This document shows positions 1 to 64,000 of a DNA stretch of 64,000 nucleotides, piece by piece. The stretch's first letter is position 1; every line of letters begins with the position of its first letter. Source of the stretch: Megamonas funiformis (GTDB lineage: Bacteria > Bacillota > Negativicutes > Selenomonadales > Selenomonadaceae); contig NZ_CP048627.1 of NCBI RefSeq assembly GCF_010669225.1, forward strand, positions 1,377,292-1,441,291, in the 5' to 3' direction. The position numbers and the translations under genes were made by a program. Below the pieces are notes generated by a model. The model saw only the letters and a program-made list of their open reading frames with translations. It did not search any database and had not been told where the DNA came from.

Positions 1-11
1 CTTTCATTAGA

Positions 12-260
12 CAGTGGAGAATGTTCGGATTAGATGAAAATTATACTGGCGATTTGAGAACAGTTAAAATTAATACAGCAATAACTTTTAAAGAAAAACT
101 ATCATTTGCTATAGCTACACCAGCATCAGATTCAGAAGCAAATTTAATATCTGTTGTAAAATCAACATCAACAGAATTAAATAATATTATTGTAAATATT
201 AAAGGTGTCGTTACTGGAGGAAGTAATGGTCAAATTAGAGTGTTTTTTGTAGGAAAATAA
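12..260 (+). other. Silent tail-fibre C-terminal cassette 1
   Basis: An open frame without its own start signal begins at CAG TGG AGA (Gln-Trp-Arg) and runs to TAA at 258-260. It encodes about 82 residues and ends in the hydrophobic strand IRVFFVGK. The pattern of a short polar stretch followed by a motif like INTAITFKEKL matches the other cassettes (Pro/Ala-x-x-Phe-Lys followed by a hydrophobic strand). This resembles the gp53-like C-terminal receptor-binding domain of phage fibres, known for its QWG entry motif. It meets cassette 2 tail to tail at 260/261. An ATG at 21 exists but has no ribosome binding site, so it is probably not expressed in this orientation. Confidence 0.7.
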
Positions 261-479
261 TTATTTACTTAATATAAACCATCTAAAAGTTTGAGGATTT
301 TCTTTGAACCTAAAAATAATGTTAGTTGGTGTTACATCTGCTACACCTAAAAAATAACCTATTCCATCATTTTCGAAGCTAGATATACCATCACAGGCAT
401 TACAATATAATAATTGTTTTATTGTAATATTTGTCGGTATATTTACTAATTTATCACTACCTACAATTAATCCCCACTG
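261..479 (-). other. Silent tail-fibre C-terminal cassette 2
   Basis: Reading the minus strand from CAG TGG GGA at 479-471, an open frame of 73 codons encodes QWGLIVGSDKLVNIP and onward to FRWFILSK, with stop TAA at 263-261. Its upstream extension towards 566 has no recognisable fibre sequence and overlaps cassette 3 on the other strand, so only the part from QWG is regarded as real. It has the same orientation as the expressed fibre gene. A single inversion therefore cannot place it behind the constant region; it would need two inversions or a deletion. It is separated from cassette 3 by 16 bp that contain the palindrome TTGATGTATCAA. Confidence 0.7.
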
Positions 480-495
480 TTGATGTATCAACCTA

Positions 496-732
496 CAGTG
501 GGGATGTGCATTTACAGCATTTAGCAAAGATAACATAATAAGTGTTAATCTTCCTATAAGTTCCAAAACACTTGCTATAACAACAAATATATTAAAAAAA
601 TCACCATCTACACCTCAAGCGATATCAAATGCTTTTATGGATAATAGCCAAACTGTTAATACATTTTCTATTTGCCATAATTTGGGAAATGAAAAATATG
701 CTGTTTTATATGCTACTATTTCATATCTTTAA
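496..732 (+). other. Silent tail-fibre C-terminal cassette 3 (no start codon)
   Basis: Starting at CAG TGG GGA (496-504) the plus strand stays open for 78 codons to TAA at 730-732. It encodes QWGCAFTAFSKDNIISVNLP and ends LYATISYL. There is no start codon or Shine-Dalgarno sequence at the beginning, so it would only be made when joined to the constant fibre gene. The internal pattern (IISVNLPISSK) matches cassettes 4 and 5 (ISLPLTVKNN and LNLPISLK). This frame is easily missed by ORF finders because the next cassette's frame has an ATG at 629 inside it. Confidence 0.72.
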
Positions 733-733
733 A

Positions 734-952
734 CAGTGGGGATATTTTAAACTTGAAGATAATCAGAAAGATGTAGAAAATATAATTTCTTTACCATTAA
801 CTGTTAAAAATAATTATTTAACATGGGTTAATAAACATGGAACTTTAATTTATACTAATATGTTTTATACAGTAGCTCCAGATAAAACTAATTTTAGATT
901 TTATACAAACACTGTAGGAGGATATATGTGGGGTAGCATAGGTTTCATATAA
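734..952 (+). other. Silent tail-fibre C-terminal cassette 4
   Basis: Begins one base after the stop of cassette 3, at CAG TGG GGA (734-742), and encodes QWGYFKLEDNQKDVENIISL to GGYMWGSIGFI, with stop TAA at 950-952 (72 codons). The same frame is open back to an ATG at 629, but that extension overlaps cassette 3 and has a low-complexity sequence, so it is treated as accidental. The domain pattern (ISLPLTVKNN, then aromatic-rich strands) fits the family shared by all cassettes. Confidence 0.72.
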
Positions 953-953
953 A

Positions 954-1187
954 CAGTGGGGATTATTAATATTAAAAAAAGACCATACGCAAGAGCCAGA
1001 TAGTAATTATGTGCAAGAATCGTTAAATTTGCCAATTAGTTTAAAAATAGTAGTATGCGGAATATCTACATGTAATGTCTTAATAAATACTTATTGTTAT
1101 ATTCATGCTACATTGCCCACTTTAACAATAGGAAGAAATCCATATAATGCAGATACAAAACACTACTATCTAATTGTCGGAAAATAA
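954..1187 (+). other. Silent tail-fibre C-terminal cassette 5 (no start codon)
   Basis: Begins one base after the stop of cassette 4 at CAG TGG GGA (954-962) and runs 77 codons to TAA at 1185-1187. It encodes QWGLLILKKDHTQEPDSNYV through KHYYLIVGK. It has no start codon. Its stop abuts the stop of the expressed fibre gene at 1188, giving a tail-to-tail junction. One inversion between 953-962 and 1428-1437 would fuse this cassette in frame to the constant part of the fibre gene and silence the present one. Confidence 0.75.
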
Positions 1188-1814
1188 TTAACTTCCTATA
1201 AACACCGATATTCCACTAACACCTGTAGGTGCTAGCTCCCCTGTTTGTTCTGTTCCATTAGGATATGCTCCATAAATATAACAAGAATTAATATCTTTGT
1301 TTTTTATAATTAAATTATAAAAATATCCTGTATAATCAAAAGCCCAATAAAAATATAAATTATTTTTAAATGCTATTGGAAATGTAAAAGTATTATTTTT
1401 CCCTTGTTCTACATTTGTAACAAACATTCCCCACTGTAGAATTAGTCCGCCAAATAATTTTCCTAAGCAAATATAACCATTTTGAGCTATCAACCAATTA
1501 ACACCTAAAAAACTTCCACTACTACTTACACCTGTTTCTTCTGTGCCTGCTAATTTAGATATCAATTTAAATACCATAGTTGTTACAAATTTTTGTACCC
1601 ATCTTGTACTTGCTATTTTATTTGAATTATCATCATCAGGCGGATCTTCACCTATTACATCAGTTTTAACAACTTCGTTTAGATTAATTTCATTTGTTGT
1701 TCCATCACCTTTAGTAATAGTTATTTTGTTGTCTGCACCAGTTATATTAGATACAAACTTACTAAAAATCTTTTTTGTAAATAATGCTAATCCGTTAGCA
1801 TCTAAAAACTTCAT
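1188..1814 (-). CDS. Distal tail-fibre protein, constant stem plus currently expressed C-terminal cassette
   Basis: A 208-residue fibre protein with two parts. Residues 1 to about 126 are the constant stem. They include a copy of the shaft repeat seen in the upstream gene (ITGADNKITITKGDGTTNE) and end in GGLILQWG. From QWG (1436) to the stop, the protein is an interchangeable cassette of the gp53-like C-terminal type (NTFTFPIAFKNNLYFYWAF... SGISVFIGS). The start ATG has a good GGAGG site eight bases upstream and overlaps the end of the shaft gene by 20 bp, so the two are translationally coupled. The crossover repeat lies exactly at the stem/cassette border. Role: probably receptor recognition by the phage, with host range switched by cassette exchange (inference). 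Confidence 0.8.
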   Translation of the reverse strand: MKFLDANGLALFTKKIFSKFVSNITGADNKITITKGDGTTNEINLNEVVKTDVIGEDPPDDDNSNKIASTRWVQKFVTTMVFKLISKLAGTEETGVSSSGSFLGVNWLIAQNGYICLGKLFGGLILQWGMFVTNVEQGKNNTFTFPIAFKNNLYFYWAFDYTGYFYNLIIKNKDINSCYIYGAYPNGTEQTGELAPTGVSGISVFIGS

Positions 1815-2964
1815 GTACTACACCTCCATTAATAAATATGTTTTCCATTTCACTAGAATTAATACATTCATCTCCAGATGGTTCAGGATATAAACCACTA
1901 TTTAAATACAAGTCATCAATAGTATCTGTATCAATGGCAGAATTTAAACTATATACTGTTATATATCCATCTCCTTTATTGAGAAAAATATCTATTATTG
2001 TTTCATCAATAATAGCCTCTTTTTCTTCTAGAGTTGTATCTTCATTTAATTTTAAAATATCATCAATAATGTCATTAGTAATAGAAGTAAAACATAATAC
2101 TTCACTTTGTTTGTTTCCTTTGGTTACAGTTACTATACCATTACTTTCTAATACATCTTTTACATAAGTAACATCTATTTGTTGTCCTAAGTTATCTTTT
2201 GCAGCTTTAACAGCACTTTGAGCAAGTTCAACATTATTTATTTTTACAATAGAAGTACCGCCATCACCTTTATACATTGTTATGTTACCACCATAAGTTG
2301 ATAACTTTTTTATATAAGTTTGATGTATTTGTTGACCTAAATTATCTTGCAATGTTTTTGTAGCATAATTAGCATTATCTGAATTAATCGCATGAGTTAC
2401 ATTGTTAATAGTAACTTTTGAAGTTGTACCATTTCCTTTGGTGATAGTAAGTTCAGCATTAGAGCCTGTTACACCTTTTACATAAGTAGTATCAATTTGC
2501 TGATTTTTGTTATCTTTTAAGGTTGTATCCGCATGAGCTACATTGTTTATTGTTAAACTACCTGTGGAATTATCTCCCTTAGTAAATACGATTGTTGCAT
2601 CATCTGCTTTTAATGATTTAATGAAGGTTTCGTCAGCATATTCTTTAGCTCCAAAATATAACTTAGTTATATCGCCCATCAATGTCCATTTTGTGTTGGT
2701 TTTATCTCTTACATATAAATTATTCTCTTCAAATTTAAACTCGTACGGTAAAGGATTGTCTGCATCAATAGTTTGGTGAGTTACTATTTTATATAAAAGC
2801 TCATAAATATGCTCTATTTCTCCCATATATTTTTTTGAAAAAATTATTACATTATCTCCTCTATATTGAAAATATAAAGGGAATACTGGTGCTAATTTCC
2901 CATTTTGAATTGTTGGTAATGCCTTTGGTAATCCATATTTTATCTCAATAGCATCTGTATCCAT
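1795..2964 (-). CDS. Phage tail-fibre / shaft protein with tandem repeats
   Basis: A 389-residue phage structural protein. Residues 1-115 look like a virion-attachment domain. Residues about 115-300 hold four degenerate repeats of about 45-55 residues built on the pattern DN-x-x-QQID-x-TYVK followed by TKG-x-GT-x-x-x-x-x-INNV. This is typical of a trimeric fibre shaft. A fifth copy is in the next gene, suggesting the two genes came from one fibre or that repeats moved between them. The C-terminal 90 residues are acidic and unlike known families to me. It is preceded by the tail nozzle-like gene and overlaps the distal fibre gene. No catalytic motif is seen. Confidence 0.7.
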   Translation of the reverse strand: MDTDAIEIKYGLPKALPTIQNGKLAPVFPLYFQYRGDNVIIFSKKYMGEIEHIYELLYKIVTHQTIDADNPLPYEFKFEENNLYVRDKTNTKWTLMGDITKLYFGAKEYADETFIKSLKADDATIVFTKGDNSTGSLTINNVAHADTTLKDNKNQQIDTTYVKGVTGSNAELTITKGNGTTSKVTINNVTHAINSDNANYATKTLQDNLGQQIHQTYIKKLSTYGGNITMYKGDGGTSIVKINNVELAQSAVKAAKDNLGQQIDVTYVKDVLESNGIVTVTKGNKQSEVLCFTSITNDIIDDILKLNEDTTLEEKEAIIDETIIDIFLNKGDGYITVYSLNSAIDTDTIDDLYLNSGLYPEPSGDECINSSEMENIFINGGVVHEVFRC

Positions 2965-2976
2965 TTTTTCACCACC

Positions 2977-4500
2977 TTATACTTCTACTACATCAGCTTG
3001 AATATAATTTAAAATAAAAGGTTCTCCAATACCTGCTCCGCTTATTCGTACTTCTGGAGTTCTATATACTACTCTTCTTGTACGTCTTAAAGTTTCTAAC
3101 GTTTGAATATCTTTTTTATCGTATTCAAGTTCATATAAACTTTCATAGCTATCTTCTAGTTTATCTGATGTATCTACATAGATATCTCTTAAATGTTCTA
3201 TTGGTTCGTAATTATCTACAATCGGACGTGTATTATCAAATAAATAGCTACTATACATTCTAGGCAACGGTATACATATATTACCTACCAAAAAGTGGCT
3301 ATTATAGCTATGTTCATATTTAAACAAAGTTACACATAGTGTTATTCGTTTTACTAAATACTCATAATTTGCCATATGTGTTTTCATTTGCACTTTAAAA
3401 CGTAGTGGCTCATTATCATCATAAAAACTGTCTGCATTTAATTTACAAACAGTTTTTTCTTTTATCACATATACATCATTATTTATAGATAATACATCAA
3501 CTATTACACTATTGAATTTCCTCTGAAAAAAAGCACTTGTATTGCAATCTAATACAAGTACATAACCATTTTCGCCTATACACCATACCTGGTTTAATGG
3601 TGGTACATAACGAAGCTTTGTATTACTAGGTAGGTTTGCAATCTTACTAGCAACTTTAGAACCTATATTTGTAGGTTTCATATCGCCATATTCCTGCGTA
3701 GTTTGAATACTTTGCAGGGATATATCGCTCATAATTAAAACGTTATTAATTATGTTGCAATAACTGGCAGTACCTTTACAGAATATATTTCTTCCTAATT
3801 CACTAATTCGCCAATCAGGATATTCGTTTTCAAGTCTAAATACCATACCGTTAGATTTTATGAATAAAATGTCTTTACTCATATTAACCATACCAATAAT
3901 ATGTCCGCCAACCTTATAACCAATTTGAGCAAATAAGCTTGCTGATGGATCATTAGTATTTTGTGTCCAGTTTGTTTCATCGCCAACACCAGAAAATAAT
4001 ACCTGGTCTGTATTATCAAAAACAAGTACACGACCAGAACGAATATACACACCATTACAATGCTGTGGACTTGTTTCTATTGTTTCTACATTTTCCGTTC
4101 CTTTAGCATATTGAAGCTTACCGCCACTAGCAATTAAAAGCCCATCTTCCCACATAGCAGTTATTACTTCACCATCACCAGTTAAAGTTCCAACTTCTTT
4201 TACTTCAGAAAAATCTTTTGTTTTTGTGGCTAGAATTTTATTATCTTCTGTAAATAAAATAAGTGCAGAATTTAAAATATCAAACGCTGCACTTTTAAAT
4301 GTATATTCAGTTGTAGTATATAAAGTATTGGTGCCCTGCACTGTGCGAAGTAATTTAGAATTACTGTCTATTTCCATATTAACTACTTCAGATAATTCAT
4401 TATCTGCTATTAGATTTTCTGTACAGGATACATTAAGACCGCCAGTAAAGTCTTGCAACATCACAGATTGTTGATTAGCATGTTTTGTAGATAATCTCAT
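2977..4500 (-). CDS. Phage tail nozzle / DNA-stabilisation-like structural protein
   Basis: A 507-residue protein rich in short beta strands. An N-terminal segment LQDFTGGLNVSCTENLIADNE resembles the opening of P22 gp10-like and T7 gp12-like tail proteins, which close the DNA channel below the portal and adaptor. Repeated hydrophobic strand pairs fit a beta-propeller-like fold. Gene order (portal, scaffold, capsid, gp4/gp11-like adaptor, this gene, fibres) supports the role. Its ATG overlaps the stop of the adaptor gene by one base at 4500, so the pair is coupled. Assignment rests on order and general character rather than on a diagnostic motif. Confidence 0.6.
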   Translation of the reverse strand: MRLSTKHANQQSVMLQDFTGGLNVSCTENLIADNELSEVVNMEIDSNSKLLRTVQGTNTLYTTTEYTFKSAAFDILNSALILFTEDNKILATKTKDFSEVKEVGTLTGDGEVITAMWEDGLLIASGGKLQYAKGTENVETIETSPQHCNGVYIRSGRVLVFDNTDQVLFSGVGDETNWTQNTNDPSASLFAQIGYKVGGHIIGMVNMSKDILFIKSNGMVFRLENEYPDWRISELGRNIFCKGTASYCNIINNVLIMSDISLQSIQTTQEYGDMKPTNIGSKVASKIANLPSNTKLRYVPPLNQVWCIGENGYVLVLDCNTSAFFQRKFNSVIVDVLSINNDVYVIKEKTVCKLNADSFYDDNEPLRFKVQMKTHMANYEYLVKRITLCVTLFKYEHSYNSHFLVGNICIPLPRMYSSYLFDNTRPIVDNYEPIEHLRDIYVDTSDKLEDSYESLYELEYDKKDIQTLETLRRTRRVVYRTPEVRISGAGIGEPFILNYIQADVVEV

Positions 4501-5150
4501 TATAAATACCCCTTAATACAATCATCATCGTTATCATTATCCCAATAACCTTTTATTTGATGTTGTGTGTCTGGATAAGCATATAACATATCTTGAACTT
4601 GACTTGTTATCATTTGAATTGTTGTCATCTCTTGTGTTGTATCAAATTCATTTGTCATAGCTAATCTTGCATTTGCATATTCAATTATTAACTTATGAAA
4701 ATCATTTGGAAATGGTAATTCAGTATCTTTTTCCAATGATACTTCTTCAAATTCTGGTACATATTGAATATCGTAATTTACATTTTTGTTTGGAATGGGA
4801 TAAACATTTATCCCTAAAAACCCAATCATATAATATTGTTTAACATAATTTGACGTAAGATTAAAATCACTTATACACATTCTGTTTGTAGGCAATAACC
4901 GCTTTCCGTCTATTCTAACATCTAAAATTCCAGCAATTTTATTTTTAGTAATAATTGATTTTTCATACGCATTTATTTTTCCTTGTTCTTCTATAGATAA
5001 TAAATTAGGACGTATATTTTTAATAATACGCCCAACAAAATCAATCCCATCGTTTATTGCCTGTAAAATAACAATATCATCATATCCAGTTTCCTGTTCG
5101 TCATGAGCAAGAAGTCTTATTTTTTGTATTGCATTTTTTACAGTAGTCAT
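4500..5150 (-). CDS. Phage head-tail adaptor (P22 gp4 / T7 gp11-like)
   Basis: A 216-residue protein, mainly helical, that begins MTTVKNAIQKIRLLAHDEQE and continues with the pattern YDDIVILQAINDGIDFVGRI. This is the usual opening of short-tail adaptor proteins: a helix with a DxxI/L-x-x-x-x-N-x-G pattern that binds the portal ring. It lies directly after the major capsid gene, with a GGTGG site before the ATG, and overlaps the following nozzle-like gene by one base. No enzyme motif is seen. The role is inferred from position, size and the N-terminal pattern. Confidence 0.6.
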   Translation of the reverse strand: MTTVKNAIQKIRLLAHDEQETGYDDIVILQAINDGIDFVGRIIKNIRPNLLSIEEQGKINAYEKSIITKNKIAGILDVRIDGKRLLPTNRMCISDFNLTSNYVKQYYMIGFLGINVYPIPNKNVNYDIQYVPEFEEVSLEKDTELPFPNDFHKLIIEYANARLAMTNEFDTTQEMTTIQMITSQVQDMLYAYPDTQHQIKGYWDNDNDDDCIKGYL

Positions 5151-5164
5151 TTAAAACACCACCA

Positions 5165-6238
5165 TTATGCAGCATCATCAGCAGAAGAAGTAATAATGTT
5201 GATGGTTGCAAAATCTGTTTCACCCACAGTAGGTAATGTATATTTAGTTTTAGCAATACCAAGAATTTGAGAAAGTGCCACACCCCATTTATTGTTATAA
5301 TCGAATGTGTCTTCGTCCCAATGCGGTTTAGCAGCACGAGCAATGACACCTGCTTGTGGACCTAACAATAAAGCATGACCAACCATAGCACTTTCTGCAC
5401 CTGTTTTTGTGCGAGGACAAGTTTCTGCTTCATGAACAACAACTTTATCCCAAATACCTAATGCACCACTGAAAATAGGATTTTTAAGCCCACGAATATT
5501 AGCATCTTTTTGTGCATTAAACCATTTTTCATCTTTTTTGAGGTCGCGTGCCTGATATGGATCAATTACCATTACATAATAATTTCCACCTTCTACGTTA
5601 ACAGTACGAATAATTGGGTTCGCCATTTGCGCCTTACGTTTTGCTATACCAATAATGTCTGTATTAAATACATCAGTTGTTGTAATTGCGCTTTCAGATG
5701 TTTTACCACCAGCATAAATAACGCGATTAGATGTTGGGTTAGCAGTTAATACTTTGAACAATTCTTTATCTAACCATTCAGCAATTTGTGTTTCAAGTGC
5801 AGCTTTAGCATCTTTGTAGACTTTTAATGTACTTTTTTGTTCTTCCATTCTACCAGAAGATTTAACAGCCCAACGTTTTTGGTCGATTGTAACACCAAAT
5901 GCTTTATATGTTAAATCTTGTTCGTTACCTTCCAATTCATTATCCCCTGTGATTGGGTCACCATTAAGTTTTAAAAGCAAGTTAAACCATGCTTTATCAC
6001 CTTTAGTTTTAGCAAGATTTTCATCTACTTGAATAATAGAATTGGCGTCTGTACCAGTGAATTTTCCAAAGAAAATATTATTCATAGCAGCCATAATTGT
6101 TTTTTCTGCCCAATACTGTTTTCGTAATTCTGTTGGTACAGGAATCGCAAAAAGTTGAATATTTACTTTGATACAATGCGGTTTTTTCTTAGTATGAGCT
6201 ACTACCGCCAAAAGCTGTTTTGTGTTTGTTGTTTCCAT
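5165..6238 (-). CDS. Major capsid protein, N4-gp56 (DUF4043) family
   Basis: A 357-residue coat protein. The diagnostic stretch is in the last third: YYVMVIDPYQARDLKKDEKW, then RGLKNPIFSGALGIWDKVVV and HE. This is typical of N4-gp56-like capsid proteins. The start is placed at 6238 because an AAGAAAGGTG site precedes it; a longer frame back to 6331 would run into the scaffold gene. Residues 25-31 read VNIQLFA, which matches the Prp protease cleavage motif known from ribosomal protein L27 and from staphylococcal phage 80alpha structural proteins. Removal of the first 30 residues during assembly is therefore likely (inference). Confidence 0.85.
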   Translation of the reverse strand: METTNTKQLLAVVAHTKKKPHCIKVNIQLFAIPVPTELRKQYWAEKTIMAAMNNIFFGKFTGTDANSIIQVDENLAKTKGDKAWFNLLLKLNGDPITGDNELEGNEQDLTYKAFGVTIDQKRWAVKSSGRMEEQKSTLKVYKDAKAALETQIAEWLDKELFKVLTANPTSNRVIYAGGKTSESAITTTDVFNTDIIGIAKRKAQMANPIIRTVNVEGGNYYVMVIDPYQARDLKKDEKWFNAQKDANIRGLKNPIFSGALGIWDKVVVHEAETCPRTKTGAESAMVGHALLLGPQAGVIARAAKPHWDEDTFDYNNKWGVALSQILGIAKTKYTLPTVGETDFATINIITSSADDAA

Positions 6239-6269
6239 AAAAAAACACACCTTTCTTAAAAATATATAT

Positions 6270-7451
6270 TTATAAAAGCATACCTTTTTCAATTTGTTGT
6301 TGAATATTAGGTGGTATTTCATCAATAGCACCTCTATTTAAGGCATCTTTTATTTTATCAATTGTCCAAATATTGCCCTTGTTGGAGCCACTACCTTGAA
6401 GTTGACTAACTCTAGGCATTTTATTTTTTTTATTAATTTGTTCCTTTACTTTAGTAGTATTATCCTTAGTAGAGATATTATTATTACTATTAAAATCTGT
6501 TACACTTTTATTCCAAAAAGAACGAAGAACCATCATATCACTTGCATTACCTACACCAGCATTTACTTTTGCATAAGCTTCTCGAATAGCTGTTTGTTCA
6601 TAAGGAGAATATTTTTTAAGTCCTTCATTAGTAGCGTAATTCATTATATTTTGATAGTTTTCAGTTCCTTTAATTTCATTTACAAATTTCTGCGTTTCAT
6701 CAGCGGTGGCCCTAGACATGGTTTGCTGATATTGCATTCTGTTTTGCAATTCGATGTATTTATTATTAACATCTTGCATAACCATATTTCTTGCCATAGA
6801 TTTTGCCTGTTCATAACGCATTTTATTTGTATCGTCATCATCGGCATATTCAAGTGCGTCAATTTCATCTTTATTTAATCCAGAAATTTTAATTACCCTT
6901 TCTTGAATTAAATTATTTATTGTTTGGGCAAGTTCAGGTGTTATCTTAAATCCCTGCATATTAGCATTTTGATTAACTGAAATACCTTGATTAAACTGCA
7001 TATTATGTTGAGCAGTATTATTAATTACATTATTATTTTGTTGTTGATTATGATTATTTTTTAACGCATCTAATTCAGCCTTAGCTTTCTCATACAGAGT
7101 CTTAAAATCTTCTTGTAATTCTGTTTTATCATCGGAATTATCTTCTTTATTGTCAGGATTATTTTCTTCTGCAGAATTATCATCAGCGGTAGTTTCAATA
7201 TTATTTTCTTGTGATTCAGCTTCATCATCATCATTTTGTTGATGTTCAGGTTCATTATTGATATCATCAGAATAATTTTCTTCACCATTTATACGTTTTG
7301 CATATTCTTCAAACTCACCATCTTCAATACCAAAAATATCATTAATTGCAGATAAATATTCATCATTATTTTTAGTGCTATCATTTACGTTGTTATTTGC
7401 ATTATCATCATCGCCAAAAAGCTTAATATCAACATATAAATACTTAATCAA
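6270..7451 (-). CDS. Phage scaffolding protein (TTG start)
   Basis: A 393-residue protein just upstream of the capsid gene. Residues 15-120 are extremely acidic and Asn/Gln rich. The middle is predicted coiled coil, and the C-terminal end is basic (INKKNKMPRV and onward), the usual design of an internal scaffold with a capsid-binding tail. The start is TTG at 7451, chosen because AAGGAG lies eight bases before it, inside the stop region of the previous gene. Residues 7-13 read VDIKLFG, again close to the Prp cleavage motif, so the N terminus is probably trimmed as in the capsid. No protease motif is seen in the protein itself. Confidence 0.7.
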   Translation of the reverse strand: MIKYLYVDIKLFGDDDNANNNVNDSTKNNDEYLSAINDIFGIEDGEFEEYAKRINGEENYSDDINNEPEHQQNDDDEAESQENNIETTADDNSAEENNPDNKEDNSDDKTELQEDFKTLYEKAKAELDALKNNHNQQQNNNVINNTAQHNMQFNQGISVNQNANMQGFKITPELAQTINNLIQERVIKISGLNKDEIDALEYADDDDTNKMRYEQAKSMARNMVMQDVNNKYIELQNRMQYQQTMSRATADETQKFVNEIKGTENYQNIMNYATNEGLKKYSPYEQTAIREAYAKVNAGVGNASDMMVLRSFWNKSVTDFNSNNNISTKDNTTKVKEQINKKNKMPRVSQLQGSGSNKGNIWTIDKIKDALNRGAIDEIPPNIQQQIEKGMLL

Positions 7452-7456
7452 TTAAA

Positions 7457-7813
7457 TCACTCCTTGTTTTCAGATAAACAATTACTAATTACACTTTTGA
7501 TATCATCTTTAACATCAACAGCATTTACCTCGTGATAAATACGTAAAGATACATCTAATAATTCACTAGAATTAGGCAGTTGTTGCCTTTTAATTTTTTC
7601 TAATGTAAAACATGCAGTGTCAATTAACTTCTGTCTTAAATCATCTATTGTTAAGGCGGGAGCAATCTTACACTGCATGTCTTTTTTTTCCTCGATATTT
7701 TTTTCTTCAATATTTTTGGATTTTGTTTTCTTTTTCTGTTCTACCACTTTAGGAATAACCACATCTCCACTAAGGTCGATGTCTACTTTCTTTTCTGGAT
7801 TTCTTCTAGTCAT
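7457..7813 (-). CDS. Small phage protein of unknown function
   Basis: A 118-residue protein between portal and scaffold. Residues 1-50 are highly charged with Lys/Glu repeats (KNIEEKNIEEKK), and residues 50-118 are probably helical (LTIDDLRQKLIDTACFTLEK). It is not recognised. Its place in the head-assembly block suggests a head accessory or scaffold-associated role, but nothing in the sequence proves this. It ends five bases before the scaffold start and its stop region contains the scaffold ribosome binding site. Confidence 0.6.
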   Translation of the reverse strand: MTRRNPEKKVDIDLSGDVVIPKVVEQKKKTKSKNIEEKNIEEKKDMQCKIAPALTIDDLRQKLIDTACFTLEKIKRQQLPNSSELLDVSLRIYHEVNAVDVKDDIKSVISNCLSENKE

Positions 7814-7826
7814 ATTTTTTTACTCC

Positions 7827-9995
7827 TTAATTTGTATTATTTCCGCCAATAGCTCTTTGTGCTGCTATTCTACGTTGCAAGTCGTTTAATTGCTCTTGCG
7901 TAATTTGTTGCGGATTTCCAGCGTTTGCTTGTTGCTGTACTAACGATTGTGCCTGTTGTGCTTCTTCTTGTACTGCTACTTTTGGAGCCATTGTTTTTAC
8001 ATAAAGTTCCATCATATATTGTGCAAGTTGTGGGTCGACTAAATTTTCTTTAGCAAGCATAGCAAGTTGTATAGGGAGTGGAACATCTTTAATATTAATA
8101 GATTTATTAGTCCTATTGTTTTGGGCTTGTACAAGCTGTAACTGCTGTTGCATTTGTGCCTGTTGTGCCTGTTGCTGTGCCTGCTGTCGCTGTTGATATC
8201 TTTGCTTGATTTCTTCTTTTCCTGGAACATCAGATAAATCAATCAACATATCAAAGACCATATCACCAGGAATACCAAGTTTAGATATGGCGTCGCAAAG
8301 TGCCCAGAATTTAGCTTCTCTAACAGTAGAACTAGCATTTATATCTGCAATTACAACATCAAATTCTCCTTGACTTAGGTCATTTAGAGTTTGCGTTATG
8401 ACACCTCTTAGCGGGTCATTTATCTGTTGTTTTTGGTTTACGGTCATGAAGTTGTATGAGCCATTAGGACCTTCAATTCTATATACTTTTTCTTCTGTGT
8501 AATACTGTGGAATAATTCCTTTATGTCCACGCTTACCCCAAAGCCTATAAACAATACCCTTCTTCATACTGCGCAATGCATCGAATAATGGTATTAAATT
8601 AGTAATAGCTTGCTTTTGTTGTAGCTCAATACTTCTACCACTAGCAGAAGAATTTATATCTGTACCAAGCATTGCTTCATTTATGCCTGTAACTTCCTTC
8701 ATGTCATTTGCCGATTCTTGAATAGCTTGAACAAGAGATAGTGGAGGATTAGGCGGTACAATTTCTCTCATTTTGTTTAGGTTTTTTACCTCTAATAAAG
8801 CTCCAGCTTTAGAAGCATTATGAGAAAAATTATGTTTTTGATTAGGATCCATAGCATCTTTTTCATAAATCCAGCCACTATGACTAGATTTAGAAACAAT
8901 ATCTATAAATTCACTTCTACGTTTATTGAGCTCTCGTTGCGGGTCTTTAGCTGCCGTAACAATACCTTGTGGCATTTTATTTTCATCATTGCGATAAACA
9001 ACAAAAGGAACAAAAGGAAACTCGCCGTGTTCGTATGGACTTTCCATATCTTCCAATTTTACATCATCAAAGAATGCGCATACGCGGACCTGTGTTTTAA
9101 ATCCTGTAGTTTTTCCTATTACATTTTGCTGTAAATACATCATTTCTTCCAAAGACATTTGCTGTTCATCATCGTTTGTCAATTCAAGTGTAGTGCCGTT
9201 TGCTAAATAATATATATTCCTCATTACTCTAACTTTATACCAACATTCGCATAGACGAATTTTCTTTTTATCTCGCTGGTAATAAAGTCTAGTGTTATAT
9301 TCTTCCTGTTCGTTTTTGTCATACTCATCAATTTTAGCCAATATTATATCCTTATATTCTGGATATACTTCGCACAACTTATCCTTATCTATCCATTTTG
9401 CGCGTATGATATATTTACTATCTTCAAATTCGCGCTTCCTGGATTCAGGGTCTATATAAATATCAAATGGATTTACATCTTTTACAAATGCTTCACCTTC
9501 ACCGTCTATTTCCTCATCATATTCGTAACCAACTTCTACCCAGCCAAGACCAGATATACAACCTTTTTCAAATGTAGCACTTTCGCAAATTTCATAATTG
9601 CTTCGGTCCATAACATATTTTGTCATGGCTTTTCGTACTTCACAAAGTTGTGCATCATCATTTGTACGAGGTAAAAAATCTATATCATTGCGATTGTTGC
9701 GCTGGTAACCACTAAGCATATTTATCATTGGACGTATTTTATTTATGGTTACAACTGGTCTACCCATTTTTTTTAGTTTTTCAACATCGCCCTCGCTCCA
9801 CTGTTTACCTTCAACAAAGTCAAAACACTCATGAGCTTCTTTTCGCCAATCGTTCATGTATTCAACACTTTCGCGAAACCATTGAGTAAACTTCATGATG
9901 TCATAATCATTGCTATCTATAGAAGGTATTTTATTTTCTGCTTTCACACTATCTAAAGGGTCTGTTACCGTCCTAGCGTCTGGCATTATAGCCAT
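7827..9995 (-). CDS. Phage portal protein, P22-like
   Basis: A 722-residue portal protein, the size of the P22 type. N-terminal features typical of the family include WRKEAHECFDFVEGKQWSEG, then GRPVVTINKIRPMINMLSGY with the following QRNN. Further on are VNPFDIYIDPES and EVTGINEAMLGTD, which are portal core and stem patterns. The C-terminal 130 residues are a Gln/Ala-rich barrel-like tail (QQRQQAQQQAQQAQMQQQ). The ATG at 9995 is preferred over a TTG at 9998 because GGGGTG sits nine bases before it. It forms the dodecameric DNA channel and docks the terminase encoded just upstream. Confidence 0.88.
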   Translation of the reverse strand: MAIMPDARTVTDPLDSVKAENKIPSIDSNDYDIMKFTQWFRESVEYMNDWRKEAHECFDFVEGKQWSEGDVEKLKKMGRPVVTINKIRPMINMLSGYQRNNRNDIDFLPRTNDDAQLCEVRKAMTKYVMDRSNYEICESATFEKGCISGLGWVEVGYEYDEEIDGEGEAFVKDVNPFDIYIDPESRKREFEDSKYIIRAKWIDKDKLCEVYPEYKDIILAKIDEYDKNEQEEYNTRLYYQRDKKKIRLCECWYKVRVMRNIYYLANGTTLELTNDDEQQMSLEEMMYLQQNVIGKTTGFKTQVRVCAFFDDVKLEDMESPYEHGEFPFVPFVVYRNDENKMPQGIVTAAKDPQRELNKRRSEFIDIVSKSSHSGWIYEKDAMDPNQKHNFSHNASKAGALLEVKNLNKMREIVPPNPPLSLVQAIQESANDMKEVTGINEAMLGTDINSSASGRSIELQQKQAITNLIPLFDALRSMKKGIVYRLWGKRGHKGIIPQYYTEEKVYRIEGPNGSYNFMTVNQKQQINDPLRGVITQTLNDLSQGEFDVVIADINASSTVREAKFWALCDAISKLGIPGDMVFDMLIDLSDVPGKEEIKQRYQQRQQAQQQAQQAQMQQQLQLVQAQNNRTNKSINIKDVPLPIQLAMLAKENLVDPQLAQYMMELYVKTMAPKVAVQEEAQQAQSLVQQQANAGNPQQITQEQLNDLQRRIAAQRAIGGNNTN

Positions 9996-10001
9996 CAATC
10001 A

Positions 10002-10325
10002 TCACCCCGCTTCATTGTTTGTTTTAAAGCATTGGGGATATTGTTCACTTAAGTTTTTTAGATGTAAATATGCTGCGTCAATTAAAGCCCTAGTCTGTGG
10101 GATATCTTTTACAGTAAAAACAAAATGACCAGGACGGCAATATTTAACGTCAATATCATCTTCGCTTTTTACTTGGCTTATACAACCATTAACCGCCATA
10201 AAACAAGCGCTACTTACAGAAGCACAAACAATATCTGGCTTTCCTGGTAATGCAAAATTTGCATGACCTCTAACCATTAAACCCAATCTTCCCTTTTGCT
10301 TTTTTATAAGTTTATATTCAATCAA
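10002..10325 (-). CDS. Prp-like cysteine protease encoded by the phage
   Basis: A 107-residue protein of the Prp/YsxB family. The catalytic pair is His21 in RGHANFALPG and Cys34 in KPDIVCASVS, with the usual spacing. Host Prp in Firmicutes trims ribosomal protein L27 at the motif LNLQFFA. Here the gene sits between terminase and portal, in the head-assembly block. Matching motifs occur near the N termini of this phage's capsid (VNIQLFA) and scaffold (VDIKLFG). This suggests it is the phage's own maturation protease. It starts with TTG, with AAGGAG eight bases before it. It ends six bases before the portal start. Confidence 0.85.
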   Translation of the reverse strand: MIEYKLIKKQKGRLGLMVRGHANFALPGKPDIVCASVSSACFMAVNGCISQVKSEDDIDVKYCRPGHFVFTVKDIPQTRALIDAAYLHLKNLSEQYPQCFKTNNEAG

Positions 10326-10345
10326 ATTAACAACTCCTTAAAAAA

Positions 10346-11758
10346 TTATGCTGACCAACCTGTAGAATCTGTAGGCAATCCACCATTATATTTACTTTCT
10401 TTTTGTGGTGGTAATGGTCTTTCGCTGGCGTATGGATTTTCTAAGCAGAAATAAATTATTGCGTCTGCTGCGTGGTCCTCACCTTTTGTATCGTATTTTT
10501 CTGGATCGTGTTCATCGAATGTTAGCATTGGTATCGTTCTAATAGCATGTATGCAATTACTAAAAAAATAAATTGCTGGCTTTTGATTTCCGTTTTTATC
10601 AAATGTACCTTCCAATCTACGACGAAATTCTTCTGCACCATGTTCTCTACCTTTTTTACATGGTGAAAAACGTTCCCTGTTAGCATCGTATAAAACATCA
10701 TTTATCTGGTCTGCAATAGAAACAGACGTGTCATCTTTTCCAGCAACTCCAATTTTTGCCCAACATGCACTATCCAAAACAGCCTTATAAACTTCTTCAT
10801 CTTTTGATTCACATTGTATTATCCTTTTAGCAACTTCCACTGTAGTTTCTCCTGTTCCGACATTAGGTTTACCGCCATATCCATATAATTCACGATATAC
10901 GTAAGCATTACCGTCATAGTCAATGGCAATCCAATAGCAAGCGTAAGGCCTACTACTTCCCCAGTCCATAACACGCCACTTAGTCCAATTGGTTGGTATC
11001 TTAAACGGCTTAATAACATGCAGGCTATCTCGCCACTGTTTAAAGAATTGTCCGCCATCTATTCCCCAATCACCTAATCCAGCAACTTTGTACCTATCTG
11101 GGTCATCTCGCTTCATGCGCTCAAACATTCGCTTATCTGCTTCATCTAAAAATTCATTGCACAAGTAATTTGTTGTTATCGCTAGAATGTCAGGGTCATT
11201 AACAACATCAAAAAACCTGCGCTTAACAAAATGAGCAGAACTCCACGGATTCATAGATATTGTTATCTGTTTAAAATATCCAGGAGGAACAGCACCACGA
11301 ATACTCTCGTCTACACGATTGAATGCTTCTTCGTCATCGATTTCGCTGCACTCTTCTAGCCAAACCCAACACAGAACGCCAATATCTACTGTTACAGACG
11401 TTAGTTTATATGGGTCATCTAGACCACGTAGAATTATTTTTTGGCCTGTTGGTATGTAGATTATTTCCATCGGATTAACTTTTGTTTTCCATAAACTATC
11501 TACTCCCAAGCGATGAATTGCCCATTTAAGCTGCTGGAAGCATGAGTTATACAAAGTATTACCTGTTTTGCGAACAACTAAAGTATTAGCCAAAGGATAT
11601 TTCATCATACGCGTTATTATATTCAGGGCAATAGTTGCAGACTTTTTAGAAGCACGAGAACCTTTAACAACACGATAACGACCCTCAAATCGCCAAAAAG
11701 CTGTATATCCACCGCCAACAATCTTTTTTAAAGATAATTTACGAATATTGCTACTCAT
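10346..11758 (-). CDS. Terminase large subunit (PBSX/phage family)
   Basis: A 470-residue DNA-packaging motor. The ATPase domain is at about residues 25-220 with Walker A-like GSRASKKS (33-40), Walker B in LCWVWLEECSEI, and a coupling motif ISMNPWS. The RNase H-like nuclease domain follows, with catalytic-type Asp in WRVMDWGSSRPYA and Asp residues in KGEDHAADAIIYF near the C terminus. The length is normal. The start overlaps the small subunit gene by eight bases, so translation is coupled. It binds the portal encoded two genes downstream and cuts concatemeric DNA. Confidence 0.9.
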   Translation of the reverse strand: MSSNIRKLSLKKIVGGGYTAFWRFEGRYRVVKGSRASKKSATIALNIITRMMKYPLANTLVVRKTGNTLYNSCFQQLKWAIHRLGVDSLWKTKVNPMEIIYIPTGQKIILRGLDDPYKLTSVTVDIGVLCWVWLEECSEIDDEEAFNRVDESIRGAVPPGYFKQITISMNPWSSAHFVKRRFFDVVNDPDILAITTNYLCNEFLDEADKRMFERMKRDDPDRYKVAGLGDWGIDGGQFFKQWRDSLHVIKPFKIPTNWTKWRVMDWGSSRPYACYWIAIDYDGNAYVYRELYGYGGKPNVGTGETTVEVAKRIIQCESKDEEVYKAVLDSACWAKIGVAGKDDTSVSIADQINDVLYDANRERFSPCKKGREHGAEEFRRRLEGTFDKNGNQKPAIYFFSNCIHAIRTIPMLTFDEHDPEKYDTKGEDHAADAIIYFCLENPYASERPLPPQKESKYNGGLPTDSTGWSA

Positions 11759-12197
11759 CTAAATCATCTACTAAGTCATCTACGAACTGAACAATCATTT
11801 GTTGTCCGCCATCAACTTCGACTTTATTACTGAATAATTGATATCTTTTAGCTAACTGGTCCGCAGCTTTTAATCTGTCTTGCAAACTCGGATCCAATCC
11901 AAATGCGTCTTTTTCTTTACCACGCATTACACGTGTATAAAATCTTAATACCTCATCTTTGTCTGCAATCAGCGCATCGTGTTTAGCTTCTGTTATTGCA
12001 TCTACATATTTTTTTATCTTAGGATTTTTGAGCATTCTAGTTGCTTCTTTAAATGCTGTTTCTTTTGTACACTTATAACCAGCCTGCTCATATGCCTCTC
12101 GTTTGTTGGCAAGCTGAACAAATAATTCACAGAACGTTCGCTGTTTTTCTGTTAGTTTTAAATCCTTAGCAAGTTGTGTTAAGTTTTCATTTTCCAT
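11751..12197 (-). CDS. Terminase small subunit (Terminase_2 type)
   Basis: A 148-residue DNA-recognition subunit. The pattern LTEKQRTFCELFV, then ANKREAYEQAGY and AFKEATRMLKNPKIKKYVDA, is the classical N-terminal helix-turn-helix opening of small terminases. The remainder contains an oligomerisation helix and an acidic tail (FVDDLVDDLDE). The ATG at 12197 overlaps the stop of the gene before it (TGATG), and the end overlaps terL. It would bind the packaging site of the phage genome, for which the inverted repeat at 12523-12604 is one candidate. Confidence 0.85.
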   Translation of the reverse strand: MENENLTQLAKDLKLTEKQRTFCELFVQLANKREAYEQAGYKCTKETAFKEATRMLKNPKIKKYVDAITEAKHDALIADKDEVLRFYTRVMRGKEKDAFGLDPSLQDRLKAADQLAKRYQLFSNKVEVDGGQQMIVQFVDDLVDDLDE

Positions 12198-12469
12198 CAC
12201 CCATCACCTCGCTGCTTGTTAGGCTGAAGCTTGCGCATTAGTTCCTTTCTGTCTAATTTAAAAAGCTCTACAAGTTGCCGTAAAAATACTGGCTCACTCG
12301 CAGAGCTTAAAATATCTTTTTTATTTTTTATGCATCTTAGTTTTAAGATGTAAAACTTTCTTTCTTTTTCTGGAGAGAAAATTTCTTGCCTAGATAAGAG
12401 CAAAATTAATCCTGTTTTCTGCTCCATAGCTTTTATAACTTTTTTTATGCTTTTTAGGTATTTTCCCAT
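12197..12469 (-). CDS. Small phage protein of unknown function
   Basis: A 90-residue very basic protein with an alternating Lys/Leu composition (MGKYLKSIKKVIKAMEQK). It has no motif I recognise. It is immediately upstream of the terminase small subunit with a one-base stop/start overlap, and is the first gene of the late structural run after a 130-bp gap. Small basic proteins at this position are common in phages, but their role is usually unknown. The gene is accepted because the frame is tightly packed with its neighbours. Confidence 0.5.
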   Translation of the reverse strand: MGKYLKSIKKVIKAMEQKTGLILLLSRQEIFSPEKERKFYILKLRCIKNKKDILSSASEPVFLRQLVELFKLDRKELMRKLQPNKQRGDG

Positions 12470-12522
12470 AAAAACACCTCAAATACTTAAATTTTCTCGT
12501 TTTCTTGAAAATTTTGAGCTTC

Positions 12523-12604
12523 TTAGAGCCGTTTTAAGCGTTTTTCTTTTAGTGGTTAATATAATTATACCTGCAAAAATAAGACACTCTTAAAACGGCT
12601 CTAA
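12523..12604. repeat. Perfect 16-bp inverted repeat flanking a minus-strand -10 box
   Basis: TTAGAGCCGTTTTAAG at 12523-12538 is perfectly repeated in inverted form at 12589-12604, with a 50-bp AT-rich loop. The right arm covers the stop codon of the HTH gene. Neither arm is followed by a T-run, so it is not a standard terminator. The loop holds a consensus -10 box TATAAT on the minus strand (12564-12569), with no convincing -35. It may be an operator-flanked late promoter, a packaging site or a cruciform. Confidence 0.6.
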
Positions 12605-13137
12605 TTTTTAGAATTAAATTTAGAAATAACCCAATTCGGCAAAATTCTATCCAAATCACGCTTAAACATGATGTATAAATTATAATTAAGCCAGCAACCA
12701 CAGAAAAATACAGTTGGACATATAAAATATTTGTTACAGCAATAAAAAGAAAACTTAGAATTTTTCTCAATTGTTTTTTCCATCATGTGCAGCTTAATAA
12801 TTTTATTTATAAATCTTGCGCATGAACGTTCGGAAATTTTAAGAAGCTTAGCGATGTGTTTAATTTGCATTGGCTTAATATTATTGCCACTGCGATATAC
12901 TAACAAATTTGTATTAGCTTGTAAGTGTTTAGAAAGCTTAAACATTTTTCCAATATCTGCGTCGGTTAGTTCTTCATGCATATTGCTGGGAAAAATGCTG
13001 ATACGATTTTTTTGTGATGTAAAATAATATCCCTTTTCTGCATCAAATTTATTTTTAACATAAAACTCCTTTTGCCTTACGACTTCACCTGTGGCAGTAT
13101 CTATTAGACTTTGCTTAACAACAACATCTTTACCCAT
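12601..13137 (-). CDS. HTH protein, RepL-like replication initiator or regulator
   Basis: A 178-residue protein. Residues 1-50 contain beta strands (VVKQSLIDTATGEVVRQKEF). Residues 60-120 form a winged-helix domain with a clear recognition helix, IKHIAKLLKISERSCARFIN. This layout resembles the RepL-type or MarR-like proteins found next to replication modules in Firmicute phages and plasmids. The C-terminal part has Cys/aromatic-rich strands of unknown role. It has a good AAAGGAG site. Just upstream is a cluster of TTGCGCA repeats, which could be the binding sites of this protein at an origin or its own operator. The family assignment is tentative. Confidence 0.55.
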   Translation of the reverse strand: MGKDVVVKQSLIDTATGEVVRQKEFYVKNKFDAEKGYYFTSQKNRISIFPSNMHEELTDADIGKMFKLSKHLQANTNLLVYRSGNNIKPMQIKHIAKLLKISERSCARFINKIIKLHMMEKTIEKNSKFSFYCCNKYFICPTVFFCGCWLNYNLYIMFKRDLDRILPNWVISKFNSKN

Positions 13138-13164
13138 TAAAAATACTCCTTTCTTTTATTTGTT

Positions 13165-13291
13165 TTGCGCAAATGCGCAATCTTAAATTAAGTGCGCAAT
13201 TTCTATGCAGATAAAAAACGTGCGCAAATAAAATACGCAAATGCGCAATCTAATTAGTTATTTTAGGGGGAAACGTTTTTTTAATGCGCAA
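13165..13291. repeat. Cluster of seven TGCGCAA repeats (iteron-like)
   Basis: TGCGCAA with one preceding base occurs at 13165-13172, 13173-13180, 13192-13199, 13220-13227, 13241-13248 and 13284-13291. A degenerate copy (ATACGCAA) lies at 13233-13240. Read on the minus strand they are TTGCGCA(T/C/A). Such GC-containing heptamers are rare in this AT-rich sequence. They lie 28 to 154 bp upstream of the start of the HTH/RepL-like gene, which would suit iterons of a replication origin or a multi-site operator. Confidence 0.6.
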
Positions 13292-13370
13292 TTGTACAAA
13301 TACAACCAACTTTTTTAACTGCATAAAATAACCATTTTAGCTATTAAAAATACACAATTTTAGTGTCAAT

Positions 13371-13420
13371 AAAAAAACCGCCATAAACTCTTATAATCTA
13401 AGAGGAAATGACGGCTTTTT
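13371..13420 (-). terminator. Two-part hairpin with T-run on the minus strand
   Basis: CCGCCAT pairs with ATGACGG (one G-U on the minus strand) and an inner CTCTTA pairs with TAAGAG. On the minus strand the stem is followed by seven T. It could stop any transcript entering from the right, or act on both strands, since a T-run also follows on the plus strand. Confidence 0.6.
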
Positions 13421-13477
13421 ATGATTAAAAATGATAATGCATCTATATATAATATATAGTAAAAATGAGCAAAACAA

Positions 13478-13508
13478 AAAGCGTATACCAGATGATGATA
13501 TACGCTTT
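13478..13508 (-). terminator. Hairpin with 10-bp perfect stem
   Basis: AAAGCGTATA (13478-13487) pairs with TATACGCTTT (13499-13508) around an 11-nt loop. A T-rich tract follows on the minus strand only, so it most likely terminates leftward transcription. Confidence 0.5.
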
Positions 13509-13651
13509 AAATACGAAGGAATATTTTTATATATTATACACCAAAAAACACACCAGTGATTACACTAATAAAAAAAATAAAATAAAGTATTTATAAATAT
13601 ACTCATTGGGTACTATAATGAAATCAGCAAATGAATTTAGGAGGAATAACA

Positions 13652-13825
13652 ATGAAAAACAAAAATTTAATTTACGCATTAGAATATATGGATCCAAACG
13701 GATACACCTACCATGACAATAAAGAATACACCTCTTTAGAAGAAGCAAAATTAGCTGCTAAATCCACTGTTTATTTAGGTTCTGTATATGTAGTAAAAAA
13801 ATTGGAGCAATGTATTTACCACTAG
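13652..13825 (+). CDS. Small protein of unknown function
   Basis: A 57-residue protein (MKNKNLIYALEYMDPNGYTY and onward). The start at 13652 is chosen over an upstream ATG at 13631 because AGGAGG lies seven bases before it. It is rich in Tyr and charged residues. The segment EYTSLEEAKLAAKSTVYLGS looks like a small alpha/beta domain similar to short phage-encoded or DUF-type proteins. No function is known. It overlaps the next gene by 16 bp, so they are probably translated together. It is the first of four plus-strand genes at the right end of the phage region. Confidence 0.6.
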   Translation: MKNKNLIYALEYMDPNGYTYHDNKEYTSLEEAKLAAKSTVYLGSVYVVKKLEQCIYH

Positions 13826-14553
13826 ATGCAGATCCATCTGACATAGAAACATTAACTAAAAATTTACACCAAATGATAGAGTTAATGTCATTTGAAAAGG
13901 GATTATCTTTATTAAAGCAACTTGATTTCCAGCCAATGCTAGATGTAAAAATATTCTATGATAGAGTAGAAATGCTAATAGCTTATTCTAAAGATTTAAA
14001 GACAGTTATAAAATACACATTTTATAAAGAAATTGAAGAGAAATTCTTATTAGATCCAAACATTAAGGTATCACCATATAATAAAACAAAAATATCAAAC
14101 GGTGATGGGGCAGAAGATTTTTACTGGAACATTATTGACGCAAAAAATATTGAACGTGATGGTGAAACTATTACAGAATGGTTCTATTATGAACATGAAG
14201 AAAACAAATACTCATGGAAAAAATTTGATGAGGATATAGAAGCTTTAACTGCTTTTAAATTCGCTGGGCAACAACAAATTTTCAATATTATAATTCGTGA
14301 TATTTTTAATGAAATAAATGACTGTGATGAAGATACAGGAATAAAAATATTAAAACATGAAATTAAAAATAACAAATGGATAAAAAACATACCATCAAAA
14401 TTTTTGGATTTTAGAGTTGACAATAGCAGATTAGAATACACTTGCTATCATGGTGATGTATTTAGTGATAGTTGGGCGAATGATTGGCGTTCTGTTATTA
14501 AATTTGATTATAGAAAAAATAAATGGTTAGTTAATTGTGAATGCTTTTATTAA
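13810..14553 (+). CDS. Hypothetical protein, 247 residues, phage-end accessory gene
   Basis: Acidic, aromatic-rich, soluble-looking protein without signal peptide or membrane segment. Internal features are FKFAGQQQIFNIIIRDIFNE and a C-terminal run of Trp-containing strands (SDSWANDWRSVIKFDYRKNK). I do not recognise a family. The ATG at 13810 has GGAG only two bases away, so the true start may be elsewhere, possibly reached by coupling from the overlapping small gene. It is followed after 14 bp by another unknown gene with a good AAAGGAG site. Confidence 0.6.
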   Translation: MYLPLDADPSDIETLTKNLHQMIELMSFEKGLSLLKQLDFQPMLDVKIFYDRVEMLIAYSKDLKTVIKYTFYKEIEEKFLLDPNIKVSPYNKTKISNGDGAEDFYWNIIDAKNIERDGETITEWFYYEHEENKYSWKKFDEDIEALTAFKFAGQQQIFNIIIRDIFNEINDCDEDTGIKILKHEIKNNKWIKNIPSKFLDFRVDNSRLEYTCYHGDVFSDSWANDWRSVIKFDYRKNKWLVNCECFY

Positions 14554-14567
14554 AGGAGAAATAAAAC

Positions 14568-15437
14568 ATGATTAAAATAATTGAAAAGCACGATTTCAAG
14601 GATAGAACTTTTAAAAAGTTATATAAAGTAAATTCATTAGAAGAATTAAAAAATTTAAAAATACGTGATGATATGAGATTTTACTATAAAGGTGTAGAGC
14701 TGGATTTAAACAATCCAGTTCTACCAGCAGAACCAACAACTCAGGATAAGTGTTGGAACGATTTAAAAAATAAAATGAATAACATGAATATATTCGAATT
14801 TGTCGAAAACATTCATATTATTTTTGAAATAAATAATTATTTTTTCCGTTTAGACGAACGTCATCATGCAAATGGTAAGGACTACATCGAAATGGTACTA
14901 GACGCTTATACAGAAGAAGCTATTGTATATGTAGTAGATAGTTGTTATAACGGTGTAATTAATGGTAATTTCAAAGTAGTCCCTGTTAGAGAATTAGAAA
15001 ATGCAGAAGAAATATTGCATCGCCCAGAAAGAAGAAGAAATGAGCTAGAATATAAAGATTGGAAAAACAATATCTATGATATGATTGCTCATGATTTTAA
15101 AAACAGTCATAAGTATGAAACAGTAGCAGTGGAAGGATTACTAAAAGAACTTGCAAACAAAAATTTTCAAGATAAAATTAACATTGCCATAGATTATCTA
15201 AAATTCAATAGTAATGTCATAAAATATGTGGACTTAGGTTATGATATAAGTATTGAATTATCTATAGATGAAAAAACTGAATATTTTAGCAATGTAAACA
15301 AAATACCATATAAAGAATTAATTATTTATAAAAATATCCCAATAGATAAAATTAAAATCCATTCATTGAACTATGACATAGTAATAACTAAAGAAAATAT
15401 GGAGATAAACAAAAATTCATATTCATATTCATATTAA
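14568..15437 (+). CDS. Hypothetical protein, 289 residues
   Basis: The N-terminal 45 residues (FKKLYKVNSLEELKNLKIRD, then MRFYYKGVELDLN) look like a small domain of the kind found ahead of immunity-like or LPD-type phage proteins. The rest is a mix of helices and strands without a known motif. It ends with a short Ser-Tyr repeat (SYSYSY) encoded by tandem ATTCAT units at about 15415-15436. It has AAAGGAG before the ATG. It sits between two other unknown genes in the same direction; a hairpin 6 bp downstream may reduce expression of the last gene. Confidence 0.6.
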   Translation: MIKIIEKHDFKDRTFKKLYKVNSLEELKNLKIRDDMRFYYKGVELDLNNPVLPAEPTTQDKCWNDLKNKMNNMNIFEFVENIHIIFEINNYFFRLDERHHANGKDYIEMVLDAYTEEAIVYVVDSCYNGVINGNFKVVPVRELENAEEILHRPERRRNELEYKDWKNNIYDMIAHDFKNSHKYETVAVEGLLKELANKNFQDKINIAIDYLKFNSNVIKYVDLGYDISIELSIDEKTEYFSNVNKIPYKELIIYKNIPIDKIKIHSLNYDIVITKENMEINKNSYSYSY

Positions 15438-15442
15438 AATAA

Positions 15443-15467
15443 AAGGGCAGGTTTTATACCTGCTCTT
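15443..15467 (+). terminator. Short hairpin between accessory genes
   Basis: AAGGGCAGG (15443-15451) pairs with CCTGCTCTT (15459-15467) with one G-U pair. No long T-run follows, so it may be a weak terminator or an mRNA stability element between the 289- and 160-residue genes. Confidence 0.4.
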
Positions 15468-15490
15468 ATGTTTAATAAGGAGTGATGTAT

Positions 15491-15970
15491 ATGTTTTTAT
15501 ATAAAGCTGAATTTGAAGATGGTAACTTCTATACGTCTGAAAACTATAATAATATTATTGATTTTATAGAAAAATACAATAAAAAAGGGCATTGGCGTAT
15601 TTATGCAAATCCAATAGAATCTCATTTTGACTTAATCCATGAGTTTAATAATAAAAAACCAATAGAACAGGATTTACCAAAGAGTTTTATTAAAGACGGA
15701 ATAATTATAACGTTAGAAAAAGATATTGATGATGAATATACAATTGTTATATCTGTAAACGTTAATGGTGAAAAATTTATTGATAACATGGAAGCACATA
15801 TAGGTACTCCTGCAGGAAAAGAAGGCATATATTTAACAGTGTTTAAGGATAATTTTATTGGTCCTCCAGATTTAATTTATACTTGTATAAATGATTATAA
15901 AGAACTAATACAATACTTATATAAATTAGGAAAAAATAAAGAACTATTAAAAAATTATATTAAACAATAA
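15491..15970 (+). CDS. Hypothetical protein, about 160 residues
   Basis: Start taken at ATG 15491, eight bases after AAGGAG; a GTG at 15482 lies inside that site. The N-terminal part (MFLYKAEFEDGNFYTSENYN) and C-terminal part (TCINDYKELIQYLYKLGKNK) suggest a compact alpha/beta protein. No family is recognised and there is no signal peptide or membrane segment. It is the last gene of the accessory group and is followed 30 bp later by a strong bidirectional terminator. Confidence 0.6.
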   Translation: MFLYKAEFEDGNFYTSENYNNIIDFIEKYNKKGHWRIYANPIESHFDLIHEFNNKKPIEQDLPKSFIKDGIIITLEKDIDDEYTIVISVNVNGEKFIDNMEAHIGTPAGKEGIYLTVFKDNFIGPPDLIYTCINDYKELIQYLYKLGKNKELLKNYIKQ

Positions 15971-16000
15971 AAAAACTACCAAAAATTTTAGCTAAAATAA

Positions 16001-16030
16001 AAAAGACTACCAAATAAGGTAGTCTTTTTT
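16001..16030. terminator. Bidirectional terminator closing the accessory group
   Basis: AAAAGACTACC (16001-16011) pairs with GGTAGTCTTTT (16018-16028). There are T-runs on both strands. It ends the plus-strand accessory genes and would also end a minus-strand transcript starting near 16141. Confidence 0.85.
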
Positions 16031-16141
16031 TACTAAAAATAAGTTTTTCCGCAGATTAACTTATCAAAAACTTGTCGCAACTAGTTTTTGTGTTCTTTTT
16101 TCTTTTTCGCGCCAGTCCCCGTAGAGATACTAGAGCTCCGC
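16001..16141 (-). ncRNA. Candidate small RNA of about 140 nt
   Basis: A minus-strand -10 box TATAAT at 16148-16153 would start transcription near 16141, and the terminator at 16001-16030 would end it. The stretch between has several possible stems: CUAGU with ACUGG enclosing UCUC with GGGG; AAAACT with AGTTTT around GTTGCGAC; and TAAGTT with AACTTA. It has a locally GC-rich start in AT-rich surroundings. No known RNA family is recognised. The -35 is poor, so expression is uncertain. Confidence 0.4.
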
Positions 16142-16147
16142 ATACAT

Positions 16148-16153
16148 ATTATA
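16148..16153 (-). promoter_or_regulatory. -10 box in front of candidate small RNA
   Basis: Consensus TATAAT on the minus strand. The -35 position at 17-bp spacing reads TAACAA, which is weak, and it overlaps one of the ATTTGTTACCATT repeats. A regulator bound there could control this promoter. Confidence 0.4.
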
Positions 16154-16168
16154 TCACGTTACTTTAAA

Positions 16169-16203
16169 ATTTGTTACCATTCATTTTGGTATTTGTTACC
16201 ATT
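16169..16203. repeat. Two direct 13-bp repeats, ATTTGTTACCATT, 22 bp apart
   Basis: Identical copies at 16169-16181 and 16191-16203 are spaced by two helical turns. A looser third copy (TTTTGTTATC) follows at about 16202. They could be regulator sites for the small-RNA promoter, or arm sites near the right end of the integrated phage. The 310-bp gap 15971-16280 otherwise holds only the candidate RNA and a weak pckA terminator hairpin at 16260-16274. Confidence 0.45.
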
Positions 16204-16280
16204 TTGTTATCTAAAAATTTAAACCTACTCAAAAAATTTAAATCTATTTTAAAATTTCCCCTTATAAAATAAGGCTTTTT

Positions 16281-17858
16281 TTACTCTTCAAGTCTAGGCC
16301 CAGCGTTCAAAATCTCATCGGGCATTTCGCCTGCGAAACGTTTAACATTTTCAGCGAACAATCTTACTAATTTTTCAGCTTGATTTTTATATGCTTTTTT
16401 ATCCATCCAAGTATTTTCTGGATTTAATACTTCACTTGGTACACCCGGGCAGCTATCTGGAATATTTAATTGGAAATATTCATGTTTAGTCCAAGTAACA
16501 TCATCTAATTTACCATCTAAAGCAGCAGAAATCATAGCTCTAGTGTATTTTAATTCCATACGTTTACCAACGCCATATGGACCGCCAGTCCAACCAGTAT
16601 TAACAAGATATACGCTAGTATTATATTGATTAATTTTTTCACCTAATAATCTAGCATATTGTAATGGTGGTAATGGGAAGAATGGTTCACCAAAACCAAT
16701 GGAGAATGTTGCTTGTGGTTCTGTAATACCACGTTCAGTACCAGCAACTTTACTTGTATAACCGGATAAGAAGTGATACATAGCTTGTTCTTTAGTGAGT
16801 TTTGCAATAGGAGGTAATACACCAAAAGCATCTGCAGTTAAGAAGATAATTGCATTTGGATGACCTGCCATACTTGGTACGATGGCATTTGTAATATTTT
16901 CTATTGGATAAGCTGTACGCGTATTTTGTGTAAATCTAGCATCAAAGAAATCTGGTTCACGAGTATATGGATTGATATAAACATTTTCCAAAACAGTTCC
17001 ATATTGAATTGCATTATAAATTTCTGGTTCACTTTCAGGTGTAATTTTTATAGTTTTTGCATAGCAACCACCTTCAACATTGAAGATACCATGTTCACTC
17101 CAACCATGTTCATCATCACCGATTAAAGAACGATTAGGGTCAGCAGATAAAGTTGTTTTACCTGTACCACTTAAACCAAAGAATAATGCAGAATTTCCAT
17201 CTTTACCTACATTTGCAGAGCAGTGCATGGATAAAACACCACGTTGAGGAAGAATGAAGTTCATAACAGAGAAAATAGCTTTTTTCATTTCACCTGCATA
17301 AGCACCGCCACCGATTAATACCATTTTTTTGCTGAAATTAACAATAATAAAAGTTTCAGAATGTGTACCATCTTCAATTGGATTAGCTTTTACACTAGGC
17401 ATACAAATAAGTGTAAATTCAGCAGGTGTAGTGAGTTTAGTTTTTGGTCTAATGAATAATTGTTTTAAGAATAAATGATGCCAAGCATGCTCATTAATGC
17501 ATTTTATTTGTAATTTGTATGCAGGGTCTGCACCAACTAAAGCATCCGTTACAAATAATTGATGGTCTTTAGCATAATCTTTCATTTTTTCATAAAGACG
17601 ATTAAATGTATTTTCCGAACATGGTTGATTTGTATTTGACCAATGTATTAAATCATGAATGTCTGGAGTATCAACAATAAATCTATCTTTAGGTGAACGA
17701 CCTGTATGTTTACCAGTAGTTACACAAATCGCACCTTTATCAGATAAACGTCCTTCATGATTTCTAACCGCTTCTTCAAGTAATTCAGGAATTGTTGCGT
17801 CATAAGTTATTCTTCTTGCTACAGATAAGAAATCTTGGCTAGAATAGTTATTCATCAT
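16281..17858 (-). CDS. pckA: Phosphoenolpyruvate carboxykinase (ATP)
   Basis: Converts oxaloacetate plus ATP to phosphoenolpyruvate and CO2, or the reverse in fermenters that make succinate or propionate. The 525-residue protein has all family hallmarks: [15 protein letters not shown] near residue 50, the kinase-type P-loop [14 protein letters not shown] near 235, the metal site GDDEHGW, and [12 protein letters not shown]. The start is taken at ATG 17858, nine bases after AGAGG; the TTG at 17867 falls within the ribosome binding region. It is divergently arranged from a LysR regulator with about 280 bp between them, a typical place for LysR control, though this is not proven. It lies directly next to the phage region. 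Confidence 0.96.
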
Positions 17859-18047
17859 TGTAATCAACCTCTCTTTTATCTATGTTAATTTTTCATAGTA
17901 TTTATTACTTTGATTTACCATATGAATATATAATTCTATAAAAAATTTATTATTCCTTTAAATTTCTAAAAATTTTATATATTTTTTATACATTTTTTAC
18001 ATAATAGATAAAACTTATGGCAAAAAACATTTGTAATAAATAAAATA

Positions 18048-18076
18048 TTGGATATATGCTATTTTTATGCTATAAT
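18048..18076 (+). promoter_or_regulatory. Promoter of the LysR gene
   Basis: TTGGAT at 18048-18053, a 17-bp spacer and TATAAT at 18071-18076, followed by a 59-bp leader with AGGAGG at 18125-18130 before the ATG. Confidence 0.65.
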
Positions 18077-18135
18077 ATCTATGTGTTAATTAATAAAATT
18101 TATTATACATAAGATATTTTCAATAGGAGGATTAT

Positions 18136-19011
18136 ATGGAACTTAAACAACTAGAATACTTTCAAATGACTAGCCGTTTGAAAAATATTACTAGAGCAGC
18201 CAAACGGCTTTCTGTTTCTCAACCAAATATTACAGTTGCTATAAAAAAATTAGAAGCAGAACTTGGCATACAACTTTTTGAACGTAGCCAAAAACAATTA
18301 TCACTCACACCAGAAGGAGCTGTATTTTTAAATCGCATTGAACTTGCTTTGCGTAATATTCAAGATGCCGTTTTAGAAGTTAATGACTATAAACAACTTC
18401 AAAAAGGCACTATCAAAATTGGTATTCCTTCTATGATCGGAGCATATCTTTTCCCCAAAATTTTCTCTGGTTTCCAGAAAAAATTCGCTCATTTAGATAT
18501 TTATCTTTATGAAAAAGGCTCTATGTCTATTCGTGAATCCTTAGAACGTGATGAATTAGATTTTGGTATTGTCATCATCTCCAATGCTTCTCCTAGTTTA
18601 CAGTTATTGCCAATGTCTACTAACCAAGTAGTAGCTTGTGTTCCTGAAGATAGCCCACTTGCTCAAAAAGATTCTTTATCTTGGAGCGATGTAAGCAATA
18701 TTGATTTAATTATGTTAAAAGAAGGTTCTTTTATCCGTAATTTAATTCAACAAAAACTCAAAGAACACAATATTCAACCAAATATTATCTTAGAATCAAA
18801 CCAAATCGAAACGATAAAAGGTCTTATCTCCAGTAATGTTGGTATGGCATTCCTCTTAGACTTCGTAGTTCAAGATACACCACATATTAAAACATTACCA
18901 ATAGAAGACCCTATATTTGTAGATGTTGGACTTGCATGGAAAAAAGATAGATATATCTCCAAAGCTGCTCAATCTTTTATCAATTTCTGTCAAGATACAT
19001 TAAATAAATAA
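18136..19011 (+). CDS. LysR-family transcriptional regulator
   Basis: A 291-residue regulator of normal size. The N-terminal winged helix-turn-helix spans residues 3-62 (FQMTSRLKNITRAAKRLSVS, then QPNITVAIKKLEAELGIQLF). The effector-binding domain follows from about residue 90 (KGTIKIGIPSMIGAYLFPKI), similar to the CysL/CynR type. Its effector cannot be told from sequence. It is divergent from pckA and may control it and itself, as is usual for this family. It is followed by two terminators. Confidence 0.9.
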   Translation: MELKQLEYFQMTSRLKNITRAAKRLSVSQPNITVAIKKLEAELGIQLFERSQKQLSLTPEGAVFLNRIELALRNIQDAVLEVNDYKQLQKGTIKIGIPSMIGAYLFPKIFSGFQKKFAHLDIYLYEKGSMSIRESLERDELDFGIVIISNASPSLQLLPMSTNQVVACVPEDSPLAQKDSLSWSDVSNIDLIMLKEGSFIRNLIQQKLKEHNIQPNIILESNQIETIKGLISSNVGMAFLLDFVVQDTPHIKTLPIEDPIFVDVGLAWKKDRYISKAAQSFINFCQDTLNK

Positions 19012-19022
19012 TTTATAAAATT

Positions 19023-19058
19023 AAAGCCATCAGTTTATTTAATTTTGCTGATGGCTTT
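19023..19058 (+). terminator. Terminator after the LysR gene
   Basis: AAAGCCATCAG pairs with CTGATGGCTTT and is followed by a T-run on the plus strand. Confidence 0.85.
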
Positions 19059-19075
19059 TTATTTTTATTGATAAC

Positions 19076-19113
19076 AAAAAGGATAATCCACTTATTTTAG
19101 GATTATCCTTTTT
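19076..19113. terminator. Bidirectional terminator between LysR and telA
   Basis: GGATAATCC (19081-19089) pairs perfectly with GGATTATCC (19100-19108), flanked by A5 and T5, so it works in both directions. It is the likely end of the xpaC-telA transcript. Confidence 0.8.
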
Positions 19114-19142
19114 ATATTTTTTATAGCTTATTTAATGATATT

Positions 19143-20300
19143 TCAACGATGAGCCAATAAAGTTTGTTTTAATTTATCTTCAATTTGTACAAGTTCAGCT
19201 TCTGCTAATTTACGACGTTCACGTCCATCTTTTTGAATTTTAATAGTTTCTTCAATAGTAGAAATCAAATCTTCATTTACTTTTTTTACAGTTTCGATAT
19301 CTACAATTCCACGTTCTGTTTCACGTGCTGTCTCTATTGTATTTTGTTTCAACATTTCAGCATTACGTCGTAATAATTCATTTGTAGTATCTGTTACTTC
19401 ACGTTGCATCTGTAAAACTTTTTGCTGTCTAGATAAACCAAGCGCAATTACAATCTGACTTTTCCATAATGGAATAGTATTATAAATAGCACTTTGTACC
19501 TTGTCAACTAAAACTTTATCATTATTTTGAATAAGGCGTATCTGTGGTGCTGTCTGTATAGCTATTGTTTTACTCAATTTCAAATCATGAACTTTTTTCT
19601 CAAAACGGCTGACAGCATTTTCAAAATCACTGACTACTTGCACTGCCATTTGATTTTGAGAATTTACAGCTTCCATGCGTAATTTAGGAATAGTATGCTG
19701 TTGCAATTCTAAGATTTTTTCTTCGCCAGCTTTAATATATAACTGCAATTCTTTAAAATACTCTAAATTTCGTTGATACATAGTATCAAACATCACAATA
19801 TCTTTCATCATGCTCATGCGGGCTTTATCTAATTCGCCTTGTATCTTATCAATCTGTACAGATAATTTATCATATTCTGCCATCATACTTTTAGCACTGC
19901 CAACTAATGAACCTAAAATAGGTATTTTCTTTATAAATCCGCCACTGTTTTTACTATCTACATCAAAACCTTTTACTTTTACTACTAAATTGCTTAATAA
20001 ATCGCCAACATGCCCACTATCTTTACTGCGAATATTATTCAAAATACTATCTGAAAACTCCGCTATATTTCGTTGTGCATTTATGCCATATTGTACAGAA
20101 GTCTGTGAATTCGTCAAATCTATATTTTCTTTTATTTCATCAATACGCTTTCTATCTTCCGGTGAAATCAATTCTGTTTGCTTTGTAACCTGCTCAATCT
20201 CTTCTTTTTTTGTCATTACTTGCCAATTTTGAGCATCAGCATTATTGTCCATTGTCTGTGTTTTTGCTTTGATTAAATCATCTAAACTAATATCTGCCAT
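19143..20300 (-). CDS. TelA-family (toxic anion resistance) protein
   Basis: A 385-residue cytoplasmic, largely coiled-coil protein of the TelA family. Typical segments are KIPILGSLVGSAKSMMAEYD with the long helices around it, and IPLWKSQIVIALGLSRQQK. The family is linked to tellurite and stress or membrane-damage resistance, but its biochemical role is unsettled. ATG 20300 is preferred over a GTG at 20309 because GAGGG precedes it by eight bases. It forms a pair with the upstream XpaC-like gene; their coding ends nearly touch (20300/20306). This XpaC-TelA pairing is common in Firmicutes. Confidence 0.9.
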   Translation of the reverse strand: MADISLDDLIKAKTQTMDNNADAQNWQVMTKKEEIEQVTKQTELISPEDRKRIDEIKENIDLTNSQTSVQYGINAQRNIAEFSDSILNNIRSKDSGHVGDLLSNLVVKVKGFDVDSKNSGGFIKKIPILGSLVGSAKSMMAEYDKLSVQIDKIQGELDKARMSMMKDIVMFDTMYQRNLEYFKELQLYIKAGEEKILELQQHTIPKLRMEAVNSQNQMAVQVVSDFENAVSRFEKKVHDLKLSKTIAIQTAPQIRLIQNNDKVLVDKVQSAIYNTIPLWKSQIVIALGLSRQQKVLQMQREVTDTTNELLRRNAEMLKQNTIETARETERGIVDIETVKKVNEDLISTIEETIKIQKDGRERRKLAEAELVQIEDKLKQTLLAHR

Positions 20301-20305
20301 AAGTT

Positions 20306-21271
20306 TCACCCTCTATTCATATTATCGAAAAATTTGCGATAAAAATCATCTTTATCCATAAATAAATAGCGTATACCTTCTATAAATCCCGCAATAAAAG
20401 GTATGCCTGTCCATGAAAATAATAAATAAAAAATTCCCATAAAAGTTTTGCCTAAATAAAATTTATGTGCGCCAAAACCACCAAATAAAATTCCTAGACC
20501 TCCAGCAATTAATTTTTTACGCAAAACTTCATCACTATCAAAAAATCTTTCTGGTAAATGCTTTAATTGCCAACGCATTCTTTGCATAGGTTTATCATGC
20601 ATACAATTTTTACGTCTATAGCTAAAGCCAGATTTTATCTCTTGAGTGCGGTCTTGCTTTTTCACATCAAAACCATCTGCTTTTATTGTATTTTCCATAA
20701 CCTTTAATTCCGCGTCCATATCTAATAACTGGTCATTTATCAATTTTTCAAATTGCTCTGTATAAGCATTACTCAATCCATATAAAGTATTTTTTGTTCT
20801 TTCCTTTATATCATTTACACTATCTGTATTTAACTGCGTATTTTCTATTTCTACATACTTTTCAATTAAACCAGCCACAGTATCTTGATAATAATCGATA
20901 AATCTTCTAGCTAAAGTAATTTTTTCTGGATGTTTTTGTAGATATTGTAAAATATTCAAAGATACCTTTTGCATGTCTTGCACATGCATTTTTAATTCAC
21001 TATCTCTGATATATTTCAATGAGCCTTTTATATAATTATAATCCTCTAACGCTTTTTGATAACTTTCCTGCAATAATTTACTATTTTCACTATCATCTAA
21101 ATCTAAACTAATCTGCTTTTTCTTATTTGGTTTAAATGTCAAAAAGACGCCTACACCTAAAGCTACTGCTCCTATCAAATTTACAATATCACTAAAATGT
21201 GTTATCATATCAAACCCAATAAAAGCCAAAATAGTCGTTATAACTGCTAAAAACATAATAAAACTAAACAT
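20306..21271 (-). CDS. XpaC-like protein fused to a C-terminal TM2 domain
   Basis: A 321-residue protein. Residues 1-50 contain two membrane segments (IMFLAVITTILAFIGF, then IVNLIGAVALGVGVFLTF). Residues 55-220 form the helical XpaC domain, historically named for 5-bromo-4-chloroindolyl phosphate hydrolysis. Residues about 250-310 are a TM2 domain: KKLIAGGLGILFGGFGAHKF, then YLGKTFMGIFYLLFS and onward. The fusion of XpaC and TM2 is unusual; XpaC is normally the partner of TelA alone. The pair probably acts at the membrane in envelope stress (inference). Confidence 0.82.
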   Translation of the reverse strand: MFSFIMFLAVITTILAFIGFDMITHFSDIVNLIGAVALGVGVFLTFKPNKKKQISLDLDDSENSKLLQESYQKALEDYNYIKGSLKYIRDSELKMHVQDMQKVSLNILQYLQKHPEKITLARRFIDYYQDTVAGLIEKYVEIENTQLNTDSVNDIKERTKNTLYGLSNAYTEQFEKLINDQLLDMDAELKVMENTIKADGFDVKKQDRTQEIKSGFSYRRKNCMHDKPMQRMRWQLKHLPERFFDSDEVLRKKLIAGGLGILFGGFGAHKFYLGKTFMGIFYLLFSWTGIPFIAGFIEGIRYLFMDKDDFYRKFFDNMNRG

Positions 21272-21467
21272 AATTTTTATTCTCCTATATTTTATTATAC
21301 TTATTAAATTCTAATAAACCCTTTTAAAATCCTGCACTACAAAAATAATTATACAAAATTTACACTGATTATGCTTGTATATCATATTAAAATTGTATTA
21401 AAATAAAATTAAAATTTTTCTTGATTTCTATTTTCTGAAACAAAACTATACTTAGGAGGCTTTTATT

Positions 21468-21959
21468 ATGACAAATATAAATAATGTATTACTAGAAATG
21501 ATTAATTATTATCAGGGCGACCCTAAACGCATTCAACATTTTCTCAAAGTACATAGCTTTGCAAAATTCATAGCAGAACAAGAAAACTTGCCTTCAGATA
21601 AATTATATATTTTAGAAATCGCTGGTTTAATGCATGATATCGGCATAAAAATTGCTGAACAAAAATACAACAGTAGCAATGGCAAATATCAAGAATTAGA
21701 AGGCCCTGCTCCTGCTAGAGAAATACTTGAAAAACTCCAAGTAGATACTGCTGTAATAGATAGAGTATGTTTCTTGATTGCCCATCATCATACTTATAAT
21801 AATATTGACGATTTAGATTACCAAATCCTAATAGAAGCAGATTTCTTAGTAAATCTTTATGAAGATAATTGCCCAAAACAAGCTATAGAAAATGCATTAA
21901 ACAGAATTTTTAAAACTAAAACCGGCATTAATTTATGTAAAACTATTTTCGATGTCTAA
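21468..21959 (+). CDS. HD-domain hydrolase
   Basis: A 163-residue HD-superfamily metal-dependent phosphohydrolase. The metal-binding residues are visible: His in FLKVHSFAKF, His-Asp in LMHDIGIKIA and the HHH triplet in FLIAHHHTYNN, followed by a terminal Asp in LIEADFLVNL. The substrate is unknown; stand-alone proteins of this size often act on nucleotides. It has its own promoter region, an AGGAGG site and no operon partner. It has a normal length for the group. Confidence 0.85.
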   Translation: MTNINNVLLEMINYYQGDPKRIQHFLKVHSFAKFIAEQENLPSDKLYILEIAGLMHDIGIKIAEQKYNSSNGKYQELEGPAPAREILEKLQVDTAVIDRVCFLIAHHHTYNNIDDLDYQILIEADFLVNLYEDNCPKQAIENALNRIFKTKTGINLCKTIFDV

Positions 21960-22067
21960 TTTTCTTTGAATAGTATCCTAGTAAACATTTTATATAATGA
22001 AATCTTTCAATAAATATTACTAAGATAAAAATATAAAATACTCTACAACATCAATTTATAAAACAAC

Positions 22068-22097
22068 AAAACCGTTGGTAAGAATACCAACGGTTTT
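22068..22097. terminator. Bidirectional terminator between the HD gene and yoeB
   Basis: AAAACCGTTGGTA pairs with TACCAACGGTTTT around a 4-nt loop. The right arm overlaps the last codons of the toxin gene by two bases. Confidence 0.85.
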
Positions 22098-22356
22098 ATT
22101 CATAATGCGTCCACATACGAATTATACGTATAACTTTTTCATCTTCTAATACTTCATATACTAATCTATGTTGAATATTAATTCTTCTAGAATAGTATCC
22201 CATTAGATCTCCTAACAGTTTTTCATATGGTGGTGGATTTTGAAAAGGATCTTCCTTTATTAAATCAATTAATAATTTAGCTTTTTTATCTAATCCACTT
22301 GCTTTTAGCTTTGGAATGTCTTTTAATGCTTTTTTATAATATTCTATCTTATACAA
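22096..22356 (-). CDS. yoeB: YoeB-type mRNA interferase toxin
   Basis: An 86-residue Txe/YoeB toxin that cleaves mRNA at the ribosome. It has the family core (YYKKALKDIPKLKASGLDKK, then DPFQNPPPYEKLLGDLMGYY, SRRINIQHRLVYEV) and the ending MWTHYE with the catalytic-type His and Tyr near the C terminus. It starts with TTG at 22356, directly after the TAA of the antitoxin gene, so translation depends on coupling. The weak start should keep toxin levels below antitoxin. It appears intact. Confidence 0.9.
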   Translation of the reverse strand: MYKIEYYKKALKDIPKLKASGLDKKAKLLIDLIKEDPFQNPPPYEKLLGDLMGYYSRRINIQHRLVYEVLEDEKVIRIIRMWTHYE

Positions 22357-22605
22357 TTACCATTCAACCTCATCTTCTGAAACAAAATCTTCATTAGATG
22401 CAGTTTTAGCTTTTAATAAATCTTCTCGCACATTAGGTATAGAAGATAAATACATTGTTTCCATAAGATTTTTATAATCATCCGCACTAATTAATACCAC
22501 ATCGCCATCTTTAGTATTAATTGTTGCTACTTGATTATATTTAGCAACTTGTTCTAAAGTATTATAAAGATTCTTTCTAAAATTTGAAGCATTAGCTGTA
22601 ATCAT
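22357..22605 (-). CDS. yefM: YefM/Phd-type antitoxin
   Basis: An 82-residue antitoxin. The N-terminal DNA-binding domain begins MITANASNFRKNLYNTLEQV, then VATINTKDGDVVLISADDYK; the C-terminal part is a toxin-binding helix with acidic end. ATG 22605 is used because GAGG lies eight bases before it. It neutralises the YoeB toxin encoded next and represses its own promoter, which holds two GTACG motifs. Confidence 0.9.
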   Translation of the reverse strand: MITANASNFRKNLYNTLEQVAKYNQVATINTKDGDVVLISADDYKNLMETMYLSSIPNVREDLLKAKTASNEDFVSEDEVEW

Positions 22606-22623
22606 TATAATCACCTCAAATAT

Positions 22624-22652
22624 AGTATATCGTACTTATTAACGTACGTCAA
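22624..22652 (-). promoter_or_regulatory. Promoter and operator of the yefM-yoeB pair
   Basis: TTGACG (22647-22652), a 17-bp spacer and TATACT (22624-22629) on the minus strand. The palindrome ACGTACGT and a second GTACG lie in the spacer, similar in style to the hexamer operators of YefM-type antitoxins, so autoregulation is likely. Confidence 0.7.
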
Positions 22653-22775
22653 AATATATTTGAAGCGATTATAATATATAGCATATCAAAATCTATATTC
22701 TTAAAAATTAAAAAGAGAAAATATATTCATTATAATTTGAGCACATGGGCACAAAATGGGCACAATTATAAAAAT

Positions 22776-22809
22776 AAAAACTCATGGATTAAAATACCCA
22801 TGAGTTTTT
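22776..22809. terminator. Terminator after the uracil permease gene
   Basis: AAAAACTCATGG pairs with CCATGAGTTTTT around a 10-nt loop, with T-runs on both strands. Confidence 0.85.
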
Positions 22810-23984
22810 ATTTTGCTTTATTCTTTATTAGCTATACCTAATTTACCAAAAACATAAAACGATAAGCTGAGAATCATGCCACAGACAACAGCAAGGCCCA
22901 TACCTTTTAATTGTACAGGACCAATATTTACAGCAGCTCCACTAAGACCACTTATCATAGTTACGGCAGTAAGTATCATATTTTTCGTACTAGTATAATC
23001 AACTTTTTTCTCTATAAGCATACGTATACCAGAACAAGCGATAACACCAAATAACAATACAGAAATACCGCCCATTACTGGTACTGGAATAGCATGAATA
23101 ATCGCAGCAATTTTACCAATAAAAGAGAAAAGAATAGCAAAAATAGCAGCTCCACCGATTACCCATACACTATAAACACGAGTAATAGCCATAACGCCCA
23201 TATTTTCGCCATAAGTAGTATTAGGAGTTGAGCCTACAAAACCAGATAAAACATTAGAAACACCATCAGCAAATAAAGAACGATTAAGTCCTGGATTTTT
23301 AATTAAATCTCTATCAACAATACTACTTGTAACAACAACATGCCCAATATGTTCAGCAAAAACTACAAACAATGCAGGCATAATAATCATGATAGCGTGA
23401 ATATTAAAAGTTGGTTCATAGAAAGTTGGTACTTGTACCCAACTAGCGGCTTCTACACCAGACCAATCTACAATACCTAAACAAAAAGCCATAATATATC
23501 CTGCAATTACACCAATTAATACAGGAATTACACTTAAAAATCCTCTACCAATTACAGAAGCCAAAATTGCCACAGCTAATGTAAATACAGAAGTAATCAT
23601 TGCAAGCTCATTTGGAATGCCTTGAGATTGCATTGTATCACTGATAAAACCAGACATATCCAAAGCAAGTGGTGCAAGCTCAAGACCAATTACTGCTACT
23701 ACCGCACCCATTGCAGCTGGTGGCAAAATAATATCAATCCAAGCTGTACCTAATTTACCCACAACAAAAGATAAAATAATAAAAGATAAACCAAATGCTA
23801 TAAATCCACCTTGAGCATCGCCATAACTAAGTCCACTAGTAGCAAGCACTGCTAAAACTGGAGAAATAAATGCAAAACTAGAACCTAAATAAGCAGGTAA
23901 TTTCCCTTTACAAATGATTAAATACAAAATTGTACCTATACCATTCATAAATAAAGCTGTTGCTGGATTTACATGAATTGACGT

Positions 23985-24095
23985 ACTCCCCATAGCTAAA
24001 GCTAGGGGATTCTGGGATACTGACGAACCTTGCTATCAAAAGACAGTCTTACGAGTTCTCTCCACAATGGACAACGCCCTGCCCATATTTATTTA
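23985..24095 (-). ncRNA. Candidate omega-RNA (reRNA) of the TnpB element
   Basis: In this superfamily the right end, starting in or after the 3' end of tnpB, is transcribed as the guide RNA of TnpB; its last bases come from the flanking host DNA. Here the 110-bp segment after the tnpB stop contains structured sequence (GGGCAGGGCGTTGTCC-type pairing and the end hairpin). It would be extended by a guide starting ACGTCAATTCATG at 23984, from uraA itself. This is inferred from family knowledge; no transcript evidence is available. Confidence 0.55.
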
Positions 24096-25202
24096 TTACT
24101 TGCGGGAGAAAAAAATTCTTTCTCCTTCTTTCTTTATATTTATAGCGGCGTTTAAATCCCTATCATGATGTTTACCGCATTTTGGACAAGTCCATTCTCT
24201 TATTCTCAATTCTTTGAGTTCTTTGTTTTGATAGCCACAATTACTGCATAGCTGACTTGACGGAAAGAAATTTCCTACTTCAACAACGTTGGAACCTGCC
24301 TTTTGTGTTTCATACTTCAACTTGTTTACAAAATCGGCAAAACCTAAATCGGATATCTTTCTGCCGAAACGTTTCTGCATGGCTTTTAAATTCAAATTTT
24401 CGATAGAGATTAAGGCATATTTACCAGTGAGATACTGTGCCGTTTTCCAATGAAAATCACGGCGCATATTCGTTACTTTTTTATGCAGTCTTGCCAAATT
24501 CAGTCTTGCTTTTTGGCGATTGTTAGAAGCTTTTTGTTTACGGGATAAATTGCGGTTAGCTTTAACAATTAATTTTGCATTCTGCTTGAAAAACAGCGGA
24601 GAGATGATATTTTTCCGTTCTGAACCTGTGAGAAATATCTTTAACCCGAAGTCAAAACCGACGCTTTCACCTGTTCTTGTTAAGACTTCATTTTCATTTG
24701 TTTCACAGGAAAAATACAAATAAATATCGCCTAAAGCATCGCGCTTTATGGTTACGGTCTTTACTTTTCCGTCAATATCCCGCGATTTAAAATAGCGATA
24801 TTTCTGATTGGCAATTCTAATAACATTTCCACCCAATAATTTCCAACCGGACGTTTTCAAAGTATATGATTTATATTTACGTATCTTTTTAAACGACGGA
24901 GGAGCTGAACGGACATTATGCTTCTGATTTCTGAAAAACAACTTATAGGCACGGTCTATGCGTTCAGTTATATTTTGTACTGATTGTGAACCTATTTCTT
25001 TAAGATAGCTGAATTTTGCCCGTTTTTTCAGTTTAGTTAAGTGTTTCTGCAGAACAAATTTGTGCAATGATTTTTTAAATAAACGATAGTACCGTTTGTG
25101 AATTGCAATGCAGTGATTATAAATGAGACCTGCCGCATTAATCTGCCTATGAAGTTTTTTATTTCGTTTAGAGTTATATAGCTTAAAGCAATAGGTTTTC
25201 AT
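24096..25202 (-). CDS. tnpB: TnpB, RNA-guided nuclease of the IS605 family
   Basis: A 368-residue TnpB. The N-terminal helix-turn-helix region is followed by the RuvC-like nuclease: first Asp in SVGFDFGLKIF (about residue 190), Glu in ISIENLNLKAM, and last Asp in HHDRDLNAAINIK. The zinc ribbon CSNCGYQNKELKEL and CPKCGKHH precedes the last motif. All catalytic residues are present and the frame is intact. TnpB proteins cut DNA at sites matching the omega-RNA guide, helping the element persist. It starts with ATG preceded by GGCGGTGAG. Confidence 0.93.
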   Translation of the reverse strand: MKTYCFKLYNSKRNKKLHRQINAAGLIYNHCIAIHKRYYRLFKKSLHKFVLQKHLTKLKKRAKFSYLKEIGSQSVQNITERIDRAYKLFFRNQKHNVRSAPPSFKKIRKYKSYTLKTSGWKLLGGNVIRIANQKYRYFKSRDIDGKVKTVTIKRDALGDIYLYFSCETNENEVLTRTGESVGFDFGLKIFLTGSERKNIISPLFFKQNAKLIVKANRNLSRKQKASNNRQKARLNLARLHKKVTNMRRDFHWKTAQYLTGKYALISIENLNLKAMQKRFGRKISDLGFADFVNKLKYETQKAGSNVVEVGNFFPSSQLCSNCGYQNKELKELRIREWTCPKCGKHHDRDLNAAINIKKEGERIFFSRK

Positions 25203-25664
25203 TTATCTCACCGCCTTTATTGTTATTCGTAGTTATATGATAGCATATGAATATACAAAATAAAATGGTCCGACTTCAATTGCTTACGCAAATTCGTCGG
25301 ACGTGCCTTATATCCCCAGTGCTAAAGCACGGGGCTTTACGGCACATTTGGTAAAAAAGGAACTAACACTGTAGAACCAAACATAGCAAACAAATGTTGT
25401 AAACTAAGTGGAATTCCTTGCAACAAAGGCACTTTTTCTTCTACGTCATAAAACTTTTTCATTTTGTCCTCGCTTTCATAAATAAATAAAAAATTCCTTA
25501 GTTATTTTATCATAAGAAATCATATCTATCTATTTAAAAATAAAAATATTTATTAAAAACCAAAAGATTATTGCATATTTACCGCTTTTAATTTATATTT
25601 ATATAGGCAAAAAATAAAAACATTATTTTTTCCTATATATTTTATTATGAATAGGAGATTTTTT

Positions 25665-26138
25665 ATGACTAAAGAAGAATTTATGCTTATTGCAACTCAA
25701 GAAGCTGATAGTAATTTAACAACTAATGAAGGTGGCCCTTTCGGTGCAGTTATTGTAAAAGATGGCAAAATCGTAGGTCGTGGTCATAATCGTGTACTTA
25801 TAAAACATGATCCAACTTGTCATGCCGAAGTTGAAGCTATTCGTGATGCTTGTCAAAACTTAGGTACTCATGATTTAACAGGTTGTGAACTCTATACATC
25901 TTGCTATCCATGTCCAATGTGCCTTTCTGCTACTATTTGGGCAAACATTAAAAAAGTTTATTATGGAAACACAGCTAAAGATGCTGATAAAATTGGTTTT
26001 AGAGATGATTTCATCTACAACTATATTGAAGGAAAATGCCAAGATATCTCCGTTTTAGATTTAGAACAATTTGGTAGAGATATCACTATAAAATCCTTTG
26101 ATAACTTTGCACAAAAAACAGACAAAACAATCTACTAA
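25665..26138 (+). CDS. guaD: Guanine deaminase-like nucleoside deaminase
   Basis: A 157-residue zinc-dependent deaminase of the cytidine/deoxycytidylate superfamily, closest in pattern to Bacillus GuaD (guanine to xanthine). The zinc site is CHAEVEAIRDA (His-Ala-Glu) and SCYPCPMCLSA (Pro-Cys-x-x-Cys). The region KDADKIGFRDDFIYNYIEGK resembles the GuaD domain-swap tail. Start ATG 25665, seven bases after GGAG; the ATG at 25647 lacks a site. It lies divergent from the broken uracil permease, which hints at a nucleobase salvage unit. Confidence 0.82.
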   Translation: MTKEEFMLIATQEADSNLTTNEGGPFGAVIVKDGKIVGRGHNRVLIKHDPTCHAEVEAIRDACQNLGTHDLTGCELYTSCYPCPMCLSATIWANIKKVYYGNTAKDADKIGFRDDFIYNYIEGKCQDISVLDLEQFGRDITIKSFDNFAQKTDKTIY

Positions 26139-26142
26139 AAAC

Positions 26143-26173
26143 AAAGAGGATAAGTTTTATACTTATCCTCTTT
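26143..26173. terminator. Terminator between guaD and ftsY
   Basis: AAAGAGGATAAG pairs with CTTATCCTCTTT and has a T-run on the plus strand and an A/T flank for the minus strand. Confidence 0.8.
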
Positions 26174-26216
26174 TTATTATTTTTATTATCATCAAATAGA
26201 CAATTATTTAATTATA

Positions 26217-27143
26217 TTATTCTTCTACTTTTTGGTTAAACAAAGCCGCTGCAAAGTCATTAGCTACAAATGGTCGTAAATCGTCCATACCTTCACCTAC
26301 GCCAATCCATTTTACTGGCATACTAAGTTCAGATTTTAAGCCAATTACTACACCACCCTTAGCAGTACCATCTAATTTAGTCAATACCAATCCAGAAATA
26401 GGAGCTGATTTTGTGAACAATTCAGCTTGGCTAATTGCATTTTGTCCTGTTGTAGCATCTAATACTAATAATGTTTCATGTGGAGCTTCTGCTATTTCAC
26501 GTTTAATAACTCTTTGAATTTTATTTAATTCTGTCATTAAATTAGCTTTATTATGCAAACGTCCTGCTGTATCAATGATGAGTATATCCACTTTTCTTGC
26601 GATAGCAGCTTTCACAGCATCAAATACTACTGCTGCTGGATCTGAACCTTCTTCATGTTTAATCACAGGAACATTTACTCTTTGACCCCAAATTTCTAAT
26701 TGGTCAATAGCCGCTGCACGGAAAGTATCTGCTGCTGCAAACATGACATTTTTGCCTTGTTCTTTATAATATCTACCTAATTTACCAATAGTTGTAGTTT
26801 TACCTACACCATTTACACCGATTACTAAAATTACTGTAGGCCCAGATTTAGCAATGTTTGTTTCATCAGAACCTTCATTTAACATTTCTGTAATACGTTT
26901 AATCAAGAATGGTTTTAAATCTTCTGGAGAGTTAATCTGTTTTTTCTTAATACCAGCACGAACATCGTCCATTAATTGTAAAGAAGTTTTTACCCCTACA
27001 TCAGCTTGAATTAAAGCATCTTCTAATTCATCTAATAAATCATCATCAATATCAGCATAACCAATAATTACTTTTTCAATTTTCTCTGTTAGAGATTTAC
27101 GTGTTTTTGTAAGACCTTCTTTTAATTTACTAAAAAATCCCAT
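26217..27143 (-). CDS. ftsY: Signal recognition particle receptor FtsY
   Basis: GTPase that receives the SRP-ribosome complex at the membrane. The 308-residue protein has the N domain (residues 1-95), then the G domain with GVNGVGKTTTIGKL, DTFRAAAIDQLE, DTAGRLHNKANLM and TKLDGTAKGGVVIGL. The acidic A domain of enteric FtsY is missing, which is normal outside that group. It starts four bases after the stop of smc, and the two form one transcript. Confidence 0.96.
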   Translation of the reverse strand: MGFFSKLKEGLTKTRKSLTEKIEKVIIGYADIDDDLLDELEDALIQADVGVKTSLQLMDDVRAGIKKKQINSPEDLKPFLIKRITEMLNEGSDETNIAKSGPTVILVIGVNGVGKTTTIGKLGRYYKEQGKNVMFAAADTFRAAAIDQLEIWGQRVNVPVIKHEEGSDPAAVVFDAVKAAIARKVDILIIDTAGRLHNKANLMTELNKIQRVIKREIAEAPHETLLVLDATTGQNAISQAELFTKSAPISGLVLTKLDGTAKGGVVIGLKSELSMPVKWIGVGEGMDDLRPFVANDFAAALFNQKVEE

Positions 27144-27146
27144 CTT

Positions 27147-30100
27147 TTAACCTCTTTCCTCAAAATCTTCTAAACGAACAGATATCAACTTAGATACACC
27201 AGCATCTTCAATAGTTACACCATACATAACATCAGCAGACTCCATTGTTCCCTTACGATGTGTTACTAAAATAAATTGAGTGCGTTTGGCATAATCTTTT
27301 AAAAACTTCGCGAAACGTTTGACATTTGCTTCATCTAATGGAGCATCAATTTCATCTAATACACTAAATGGTGCAGGATTATAAGTGAAAAATGCAAACA
27401 GTAATGCTATAACTGTAAGCGTTCTTTCCCCACCTGATAATACAGCTAGACTCTGTGGTTTTTTATCTGGTGGTTCTACTTCAATTTCAATACCTGAACT
27501 TAAGATATCTTCTTTATTTGTTAAAATTAATTTTGCATTGCCACCACCAAACAAACGTTTAAAAATATCATTAAAATATACTTTTATTTTATCAAAAGCC
27601 AAGCTAAATTGTGTAGACATTGTTTTATCTATCTGCTCAATGATTTTTGTTAAATCTTCTTTAGCCTTGACTAAATCCTCAATTTGTTTACTCATAAAGC
27701 TATAACGCTCATTTAATGTTTCATATTCGTTGATAGCATTTGGATTTACAGGACCAATATCTTTTAATTCTTTATCTAATTTTTTTAATTTAGATTTCAG
27801 CTCATTTTCATCAAGTTCTAAACGATGATTTAAAGCTTCTTGTGGAGTCAATTCATATTCTTCTTGCATACTTTGCAAGCACTGCTTAATTTCAGTTTCC
27901 AATTTAGCTACACTTACTTCACATTTATGAATTTTATCCTTGATAACGCCTACTTTACTTGCAATTTTAGCACGTTCTTCGTCCATATCAGACAATTCAC
28001 TTCGCATACCTAATTGTCTTTTATATAAAGTATTGTATTCTTCTTTACCATCAGTTTTTAACTTTTCCAAATTAGCTACAGATTCTTCTAATTGTTTTAA
28101 TTCAGCTAAACTATCATCAATGACTTTTTGTAATTCAGCCATTTCTTTATCACTATCAGCTAAAAATGCCTTAAATCTTTCTGCCTGTCCTGTCAACAAA
28201 TTCAATTTATCATTATAACGAATGACTTCTTGTCTTGCCTCTGTACAGCTAATTTGTTTTTGCATTACCTTTTGTTGACGAATTTTTAAATCATGTTTCA
28301 ATACTTCAATCTCATTGTAAATATCTTCATAAAGATTTTGTTTTTCATCAACTTGAGCTTCCATTTGAGTAATTTTAGCTGTTTGTTTTTCAATATCTGC
28401 TTCAATAGCCGTTTTTTTCACGATTAAAGCAGATATGCGATTATCTATAGCTTTTAAGATATCTTCTTGATTTACAAACCAATTTTCTAATTGTTTAAAT
28501 TCTACTTTTTTCTGTGCTAATAATAAAGATAACTCTTGCCAATCTTTTTGCAAACGATTGATATTTTCTGCCAAAGCCACGCGTTTTGCTTCATCATCTT
28601 CATATTTATTTTTCGCATCACGTAATACTTTACGTTCACTAGCTAGATAATCTTTTAATTCTAATAACTCACCTTTACGGTGTAAATAACCTGCTTCCTT
28701 GCTTTGGCTACTACCACCAGCAATAGCACCACCAGGCTGCAATAATTCACCTTCTAAAGTTACGATACGCAAACGATAATCATATAACTTAGCCAACTTT
28801 AAAGCATTATCCACATCATCAACTACTAAAATTCTACCTAATAAAGATTGAGTTATCACTTTATATTCTTCATCAATATTTACAAGTTCATCTGCATAAG
28901 CGATAAAACCATGTTTACCTGGTTCAATTTCAGTGCGTTTATTTTTATGTGGCTGAACAGTAGTCAATGGCATAAAAGTTACACGACCAAATTTATTTTC
29001 TTTCAAATAATTAATTGCTGATTTTGCAGTATCTGTATCTTTAGTAACTACATTTTGCATAGCAGAACCAAGAGCTACTTCAATAGCTGTAATAAAAGGA
29101 TCTTCTACCTTTATCAATTCAGCTACAACACCACAAATACCCTTTTGCCATGATTTATCCGCTTTTAAAACTCTTTTTACAGCTTTGCCAAAGCCTTCAT
29201 ATGATGCTTGCATTTCTTGGAAAAATTTTACTTTTTCCTCTGCCATACGCACATTTTGGCGAGTTTCATTGATAAATTCTGTAGCTTCTTTGCAAACTTT
29301 TATAAGTTCATCTAAATTACTTTGTTGAGAATTAATACTTTCTTGTTTAGCCTGTACCTTTTTATTGATATTATCAATCTCTACCTGTAATAATTCCTTA
29401 GCTGTATTTTTTTCTATTTTTTCATTAATTGCATTTTTATGCGCACTATGTTGATTTTCAATATTTACATCTATATCAGACATATCTCGCTTTAACAATA
29501 GTAATACCTTATTTTGTTCTTCTATCTGCTTGCGCTTTTCATTATCTTGCTCTTGCTTTAATTTAATTTCTTCTTCTTTCGCTTTAATATCATTTTCTAC
29601 TTTTTGTACACTTGAATTTTCTTCTTGCAGGGCAAGTTCCAATTTATCTGCAGTATTATTAGCAATCTGAGCTTTTCTTTTTAGTTCTTCTCCATCAGCT
29701 AAAGATATTTTTAATTCTTCTTTTGTCTGATTTTGTCTTTCCTCTAAACGCTGTTGAGACTGACAACTCTGTCGTATACGCTCTTGTAATAAAGTGGCTT
29801 GATTGCGACTGCGTTCTATTTCTTCATGGATTTTTTGATTATTTTCACCAAGCAATTTTATTTTCTGTTCTAATTTATTTATCTCACTTTTTTTAGCGAT
29901 TTTTTCACTTTCAGAAACAGAAACTGTGGCCTCTAATGAAGCTCTTTCTTGTTCATAACCTTTTATCTCTAAATCCAGTTTATTATTTTCAGCTGAAAGA
30001 TTTTCATATTTATACAAAATCTGCGTGAGTCTACAATCTTTATATTCTTTATCAATGACATTATATCGTCTAGTTTTATCAGCTTGTTCTTTTAAAGGTT

Positions 30101-30716
30101 CTAACTGTTTTTCAATCTCACTTACAATATCATTTAAACGTACAACATTTGCCTGTGTATTATCTAATTTTCGTACAGCTTCGCGTTTTCGTTCACGATA
30201 TTTAGTAATTCCCGCACATTCTTCAAAGAAATATCTTCGCTCTTCTGGCTTTGTATTTAAAACTTCATCTACTTTATTCTGACTAATAACACTTATAGAA
30301 TTTTTACCCAATCCTGTGTCGGCAAATAAATTATAAATATCCTTTAAACGACATTTTGTTTTATTGATTAAAAATTCACTTTCACCGGAACGAAATATGC
30401 GTCTTGTAATCATTACTTCCTGAAAATCTATAGGCAATTTACCATCACTATTATCAAAAGTAACGGAAACTTCCGCTGCACCAAGAGGTCTTCTTGTGGA
30501 GCTACCTGTGAAAATAATATCTTCTGCCTTATTTCCACGCAAATTGCGCACATTTTGTTCCCCTAAAACCCAACGAATGGCATCTGTAATATTACTCTTA
30601 CCACTCCCATTAGGCCCTACAATTGCTGTTATGCCCTCATCAAATTCTACTTCTAATTTATCTGCAAATGATTTAAATCCATACGCTTCTAATCGCTTTA
30701 ACAGCAAAGTTTTCAC
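27147..30716 (-). CDS. smc: Chromosome partition protein SMC
   Basis: A 1,189-residue condensin ATPase. The N-terminal head has GPNGSGKSNITDAIRWVLGE. Two long coiled-coil arms flank the hinge (about residues 515-675, including GRVTFMPL and GGAIAGGSSQSKE). The C-terminal head has the signature LSGGERTLTVIALLFAF and Walker B FSVLDEIDAPLDEANV. The start is uncertain. GTG at 30716 has no ribosome site, while TTG at 30707 has GGTG six bases ahead and would begin LLKRLEAYGFKSFADK. It is flanked by the hlyD-like gene and ftsY, 30 and 3 bp away. Confidence 0.96.
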   Translation of the reverse strand: MKTLLLKRLEAYGFKSFADKLEVEFDEGITAIVGPNGSGKSNITDAIRWVLGEQNVRNLRGNKAEDIIFTGSSTRRPLGAAEVSVTFDNSDGKLPIDFQEVMITRRIFRSGESEFLINKTKCRLKDIYNLFADTGLGKNSISVISQNKVDEVLNTKPEERRYFFEECAGITKYRERKREAVRKLDNTQANVVRLNDIVSEIEKQLEPLKEQADKTRRYNVIDKEYKDCRLTQILYKYENLSAENNKLDLEIKGYEQERASLEATVSVSESEKIAKKSEINKLEQKIKLLGENNQKIHEEIERSRNQATLLQERIRQSCQSQQRLEERQNQTKEELKISLADGEELKRKAQIANNTADKLELALQEENSSVQKVENDIKAKEEEIKLKQEQDNEKRKQIEEQNKVLLLLKRDMSDIDVNIENQHSAHKNAINEKIEKNTAKELLQVEIDNINKKVQAKQESINSQQSNLDELIKVCKEATEFINETRQNVRMAEEKVKFFQEMQASYEGFGKAVKRVLKADKSWQKGICGVVAELIKVEDPFITAIEVALGSAMQNVVTKDTDTAKSAINYLKENKFGRVTFMPLTTVQPHKNKRTEIEPGKHGFIAYADELVNIDEEYKVITQSLLGRILVVDDVDNALKLAKLYDYRLRIVTLEGELLQPGGAIAGGSSQSKEAGYLHRKGELLELKDYLASERKVLRDAKNKYEDDEAKRVALAENINRLQKDWQELSLLLAQKKVEFKQLENWFVNQEDILKAIDNRISALIVKKTAIEADIEKQTAKITQMEAQVDEKQNLYEDIYNEIEVLKHDLKIRQQKVMQKQISCTEARQEVIRYNDKLNLLTGQAERFKAFLADSDKEMAELQKVIDDSLAELKQLEESVANLEKLKTDGKEEYNTLYKRQLGMRSELSDMDEERAKIASKVGVIKDKIHKCEVSVAKLETEIKQCLQSMQEEYELTPQEALNHRLELDENELKSKLKKLDKELKDIGPVNPNAINEYETLNERYSFMSKQIEDLVKAKEDLTKIIEQIDKTMSTQFSLAFDKIKVYFNDIFKRLFGGGNAKLILTNKEDILSSGIEIEVEPPDKKPQSLAVLSGGERTLTVIALLFAFFTYNPAPFSVLDEIDAPLDEANVKRFAKFLKDYAKRTQFILVTHRKGTMESADVMYGVTIEDAGVSKLISVRLEDFEERG

Positions 30717-30746
30717 CGTCCATTGTTGTTTCTATTTCATAAACTA

Positions 30747-31778
30747 CTATCTATCTATTGTTATTTGAACTGTTACATCAGCACCAGGTAAAACTTTATC
30801 TTTTAATTCATCAGGGAAAGAAATTTTTGCTGCTGTAACTAAATTTTTATTTTCTTCATCTTCACTATCTTGATGTGTTACCTCTAAGACAGTACCTGTT
30901 AAATCCATATCATCAACAGAATAATGCACAAATTGACCTTGATGTACTTTAGCATATTGTTCTTCTGTAAGTGGTGCTTCTACCCATAAATTTTTAGTAT
31001 TACCCACATTGATGAATACATCGCCTCGTTTTAATTCATTACCTTGTTTAAAATCAGTTAAATATATAATACCACTAACTGGAGCTGTAATATCGGCAAA
31101 ATTATCATCAGATTGAGCTTGGTCTAAAGCTGCTTTTGCTTGATTTAATTGAATTTGAGCTGTAGCTAATGCTTCTGATAATTCTTTAGATGGAGCAGAA
31201 GAAACACTTGCTTGTTGTTCTACAACTTGTGGTGTACTTGCTGCCGCTAAAGCACTTTGTGCTGCTGCATATTCTGATTGTGCTTCCGCATATTGTGTCG
31301 CACTTACAGCACCTATAGAATATAATTTATCCATCTTCTGTTTATTTGCTGCGGCTGCATCTAATCTAGCTTGAGCTGCTGCTACATTTCCTGTCGAAGA
31401 ACTTGTAACTACTGGCTGACTTACTACCATAGAGGCTTTTACTTGTTGCTCTAAAGTATCATAATTTACTTTTGCTTCGTCATATGCCTTTTGCAAAGCT
31501 TCAATTTGTTCAGGTGTTACAACTACTTTCATTTTAGCAATAACTTGACCTGCTTCTACCTTATCACCATCATTTACTAAAAGCTCTGTCAATGTTCCAT
31601 CATTTTGAGCTATAACCATAACTTTAGAACTTGTGAGTTTTGCATCATTAATATTAATAATTCCTTGTCCCTGGTTCCATTTATATACACCAAAAATAGC
31701 TACAACAGCTATAAGTAGAATTATAGGAACACTATAAATTATAAATGGTTTTATTTTTTTTGTAATATCTTTTTCCAT
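30747..31778 (-). CDS. HlyD/EmrA-type membrane fusion protein
   Basis: A 343-residue periplasmic adaptor. A single N-terminal membrane segment (FIIYSVPIILLIAVVAIFGV) is followed by a lipoyl-like half (VIAQNDGTLTELLVNDGDKV), a long Ala/Gln-rich coiled coil (residues about 85-205), the second half (DITAPVSGIIYLTDFKQGNE) and a beta-barrel domain. Such adaptors join an inner-membrane pump to an outer-membrane channel, which suits a diderm cell. No pump or channel gene lies beside it; it sits ahead of smc and ftsY. ATG 31778 has GGGAGG seven bases upstream. A terminator-like hairpin 26 bp before the start may be a control element. Confidence 0.85.
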   Translation of the reverse strand: MEKDITKKIKPFIIYSVPIILLIAVVAIFGVYKWNQGQGIININDAKLTSSKVMVIAQNDGTLTELLVNDGDKVEAGQVIAKMKVVVTPEQIEALQKAYDEAKVNYDTLEQQVKASMVVSQPVVTSSSTGNVAAAQARLDAAAANKQKMDKLYSIGAVSATQYAEAQSEYAAAQSALAAASTPQVVEQQASVSSAPSKELSEALATAQIQLNQAKAALDQAQSDDNFADITAPVSGIIYLTDFKQGNELKRGDVFINVGNTKNLWVEAPLTEEQYAKVHQGQFVHYSVDDMDLTGTVLEVTHQDSEDEENKNLVTAAKISFPDELKDKVLPGADVTVQITIDR

Positions 31779-31803
31779 AATAGTACCTCCCATCTTCAGC
31801 AAT

Positions 31804-31868
31804 AAAAAAATCCTTTCTCATTCAACATATATCTAAATAAATGAGAAAGGCTGTATATATTCTTACAG
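31804..31868 (-). terminator. Terminator-like hairpin in front of the hlyD-like gene
   Basis: On the minus strand CCTTTCTCATT pairs with AATGAGAAAGG (31812-31850) and is followed by T7. A smaller stem CTGTA-TACAG lies just before it (31851-31868). The hairpin is only 26 bp before the hlyD start codon, leaving no space for a promoter after it. It is either a leader attenuator or the terminator of the upstream phosphatase gene with read-through. Confidence 0.6.
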
Positions 31869-31961
31869 CTAGTATTAAAAATACCACAAAAAGATAATTT
31901 ATACAACAAAATAGCCCATTTCTAATGAAATTATAACAAAATAATAATATTTATTTTTCTC

Positions 31962-32606
31962 TTAAATCAAACTAGTTAAATACTTTTTAACGTCCTCAAT
32001 AGAATAACAAATTGCATCTGGATTTTTAGCTTTTACGGCTTCTTCTTCTATTCTTGTTCCGTACAATACAGAAGCTATTTTTACACCAACTTGTCTAGCT
32101 GCATCAATATCAGTTGGTGCATCACCAATATAAATCACTTCATCTGCTGATAATTTATATTCATCGATAACTTCTTGCATCATTTGTGGTTTTATACCAC
32201 CTTTTATGGAGCCAGTTTTTATTTTATCAAAAAGATTTTCCATTTGATACTGCTTCAAAGATATTTCACAAGTTTTTGCACCTTTACCTGTAGCCAAAAT
32301 TACAATGAGATTTTTACTTTTCAAATATTTTATTAAATCCACAACACCTGCAAATGGTTTTGGTGTTATTTCTCTATGTAATCTTGCATAAGCATCATAT
32401 AATCGTTTGCAAGCTTCTTCATAGTCTTTTTCATCTACAAATTTTAAAATGCTACCTTCTTCTATAGGTCCAAATGTATCTGCTATTTCATCATCAGATA
32501 ATTCTCTATCTATAAAAGGACTTACTGCTTCTCTGATTGACTCAATAACTAATTTTAAAGTGTCTCCTATTGTACCATCAAAATCAAAAATAACTGCTTT
32601 TAACAT
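31962..32606 (-). CDS. HAD-family phosphatase (phosphoglycolate phosphatase/PpaX-like)
   Basis: A 214-residue haloacid dehalogenase-type hydrolase. Motif I is KAVIFDFDGTIGDT at the N terminus with the nucleophile Asp, motif II is VILATGKGAKT, motif III has the conserved Lys in SIKGGIKPQM and motif IV is VIYIGDAPTDIDAA. A helical cap lies at residues 15-80. This layout matches Gph/PpaX-type phosphatases; the exact substrate cannot be told. ATG 32606 is preferred because the motif I strand starts there as usual; a longer version from 32642 adds 12 polar residues. Confidence 0.85.
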   Translation of the reverse strand: MLKAVIFDFDGTIGDTLKLVIESIREAVSPFIDRELSDDEIADTFGPIEEGSILKFVDEKDYEEACKRLYDAYARLHREITPKPFAGVVDLIKYLKSKNLIVILATGKGAKTCEISLKQYQMENLFDKIKTGSIKGGIKPQMMQEVIDEYKLSADEVIYIGDAPTDIDAARQVGVKIASVLYGTRIEEEAVKAKNPDAICYSIEDVKKYLTSLI

Positions 32607-32711
32607 AAATTCGCTGTTTCCAGCATTCACCTCTTTATTCATATTTATATTTATTATCTATCAAATACATAACAAAATCAATTTATTATGTTTAAATATA
32701 TTAATAAATAA

Positions 32712-32740
32712 AAAAGTGGTAGATTTTTTCTACCACTTTT
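32712..32740. terminator. Terminator after iadA
   Basis: AAAAGTGGTAGA pairs with TCTACCACTTTT around a 5-nt loop with T-runs; ends the yjiH-yjiG-iadA transcript. Confidence 0.85.
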
Positions 32741-32756
32741 TATTGCATATCTTCTA

Positions 32757-33950
32757 TTATCTTTTTTCAAAAGTACCAAATACAATAGGTTTACCATTTT
32801 CTACCATATGAGTGCCTCTTGCCCACACATGTTGTAATTGTAAATCTTTATCTAATACTAAAATATCTGCATCACTGTTATTAGCTAAGCAACCTTTTCT
32901 TGGATATAATTTAGTAAATTTAGCAATATTGCTTGTAATAATTTTTATAGCATCTGTAATCGCAATATTTTCTTTTTGCATCATATCTCTAAATTCATTT
33001 AAAATAGAAATCTGGCTTGCTACACCAACACCAATATTATTTCCAGCTTCATCAAAAATTGGCATACTACCATTACCATCAGAACTCATAGTGATATTTT
33101 CAATATTAACACCAGCTTCTAATGCTTGTTTTACAGCTTCACTGGATTTTACAGAATGGCTAGAACCGGACTCTGGGCTAACACTAGAAGTTACGTCCAT
33201 AATACCGCCTTGTTTTGCCCATTCAATAGCTTCTTTAAATAAGCGTTTATTGCGGTTTACATGAGTTGGAATAATTTGTGTTTTAGGAATTTCACCATTT
33301 TTAGTGATTTCATAAAGCATTTTTAAACCATCTTCGCCATCGCCTAAATGCATATTAACTACACCAGCTTTACCGCTAAGCATACCGCCAACACGAGCTT
33401 CTGCTGTAATTTGCTGATAAGCTTCTTTTGGAGATTGAGAAGAACGATGATCGCACATAGCAATTTCACCAGTACCAATTACTTTATCAATCAAAATAAT
33501 ATCATTGCGTACACTACCTGTAATTGTTGGTGTTGGAATTTCATAAGAACCAGAATAAATATATGCTGTAATGCCTTCATCTTCAAGACCACGAGCTTTG
33601 GCAAGTAAGCTAGCTACATGACGAGTTACACCATCTGTACCTAAAAGACCAAGTACTGTAGTTACACCAGAAGTTGTGATATCTGTTAATTGGATTTCAG
33701 GTGTTCTAGTAGCATAACCACCTTCACCGCCACCACCGATTAAATGTACATGAGAGTCAATAAAACCTGGTACTACATAATTACCTTCACAATCAACTAC
33801 TTCGCAATCATATATTGCTGGTAAAGAAAGACCTTCACCTATCATAGCGATTTTTTCGCCAGCTACTAAAATATCTTTAACTCCTAAATCTTCTGGAGCA
33901 ATTACATGTGCATTTTTTAATAATGTGAAAAATGTTTTTTTAGTATTCAT
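32757..33950 (-). CDS. iadA: Isoaspartyl dipeptidase
   Basis: A 397-residue zinc amidohydrolase that splits beta-aspartyl (isoAsp-X) dipeptides from damaged proteins. Metal-site and substrate motifs are VVPGFIDSHVHLIGGGGEGG, GSYEIPTPTITGS, MHLGDGEDGL, THVNRNKRLF and SSDGNGSMP. The length is normal. It is the last gene of a unit with two Gate-domain membrane proteins, the same association as in Escherichia coli (yjiH-yjiG-iadA). Here the unit has a strong sigma-54 promoter, so it is probably controlled by the nearby PrpR-like activator. Confidence 0.93.
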   Translation of the reverse strand: MNTKKTFFTLLKNAHVIAPEDLGVKDILVAGEKIAMIGEGLSLPAIYDCEVVDCEGNYVVPGFIDSHVHLIGGGGEGGYATRTPEIQLTDITTSGVTTVLGLLGTDGVTRHVASLLAKARGLEDEGITAYIYSGSYEIPTPTITGSVRNDIILIDKVIGTGEIAMCDHRSSQSPKEAYQQITAEARVGGMLSGKAGVVNMHLGDGEDGLKMLYEITKNGEIPKTQIIPTHVNRNKRLFKEAIEWAKQGGIMDVTSSVSPESGSSHSVKSSEAVKQALEAGVNIENITMSSDGNGSMPIFDEAGNNIGVGVASQISILNEFRDMMQKENIAITDAIKIITSNIAKFTKLYPRKGCLANNSDADILVLDKDLQLQHVWARGTHMVENGKPIVFGTFEKR

Positions 33951-33965
33951 ATAATCAACCTTCTT

Positions 33966-34454
33966 TTATTGTAAAAATAACATAATAAAATGCATTGCCC
34001 AAATAGATAATAATGCATTAATTACACAAATTAAAATAATTGCAGGATAATGTTTAGTACTTACACCAGCAATACCTAAACAACGACCCACATTTTGTAC
34101 AGGATTACCCATCAAATAAATAGCAGGTAAAAGCACTGTTACTTGCATAGCATCTAAAGAACCAGCAGTATATAAGCTCATTGCTACACCTACACCGCCA
34201 CCCATACTCATTAAAGCAGTAATTAAAACTGTTGCTGCCTCACCAGGAAGACCCCAAAGCCCCATTACTGGCTGGAATACAACGCCAATTAATTGTAAAA
34301 GACCTGTAACATCTAAAATACGAATAATTACAAATGCCATCATTACATTTGGTAACAAACTAGTAGTACCAATAGTAAAACCCTTTCTAGCACCATCAAT
34401 GAATAAATCCAAAATTGTTTTTTTCTGAATAACTTCTACTTTATTGTCGCTCAT
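33966..34454 (-). CDS. yjiG: YjiG-like Gate-domain membrane protein
   Basis: A 162-residue inner-membrane protein with about four membrane segments and a nucleoside-recognition (Gate) domain: LPNVMMAFVIIRILDVTGLL, then GLPGEAATVLITALMSMGGG. It pairs with the YjiH-like protein just upstream (15 bp gap) and precedes iadA. The two half-proteins together probably make one transporter-like unit, perhaps for the dipeptide or its products (inference). Confidence 0.85.
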   Translation of the reverse strand: MSDNKVEVIQKKTILDLFIDGARKGFTIGTTSLLPNVMMAFVIIRILDVTGLLQLIGVVFQPVMGLWGLPGEAATVLITALMSMGGGVGVAMSLYTAGSLDAMQVTVLLPAIYLMGNPVQNVGRCLGIAGVSTKHYPAIILICVINALLSIWAMHFIMLFLQ

Positions 34455-34468
34455 TTATCTTACCTCAC

Positions 34469-35107
34469 TTATTGTCCAATAAATTTAAAATATAAACGCA
34501 TTAAATTTGCACCCACAATTTTAAATACAAAAATTACAAGTAAAGGTACGATAATTGGTGCAAGTAAAATACTAAAAGCAGCAGCACCAGAAGAAAAGTA
34601 ATTTGTTACAAAAGCACTACCACTTGTTTGATAAGTGATGATAACAGAGCGTTCTTTATCTGTTAATTTTCCTTCATCAACTAATTCTTTAACCATACCA
34701 GCAGCAGCATCTGTACTTTGCATATTAGCAATATTTGCAAGTGCAGAAACACCTGGTACACCAAGTAAAGGTTTTAATAATGGGTTCATTAATTTTTGAG
34801 CAGCCTTCAATCCACCCAAACCATCAATGACATTTACAATCCCTAAAGCTAAAATAACAGCAGGAATAAGTTCTAAAGCAAATAAAAAGCCATCTTTAGC
34901 ACCGCTACCGCCAGCACCTCTAAAGCTCATAGCTTTATCAGTTGGTATCTGTCCAAAACTACCATTCAATACATTGAAATCTAAAGCACGTAAAACTCCA
35001 TCAGACGAAGAAAAGATCCCTGAAAATAATAAAATTGCCAACACAAAAACTACATAACCATACCATGGCACAGAGATTTTTACATCATTATTTTTCTGTT
35101 TATCCAT
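34469..35107 (-). CDS. yjiH: YjiH-like Gate-domain membrane protein
   Basis: A 212-residue membrane protein with about five membrane segments. The Gate-domain core is FALELIPAVILALGIVNVID, then MNPLLKPLLGVPGVSALANI and SFVTNYFSSG-like strands. It is the first gene of the iadA unit. GGGAGAG precedes the ATG by six bases. A sigma-54 promoter lies 42-58 bp upstream of the start codon. Confidence 0.85.
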   Translation of the reverse strand: MDKQKNNDVKISVPWYGYVVFVLAILLFSGIFSSSDGVLRALDFNVLNGSFGQIPTDKAMSFRGAGGSGAKDGFLFALELIPAVILALGIVNVIDGLGGLKAAQKLMNPLLKPLLGVPGVSALANIANMQSTDAAAGMVKELVDEGKLTDKERSVIITYQTSGSAFVTNYFSSGAAAFSILLAPIIVPLLVIFVFKIVGANLMRLYFKFIGQ

Positions 35108-35148
35108 TTGTATCTCTCCCTAATAAAATATTTCACTATTTTATTATA

Positions 35149-35165
35149 TGCAATTTTCGTGCCAA
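35149..35165 (-). promoter_or_regulatory. Sigma-54 promoter of yjiH-yjiG-iadA
   Basis: On the minus strand TTGGCACG, four bases, TTGCA: a near-perfect -24/-12 element with GG (35163-35162) and GC (35051 in the 351xx numbering, i.e. 35151-35150) separated by exactly ten bases. Start codon at 35107. Confidence 0.88.
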
Positions 35166-35223
35166 CAATTTAATAGATACAACAATCTAATATAAAAGTA
35201 CTTTTGTGTTTTATTATAAAAAC

Positions 35224-35267
35224 TTAATGGGAATTTTATAAAACTTAAAATATAAAATTCCCATTAA
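35224..35267. terminator. Perfect 17-bp inverted repeat: terminator or activator site
   Basis: TTAATGGGAATTTTATA (35224-35240) and its exact inverse (35251-35267) flank a 10-nt loop. It begins three bases after the aminotransferase stop and is followed by T5 on the minus strand, so it can end that transcript. It also lies about 60-100 bp upstream of the sigma-54 promoter, where an activator would bind. Confidence 0.65.
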
Positions 35268-35269
35268 AA

Positions 35270-36133
35270 TCATTTTAAGGATAATCCTAATTTATAAAAT
35301 TTTATACCTGAAACCTCAAACTCTCGATTAATTCTTCGTTTATCACCTGTATAACTATCAGCTTTTACTATAACATAATTATTAGACTTACAAACAAAAT
35401 CGCCATCAAATTCTGGTAAATGTATTTCTGGCATGTGTATACTTGTATATTTTTCTGCTAATTTAGAAATACATTCTTCTCTTAGTAATTGCATTAAGTT
35501 ATTCCATTTAGGATTATATAAAATATAGCCTAAACGTATTCCCGCACCACAAAACTTAGAATATGAACCAATTACAAAAACATTTTCAGGTATTTCTCTA
35601 TTACTATCTCTCAATATTTTAGCTGAATAAGTTTCATCAACAATAGTATATTTAGCATATTCATTTCTATCTTGAAGTACTTCATGCTCAAAAACATTAT
35701 TATATTTATCAGTAACATAAAACAAAGAATTTTCTTGTGGTAATTTTAAAGGATAATCCCCTAAAACAAATTTTTCATTTTTAAACTCATAATCTACTAG
35801 AAAAATTCGCTTTTCTTCAGGTGTTTCCTCAGGTCGAGGATATAACAAACCATTAGCCAGTACTTCTACCAAACCCCATGAAGGATTTTCAATATAAGCA
35901 TATTTAGGTCGAAGTGCTTCAAAAATAATTCTCACTGCATTTTCACAGCCATTAGTTAAGATAAAACTATCCCTTGATAAATTATATGTCTGTGCAAAAT
36001 TTTTATATGCCTCAAACATATCTGGATATGTTCTTGCTTCTGTATCAGCTAAAGCTTCGCAAGTAACAGGTTCATCTTTTATTGACCATGGTTTTTGTCT
36101 ATCTTCTTTAAAATAATCTCTGCGTTTAAACAT
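35270..36133 (-). CDS. PLP-dependent aminotransferase-like protein (fold type I)
   Basis: A 287-residue protein similar to histidinol-phosphate-type aminotransferases. Visible motifs are FILTNGCENAVRIIFEAL (cofactor phosphate site), YIENPSWGLVEV, the Asp in YTIVDETYSAKIL and the PLP lysine in VIGSYSKFCGAGIRLGYIL. It is shorter than typical members (about 350), mainly at the N terminus and in the small domain, yet the cofactor residues are kept. It is the last gene of the symporter-creatininase operon, 18 bp after the creatininase gene. The substrate is unknown. Confidence 0.75.
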   Translation of the reverse strand: MFKRRDYFKEDRQKPWSIKDEPVTCEALADTEARTYPDMFEAYKNFAQTYNLSRDSFILTNGCENAVRIIFEALRPKYAYIENPSWGLVEVLANGLLYPRPEETPEEKRIFLVDYEFKNEKFVLGDYPLKLPQENSLFYVTDKYNNVFEHEVLQDRNEYAKYTIVDETYSAKILRDSNREIPENVFVIGSYSKFCGAGIRLGYILYNPKWNNLMQLLREECISKLAEKYTSIHMPEIHLPEFDGDFVCKSNNYVIVKADSYTGDKRRINREFEVSGIKFYKLGLSLK

Positions 36134-36151
36134 AATAATTATCCTATCTAA

Positions 36152-36910
36152 TTATAGTTTTACAGATTTAAATTCATTTACAAAATCAACAATATAATCA
36201 AGCAAAGCTACTTTCATATCTTCGCCCCATTGTTTATTTGCACTATAAGAATCACTTCCGCCATAGCCACCGCTATTTACCACTTTATCTACACTGCGAA
36301 TTACTTTTATAGTTGCGCCTTTAAAATCAACTGCATTTAAATGTATATTTTTTAATTTATCCGATAAATGATTTACCTTTGTTTCCATTAAATCATCTTT
36401 ATTTATTAAATTTTCATCAATAGCCATAATCATGGAAACTTCTTGTCCATCACCATGACCACCTTTCCATTCAGGATTGAGCATTGGAGCAAGTGACCAC
36501 CAATCAATTTGAGCACAAAGACAACCTTTTTTATTCGCTTCTAATGCTACTTTATCCAAAGCAGGAGTATTACCACCATGACCATTTAAAAATACAAATT
36601 TCTTCACGCCATGACGACTTAAACCATCTACAATACCTTTAATAACAGCATATAAGCCATCAAAACCAATATCAATAGTTCCCGAAAATTCCACATGATG
36701 TGTAGCTATACCAAAAGGAACTGTAGGCACAATCAAAACTTCTGTGCGTTTTTCTATCTGTTTAGCAAAATAATCAGGAATTAAAAAATCTGTTCCCAAA
36801 GGACCTACAGGGCCATGTTGTTCTGTACTTCCAATAGGAATAATTGCTACTAAATCATCTTTTGCGAAAGCTCTTTTTGCTTGTTGCCAATTTAAATGTG
36901 CTAAATACAT
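36152..36910 (-). CDS. Creatininase-family amidohydrolase
   Basis: A 252-residue metal hydrolase of the creatininase superfamily. The metal-site patterns are IIPIGSTEQHGPVGPLGTDF, PFGIATHHVEFSGTI, FLNGHGGNTPALD and GGHGDGQEVS (Glu/His/Asp ligands). The superfamily includes creatinine amidohydrolase, FAPy deformylase and peptidases of cofactor pathways, so the exact cyclic amide or formamide substrate is open. It is in an operon with a sodium:solute symporter and an aminotransferase, pointing to uptake and breakdown of a nitrogen compound. Confidence 0.85.
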   Translation of the reverse strand: MYLAHLNWQQAKRAFAKDDLVAIIPIGSTEQHGPVGPLGTDFLIPDYFAKQIEKRTEVLIVPTVPFGIATHHVEFSGTIDIGFDGLYAVIKGIVDGLSRHGVKKFVFLNGHGGNTPALDKVALEANKKGCLCAQIDWWSLAPMLNPEWKGGHGDGQEVSMIMAIDENLINKDDLMETKVNHLSDKLKNIHLNAVDFKGATIKVIRSVDKVVNSGGYGGSDSYSANKQWGEDMKVALLDYIVDFVNEFKSVKL

Positions 36911-36942
36911 AATTAATACCTTCTTTATTCATTAAAATCAAA

Positions 36943-38427
36943 TTAACATTTTTCTAAATCATCAAAATGACGTCTGATTGTTTCTGCTGATGCAGGTTTT
37001 GTACACAAGCTCACTACAATCAATACCACCATAGCAATAATCCATGCCACGATTAATGGATTGAAACCAAATGTTAAAGATGTAAAAGTAGTTGTCAATA
37101 AAATATATACGATTTCACCAACGATTACAGACGCAAATGCACCAATTTTTGTTGCACGTTTCCAATAAAGACCAGCTAAAATCGGAGCTGCCCAAATACC
37201 TAAACCACCAAAAGAGAATAAAACTAATTGAAAAATTGAAGATGGTTTATAAATACCAATACAAATAGCTAATACGCCCAAACCAACTGTTACATAACGA
37301 GACATAATAAATGCATCTTTATCTGTAGCTTCTTTATTAAATATTTTTTGATATAAATCACGAGTTACAGCACTTGTGGAAGTAATTAATACACCACTTA
37401 CAGTTGACATACCTGCAGAGAAAATACCAGCCACCATCAAAGAAGAAATTACAGGATGAACGCCTGCTTGTAAAATAAGAGGTACGATAAAGTCTGTATC
37501 TGTTCCTGTGAGATTAGGGAAAGACATTCTACCTGTTACACCACACCATTCAATGAGTGTAGCAGAAAACCACATACCTAAAGTTCCCAATAATACTGCT
37601 TTAAACATTACATTGTAGTTTTTCATAGTGAAAAATTTTGTAAATAAATGTGGCTGTCCAATTGTAAAGAAACTCCACATGATGATCATAGAAACATAAT
37701 TTTGCCATGGCATAGAATTATTTTGTCCAGGATGAGATAATAAACTCATATCAGTATCTGCTAAATGCTGATTAATTACTTCAAGACCTCCACCTAATTG
37801 CAAAGATACAAAGAAAGTAACTACAGCTGTTGCTACCATTAAAATACCCTGAATAACATCTGTAATCATAATACTTCTAATACCACCTGCCATACAATAA
37901 AGTATAACAGTTATACCCATGACTACAATACCAACCCATTCTGGAGCACCAGTATATGTTTTAAAAATAATTCCAGCTCCAATTGTTTGCGCTCCCATCA
38001 TTGGTACTAAGAATAAAATCATAATAATAGCCAATAACGCACGCATTAAAGTGGACTCATATCTATCAGATATGTAATCTGCCATAGTAAGCATACGATA
38101 ACGATGACCCAAGCGAATTAATCTTCTACCAACAAGTAAAGCAGGAATAACCATACTAAAAGCAATACCTGGCACAGATACAGACATTCCAGCATAACCT
38201 ACTTTATAAATAGTGCCTGGCACACCCATAAATGTACTCATACTATATTGAGTTGAAAAATATGCAAGACCACTAAGCAAAGCTCCTGCCTTACCACTCA
38301 TTGTGAAATAATCTCTAAGAGTTCGAGTTTGCTTTGTAGCATAATAACCGATATAAGTCAATAAACCAAAATAAGTAATAATAACAGCTAAAAATGGAAT
38401 AATATTATTATCTAATGAATGTGTCAT
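36943..38427 (-). CDS. Sodium:solute symporter (SSS family)
   Basis: A 494-residue transporter with about 13 membrane segments of the SSS family (PutP/PanF type). The family core is visible: SGLAYFSTQYSMSTFMGVPG, AGGIRSIMITDVIQGILMV and GIFSAGMSTVSGVLITSTSA with following VTRDLYQKI. The solute is not determined by sequence. It follows a small membrane protein by five bases, a pairing seen with PanF/YhdT-type systems. The operon is driven by a sigma-54 promoter. Confidence 0.88.
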   Translation of the reverse strand: MTHSLDNNIIPFLAVIITYFGLLTYIGYYATKQTRTLRDYFTMSGKAGALLSGLAYFSTQYSMSTFMGVPGTIYKVGYAGMSVSVPGIAFSMVIPALLVGRRLIRLGHRYRMLTMADYISDRYESTLMRALLAIIMILFLVPMMGAQTIGAGIIFKTYTGAPEWVGIVVMGITVILYCMAGGIRSIMITDVIQGILMVATAVVTFFVSLQLGGGLEVINQHLADTDMSLLSHPGQNNSMPWQNYVSMIIMWSFFTIGQPHLFTKFFTMKNYNVMFKAVLLGTLGMWFSATLIEWCGVTGRMSFPNLTGTDTDFIVPLILQAGVHPVISSLMVAGIFSAGMSTVSGVLITSTSAVTRDLYQKIFNKEATDKDAFIMSRYVTVGLGVLAICIGIYKPSSIFQLVLFSFGGLGIWAAPILAGLYWKRATKIGAFASVIVGEIVYILLTTTFTSLTFGFNPLIVAWIIAMVVLIVVSLCTKPASAETIRRHFDDLEKC

Positions 38428-38432
38428 TTAAA

Positions 38433-38675
38433 TCACTCCTCATCATCAAATTCTTTATACTCTGGTCGTTTTTTACAACTTTGCCACCATAAAAATATGA
38501 GTATAATAACTACTAAACCATGAAAAATCCATCCAAAGATGAATAACGGAGTTCCCAAAAATGAAGGAATGTATTCAGTGGCATAATACCAAGGAAATGG
38601 CAACATTATTAACACATACATAAATAAAAAAATAAAAGTCCATTTCTTTTCAAAAGAATTACTAAATGGGTTCAT
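38433..38675 (-). CDS. Small membrane partner of the symporter (YhdT/DUF3311-like)
   Basis: An 80-residue protein with two membrane segments (WTFIFLFMYVLIMLPFPWYY and IFGWIFHGLVVIILIFLWW) and a charged C-terminal tail. Such small proteins precede SSS symporters in many bacteria and are thought to act as a subunit. Start ATG 38675, seven bases after GGGAGG; the longer frame to 38783 overlaps the promoter. It is the first gene of the operon. Confidence 0.75.
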   Translation of the reverse strand: MNPFSNSFEKKWTFIFLFMYVLIMLPFPWYYATEYIPSFLGTPLFIFGWIFHGLVVIILIFLWWQSCKKRPEYKEFDDEE

Positions 38676-38721
38676 AATAAAACCTCCCTTATCAGTATAT
38701 AAAGTTTCACTAATATAATCA

Positions 38722-38738
38722 TGCAATTTCCATGCCAA
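38722..38738 (-). promoter_or_regulatory. Sigma-54 promoter of the symporter operon
   Basis: On the minus strand TTGGCATG, four bases, TTGCA, with GG and GC separated by ten bases. It lies 47-63 bp before the first start codon and about 140 bp from the divergent activator gene. Confidence 0.88.
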
Positions 38739-38878
38739 GTAAACATTTGTACATAGAAGAACCAAGAAACACTTAAAAATCATAACCTTTTATAAATTGA
38801 TAAATACCATTTATTTTGATAATATAGGGTATATTATTATAAATTACCATTAAATTCCCATTAGGAGATAAATATAAA

Positions 38879-40834
38879 ATGAAAAAATTAGTCATCATTT
38901 CTGTAGGATATAATACTGCTCATACTATTTATGAACAATTATGTAATATTCTTTATTCCTCAGTAGATATCAAATATTATTATTCATCTTCGCCTCCACC
39001 AACAAACTTAGAAGTTGACTTAATCCTCTATTCCAGCGAATATGCATTTGAAAGAATTAATTTTCGCCCTGCAAATGTACCTTATATTATTGCACGACGC
39101 TCTATAAATTATCATGAAATTGGCAAACTATTTAAACTGCCTAAATATAGTGATGTATTATTAGTTAATGATTCTAAAGATAGTGCAGAAGAAACTATTT
39201 TATTATTGCAAGCATTAGGTATAGACCATATAAACTATTATCCTTATTATCCTGGAATAGACAATTATCCTAAATTAAAAATAGCTATTACTCCTGGCGA
39301 AACTGAACATGTTCCGGGATTTGTAAATCATATTATTGATATAAAAACTCGCTTAGTTGATATTACTTCTATCATTGAAATTCTCACTCATTTTGATATT
39401 TTAGATAAATTCGCTAATATTTTATCAGCTAAATATATTCAAGATATTATTAAATTAATAAAAACAGGTAATAAATTATTAAAAGATAGTAGCAAAATGA
39501 AAGAAAGATTTAAAACCGTCATCAATAATGTTCATGATGGATTAATAGCTATCAATAAAGAAAATAAAATATCTGTTTTTAATCCTATTGCTGAAAAAAT
39601 CTTTGCTCAAAAAGCGACGAAATTAATTGGGCAAGATAGTGAAAATTTCTTAGATGATACTTTTTTCCAAACAGTAAATAATCCTCGAAAAGAAGGTATA
39701 TTAAAATTGCCTTCTCATGAACTTTTAATATCAGAAATTCCCCTCTATGCTAAAAACAGCGATAATGGCAAATTATTTGTATTAAAAGATGTATCCGAAA
39801 TTCATCGCCTTGAAGAATCAGTACGTCGTCGTTTATACCAAGAACAAAATATTGCACGTTATGATTTTTCTCATATCGTTGGTAAAAGTCCAGCACTACA
39901 AAAAGTATTATCACTCGCGCAAAAAATGGCAAAATCCGACTCTACAGTATTTATCCAAGGTGAATCTGGTACGGGTAAAGAATTATTAGCTCAAAGTATT
40001 CACAATGCTTCCAATCGCAGTTCAGGACCTTTCGTCGCCATTAATTTTGCTGCACTTTCAGAAACACTTTTAGAATCAGAATTATTTGGTTATGTAGAAG
40101 GTTCTTTCACAGGTGCTAAAAAAGGCGGTTCTTCGGGTTTATTTGAAGCAGCTCATAAAGGAACATTATTTTTAGATGAAATTGGTGATGCCCCTTTGCC
40201 ATTCCAAGTGAAATTATTGCGTGTCCTTCAGGAACGTCAAATTCGTCGTGTAGGTAGTATAAAAATAATTCCTATTGATGTTCGCGTCATTGTTGCCACT
40301 AATCACAATTTAAAAGAACATATCAAAGCTGGATTGATGCGAGAAGATTTATATTATCGCTTAAATGTACTTCCTATAAAAATGCCTGCACTGCGTGAAC
40401 GCAAAGAAGATATTTTACCACTTGCATATAATTTTTATAAAAAATATAAACCTTTATCTTTAGATGCCAAATTATATTTTTCTAATATAAAAATTTGTCT
40501 TCAAAACTATTCATGGCCTGGAAATATTCGTGAACTTCAAAATGTAGTTGAATATCTAGCTAATATTTGCCCTAATGAACCACCTCAAAGCAGTGATTTG
40601 CCAGAAGATATTAAATCTGAAATTTTTAAAACTCCTAATGATATCATTGATTTAAAAGAAGAAATTTTTGCTGAAATCAAACGTTGTAATACACTTCGCC
40701 AACCTGTTGGTCGACGTTCCTTAGCTCATAAATTCTCCGTTTCTGAAAATAAAATCCGTGAAGTTTTAAACGTCTTACATGAAGAAAACCGCATTCAAAT
40801 AGGTTTTGGTAAATACAGTTTAAAAGTCATTTAA
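38879..40834 (+). CDS. Sigma-54-dependent activator with PrpR-type sensor domain
   Basis: A 651-residue enhancer-binding protein. Residues 1-170 resemble the PrpR N-terminal effector domain; 205-310 are a PAS domain (VHDGLIAINKENKISVFNPI); 325-560 are the AAA+ domain with Walker A GESGTGKE (361-368), the sigma-54 contact loop GSFTGA (GAFTGA in most members), LFLDEIGDAPLPFQVKLLRV and VRVIVATN; about 600-651 form a DNA-binding end. It is divergent from the symporter operon. The two sigma-54 promoters in this region are its obvious targets. The Ala to Ser change in the contact loop is seen in some functional members. Confidence 0.92.
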   Translation: MKKLVIISVGYNTAHTIYEQLCNILYSSVDIKYYYSSSPPPTNLEVDLILYSSEYAFERINFRPANVPYIIARRSINYHEIGKLFKLPKYSDVLLVNDSKDSAEETILLLQALGIDHINYYPYYPGIDNYPKLKIAITPGETEHVPGFVNHIIDIKTRLVDITSIIEILTHFDILDKFANILSAKYIQDIIKLIKTGNKLLKDSSKMKERFKTVINNVHDGLIAINKENKISVFNPIAEKIFAQKATKLIGQDSENFLDDTFFQTVNNPRKEGILKLPSHELLISEIPLYAKNSDNGKLFVLKDVSEIHRLEESVRRRLYQEQNIARYDFSHIVGKSPALQKVLSLAQKMAKSDSTVFIQGESGTGKELLAQSIHNASNRSSGPFVAINFAALSETLLESELFGYVEGSFTGAKKGGSSGLFEAAHKGTLFLDEIGDAPLPFQVKLLRVLQERQIRRVGSIKIIPIDVRVIVATNHNLKEHIKAGLMREDLYYRLNVLPIKMPALRERKEDILPLAYNFYKKYKPLSLDAKLYFSNIKICLQNYSWPGNIRELQNVVEYLANICPNEPPQSSDLPEDIKSEIFKTPNDIIDLKEEIFAEIKRCNTLRQPVGRRSLAHKFSVSENKIREVLNVLHEENRIQIGFGKYSLKVI

Positions 40835-40858
40835 AATCATTACTATAAAATTATTTTC

Positions 40859-40889
40859 TTGACCTAAAGTAAACTCCAAGATGTATGAT
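40859..40889 (+). promoter_or_regulatory. MerR-type promoter with 19-bp spacer
   Basis: TTGACC (40859-40864) and TATGAT (40884-40889) are 19 bp apart, the hallmark of promoters twisted by MerR-family activators. The spacer holds a degenerate dyad, CCTAAAGT and ACTCCAAG, of the NmlR/AdhR style. It precedes the DUF362 gene; AGGAGG lies at 40915-40920. Confidence 0.6.
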
Positions 40890-40927
40890 TAAAATAATAA
40901 TAAAATCATTTACAGGAGGAGATTTTT

Positions 40928-41956
40928 ATGAAAAAATTTTCTAGACGTGATTTTTTCAAAGTAGCCGGTGGTGCAGTTATTGGAGCAGCAACTTATGGCT
41001 TAACGGATAATATTTCTCATTCTTTTGCTCAATCACCAGTAATAGCTAGTACCAAAATCAATAATGACAATTATATTGGCTCTAAAGCCAAAGTATATTT
41101 TTCTTCTTAAATTAATACAGATAGTCTGCTAAAATTATATAACTTAATCAATGAAGGTATTTATGGAAAAACTGCTATAAAACTTCATACAGGCGAAAAA
41201 AATGGTCCAAATATTTTGCCTAGAGATATGGTTTGCGTTTTTCAACAACATGTTCCTAATAGCAATATAGTTGAAACAAATACCTTATATAAAGGTGATA
41301 GATATACTACCGAAAGTCATCGAGAAACCTTAAAAGTTAATGGTTGGGATTTTTGCCCTGTAGATATAATGGATGAAAATGGTACTGTTATGCTCCCTGT
41401 ACGCAATGGCAAACATTTTCAAGAAATTTCAATGGGAAAAAATATCGTTAATTATGATTCTATGATTGTATTAACCCATTTCAAAGGTCATGCTATGGGT
41501 GGATATGGTGGTTCCATGAAAAATATCGCTATCGGTTGTGCTGATGGTAGAATTGGTAAATCAATGGTTCATGGCGTTTCATTTGATAATCAACCTGCTG
41601 ACTGGGGACGATGGCCAAGTAAAGGGCGTCTAATGGAAAATATGGCCGAATCAGCAAAAGCTGTTATTGATTATTTTGGCAAACATATCGTTTTTATTAA
41701 TGTTTTACGTAGAATGTCTGTTGATTGTGATTGCGCTGGATTATCTGCTGCTGAACCTACAATCCCAGATATTGGTATATTAGTCTCAACTGACTTACTT
41801 GCTATAGACCAAGCCTCTATTGATTTAGTATATGCTCAACCAAACAATCAAGATTTAGTAGAACGTATTGAATCGCGTCATGGATTACATCAATTGACCG
41901 CTATGCGCGATTTAAAAATGGGTAATCCTCAATATGAATTAATTTCTATTGATTAA
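40928..41956 (+). pseudogene. Tat-exported DUF362 protein with one in-frame stop
   Basis: Codons 1-60 encode a twin-arginine signal (KKFSRRDFFKVAGGAVIGAA) and the start of the mature part, ending KVYFSS. A TAA at 41108-41110 interrupts it. The same frame continues without another stop for 281 codons: INTDSLLKLYNLINEGIYGK, then AIKLHTGEKNGPNILPRDM, GHAMGGYGGSMKNIAIGCA and onward. This is a DUF362 domain (function unknown, often iron-sulphur linked). One base change from a Lys or Gln codon would explain the stop. It may be inactive, a read-through product or a sequence error. Confidence 0.85.
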
Positions 41957-42020
41957 AAATGATTAAAGACACTATCTATTAAATTTAAAATCTAATATCA
42001 TGATTTTAATTTCCAAAACA

Positions 42021-42063
42021 AAAAGACTTATTACTAAACAATTTGTAAGTAATAAGCCTTTTT
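42021..42063. terminator. Terminator between the DUF362 and porin genes
   Basis: AAAAAG then CTTATTACT (42027-42035) pairs with AGTAATAAG (42048-42056), followed by CTTTTT. Confidence 0.8.
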
Positions 42064-42093
42064 GTTTAAATATTAGATTTATAAATTATATGA

Positions 42094-43426
42094 TTAGAAA
42101 TAAAATTCCATTTGTGCACGGAAAATATCTACATCTTGTCTACCTTCTGTACTTGTTGCATTTACTTGTGTACCTGTTGTGTAGAATACTTCTATTGTTG
42201 TATTTTCCATTGGTACATAGTCAAAGCCAAGTGTCCATCCTCTTACGTTTTCAGTATAGTCTACTGTTGCATCTATTGTTGAGAATGCACCTACATTTCT
42301 ATAATTTGTGAAGATTGCAAAGGAACCTACATCACTTGGATTGTGTTGTTTATAGCGAAGTTCACTAAACCATCCATCATTTACCACTTCACTGCCAACA
42401 CTATCTGTTACTCCATCTAAATCAGATTTACTATATGCTGCCATTAATGTTAAATTGTCTGCAAGTTTTGTATTAAATCCTGCTTCCCAAATATTTACAC
42501 TATCTTTAAAGCCTTGATCTTCTACTGTTACTTCATTCAATCTACCATATGTTGCACCAATTGATGTTACTGGGCTAAGATTATATTTCAATCTAGCAGA
42601 GGAATACTCTGTTCCAAGATATGCTCCATATTCTCCACCTGATTTATTTTCGAATTTAGTTCCAGCTAATGTTCTACTATCTTTTAATCTACCATAAGTT
42701 AATGCTCCAGATAAATCGCCAGCTTCAAATGTATATTCTGCACCAGAAATTTCAGTATCGATAATTCTTCCGTATGAAGAAAATTCTCCATAACGACCTA
42801 CTTTTAACATGCTATCGCCGAAATTACCTTCTGCATATATTTTATTTACTTGAATATCTTTGTCTCCATATGCAGTGATGCTATCGGATTTCATATTGTA
42901 TTCTGTTTCAATCTGGCTTACACCTGTCCAATTGTCGTTTACTTTTCCTTTAATCCAGTATTCAATATGAGCATGACTTGCACTATCTTTATCCCAATCA
43001 GCTTTTGGACCAGTAGCATTGATATCGCCATCATCATAACGTAAACGAGCTGTTCCTGTGAATTTTACATTATCACTTTTCTTTTCAAGGTCTGCTACTC
43101 TAACACCTAAATTATCTAGTTCTTCTGCAAATTCAGCAGCTAACTTATCTACAATAGCTTTATCTGCTTTTTGTAAATCTTCTTTTGCCATAGCACGAGC
43201 TACAATCTGAGCCATTTCATAACGTGTCATTGTTTTATTGCCCTGGTATGTTCCATCTGGGAAACCATCAATTACGCCATCAGCAGCAAGTGTTGCCACT
43301 GCATCATAAGCCCAGCTATCTATCTTGAGGAACATCACTAAATGGATTGCTAGCAGCTCCTGCTACTCCCGTACTCATTAAAACCAAAGCAGATGTTGTA
43401 ATAGTTAATGTAGATTTGTTAAACAT
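42094..43426 (-). pseudogene. ompM: SLH-domain porin (OmpM-like), frameshifted by a GATA duplication
   Basis: Major outer-membrane porin of Negativicutes: signal peptide, one SLH domain that binds peptidoglycan, a coiled coil and a beta barrel ending in Phe (MEFYF). The first part starts at ATG 43426 (GGAGAG eight bases upstream) with signal MFNKSTLTITTSALVLMSTG and mature NPFSDVP, but meets TAG at 43318-43316. The rest (WAYDAVATLAADGVIDGFPD to the end) is in another frame. At 43316-43326 the minus strand reads GATAGATAG; removing one GATA joins the two parts as DVPQDSWAYDA. This is a four-base slip at a short tandem repeat: phase variation, mutation or sequence error. Confidence 0.88.
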
Positions 43427-43519
43427 AATAAATTCTCTCCTAAAATATAAAATTTTTATTTAAAATAAAGTTTTTGCCTATAAAAATAATATTAAAAATA
43501 TTCAATCATTTCTCTTTTA

Positions 43520-43556
43520 TTTACTAGAGATTGATAAAATCTCAATCTCTAGTAAA
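43520..43556. repeat. 14-bp perfect hairpin downstream of the alpha-galactosidase gene
   Basis: TTTACTAGAGATTG pairs with CAATCTCTAGTAAA around a 9-nt loop. There is no T-run on the minus strand, so it may act as an mRNA stabiliser or weak terminator. Confidence 0.55.
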
Positions 43557-43578
43557 TTCATTTATATAATTTATTTTA

Positions 43579-45831
43579 TTATTTATTAACTTTTTTGAAG
43601 TGCCATATAAATGCAGCATAATCGCCTTCAATAACAGGACTTGGCATGCCTGCAAATAATTCTTTACCTTCTTCAGCTATACCACCAACAACTTTATCTG
43701 GAACATTAATGCCTACATACATTAATTCATCTCCGCCATAAAGTTTACCAGTACGCATATCTTCATAAATAGCATCAGCATCTAAACCTACAGCACAAAT
43801 AGTTGCTAAATTATCATTTGGCACTGCTAAAGTTCTAAAGAAGCTTACAACTGCTTCTGATTTATCTTTAGCTACAAAGCTCCATGCTGTTTCATTATTT
43901 TCAAATGGACTTTGAATTCTATAGAAATCACCAAATTGGATAAGTTCTCTAACTTCTTTATAAAATGCTACTTGAGCTTTAGTTTGAGCTTTTTCTTCAT
44001 CAGTTAATTTTGTTAAATCAAGTTCATAACCAAAATTACCACACATTGCAGAAATACCACGAGTAGCAAATGGTGTAATTCTAGCTACCTGATGATTTGG
44101 TACTGCTGAAACATGGCAACCCATAGCAACATTAGGATAAACCATAGATGTACCATATTGAATTTTCAAACGTTCAATAGCATCAGTATCATCACTTGTC
44201 CAAGTTTGTGGCATGTAGTATAAAATACCTGGGTCAAAACGACCGCCACCACCAGAGCAAGATTCAAATAAAACATTAGGGAAACGACTAGTAATTTCAT
44301 CCATTACATGATATAAACCAAGCATATAACGATGAGCTACTTCGCGTTGACGTTCTGCTGGTAATACAGCAGAACCAATTTCTGTCATATTACGATTCAT
44401 ATCCCATTTTACATATTCGATATTTGCACTAGCAAGTACATCAGATACAGATTTAATAATATAATCGCAAACTTCTTTACGAGAAAGGTCTAAAATCAAC
44501 TGACGACGTGCTGTAGAACGTGTACGACCTTCTATATGCAAACACCAATCAGGATGTGCTTCATATAATTTACTGATAGGACATACCATTTCTGGTTCAA
44601 ACCATAAACCAAATTTCATGCCCATACCATTGATTTCATCAACAAGTTTTTTCAAACCGCCACGGATTTTATTTTCATTTACGAACCAATCACCTAAAGA
44701 GCGGTCATCATTATTTCTTTCACCGAACCAACCGTCATCTAAAACGAATAATTCAATGCCGAATTCACTAGCTTGTTTAGCGATTTCTTTGATTTTAGTT
44801 TCATTGAAATCAAAATATGTTGCTTCCCAGTTATTAATAAGAACAGGACGAGCTTTATCACGCCATACACCACGCATTAAGCGTTTACCATATAAATTCT
44901 GATAAGTATGACTCATACCTGTTAAACCTTCGTTAGAGTAAACAAGTACAGCTTCAGGTGCTTGGAATTCTTCTCCAGCTTTTAATAACCATGTGAAATC
45001 AAATGGATTGATACCAATTTGCATTCTAGCTTTGCTATACATATCAACTTCTGTATTAGCTAAGAAGTTACCACTATATACTAAACTCATAGCATAAACA
45101 TCGCCATTTGTTTCAGTAGCATCTTTACGAACAAGAGCCATAAATGGATTTTGCGCATGGCTACTTGCACCACGACGACTTTCTACACATTGTCCACCGA
45201 TGCGAAGTGGTGTACGAATGATATGACGTTCTCTAGCCCAAGAACCAGAAAGCTGAATCATTTCAAATTTACTATCTTTAAAATCAACGTTTGCACTCAA
45301 TACACGTTGAATTTTTACATCATCAGCACTTTTATTTATTACTTTAACGCTACGAGCGATAGCATTATATTCTTCAAAAACAGTAAAGGATAATTCTACA
45401 TCAACATTTTTTACTTTATCAGTTAATGTAATAATTAAAGTTTGAGCTTCTTTATCTGCTTCCACATATGTTGCAGGTAAACCTTCTAATGCAGGTTTGC
45501 CATCAACAATTTTATAATCTACATATCTAAAATCTGTAGCACTTGTACCATCAGCAAATTCAAGTTCAATAGCAGGACTACGTAAGTCTGTAGAACCATA
45601 TCCAGGATATTCTTGTTCTTTAGACTCTAAATGGAAAGCATCTATATTATCTGTATTAGCAACAAAGCTAAACCAATCTTTTCTACGTACAGTATAATCA
45701 AGATTTTCAGATTTTAAAGGACGCCCCCAATAAAGATGGAGTAAATGCCCTGTTTCTAAGACTTTCATCAAATAACTTGTTTTAGAAGTTTTTAAATGAA
45801 ATGTCTTTGTTTCTTGGTTAAATAAAATCAT
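43579..45831 (-). CDS. Alpha-galactosidase, GH36
   Basis: A 750-residue GH36 enzyme releasing terminal alpha-galactose from raffinose-type sugars or melibiose. The N-terminal beta-sandwich is followed by the catalytic barrel: FVLDDGWFGERNND, nucleophile Asp in YVKWDMNRNMTEIG, CSGGGGRFDPGILYYMPQTW, and acid/base Asp in TSDDTDAIERL. There is no signal peptide, so it acts in the cytoplasm. AAGGAGG precedes the ATG by seven bases. It is a single gene with a LacI-type operator just after the promoter, so a sugar-responsive repressor encoded elsewhere is expected. Confidence 0.95.
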   Translation of the reverse strand: MILFNQETKTFHLKTSKTSYLMKVLETGHLLHLYWGRPLKSENLDYTVRRKDWFSFVANTDNIDAFHLESKEQEYPGYGSTDLRSPAIELEFADGTSATDFRYVDYKIVDGKPALEGLPATYVEADKEAQTLIITLTDKVKNVDVELSFTVFEEYNAIARSVKVINKSADDVKIQRVLSANVDFKDSKFEMIQLSGSWARERHIIRTPLRIGGQCVESRRGASSHAQNPFMALVRKDATETNGDVYAMSLVYSGNFLANTEVDMYSKARMQIGINPFDFTWLLKAGEEFQAPEAVLVYSNEGLTGMSHTYQNLYGKRLMRGVWRDKARPVLINNWEATYFDFNETKIKEIAKQASEFGIELFVLDDGWFGERNNDDRSLGDWFVNENKIRGGLKKLVDEINGMGMKFGLWFEPEMVCPISKLYEAHPDWCLHIEGRTRSTARRQLILDLSRKEVCDYIIKSVSDVLASANIEYVKWDMNRNMTEIGSAVLPAERQREVAHRYMLGLYHVMDEITSRFPNVLFESCSGGGGRFDPGILYYMPQTWTSDDTDAIERLKIQYGTSMVYPNVAMGCHVSAVPNHQVARITPFATRGISAMCGNFGYELDLTKLTDEEKAQTKAQVAFYKEVRELIQFGDFYRIQSPFENNETAWSFVAKDKSEAVVSFFRTLAVPNDNLATICAVGLDADAIYEDMRTGKLYGGDELMYVGINVPDKVVGGIAEEGKELFAGMPSPVIEGDYAAFIWHFKKVNK

Positions 45832-45921
45832 CTTTTATCCTCCTTGAATTAAAAAACTTCTTGCATTAATAACTAAATTAAAAATGCTAAGATTTTTTGC
45901 AAAATTCAATACAAATAAATC

Positions 45922-45979
45922 TGTAAACGTTTTCGCTTTTCTTGCTTAATATTATAATATTTATAAAAAATAAAATCAA
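45922..45979 (-). promoter_or_regulatory. Promoter and LacI-type operator of the alpha-galactosidase gene
   Basis: TTGATT (45974-45979), 17-bp spacer and TATAAT (45951-45956) on the minus strand. The palindromic core AAACGTTT inside GAAAACGTTTACA (45922-45936) lies just after the expected start of transcription, as for a LacI-family repressor or CcpA site. Confidence 0.75.
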
Positions 45980-46105
45980 TGTTTTATGTTTCTAAAAATT
46001 GTATCTATGTTGTTCTTTTTCACTTAATTAAAAATTTTATTTAGCTAAATAAATTATGATATAATATACAAACAATAAAACATTTAAAGTGAGTGTGTTT
46101 TTATT

Positions 46106-48025
46106 ATGATTTTAACAATAGAAAATTTATGTAAAACTTATGGAGAAAAAGTCTTATTTGAAAATGTAAACTTCAGCCTATCTTCAGGTGATAAAATAGG
46201 TATTGTTGGTGTCAATGGGACGGGTAAATCTACTTTTATCAAAGTTATTGCAGGTCTTATTCCTCAAGATAGTGGTAATATCATTGCTGGCAAAAATATA
46301 AAAATTGAATATCTATCACAAGATAAAATTTTCAATCCTGAAAATACTATTCTAATGGAAGTATTTCAAGGTAATCAACCTATTATGCAAGCGCTTTATG
46401 ATTACGAAATCACTCTAGCTCAAAGTCAAAAAAATCCTCATGATCATAAATTACAAGAAAAAATTATTAAATTAACTAGTAAAATTGATGAATTAAATGG
46501 CTGGCAATTAGAAAGTGATGCTAAAACCATTCTAACTAAATTAGGTATTATGGATTTTTCTGCCCAAATAAAAACCTTATCTGGAGGACAACAAAAACGA
46601 TTAGCTTTAGCTACAGCATTAATTCAACCATGTGATTTATTATTACTTGACGAACCTACTAACCATTTAGACAGTGAAACTATCGCATGGCTTGAAGAAT
46701 ACCTTCAAAAATTGAAATGTGCTTTAATCATGGTAACACATGATAGATATTTCCTTGATTCTGTTGCTACTAAAATTTTAGAGTTGGATAAAGGCAAATC
46801 TTATGTTTATACAGGTAACTACACTCAATTTTTAGAATTAAAAACTGCCCGAGAAGAACGCGAAGAAGCTTCAGAACAAAAACGTCAAAACTTTTTACGT
46901 AATGAATTAAAATGGATACGTCGTGGTGCTCAAGCTCGTTCTACCAAACAAAGAGCAAGAATACAACGATTTGAAGAAGTAAAAAATCAAAAAGTAAATA
47001 TTGATAATAGTAAAATTGAAATGGGACTTGCAGGCTCTCGTCTAGGTCGCACTGTAATTGAATTAGAAAACGTAAATTATACTGTAGATAATAAAACAAT
47101 CATTAAAGATTTCACTTATACAGTCTTACGAAATGACCGCATAGGTATTTTAGGACCTAATGGTTCTGGTAAAACTACCTTATTAAATATAATAGCTGGC
47201 ATTTTGCCACCAACAACAGGAAATGTAAATATTGGTCAAACTGTAAAAATTGGATATTTTGCTCAAAAAAATATTGATATGGACGAAAGACTTCGCCCTA
47301 TTGAATATATCAAAGAAGTTGCTCATCACATAACATTAGCTGATGGTACACAACTAAGTGCATCTCAATTAATGGAAAGATTTTTATTCCCAGGTACATT
47401 ACAATGGACTCCTATCAGTAAATTATCTGGTGGTGAAAAACGTCGTTTATTCCTATTGCGAGTTTTAATGAGTTCTCCTAATGTTCTATTACTAGACGAA
47501 CCTACAAATGATTTAGATTTACAAACCATGTCTATTTTAGAAGAATTCATTGATAATTTTAATGGTGCTATTATATTTGTATCCCATGACCGCTTTTTCA
47601 TTGACCGCTTAGCAGATAAAGTCTTTGTTTATCAACAAGATGGCTCGCTTCGTCAATATCCTGGTGGCTATTCTTATTACAAAGGCATTGAAGAAAAAGA
47701 ATTAGCTACATTAGAAAAAGGAAAAAATACTGAAACAAAAAATGCCATTTCTGATACAGAAAAAACATCTAAAAATACCACAACTAAAACTGAGCCCGTA
47801 AAAAAACTTTCTTTTAAAGAACAAAAAGAATATGCTGAAATTGAAGCCATAATTGCTGAAACAGAAGGAAAACTAAAAGTAGTACAACTTCAAATGAGTC
47901 AAAATGCTTCTGATTATGGCAAATTAAATGAACTAACAAAAGAAGAAACTGCTCTTCAAGAAAAATTAGATTATTTAATGGAACGTTGGGCATATTTAGA
48001 AGAATTAGCCGAAAATAGCAAATAA
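46106..48025 (+). CDS. ABC-F family ATPase (Uup-like)
   Basis: A 639-residue soluble protein with two ABC ATPase domains and no membrane part. Domain 1 has GVNGTGKST and LSGGQQKRLALA with LLLDEPTNHLDSET; the linker (about residues 245-305) is rich in Arg/Gln (KWIRRGAQARSTKQRARIQR). Domain 2 has GPNGSGKTT and LSGGEKRRLFLL with DEPTNDLDLQT. A C-terminal coiled coil (about 560-639) is typical of Uup. These proteins act on the ribosome or on DNA replication intermediates. A TATAAT box lies about 50 bp upstream; the ribosome binding site is weak. Confidence 0.9.
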   Translation: MILTIENLCKTYGEKVLFENVNFSLSSGDKIGIVGVNGTGKSTFIKVIAGLIPQDSGNIIAGKNIKIEYLSQDKIFNPENTILMEVFQGNQPIMQALYDYEITLAQSQKNPHDHKLQEKIIKLTSKIDELNGWQLESDAKTILTKLGIMDFSAQIKTLSGGQQKRLALATALIQPCDLLLLDEPTNHLDSETIAWLEEYLQKLKCALIMVTHDRYFLDSVATKILELDKGKSYVYTGNYTQFLELKTAREEREEASEQKRQNFLRNELKWIRRGAQARSTKQRARIQRFEEVKNQKVNIDNSKIEMGLAGSRLGRTVIELENVNYTVDNKTIIKDFTYTVLRNDRIGILGPNGSGKTTLLNIIAGILPPTTGNVNIGQTVKIGYFAQKNIDMDERLRPIEYIKEVAHHITLADGTQLSASQLMERFLFPGTLQWTPISKLSGGEKRRLFLLRVLMSSPNVLLLDEPTNDLDLQTMSILEEFIDNFNGAIIFVSHDRFFIDRLADKVFVYQQDGSLRQYPGGYSYYKGIEEKELATLEKGKNTETKNAISDTEKTSKNTTTKTEPVKKLSFKEQKEYAEIEAIIAETEGKLKVVQLQMSQNASDYGKLNELTKEETALQEKLDYLMERWAYLEELAENSK

Positions 48026-48032
48026 ATCTAAC

Positions 48033-48078
48033 AAAAAAGCTTTCTATTTAGTACAAACTATAAATAGAAAGCTTTTTT
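48033..48078. terminator. Bidirectional terminator after the ABC-F gene
   Basis: A perfect 18-bp stem (AAAAAAGCTTTCTATTTA with its inverse at 48061-48078) around a 10-nt loop; T-runs on both strands. Confidence 0.88.
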
Positions 48079-48086
48079 ATTAATTA

Positions 48087-48473
48087 TTAATTTTTTTGTA
48101 ATTTATTCATGAATTTTTCATTATTTATAATAAATCTTTCATGTATTCCTTTACCAATAACTTTATGCGTATCTTTTGCTTCAACTATAAAAGTTAATTT
48201 TCTACCTTCTATTTTATCTAAAGTAGCTATAGCTATTACGACATCATCTAAAGCAGTTGGTGCGATATGTGATATATCTAATTTTATACCTACAGTACCT
48301 TCTCCTTCTTCCAAATAATCTTTTAAAGCCATGCAAGAAGCCTCTTCCATTAGCGCCACCATCGCTGGAGTTGCAAAAACTGGCAAGGCTCCACTTTTCA
48401 TTATTTTCGCTGTATTTTCTTCAACCACTTTAACTTGTGCTTGTCCTTTTATACCTGTTTTTAAAGTTAACAT
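48087..48473 (-). CDS. FlK-like hotdog thioesterase
   Basis: A 128-residue hotdog-fold protein similar to fluoroacetyl-CoA thioesterase FlK. The Thr-Glu-His set is visible: VFATPAMVALMEEAS with Thr and Glu, and DISHIAPTALDD with His. FlK itself gives fluoroacetate resistance, but most relatives act on other acyl-CoAs, so the substrate is open. ATG 48473 is used since AGGA lies nine bases before it. It is a lone gene, convergent with the ABC-F gene. Confidence 0.83.
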   Translation of the reverse strand: MLTLKTGIKGQAQVKVVEENTAKIMKSGALPVFATPAMVALMEEASCMALKDYLEEGEGTVGIKLDISHIAPTALDDVVIAIATLDKIEGRKLTFIVEAKDTHKVIGKGIHERFIINNEKFMNKLQKN

Positions 48474-48590
48474 TAATCTCATTCCTATTCATTTAAATAT
48501 ATTTTTTATTTTAACATATATTTAAAATTTATCCATAGAGTTTTTATGCAAATTATTAATTCATAAATATTCAAACTAATTTTACTCTTA

Positions 48591-48612
48591 AAACAATGTA
48601 TACAATGTTTTA
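48591..48612. repeat. Imperfect palindrome upstream of the symporter promoter
   Basis: AAAACAATGTATACAATGTTTT is symmetric around GTATAC except for two positions and ends 14 bp before the -35 box at 48626. It could be an activator or GntR-type site. The 285-bp gap 48474-48758 also has a leader stem TGCATAAAA (48693-48701) with TTTTATGCA (48720-48728). Confidence 0.5.
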
Positions 48613-48625
48613 TCTAGATTTTACA

Positions 48626-48654
48626 TTGACTTAACATAACACTACTACTATAAT
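48626..48654 (+). promoter_or_regulatory. Promoter of the dicarboxylate/amino-acid symporter gene
   Basis: TTGACT (48626-48631), 17-bp spacer, TATAAT (48649-48654). A leader of about 100 bases follows, with AAAGGAG before the ATG. Confidence 0.8.
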
Positions 48655-48758
48655 GATAAATATGTTTTTAAATATATTGTTAATATGTTAACTGCATAAA
48701 ATAACAATATATAATCCGTTTTTATGCAAAAAATAAATTTCAAAAAGGAGTCTTTTTA

Positions 48759-50021
48759 ATGAAAAAGTTGCGCATTAATCTCACAGCTCAAATATTTTTA
48801 GGGCTAGTATTAGGTGCTATCTTTGGTTATTTTTTACCTGATATCGGGTCACAATTAAAACCATTAGGCGATGCGTTCATTCGCATGATTAAAATGATCG
48901 TTGTACCTCTTATTTTTAGTACTTTAATAATTGGTATTGCTGGTACTGGTGATTTCAAAAAACTTGGTCGTTTAGGTGGTAAAGCCATCATCTGGTTCGA
49001 AGTTGCTAGTAGTTTAGCTTTAGTTGTTGGTCTTGTAGTCGTAAATGTACTTCAACCTGGTGTTGGCGTTTCTCTTCCTTCCATTGGAGCTTCTGCTGGA
49101 GCTAATGCTGCCGCTACTGCAGAATCTTTCAGTATTTCTATGCACTTATTAAATATCATTCCTGCTAACATTGTTGAAGCTTGCGCTAAAAGCGATATGT
49201 TACAAATCATCTTCTTTAGCTGTTTCTTCGGTGTAGCTCTTGCTCATATCGGCGAAAAAGGAAAAATTGTTGTTGAATGTTGTCGCGGTGTAGCAGAAGC
49301 AATGTTCAAAGTTACACATTATGTTATGCTTTTTGCACCAATTGGTATTTTTGCTATGATTTCTTATACTGTTGGTACTTTCGGTTTAGAAATGCTTATT
49401 CCTCTTGGAAAATTAGTATTTTCACTTTATTTTGCAATAATCGTCTTCTTAATTATCCTTGCAATTATTGCTTCTATCATCACTAAATTAAATTTCTGGC
49501 ATATCTTCAAAGTTTTACGTGAACCATTATTATTAGGTTATTCCACTGCAAGTAGTGAAGCTGCTTTACCACTTGCCATGAAATGTTTAGAAAAATTAGG
49601 TTTACCAAAACATGTCATCACATTCGTTATGCCAACAGGTTATTCCTTCAACCTTGATGGTTCCACTTTATATAGTTCTCTAGCTGTTATTTTCTTAGCT
49701 CAAATGTATAATATTGATTTTGGTCTTACTCAACAAATCATGATGTTACTTACACTTATGATTTCCACTAAAGGTATAGCCGGTGTTCCTGGCGCTTCTA
49801 TCATTGTAATTGCTGGTACAGCTGCTTCTTTTGGTATTCCAACAGAAGGTATCGCTATTATCTTAGGTGTAGACCGTATCATGGATATGGCTCGTACATT
49901 CTGCAATATATTTGGTAACTGTATTGCTACAGTTGTTGTTGGTCTCTGGGAACGTGAAATTTCTCGCGGAGAAATAAAATCTTCTTACCAAAATAATTTT
50001 AAAGGTGATACTTTAGCATAA
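48759..50021 (+). CDS. Dicarboxylate/amino acid:cation symporter (DAACS)
   Basis: A 420-residue transporter of the GltP/DctA family, importing glutamate, aspartate or C4-dicarboxylates with sodium or protons. About eight membrane segments are present, plus the substrate-site motifs STASSEAALPLAMKCLEKLG, PTGYSFNLDGSTLYSSLAVI and the hairpin region TKGIAGVPGASIIVIAGTAA, ending with RIMDMARTFCNIFGNCIATV. All are well preserved. The exact substrate cannot be told. It is a single gene with its own promoter and terminator. Confidence 0.93.
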   Translation: MKKLRINLTAQIFLGLVLGAIFGYFLPDIGSQLKPLGDAFIRMIKMIVVPLIFSTLIIGIAGTGDFKKLGRLGGKAIIWFEVASSLALVVGLVVVNVLQPGVGVSLPSIGASAGANAAATAESFSISMHLLNIIPANIVEACAKSDMLQIIFFSCFFGVALAHIGEKGKIVVECCRGVAEAMFKVTHYVMLFAPIGIFAMISYTVGTFGLEMLIPLGKLVFSLYFAIIVFLIILAIIASIITKLNFWHIFKVLREPLLLGYSTASSEAALPLAMKCLEKLGLPKHVITFVMPTGYSFNLDGSTLYSSLAVIFLAQMYNIDFGLTQQIMMLLTLMISTKGIAGVPGASIIVIAGTAASFGIPTEGIAIILGVDRIMDMARTFCNIFGNCIATVVVGLWEREISRGEIKSSYQNNFKGDTLA

Positions 50022-50031
50022 TATAAATAAA

Positions 50032-50078
50032 AATAAAGCTCCTTAAAAGCTGTCCACTGACTTTTAAGGAGCTTTATT
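50032..50078. terminator. Bidirectional terminator between the symporter and GH127 genes
   Basis: AATAAAGCTCCTTAAAAG pairs with CTTTTAAGGAGCTTTATT around an 11-nt loop. Confidence 0.88.
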
Positions 50079-50080
50079 TA

Positions 50081-52045
50081 TTATTTAGTTTTTAACCAAA
50101 TAGCCATTTCATTTTCACCGCGATTAAACGCACAAAAATATGGTATTAGTTTCAACTTAATAATCTCTACATTTTCTTGTTTTTCCATGATATTTCTATA
50201 TAAAATATTATTCCACTGTTTATCTAAAATTAATTTTTCAGCTTCTAATTCTAATTTTACAATGTCCCCTAAACTATCACTATCTTTATACTCATTTATT
50301 TTCTTATTTGTATCTATAGTTATTAAATGCAAATTATCTCCATTGTCCACACCTTCTGCACAATAAATAATAGGACCTCGTTGTATAGCAACTTTGCCAT
50401 AATCTTCACGAACTAAAGGATTTGCACAAACAAAATTAGCTTCTATTTGTATATCAAAAATAACTATATCTCCTTTTTCCCAAGTTCTATCTATAATAGC
50501 ATATCCTTTTTCTATTTTTGGTGTAAATTCCTTACCATTTAACTTAAATAAATATCTATTTGCCCAACTAGGAATACGTAAACCTAATTTAAATGTTGCC
50601 TCACTATTTACTTTAAAAGTAATTTTTCCATCCCATGGATAATCTGTAATTTCTTCAATACTTATCACTTGATTATTAATTTTAAAATCAGATTTATTAC
50701 TTACATATAAATTGCTATAAATAACATCATCTTTTACTGTATACATATATTCGTCTAAAGAACTCAATAATCTAGCTAAATTAGGTGGACAGCATGCACA
50801 ACCAAACCACGCTGGACGAACAGTTTTTACATGTGATTTACCTGGATCTTTATGACTTAATTGCGGAACAACTTCCAATGGATTTACATAAAAGAAATGT
50901 TTTCCATCAAGAGCCATACCATCTATAACTGTATTATATAGAGCTTTTTCCATTATATCTGCATATTGACTATCTACATCTAATTTCAACATATTATTTG
51001 CAAAAAAGATCAATCCTATAGAGGCACATGTTTCACAATACATTGTATCATTTGGCAAATCATAATCTGCAGTAAATGCTTCTCCTATAACAGTAGAACC
51101 TATACCACCTGTTATATACATACGTTTAGTAACAATATTCTTCCATAAACGTTTACAAGCTTCAAACATCTTTTCATCATTATTTAAACGAGCTAACATA
51201 GCCATACCTGTACACATATACATAACACGTACAGCATGTCCTTCAGCTGTTTCTTGTTCCAAAATAGACTTATGATTTTGATAATATTCCGGTTTAAAAC
51301 TTTCCATACCTTCAATTACAGGTTTAGTTGAAGGATCTGTCTTTTGTTGTTCTTTAAAGAAATTTGGATTTTTCCCACGTTCATATAAAAAGAAATTTGC
51401 TAAGTTTTTATATTTATCATTTTTTGTAAGCTCAAATAAACGAAGTAATGCCAATTCTATTTCTTCATGTCCATCATATCCATGAATTTTTCCATCTTCA
51501 CTGCCAAAAATATCATCAATATGATCTGCTAATTTACAAGCAATATCTAATATTTTTTGATTTTTTGTAACACTATAATATCCAACTGCTGCTTCAATAA
51601 AATGTCCTGCACAATAAAGTTCATGGCTTTGATATAAACGTTTATATCTACGTTCTGGTGCCTCTATAGTAAAATATGTGTTTAAATATCCATCACTTTG
51701 TTGAGCTTTTGCTAATAAATCTATTACCTCATCAGCAATTTTTTGTAAAGCATTATCTTGATGTTGATGTAGTGCATATGCTACCGCTTCTAGCCATTTA
51801 TAAACATCACTATCTTGAAAAACCATTCCATAATGTTTTCCTTTGCTTATTCCAGCTGCAATTTTGAAATTTTCAATAGCATGGCTTTTCTCTGCTGGTA
51901 TATGATCTGCATCTCTTTCTTTTTCAATTTTAATATCAGCTTCATCATTTAATACTGACCACTGAAAAGGTAGCATTTCTTCACGGATTAAATTTATATA
52001 TTGTTGCCAAAATGGTGCTGTTATTTTTATTTTATTTTCAAACAT
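50081..52045 (-). CDS. Beta-L-arabinofuranosidase, GH127
   Basis: A 654-residue GH127 (DUF1680) enzyme that removes beta-L-arabinofuranose, as in plant extensin or arabinan-type glycans. The alpha/alpha barrel contains YCETCASIGLIFFANNMLKL with the acid/base Glu and a zinc Cys, and the pair GCACCPPNLARLLSS with the nucleophile and zinc Cys. No signal peptide, so it acts on imported oligosaccharides. ATG 52045 follows GAGGAG by seven bases. It forms an operon with the upstream GPH transporter. Confidence 0.93.
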   Translation of the reverse strand: MFENKIKITAPFWQQYINLIREEMLPFQWSVLNDEADIKIEKERDADHIPAEKSHAIENFKIAAGISKGKHYGMVFQDSDVYKWLEAVAYALHQHQDNALQKIADEVIDLLAKAQQSDGYLNTYFTIEAPERRYKRLYQSHELYCAGHFIEAAVGYYSVTKNQKILDIACKLADHIDDIFGSEDGKIHGYDGHEEIELALLRLFELTKNDKYKNLANFFLYERGKNPNFFKEQQKTDPSTKPVIEGMESFKPEYYQNHKSILEQETAEGHAVRVMYMCTGMAMLARLNNDEKMFEACKRLWKNIVTKRMYITGGIGSTVIGEAFTADYDLPNDTMYCETCASIGLIFFANNMLKLDVDSQYADIMEKALYNTVIDGMALDGKHFFYVNPLEVVPQLSHKDPGKSHVKTVRPAWFGCACCPPNLARLLSSLDEYMYTVKDDVIYSNLYVSNKSDFKINNQVISIEEITDYPWDGKITFKVNSEATFKLGLRIPSWANRYLFKLNGKEFTPKIEKGYAIIDRTWEKGDIVIFDIQIEANFVCANPLVREDYGKVAIQRGPIIYCAEGVDNGDNLHLITIDTNKKINEYKDSDSLGDIVKLELEAEKLILDKQWNNILYRNIMEKQENVEIIKLKLIPYFCAFNRGENEMAIWLKTK

Positions 52046-52088
52046 AATAAATCTCCTCAACAATTTATTTCCATCTATTATTTTTTTA

Positions 52089-53435
52089 TTAACTATTTCT
52101 TTTTGCTAAATCTAAAAGAATATTATTTTCATTTTGTTCATATTTACGATAAAAAAGCATTGGAATAATTCCACATAAGAAAATTATTGCAGGAAGCCAT
52201 GTAAATACAAATTGTATACCAAATAATGCTGTTGAAGATTGGACTGCATTCGGCACATAACCAAATAAATTCATAACAGCTGCTGGAATAAAACCTCCTA
52301 TACCAGAGCCAGCTTTGATACAAAATGCACTTCCTATAGCTGTTAAAAATCCACTAGCACGAATACCTGTCTTCCATTCTCCAAAATCAACTGTATCTGA
52401 AAGCATAGCAAATGGCATTGAACATGCTATACCTTGCCCTAAAGAAGCAATAATCCAAAAAACAATCATTAATTCTATATTAGTGCCTACAAAGAAAATA
52501 CCAATATGTCCACCTGCTACTAAAATAAAACCTAAAATCATTGTTCCATATTTATTAAATCTTTTTACTAATAATGGAATAGAAATCATACCTATAACTT
52601 GAACCAACATTATTCCATTTATAAATACTGTTAAACTCTTATCTCCTAAATAATATTGACAATAATATACTACAGTGGATAAACGTATAGTTAATGCTAT
52701 CCAAAAAATCAAATTAGCTATAACAACCAATATCCATGGCCAATTACCTTTTATAGCTTTTACACTATCTTTTATTGGTATACTTTTTATTTTCTCTACG
52801 TTAACTTCACGTAAATTCTTAAAAGCTACTATAAATAAAACAATAGCAATAATACCAAAAAATGCTAATGTATATGAAAATCCTTTTTGTTCATTTCCTT
52901 CACCAAAAAAAGCAACTAACGGTAACGTAAAAGTCATACAAATAAATGCTCCTATATTACCGCCAACCATACGAAATGTATTTAATATAACACGCTCACC
53001 TGGACGACGAGTTAAATTTGGTAATATTGAAGTAATTGCTGTTTGTATCCCCGTATAAAAAATTCCTGCTAATATATAAGTAACTACAGCATAAATTATT
53101 TTTGTTGTACCTGATAAAGCTGGTGTAGTAAATGTAAGCCACATAAATACAGCAAACGGTACACATAACCATAAAAAGTATGGTCTAGATTGTCCATATT
53201 TAGATTTAGTATGGTCAACAATAAAGCCCCAAATTGGAGCATCTATAGCATCTAATAAACGAGTAAATAACAAAATAGCTCCAGCTGTAGCAACAGATAA
53301 ACCAAAAACATCCGTATAGAAATACAATAAATAAGAACCTATTATACAATATAATAAATTTCCGCATCCATCAGTCAAGCCATAACTCAAACGACCAGAT
53401 AATGGTACTTTATGATTAATTTGATTATTACTCAT
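52089..53435 (-). CDS. GPH-family sugar:cation symporter
   Basis: A 448-residue MFS-like transporter of the glycoside-pentoside-hexuronide group with 12 membrane segments. Family patterns are KVPLSGRLSYGLTDGCGNLL, then LLFTRLLDAIDAPIWGFIVD with HTKSKYGQSRPYFLW, and SLGQGIACSMPFAMLSDTVD with FGEWKTGIR. ATG 53435 follows AAGGTGG by eight bases. It most likely imports the arabinosides cut by the GH127 enzyme, and is divergent from an AraC regulator. Confidence 0.9.
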   Translation of the reverse strand: MSNNQINHKVPLSGRLSYGLTDGCGNLLYCIIGSYLLYFYTDVFGLSVATAGAILLFTRLLDAIDAPIWGFIVDHTKSKYGQSRPYFLWLCVPFAVFMWLTFTTPALSGTTKIIYAVVTYILAGIFYTGIQTAITSILPNLTRRPGERVILNTFRMVGGNIGAFICMTFTLPLVAFFGEGNEQKGFSYTLAFFGIIAIVLFIVAFKNLREVNVEKIKSIPIKDSVKAIKGNWPWILVVIANLIFWIALTIRLSTVVYYCQYYLGDKSLTVFINGIMLVQVIGMISIPLLVKRFNKYGTMILGFILVAGGHIGIFFVGTNIELMIVFWIIASLGQGIACSMPFAMLSDTVDFGEWKTGIRASGFLTAIGSAFCIKAGSGIGGFIPAAVMNLFGYVPNAVQSSTALFGIQFVFTWLPAIIFLCGIIPMLFYRKYEQNENNILLDLAKRNS

Positions 53436-53533
53436 ATCTAAAACCACCTTATTTTTTTTAGTCACGTAACTTTTAACTGTTTATATTTTATATAATTATT
53501 TGAAAACTTTAAATAAATAAAATTAACATTTAA

Positions 53534-53652
53534 TAGTATAATATTAGCATAAATAATATAATAAAATTATCATAACTAATAAAAAAATATATAGTATAAT
53601 ATTAATAAACATCAATATTATGCTTAATTTCAAGTTTTATTAGTATAATAAA
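53534..53652. repeat. Repeated TAGTATAATATTA elements in the divergent promoter region
   Basis: Identical copies at 53534-53546 and 53592-53604, with a shorter third (TAGTATAAT) at 53641-53649. Each contains a TATAAT box, so they may be several promoters or AraC-regulator half sites. The region is extremely AT-rich, so chance similarity cannot be ruled out. Confidence 0.4.
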
Positions 53653-53673
53653 ATTAATATTTGAGGTGATTTT

Positions 53674-54564
53674 TTGTATATTATTTTTACTTGTCCACCT
53701 TTACCTCATTTAATAGTAGGAGGTAAATCATTATATCGAGTAGGCGATTTACATTTAAGAAGAATCATGCCGTCTACATTTGACTTAATATTTGTAACTG
53801 CTGGCAAGCTGTATTTAGAAGAAAATTCTCAAAAATATATTCTCAAAAAAGGAGAATTCTTGATTTTGCCACCAAATAGATTACACAAAGGATATAAATG
53901 TTGTGATGAAGCTACAGATTTCTTTTGGCTACATTTTTATACTACTGGTAAATTCAAATATATGGATAAACCTATCTATGATAAAAACCATAAACAAAAA
54001 GCAAATTATCAATTTACTAAAGAACCTTTCCATATATCACTACCTCAACATGGTTCACTAACAGCCGAACAACAATCTCAAATGGCTGAATATATGAATA
54101 CTATCGTTCAAGTAAAAATTGATAAAACTAAACCCAAAAAAGATTTCTATTCTTCAACTGTTTCTCAATTAAAGAGCCAACAATTATTTTTTTCCATTCT
54201 AAGTATTCTTTGTGATATTCATGAGCCAAATACCAAAAATGTAGCAGAAAAAATTTATGAACATTTTTCTCTATTTTATACAGAAAGCTTCGATTTAAAA
54301 AAACTATCTGATGAATATGCTTTTCATCCTACACATATAATTCGTTGCGTGAAAAATAAATATGGCTTGAGTCCACTACAACTACTCTTGCACATACGCA
54401 TACAAAAAGCTAAAGAATTATTAACATACACAAATTTTTCTATTAATAAAGTGGCTATATCTGTAGGATTTGATGATAATGCATATTTTACTAAACAATT
54501 TAAACGTATAGTTGGCACTGCTCCTACAAATTATAGAAAGCAACAACAAATAAATAAAATCTAA
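53674..54564 (+). CDS. AraC-family transcriptional regulator
   Basis: A 296-residue regulator with an N-terminal cupin ligand-binding domain (residues 25-100; LKKGEFLILPPNRLHKGYKC) and a C-terminal double HTH (about 195-290; FDLKKLSDEYAFHPTHIIRC, then KYGLSPLQLLLHIRIQKAKE and SVGFDDNAYFTKQFKRIVGT). TTG start at 53674, five bases after GAGGTG. It is divergent from the GPH/GH127 operon and very probably switches it on in response to arabinosides. Confidence 0.88.
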   Translation: MYIIFTCPPLPHLIVGGKSLYRVGDLHLRRIMPSTFDLIFVTAGKLYLEENSQKYILKKGEFLILPPNRLHKGYKCCDEATDFFWLHFYTTGKFKYMDKPIYDKNHKQKANYQFTKEPFHISLPQHGSLTAEQQSQMAEYMNTIVQVKIDKTKPKKDFYSSTVSQLKSQQLFFSILSILCDIHEPNTKNVAEKIYEHFSLFYTESFDLKKLSDEYAFHPTHIIRCVKNKYGLSPLQLLLHIRIQKAKELLTYTNFSINKVAISVGFDDNAYFTKQFKRIVGTAPTNYRKQQQINKI

Positions 54565-54633
54565 CTATTTTTAATTAAAATAGCTATAATAAAACAAAAA
54601 TGCTATAATAAAACATATTGTAAAGGAGGACAT

Positions 54634-55224
54634 ATGGCTACAAAGAAAAAATTTTACGCAGTAAAAAAAGGTTATCAAACAGGAATATTTACTACTTGGG
54701 CTGAATGTCAAAAACAGACACAAGGTTTTAAAGGAGCATTATTTAAATCTTTTCCCACAAAAGAAGAAGCTCAAAACTATTTAGAAGATAAACCTTCTGT
54801 CAATATTTCTGAACAAGATGATGACCGTTATTATATTTATGTAGATGGTTCATATATAAATGGTGAATATAGCTGGGGTATGGCTATTTTTTATAAAGGT
54901 AAATTAATAGATACTTTCAACGGAAAAGGCACTTCCATAGATGCTAGTGAGTTACATAACGTAGCTGGAGAAATTCAAGGCGCTATGGAAGCTACCAAAT
55001 GGGCTATTGCTCATGATGAAAAAATTGTAATCTGCCATGATTATATTGGTTTATCTGAATGGGCTTTAGGCAATTGGAAAACAAATAAAGAATTGACCAA
55101 AGCATATGCTGAATTTATGAAACCATATTTACATTTAGTAACCTTCAAAAAAGTAGCAGGTCATACAGGAGTATTAGGTAATGAACTTGCTGACAAATTA
55201 GCTAAACAAGCTTTAGGTTTATAA
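54634..55224 (+). CDS. rnhA: Ribonuclease H with N-terminal viroplasmin domain
   Basis: A 196-residue RNase H1-type enzyme. Residues 5-50 form a viroplasmin/hybrid-binding domain (FYAVKKGYQTGIFTTWAECQ). Residues 66-196 are the RNase H domain with Asp in YIYVDGSYINGEYS, Glu in AGEIQGAMEATKWA, Asp in CHDYIGLSEWA, and the ending HTGVLGNELADKLAKQA. It removes RNA from RNA-DNA hybrids. AAAGGAGG precedes the ATG. It is 37 bp upstream of tsaD and may share its transcript. Confidence 0.93.
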   Translation: MATKKKFYAVKKGYQTGIFTTWAECQKQTQGFKGALFKSFPTKEEAQNYLEDKPSVNISEQDDDRYYIYVDGSYINGEYSWGMAIFYKGKLIDTFNGKGTSIDASELHNVAGEIQGAMEATKWAIAHDEKIVICHDYIGLSEWALGNWKTNKELTKAYAEFMKPYLHLVTFKKVAGHTGVLGNELADKLAKQALGL

Positions 55225-55261
55225 TAAATTACTTAATAAAAATTAGAGGAGGAATAAAAAT

Positions 55262-56293
55262 TTGACTACTACAGATAATTCATTGACTTTAGGTATAGAA
55301 TCTAGCTGTGATGAAACTTCTGTTGCTATCTTACGCGGTGGCAGAGAAATACTAGCTAATGTAATTTCTACTCAAATTCCAATTCATCAAAAATTCGGAG
55401 GTGTCGTTCCTGAAATCGCCTCTCGTAAACATATTGTTAATATCATGCCTGTTTTAGATGAAGCACTTCATAAAGCAAATGTTACTTTAAAAGATATTGA
55501 TCGCATTGCTGTAGCGTATGGCCCAGGATTAGTAGGTGCTTTACTTGTAGGCGTATCTGCTGCCAAAACTTTGGCTTTTGCTTTAGATAAACCACTAATT
55601 GGCGTAAATCACTTAGAAGGTCATATCTTCGCCAATTTCTTATCCACACCTGAACTTCAACCACCATTTATGGCTCTCGTAGTTTCTGGTGGACATACTT
55701 CCCTAGTTCACGTAAAAGACTATAATCATTTTTCCCTAATGGGACAAACTCGTGATGATGCAGCTGGTGAAGCTTTTGATAAAGTAGCTCGTGTAATGGG
55801 ATTACCTTATCCAGGTGGCCCTCAAATTGATAAATTAGCTAAAGAAGGAAATTCTGATGCTATTGATTTCCCTATGGCATTAAATGAAAAAGGTAACTAT
55901 GAATTTAGCTTCAGTGGTCTAAAATCGGCTGTGCTCAATTATTTAAACAATATGAAAGCAAAACGCATCGAAATCAACAAAGCTGATGTTGCTGCTTCCT
56001 TCCAAAAATCAGTAGTTAATATCCTAGTGCATAAAGCTGTAGAAGCAGCTCGTCAAACCAACATGACAAAACTAGTACTTGCCGGTGGTGTAGCAGCAAA
56101 TAGCTCCCTAGAAGGACATCTCCAAAAAGCCTGCAAAGAAAACGGTCTAGAATTTTACTACCCAAGCAAAATTTTATGCACAGACAACGCTGCCATGATA
56201 GCCTGCCGTGGCTACTACCAAGCCCAAGCAGGAGACTTTGCCGATAGCAACCTAAACGCTATCCCTTATCTAGAATTAACTGACAAAAAATAG
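55262..56293 (+). CDS. tsaD: tRNA threonylcarbamoyladenosine biosynthesis protein TsaD
   Basis: A 343-residue ASKHA-fold protein that transfers threonylcarbamoyl to A37 of tRNAs. Motifs are [25 protein letters not shown], the metal-site [23 protein letters not shown] and GAFDKVAR-like [13 protein letters not shown], with [15 protein letters not shown] near the end. TTG start at 55262, nine bases after AGGAGG. The gene is complete. It is followed by the structured repeat pair described separately. Confidence 0.96.
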
Positions 56294-56298
56294 GGATT

Positions 56299-56486
56299 TA
56301 TTCATTTCTTTGGTGCCAAAGAAACGAACGAAAGAAATCACCGCAGATAAAATTTTAATTTTGAAAATAATTATCACTTCATACAACGCTTAGAAACTCG
56401 CTTCGCTCAAACATTCAGACTAAAACCGTATTCAGTGATAATTATTTTCAATAATCTTGCGATTACCATTAAAATTTTATAATGCG
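56299..56486 (+). repeat. Structured unit A: terminal hairpin plus three-way-junction fold
   Basis: Hairpin H: TTC-A-TTTCTTTGG (56301-56313) with CCAAAGAAA-C-GAA (56316-56328). Outer stem P1: CCGCA...ATAAAATTTTAAT (56341-56359) with ATTAAAATTTTAT...TGCGG (56467-56486). Inner stem P2: GAAAATAATTATCACT (56363-56378) with AGTGATAATTATTTTC (56434-56449). Small stem P3: TAATC (56452-56456) with GATTA (56461-56465), between P2 and the P1 return strand. The 55-nt loop of P2 contains ACTCGCTTCGCTCA and ACTAAAACCGTAT. No reading frame is convincing. Confidence 0.7.
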
Positions 56487-56544
56487 GAAAATAAAAATTA
56501 CAAATTATTATTTTATAATTGTTTTTTTAATAATACCAAAATTC
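56487..56544. other. AT-rich centre between units A and B
   Basis: Fifty-eight bases of almost pure A/T separate the two inverted units; a weak stem ACAAATTATT with AATAATTTGT-like pairing is possible. No gene or promoter is clear. Confidence 0.4.
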
Positions 56545-56742
56545 CCCGCGTTAGTAGATTTTACGGTAGCTAAAAGCTATTGGCAAAGATGAAATCATGG
56601 ATACGGTTTTAGTCCAACTGTCTGAGCGAAGCGAGTTTTGAGCGTTGTAGACATGATTTCATCTTTGCCAAAGTAAAATCTAATATTGCGGGCATATTTT
56701 CTTTTTGATTCGTTTTTCTTTTAAATAAAAGAAAAATGAATA
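56545..56742 (-). repeat. Structured unit B: inverted partner of unit A with different stems
   Basis: Reading the minus strand, the same parts occur in the same order. H: TTC-A-TTTTTCTTTT with AAAAGAAAAA-C-GAA (56709-56740). P1: GCGGG and TAGATTTTAC-type arms (56545-56564 with 56673-56692). P2: GGCAAAGATGAAATCATG (56582-56599) with its inverse (56652-56669). P3: TAGCT (56567-56571) with AGCTA (56575-56579). The P2 loop is about 85 percent like that of unit A by eye, but P1, P2, P3 and H have different sequences and are still paired. The A-C mismatch in H is kept. This covariation supports a real structure. Confidence 0.7.
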
Positions 56743-56767
56743 ATCTCTTATGAGTGGGCGATTTTTT

Positions 56768-57508
56768 ATGTTGGAGATATTTTCTGATACTTCGTTATTA
56801 TTAGCTATTGGTATAGCTTTTATTTCTACATTAATCCAATCCTTGACGGGTTTTGGATTTGCTATTGTTTCTACGCCATTACTTTTAATGGTCTATGATG
56901 CCAAAGAAGTCGTTGTACTTTTGCAATTTTTATCTGTCGTTCTTGATACTGTTTTTGTCTTTTTTGTCAAAGATAATATTGATTGGCATTTTCTAAAACC
57001 ATTGCTGATTGGTTCAGTAATAGGTCATCCTATTGGTATTCTTATCTATCTATTTGTGCCTACTATAGGATTAAAAATTTTCATTGCTTGTGTTATTTTA
57101 TCATTCTTATTTCTTACCAAAATTTATCGTAAACAACTGACTGAAACTTCCTGTAAAACTGGTGTTGTTGGTTGTCTATCTGGTATTTTAAATACTTCTA
57201 CCAGTATGAGTGGTCCACCGCTTATTATTTATTTAACATCTACTAATCGTGATAAAACTTCTTTGCGTGCCACTTGTATTGCTTATTTTACTATTATTAA
57301 CTACCTAGGTATCCTTGCTTTTTACTTAGCAGGAAAAGATTTTTCATTTGCTATTGAACAAAGTATTTATATCGTTCCATTCTGTTTTATTGCTTTATGG
57401 TTAGGTAATAAATTATTTCCTTATATTTCTCAAAAAATGTTTAATCGACTCGTCTTCGTTATGTTATTATTCAGTGCTTTATATACTATTTATTCAGCTA
57501 TCAATTAA
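56768..57508 (+). CDS. TauE/SafE-family sulphite or organic-anion exporter
   Basis: A 246-residue inner-membrane protein with about eight membrane segments. The family pattern is IQSLTGFGFAIVSTPLLLM near the N terminus and GCLSGILNTSTSMSGPPLII in the second half (the repeated GxxSG...GPP motif). The family moves sulphite, sulphoacetate and related anions; the substrate here is not known. ATG 56768 is chosen because the first membrane segment follows at the normal distance; the ribosome site is poor. It is 11 bp upstream of an SDR gene, likely one transcript. Confidence 0.85.
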   Translation: MLEIFSDTSLLLAIGIAFISTLIQSLTGFGFAIVSTPLLLMVYDAKEVVVLLQFLSVVLDTVFVFFVKDNIDWHFLKPLLIGSVIGHPIGILIYLFVPTIGLKIFIACVILSFLFLTKIYRKQLTETSCKTGVVGCLSGILNTSTSMSGPPLIIYLTSTNRDKTSLRATCIAYFTIINYLGILAFYLAGKDFSFAIEQSIYIVPFCFIALWLGNKLFPYISQKMFNRLVFVMLLFSALYTIYSAIN

Positions 57509-57519
57509 AGGAGAACTAT

Positions 57520-58203
57520 ATGAATAAAGTTGCCGTTGTTACTGGTGGCGCTAGAGGTATTGGCAAAGCCATTTGTGATGAATTCAAAGCTCAAAATATT
57601 ACAGTATGTACTATTGATATTTTATCTAATGATTATTTTGTTGGCGATATTGCTGATGAAAAAATATTGACGCAATTTGCCCAAAAAGTAATTGATGAGC
57701 ATACAAAAATAGATTATTTAATCAATAACGCTTGTCTTATGAAAGGTGGCTTAGCTACTGCTTCTTATGAAGATTTTCTCTACGTACTAAAAGTTGGTGC
57801 TGTAGCTCCTTTTATGCTTACTAAATTATTTATGAACCATCTTCAAGACAATGCTAGCATCGTAAATATTTCTTCTAGCCGTCATTTGATGAGTCAAGCA
57901 GATACTGAAAGTTACACTGCTGCTAAAGGAGCAATCTCTTCACTAACTCATGCTATGGCAGTTACATTGCGTGGAAAAGCTCGTGTAAACAGTATTTCTC
58001 CTGGTTGGATAGATACTACAAATAGTGAATTTTCCTCAGCAGATAAACTTCAAGTTGGCGTACCCAAAGATATTGTAAATGCTGTGATGTTTCTTTGCAG
58101 TGAGAAATCTTCATTTATTACTGGTCAAGATATCGTCGTTGATGGTGGCATGACCAAACAAATGATTTATCATGATGATTGCGATTGGTATTACAATAAA
58201 TAA
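57520..58203 (+). CDS. Short-chain dehydrogenase/reductase (SDR)
   Basis: A 227-residue NAD(P)-dependent oxidoreductase. The cofactor motif is VVTGGARGIGKAI, then NNACLMKGG, the catalytic Ser in SIVNISSSRH and the Tyr-x-x-x-Lys in SYTAAKGAISS. The C-terminal GQDIVVDGGMTKQM is standard for classical SDRs. It is somewhat shorter than the usual 245-250. The substrate is unknown. AAAGGAG lies before the ATG, and the TauE-family gene is directly upstream. Confidence 0.88.
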   Translation: MNKVAVVTGGARGIGKAICDEFKAQNITVCTIDILSNDYFVGDIADEKILTQFAQKVIDEHTKIDYLINNACLMKGGLATASYEDFLYVLKVGAVAPFMLTKLFMNHLQDNASIVNISSSRHLMSQADTESYTAAKGAISSLTHAMAVTLRGKARVNSISPGWIDTTNSEFSSADKLQVGVPKDIVNAVMFLCSEKSSFITGQDIVVDGGMTKQMIYHDDCDWYYNK

Positions 58204-58287
58204 AGGTATTCTTCCTTGATACACAGAATTATATTATATAAATATTTATAATATAAAAATATGTATATAAGTATAGGAGGAATTTTT

Positions 58288-58665
58288 ATGGGATTATTTG
58301 ATAATCTTTTAGGCAATGCCTCTAAAGCAAATCTTGATGATATCCGCCAAGATTACGCTAAATTATTAGCTAATGGCGAAAACATTCAACAGGCTTATGA
58401 AATTTTTCGTGATTTATTTATTTTTACCGATAAACGCCTTATCCTTGTAGATAAACAAGGTATTACAGGTAAAAAAACACAATATCATTCTATACCATAT
58501 AAAAGTATAAGACATTTCAGCATTGAAACAGCTGGTCATTTTGATTTAGATGCTGAATTAAAAATATATGTTGCTGGTATGGATATGCCTATTAGCAAAA
58601 AATTTGATAAAAGTTTAGATATTTATCAACTACAAGCTATTTTAGCTGAATATGTATTACGTTAA
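58288..58665 (+). CDS. PH-domain protein (bacterial PH_1 type)
   Basis: A 125-residue soluble protein with a bacterial pleckstrin-homology-like fold: LFIFTDKRLILVDKQGITGK and KTQYHSIPYKSIRHFSIETA are the typical strand pattern, followed by a C-terminal helix (YQLQAILAEYV). ATG 58288 follows AGGAGG by eight bases; the upstream ATG at 58261 lacks a site. Function is unknown; members are widespread in Firmicutes. Single gene with its own terminator. Confidence 0.85.
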   Translation: MGLFDNLLGNASKANLDDIRQDYAKLLANGENIQQAYEIFRDLFIFTDKRLILVDKQGITGKKTQYHSIPYKSIRHFSIETAGHFDLDAELKIYVAGMDMPISKKFDKSLDIYQLQAILAEYVLR

Positions 58666-58671
58666 AATAAA

Positions 58672-58712
58672 AAGCTGGGTTTAAAATCCTTTATAGATTT
58701 AAACTCAGCCTT
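58672..58712 (+). terminator. Terminator after the PH-domain gene
   Basis: AAGCTGGGTTTAAA pairs (one G-U) with TTTAAACTCAGCCTT, followed by T6. Confidence 0.82.
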
Positions 58713-58752
58713 TTTTATCAATAAATTCAATATAAAATTATGAGGTTACTCT

Positions 58753-61644
58753 ATGCAAACACAAGATTATTTAGCTCAAGAACTCCAACAAAGTCTTGCT
58801 AGCGCTCTTATAGATGATAAAATTAATTCCTTGCCTGATTTACAACCACAGATAATCTATAATGATTATAATAGTGGCTCTAATCTATTAGTAGAACTAC
58901 TTCAAGAATTACAAACTTGTAAACGATTTTATTTTGCCATAGCTTTTATCACTCAAAGTGGTTTAATTTGTCTTAAAGAATGTTTAAAACTACTTCAAGA
59001 AAAAAACATCACTGGCGATATTTTAACCACTGATTATCTATATTTTAATCAACCAAAAGCTCTACAAGAATTACAACAATATCCTAATTTAAATATTCGC
59101 ATTTATACTAAAGAAAATTTCCATATCAAAGGCTATATCTTTGAACAAAATGATTATTACACTTTAATTGTAGGCAGTAATAATTTAACGCAAACAGCCT
59201 TAAAAGCAAATAAAGAATGGAGCCTAAAAATAAATTCTTTAGCAAATGGTGCTTTAATCAACAATACATTATCTCAATTTCAACAAATGTGGCAAGAAGC
59301 CATGCCTTTGACTGATATCTGGCTTAAACAATATGCTGATAAATATCATTCTTTACAAAAATTAAAAAGACAATTTGCTACAGTTCAAGAAAATATCTCT
59401 ACTAATGATATTGCTCCTAATAAAATGCAACAGGAAGCATTAACAGCATTAGCAAAATTACAACAAGATAATAAACAAAAAGCATTATTGATATCAGCTA
59501 CAGGCACAGGAAAAACATATTTAAGTGCCTTTGCTGTCAAAAAAGCCAATCCTAAACGACTATTATTTTTAGCCCATCGCGAACAAATTCTTAAACAAGC
59601 TTGTAAAACTTTTGCCAAAATAATACCAGATATCCAATATGGTATTTTGTCAGCTAATCATAAGGATTTTCATAAACCTTATCTATTTGCTACCATAAAT
59701 ATGCTAAGCAAAGAAGAAAATTTAACTCAATTCACACCAACACATTTTGACTATATCATCATTGATGAAACTCATCGAGCTGGTGCCAGTAGTTATTTAA
59801 AAATCTTAAATTACTTTCAGCCACAATTTTTATTAGGTATGACAGCTACACCAGAACGCACAGACGGCTTTGATATCTACCAATTATTTGACCATAATAT
59901 AGCTTATGAAATTCGCTTAAACCAAGCTATGCAAGAAAATTTACTTTGCCCATTTCACTACTTTGGCATTACTGATATCACAGTTGATGATCAAGAAATC
60001 AATGATAATTCAACATTTAACGATTTAACTACAGACGCTCGCGTAACACATATTATCAATCAATCTAAATACTATGGTTTCAGTGGAGAACGTCTGCGCG
60101 GTTTAATATTTTGTAGTCAAATAGAAGAAGCCCAAATACTTTCACAAAAATTTAATGAGCGAGGATTTAATACCATTGCTCTATCAGGTAAAGATAGTCA
60201 AGAAACACGAACTAATGCCATTCATAAATTAGAACAAAAAGAACGCTCTACAGGTCTTGATTATATATTCACTGTAGACATTATGAATGAAGGCATTGAT
60301 ATTCCTGCTATAAATCAAATAATCATGCTCAGACCTACAAAATCAGCCATTATCTTCGTTCAACAATTAGGTCGTGGGCTTCGCAAATATCCACAAAAAG
60401 ATTATGTAGTAATTCTTGACTTTATCGGCAACTATCAAAATAACTTTATGATACCAATAGCTCTATCTGGTGATACTTCTTATAATAAAGATAATATCCG
60501 TCATTATGTAGCAGAAGGCAATCGTTTCATCTTTGGTTCTTCTACCATTCATTTTGATAAAATAGCTCGTCAAAAAATCTATCAAGCCATTGATAGTGCC
60601 AAATTAAGCGATACAGCCTTATTGAAAAATGAATATCTACAATTAAAACAAAAATTAGGAAAAATTCCTTCTATCTTTGATTTTTCCCAGTTTGGTAGTA
60701 TAGATATTTTAAAATTCCTTGATAAATTTAAAACATATCATAATTTCTTGCAAAAATACGATAAAGATTACACAATTAGATTTAATACAATTCAAGAAGA
60801 AATTCTTTATTTTATCTCATATCGCTTTGCTAAAGGCAAAAGAATTCATGAACTCATAGCTTTAAAATTATTATTAAAAAATACATCTCATTTATTAATG
60901 GATATAAAGCAAATCTTAATTACAAAATACCATCAAGAATTTACTGAGCAAATAAAAGTTTCATTAATACGCAATTTAACTAATCTATTTACTATTAGCA
61001 ATGAGCAAGCTAAATTTAGTAATTGCATTTTCATCAAAGAAAATGATAATGATTACATCATCAGTGATATTTTTAAATCAGCTTTACAAGATGAAAAGTT
61101 CTATTTTCAAATAAATGAAATTCTCGATTTTGCCTTAGAAAGATATCAAAAATACTATCAAAATAAATACAAAAATACTAATCTTGTTTTATATCAAAAA
61201 TACACTTATGAAGAAGTTTGTTATCTATTAAATTGGCCTCAAAAAATAAATCCTAATGCCATGGCTGGTTATTTCTATGAAAAAACAACACATACCATGC
61301 CAGTATTTATCAATTATATAGCGCCAGATAAAAAAAGAGTAGATTATACTAATGAATTTTTAAGCAATACCTTGATTACAGCCTACTCCAAAAGCAATCG
61401 AAAATTAGACTCTAGTGATGCTAAACATATATATAATGCGAATAAAGAACAAAATAAATTATATCTATTTGTGCGCAAACCTAGTGAAGATAAAGAAGCT
61501 AAGGAATTTTATTTTTTAGGTGAAATCACAGCCCAAGGCAATCCAGAATTTGCACCTAAATATAATGGTTTTAAAATTCTCTATAAATTAGATACACCTG
61601 TTAGAGCAGATATTTTCGATTATCTTACAACCATAACCGTTTAA
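58753..61644 (+). CDS. PLD-nuclease/superfamily 2 helicase with DUF3427 end
   Basis: A 963-residue protein. Residues about 45-180 are a phospholipase-D-like nuclease domain (FHIKGYIFEQND at 123, then IVGSNNLTQTAL). Residues 225-590 are an SF2 helicase: Walker A SATGTGKT (248-255), DETH (338-341), GMTATPERTDG, and QLGRGLRKYPQKDYVVILDF. The last 150 residues match DUF3427 (YTYEEVCYLLNWPQKINPNA). In the HKD-type motif the Asp position is Glu, so cleavage is uncertain. Such proteins are linked to DNA repair or defence. It has no operon partner; a weak site precedes the ATG. Confidence 0.87.
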   Translation: MQTQDYLAQELQQSLASALIDDKINSLPDLQPQIIYNDYNSGSNLLVELLQELQTCKRFYFAIAFITQSGLICLKECLKLLQEKNITGDILTTDYLYFNQPKALQELQQYPNLNIRIYTKENFHIKGYIFEQNDYYTLIVGSNNLTQTALKANKEWSLKINSLANGALINNTLSQFQQMWQEAMPLTDIWLKQYADKYHSLQKLKRQFATVQENISTNDIAPNKMQQEALTALAKLQQDNKQKALLISATGTGKTYLSAFAVKKANPKRLLFLAHREQILKQACKTFAKIIPDIQYGILSANHKDFHKPYLFATINMLSKEENLTQFTPTHFDYIIIDETHRAGASSYLKILNYFQPQFLLGMTATPERTDGFDIYQLFDHNIAYEIRLNQAMQENLLCPFHYFGITDITVDDQEINDNSTFNDLTTDARVTHIINQSKYYGFSGERLRGLIFCSQIEEAQILSQKFNERGFNTIALSGKDSQETRTNAIHKLEQKERSTGLDYIFTVDIMNEGIDIPAINQIIMLRPTKSAIIFVQQLGRGLRKYPQKDYVVILDFIGNYQNNFMIPIALSGDTSYNKDNIRHYVAEGNRFIFGSSTIHFDKIARQKIYQAIDSAKLSDTALLKNEYLQLKQKLGKIPSIFDFSQFGSIDILKFLDKFKTYHNFLQKYDKDYTIRFNTIQEEILYFISYRFAKGKRIHELIALKLLLKNTSHLLMDIKQILITKYHQEFTEQIKVSLIRNLTNLFTISNEQAKFSNCIFIKENDNDYIISDIFKSALQDEKFYFQINEILDFALERYQKYYQNKYKNTNLVLYQKYTYEEVCYLLNWPQKINPNAMAGYFYEKTTHTMPVFINYIAPDKKRVDYTNEFLSNTLITAYSKSNRKLDSSDAKHIYNANKEQNKLYLFVRKPSEDKEAKEFYFLGEITAQGNPEFAPKYNGFKILYKLDTPVRADIFDYLTTITV

Positions 61645-61648
61645 AATA

Positions 61649-61710
61649 AAAAGACATCTATAAAAAATGATAAGTTTCATAAACTTCCATTTCCATAGAT
61701 GTCTTTTTTT
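61649..61710. terminator. Terminator between the helicase and sepF genes
   Basis: AAAAGACATCTAT at about 61649-61662 pairs with ATAGATGTCTTTT at about 61695-61707, with an inner AAGTTT/AAACTT stem and T-runs on both sides. Confidence 0.8.
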
Positions 61711-62212
61711 ATTTTGTTGGAATAATTTCTTCAATAGATACGCCATTTGGCACATATAATACCATTTTTGCAGAAATTCTTTTTACAGAACCATCTAATA
61801 CATAGCAAGCACCATTCATAAAATCGCAAATACGAACTTGTTCACTTTGTTCAATTTTTTCGTAATTGATAAGCACAGCTTTAGAAGCTTTTAAAGCATC
61901 AGCAGCAATTCTTGTATCATTGAAATTAGTAGGTTCAAATACAAGTACATTCATATTTGGCTGTTTATATACTTTTAAACTAGGACGACGATTATTTTCT
62001 TCATAGTTATTAGTAGCAGATGATGTTGCTTCATCTCTTGTAGCTTCAGCTGTATTTGTGTAAATGGAAGGTCCATTTGCTACACGAGTAACATTAGGAG
62101 CTACTTTTACTGTTTGTCTTCTAGTTTCTTGTTTTTCATCAACTTTAGCTTCTATTTCTTCAACTTCTTCTGGAATTAGAAACTTAGTGATTTTTGATAA
62201 AAAATCCGCCAT
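61709..62212 (-). CDS. sepF: Cell division protein SepF
   Basis: A 167-residue FtsZ-binding membrane anchor. The N-terminal amphipathic helix is MADFLSKITKFLIP; a variable linker (residues 20-75) follows; the C-terminal SepF domain (78-165) has LKVYKQPNMNVLVFEPTNFN, AVLINYEKIEQSEQVRICDF and NGACYVLDGSVKRISAKMVL. Length is normal. It stands alone rather than in a ylm cluster. A GAGGTGAG site lies before the ATG. Confidence 0.93.
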   Translation of the reverse strand: MADFLSKITKFLIPEEVEEIEAKVDEKQETRRQTVKVAPNVTRVANGPSIYTNTAEATRDEATSSATNNYEENNRRPSLKVYKQPNMNVLVFEPTNFNDTRIAADALKASKAVLINYEKIEQSEQVRICDFMNGACYVLDGSVKRISAKMVLYVPNGVSIEEIIPTK

Positions 62213-62444
62213 AATCTCACCTCAAATATCCTTTTATAACCCATAAATATATTTTATATAAAATTAAAATAAACCCATACTAGAACAATTCTCTATAAAA
62301 TAAAAAAATCCTGCAAAAAACTGTAATAAATATTATTTTCATAAAATTTATTTGATTGTTTAACTAATCAAATAAATTCATAAATATGCTAAGAAGCGAC
62401 ACATACAAATGTCGCTTCTAACACATTATATACTATACTTAAAA
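62213..62444. other. Gap between sepF and typA with two perfect inverted repeats
   Basis: TTTATTTGATT pairs with AATCAAATAAA (62347-62376), and AGAAGCGACA pairs with TGTCGCTTCT (62392-62419). Neither is followed by a clear T-run. The second probably marks the end of the typA transcript. Confidence 0.5.
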
Positions 62445-64000
62445 TTATTTTGCGTTTTTACGTAAACGTCCACGCTGAGATTTATCAAGAATAGTTTTTC
62501 TTAAACGAATGCTTTCTGGAGTAACTTCTACCATTTCATCTTTGTTGATGAATTCAAGAGCCTGTTCAAGACTTAAAAGACGAGGTGGAGTTAAGCGAAT
62601 AGCTTCATCAGAAGAAGAAGAACGCATATTGGAAACATTTTTCTTCTTACATGGATTTACGTCCATATCAAGTTCACGAGTATTTTCCCCAATAATCATA
62701 CCTTCATAAACCATTTGGTTTGGAGAAATGAACATTACACCACGGTCTTGAAGAGTATAAATACCGTATGGAGTTGTTTCACCTTGTTCAAATGCTACTA
62801 AAGAACCACGGCTACGACCTGGAATATCACCTTTATATGGAGCATATCCACGGAATACATGGTTCATAATACCATTACCTTTTGTATTAGTTAAGAATTC
62901 AGAACGGAAACCGATAAGTCCACGTGCAGGAATAGTGAATTCAAGACGTAAATAACCTTTTAATTCAGTCATATTGGAAAGTTCTGCTTTACGAGTACCA
63001 AGGGATTCCATAACTGTACCCATGAATTCTTGAGGTACTTCAATAGTTAAGTTTTCAATTGGTTCACAAAGTTGACCATTGATTTCTTTATAAATAACTT
63101 CTGGTTTACCAATCTGAAGTTCGTATCCTTCACGACGCATTGTTTCAATGAGAATAGAAAGATGTAATTCGCCACGACCAGAAACTTTAAATGTATCTGG
63201 GCTATCTGTTTCTTCAACACATAAGCTTACATTTGTTTCAGTTTCTTTATATAAACGGTCGCGTAAATGACGAGATGTTACAAACTGACCTTCACGACCA
63301 GCAAATGGGCTAGTATTAACACCAAAAGTCATGGACAATGTAGGTTCATCAATATTAATGCTAGGTAAAGCTTCTGGATTTTCAGCATCAGCAACAGTAT
63401 GACCAATACTTGCACTAGGAAGACCAGTAATTGCTACGATTTCACCAAGTTCAGCTTCGCTAACTTCCATACGTTTTAAACCTTGGTAAACATATACTTT
63501 ACCGATACGTTCTTTAGTTTCGCCATCACCACTGATAACTACTACATTTTGACCTTCTTTGATTTTACCACGCATGATACGACCAATAGCTACACGACCA
63601 ACATATTCGTCAGAATCAAGTGTAGTTACCATCATTTGAAGAGGACCTTCTACATCACCCTGTGGAGCTGGAATTTCTTTAATAAGTAAATCCATTAATG
63701 GTTCTAAGCTATCGCTTTCATCATCAAGGTCAAGTTTAGCAATACCATCACGAGCAATTGCGTATACAACAGGGAAATCAAGCTGATCATCATCAGCACC
63801 AAGTTCCATGAAAAGTTCCAAAACTTCGTCATAAACGTCATCAATACGCTGGTCAGGACGGTCAATTTTGTTGATAACAACGATAGGTTTTAAACCTTGT
63901 TCTAAAGCTTTACGTAAAACATATTTAGTCTGAGGCATAGGACCTTCAGAAGCGTCAACTAATAATAAAACGCCATCAACCATGTTGAGTACACGTTCAA
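62445..64000 (-). CDS. typA: Translational GTPase TypA/BipA (5' end outside the window)
   Basis: The C-terminal 517 or so codons of a ribosome-binding GTPase needed for assembly or stress adaptation. Visible are the end of the G domain (NMVDGVLLLVDASEGPMPQT, IVVINKIDRPDQR with NKID), domain II, and the BipA-specific end (GLIGFRSEFLTNTKGNGIMN, then RSRGSLVAFEQGETTPYGIY and PNQMVYEGMIIGENTRELDM). It stops with QRGRLRKNAK. The frame is open through position 64000, so the start and the P-loop are beyond the right edge. The ATG at 63983 is internal. Confidence 0.95.
   Translation of the reverse strand, partial: ERVLNMVDGVLLLVDASEGPMPQTKYVLRKALEQGLKPIVVINKIDRPDQRIDDVYDEVLELFMELGADDDQLDFPVVYAIARDGIAKLDLDDESDSLEPLMDLLIKEIPAPQGDVEGPLQMMVTTLDSDEYVGRVAIGRIMRGKIKEGQNVVVISGDGETKERIGKVYVYQGLKRMEVSEAELGEIVAITGLPSASIGHTVADAENPEALPSINIDEPTLSMTFGVNTSPFAGREGQFVTSRHLRDRLYKETETNVSLCVEETDSPDTFKVSGRGELHLSILIETMRREGYELQIGKPEVIYKEINGQLCEPIENLTIEVPQEFMGTVMESLGTRKAELSNMTELKGYLRLEFTIPARGLIGFRSEFLTNTKGNGIMNHVFRGYAPYKGDIPGRSRGSLVAFEQGETTPYGIYTLQDRGVMFISPNQMVYEGMIIGENTRELDMDVNPCKKKNVSNMRSSSSDEAIRLTPPRLLSLEQALEFINKDEMVEVTPESIRLRKTILDKSQRGRLRKNAK

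Follow-up and report, generated by a model that had tools for sequence, protein, structure and literature searches.

The two facing units behind tsaD in Megamonas funiformis belong to a family which we interpret, with a probability of about 0.58, as non-autonomous, dispersed, REP/BIME-like hairpin elements that are recognised as a folded single strand, probably of DNA. The family, whose structure is conserved, is found in about one-tenth to one-quarter of the sampled Negativicutes and has no Rfam model or known driver; it would constitute a second large REP-like system that does not depend on RAYT. In the mechanism proposed here, a protein would read the loop and the shape of the strand bearing the GNA triplet, probably as single-stranded DNA that is either laid bare during replication or repair or extruded from the duplex. 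Each pair would form a single unit with one hairpin at either end; this unit would be cut and then joined into DNA just behind genes, and copies would lose the large hairpin after insertion and decay. Whatever enzyme is responsible, at least one near-complete carrier has no resident Y1, Y2 or reverse-transcriptase protein that the Pfam models used could detect.

Architecture of the two units behind tsaD

The window, a stretch of 64,000 nt of the M. funiformis genome, contains tsaD at 55262–56293 on the + strand (ORF list). The gene lies outside the element and its stop codon (56291–56293) abuts it, at a position that is unchanged in the element-free genome of a sister species. The element locus is intergenic, being flanked by tsaD on one side and by a membrane-protein gene on the other (ORF list). 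As the preliminary description had reported, two inverted units follow tsaD. In each, an A-rich joint connects a terminal hairpin to a core made of the outer stem P1, a long inner stem P2 topped by a large loop, and the small stem P3, and the computed folds agree with this layout.

Unit A occupies 56295–56487 on the + strand. Its terminal hairpin (56301–56328, +), delimited by inverted repeats and the DNA fold, reads TTC-A-TTTCTTTGG/CCAAAGAAA-C-GAA with one A.C mismatch, and is followed by an A-rich joint (56330–56337, +, by sequence) that nearly repeats the 3' arm of the hairpin (CAAAGAAA-type) and covaries with the terminal hairpin type from unit to unit. The core (56341–56487, +) forms a three-way junction according to inverted repeats and to both DNA and RNA folds, its outer stem P1 pairing 56341–56360 with 56468–56487. 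Stem P2 and the apical region span 56361–56451 (+), with P2 formed by 56361–56378 and 56434–56451 (inverted repeat I4 and folds), and P3 lies at 56452–56465 (+; TAATC/GATTA, DNA and RNA folds). The conserved apical loop, assigned by the covariance model, is found on the − strand at 56394–56415 (AATGTTTGAGCGAAGCGAGTTT) and includes a GC-GAA-GC mini-hairpin at 56400–56406; the model match itself covers 56394–56413 on the − strand (E = 4.3e-6).

Beyond an AT-rich spacer with no strand (56488–56542, by sequence), which varies among the other pairs, unit B extends over 56543–56745 on the − strand. Its core (56543–56693, −) is likewise a three-way junction, with P1 pairing about 56543–56566 with 56673–56693 (inverted repeat I2 and folds) and P3 at 56567–56579 (−; TAGCT/AGCTA, DNA and RNA folds). 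P2 and the apical region span 56580–56671 (−), P2 being formed by about 56580–56599 and 56652–56671 (inverted repeat I3). The conserved apical loop, on the + strand at 56617–56638 (ACTGTCTGAGCGAAGCGAGTTT) and again assigned by the covariance model, carries a GC-GAA-GC mini-hairpin at 56626–56632, and the model matches 56608–56647 (+) with 49 bits (E = 1.1e-12). The terminal hairpin at 56708–56741 (−) was delimited by inverted repeat I8, which is 94% complementary, and by the fold.

The three-way junction is the minimum-free-energy fold of both units, as DNA and as RNA. Minimum free energies corresponded to z-scores of −6.41 (unit A) and −9.37 (unit B) for single-stranded DNA, and of −6.90 and −8.73, respectively, for RNA; none of the 200 dinucleotide shuffles used as control in each test folded as well. 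The loop regions, which had been described as near identical, are 88% complementary over 41 nt, as expected of inverted copies, and the stems indeed differ in sequence yet pair, P2 and P3 both differing between A and B. The single loop of about 50 nt originally proposed holds as a large loop but not as an unstructured one, since it contains a further covarying stem, P4, plus the GC-GNA-GC mini-hairpin of the opposite strand.

Relatives, covariation and distribution

With only two copies covariation cannot be demonstrated, and relatives were therefore sought. A similarity search with the 456-bp region matched 58 stretches in the 2.57-Mb genome of M. funiformis (Selenomonadaceae), including four further whole pairs that are 82–86% identical and set in unrelated flanks; the remaining stretches comprise pairs that are one-sided or mixed, single units and degenerate clusters. 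The motif strands of these pairs face inward. Units could be assigned to types A, B and C, among which terminal hairpins are interchangeable, and P2 is not of equal length in A and B units. The hairpin type of unit A recurs in most other A units, and the claim that its terminal A.C mismatch is kept applies to most copies of that hairpin type; some B units, however, have the hairpin inverted and read G.T. Such inversion is seen in the B units at 1995, 2027 and 2260 kb (ATTCG..TGAAC in place of the usual ATTCA..CGAAT), and is reminiscent of the flip-flop of a terminal palindrome.

The family extends well beyond this genome. The exact 22-nt loop AAACTCGCTNCGCTCARACAGT, searched with zero mismatches, was present in 31 of the 300 Negativicutes genomes searched, which represent 14 of 97 genera, while the reversed loop, used as control, was found in none of the 300. 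A covariance model covering the apical 40 nt matched 29 of 120 Negativicutes genomes, including families missed by the exact loop, and found as many as 34 copies in a single genome. The loop also occurs in five other Bacillota genomes outside Negativicutes, one of which (G518) harbours about 40 copies, many more than 90% identical, that swap their outer arms as matching pairs. Related hairpins lie behind tsaD in several Selenomonas ruminantium genomes. At the Sporomusa-like loci (L150–L178), homology between copies runs past the hairpin on both sides, giving a full element of about 350 nt with a further GC-rich hairpin beside the stop codon. The A-unit hairpin GTTCATTTCTTTGATGGCAAAGAAACGAACCAAAGAAA of M. 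funiformis recurs letter for letter in a genome of another family (L092, genome G025), where 38 nt of terminal hairpin and joint are identical to those of the M. funiformis A units and the core differs; judged from this sequence identity, recent transfer or module exchange may have occurred.

Plasmid and phage collections yielded no match, and only two matching stretches were found among 2.9 million viral contigs, so that a phage element was rejected. The family had not been recognised in the preliminary description, and it is apparently undescribed so far: at the gathering threshold, neither the window nor 16 loci from other taxa matched any Rfam family, the element region gave only sub-threshold matches, none credible, at a relaxed threshold, and the literature on the loop sequences and on repeats in these genera contained nothing relevant and no description of the family.

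The concern that only two copies might exist was thus dispelled by relatives in the same genome and in many others, and the added copies keep their stems paired by compensatory change. Covariation, claimed earlier from two units, is now shown by 43 distinct copies in a loop-anchored ungapped alignment: 85.5% of P4 cells are paired, every P4 pair has undergone two-sided change (144 two-sided changes versus 42.5), and the covariation score is 0.720, compared with 0.201 ± 0.022 after shuffling and 0.09–0.194 in slid-partner controls. A previous tally, made on 74 copies, found 577 paired cells; shuffled sets averaged 403 and reached at most 433. P4 pairing is therefore maintained by compensatory change while the apical loop is near constant. 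Loop constancy in these sets is largely by construction, because the loop pattern served as retrieval bait; that the loop is conserved is supported independently by Megamonas-like copies found with whole units as BLAST queries and by partner hairpins unmatched by the bait.

The probable folded strand and the position of copies behind stop codons

Mismatches were counted once per sequence context, within helices and with three paired bases on each flank, on the strand carrying GAGCGNAGCGAG. G.T outnumbered A.C (48 versus 24, p = 0.006) and A.G outnumbered C.T (34 versus 13, p = 0.003), which indicates that the tolerated mismatches belong to this strand. From the mismatch asymmetry and an ultra-stable apex, we infer that a single strand, crowned by GC-GNA-GC, is the folded one. 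The G.T:A.C ratio of just 2:1 is a modest strand signal drawn from copies that are not fully independent; being lower than expected for a conserved RNA, it leans towards DNA.

The apex triplet is GCA, GAA, GTA or GGA in 152 of 167 distinct copies, and 156 copies have a GC/GC closing stem, 10 a compensated AC/GT stem and one a GC/GT stem, both counts being partly bait-biased. One copy has a GTAA apex loop, and partner hairpins outside the loop-pattern retrieval also carry a GNA loop. DNA mini-hairpins in which two G-C pairs close a GNA or GNNA loop are known to be ultra-stable, with a Tm of 78 °C for GCGAAGC (PMC4686876). The nearest-neighbour DNA energy model did not predict the mini-hairpin alone. 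The d(GC-GNA-GC) mini-hairpin, which matches the apex of the inferred folded strand, is known as a free DNA motif, whereas in the present family it sits at the tip of a genomic repeat; should the folded strand be DNA, this would be a natural use of a structure so far known mainly from chemistry. The fixed GNA apex also offers a ready bait for fishing out the recognising protein.

Position relative to genes is constrained as well. Copies are intergenic in 122 of 123 cases, and divergent gene pairs are rarer than expected around them. On the side of the terminal hairpin, corresponding to the 3' end of the GNA strand, the distance from loop to stop codon is 109–123 nt in 17 of 22 Megamonas-like cases and 107–130 nt in 26 of 29 Selenomonas cases. 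At the junctions, mostly 3–15 nt separate the stop codon from the element, in one orientation and behind unrelated genes; the spacing is longer in Sporomusa-like genomes because the element extends further there. Such tight, oriented placement makes target choice directly testable.

This placement also speaks for the main rival reading, which we regard as unlikely, namely that the element acts at the RNA level as a hairpin within the upstream transcript, in its 3' untranslated region, or within an antisense transcript, with a role in stability, pausing or translation and with its placement selected. A fixed orientation at 3–15 nt behind stop codons in two genera could reflect a function at mRNA 3' ends, the presence behind tsaD in several Selenomonas genomes would fit, and the recurrent internal loops could be RNA motifs. 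A parallel is provided by REPs within 15 nt of a stop codon, which affect translation, as proposed for those of E. coli (PMC12306157). However, the strand contained in the mRNA of the upstream gene shows mostly A.C rather than G.U mismatches, which argues that RNA of the upstream gene is not what is conserved. Furthermore, the paired units are read on opposite strands, the host genes are diverse, the orthologous sites of the sister species lack the element, and a search of the element region for intrinsic terminators returned no terminator-like site.

Pairs, apparent mobility and candidate drivers

GNA strands diverge in 26 of 30 neighbouring hairpin pairs, the remaining four being inner junctions of alternating arrays, and in 25 of the 30 one hairpin has an ACTGT loop and its partner a loop of another type. 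This predominance of diverging, heterotypic pairs suggests that the working unit is probably the pair, with two non-identical ends.

Orthologous sites were compared with the sister species G057, the sole other genome of the genus compared, as a check for empty sites. It lacks the element at four of them, namely behind tsaD (the window pair), at the 279 kb and 470 kb pairs and at the 2327 kb single, which points to insertions, or to losses in G057. The empty sites are too diverged for confident identification of a target duplication, none being clearly readable. The element is apparently mobile, a view founded on the number and dispersal of copies, their patchy presence and the empty sites, because the search for an associated transposase or reverse transcriptase found none.

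REPs are species-specific hairpins of 20–40 nt with a 5' GT[AG]G foot and an associated RAYT. The resemblance to BIME/REP sequences noted in the preliminary description holds for layout: like REPs, BIMEs and REPINs, the copies are extragenic and dispersed, form inverted pairs and alternating arrays, often lie within about 15 nt of stop codons and include mismatched hairpins. It does not hold for size, foot or RAYT association. The units are several times longer (190–350 nt), adopt a three-way junction with a conserved GNA apical loop, and have loops that are homologous across families; Megamonas-like ends read (G/A)TTCATTT or TTACTTTT, with no GTAG or GTGG foot in the element ends read by eye, and no Y1 RAYT gene flanked by the repeat was found.

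If the copies were a REP/REPIN family with a RAYT or IS200/IS605 (Y1 HUH) transposase as its driver, this would account for the inverted pairs, alternating arrays, extragenic and stop-proximal location and mismatched terminal hairpin; M. funiformis itself carries IS200/IS605 copies, and several carrier genomes encode RAYT-sized Y1 proteins. This explanation is nonetheless highly improbable. Y1 transposase is missing from carriers G089, G167 (a single contig), G262, G213 and G223, and present in several genomes lacking an exact loop match. The Y1 genes retrieved from M. funiformis have no element copy in the flanks examined, and those that were read sit in ordinary IS200/IS605 units; copies sharing the ends of a resident Y1 tnpA were not found. 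G518, the most amplified genome, has a single RAYT-like Y1 protein (L233, about 295 aa) with no repeat adjacent, and units of 200–350 nt contrast with the 20–40 nt of REPs. Elements of the IS200/IS605 group and their non-autonomous derivatives also have a folded single strand at each end, probably strand-specific recognition and mismatched terminal hairpins, but their ends are direct rather than inverted, several carriers of the present family have no Y1 gene, and its insertions lie near stop codons.

Other enzymes fared no better. Reverse transcriptase (PF00078) was absent from M. funiformis (G000), G262, G062 and G518, and Y2 (PF04986) from 11 of the 13 genomes tested, including G000, G167, G262 and G518. 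G262, a carrier rated 100% complete, has neither Y1, Y2 nor reverse transcriptase according to Pfam models, and an explanation by RAYT/REP consequently fails there. As general resident drivers, we therefore rejected a RAYT/IS200 Y1 protein, missing in several carriers and encoded by genes without copies, a group II intron, retron or DGR reverse transcriptase, and an IS91/ISCR Y2 protein. Recurrent neighbouring genes across the loci tested included none resembling a mobility gene, the largest clusters being ABC ATPases and ORFs of the element itself. The driver may be a resident protein of another kind or one lost after spread, or the copies may be mobilised by a host function.

We give little credence to an ordinary MITE, that is, an internally deleted relic of a DDE-type insertion sequence whose hairpins are long terminal inverted repeats. 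Small size, inverted ends, lack of coding sequence and high copy number are indeed shared with MITEs and fold-back elements, and patchy occurrence and empty sites would be explained. Conserved ends are typical of MITEs, whereas here the stems diverge compensatorily around an internal loop fixed across families, each pair joins two different hairpins, no target duplication is clear and no parent element with matching ends was found. Integron attC sites share imperfect hairpins, covarying stems and probably one folded strand; in the present family, however, the conserved part is the apical loop, and no cassette arrays were seen.

Recognition of a folded strand could, more tentatively, be extended to a new, gene-less class of mobile element, in which two different three-way-junction hairpins crowned by GC-GNA-GC may be read single-stranded by an enzyme other than a Y1/Y2 HUH protein or a reverse transcriptase, which would join them immediately behind stop codons, with a single orientation, in many Negativicutes families and other Bacillota.

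Decay by loss of the large hairpin is seen in several M. funiformis copies and in a Selenomonas element remnant behind tsaD (L045), which keeps the outer stem and has the inner hairpin deleted, and thereby shows a decay route. In M. funiformis, about three degenerate A/B half-units are repeated in tandem at C1:1497900–1498590 (L075), with a period of ~170 nt. Several copies and remnants also occur among type I restriction-modification-like genes (hsdM/hsdS-like by appearance) at C1:1858000–1871000 (L073) and near 777 kb (L076), regions that are possibly a hot spot for element copies.
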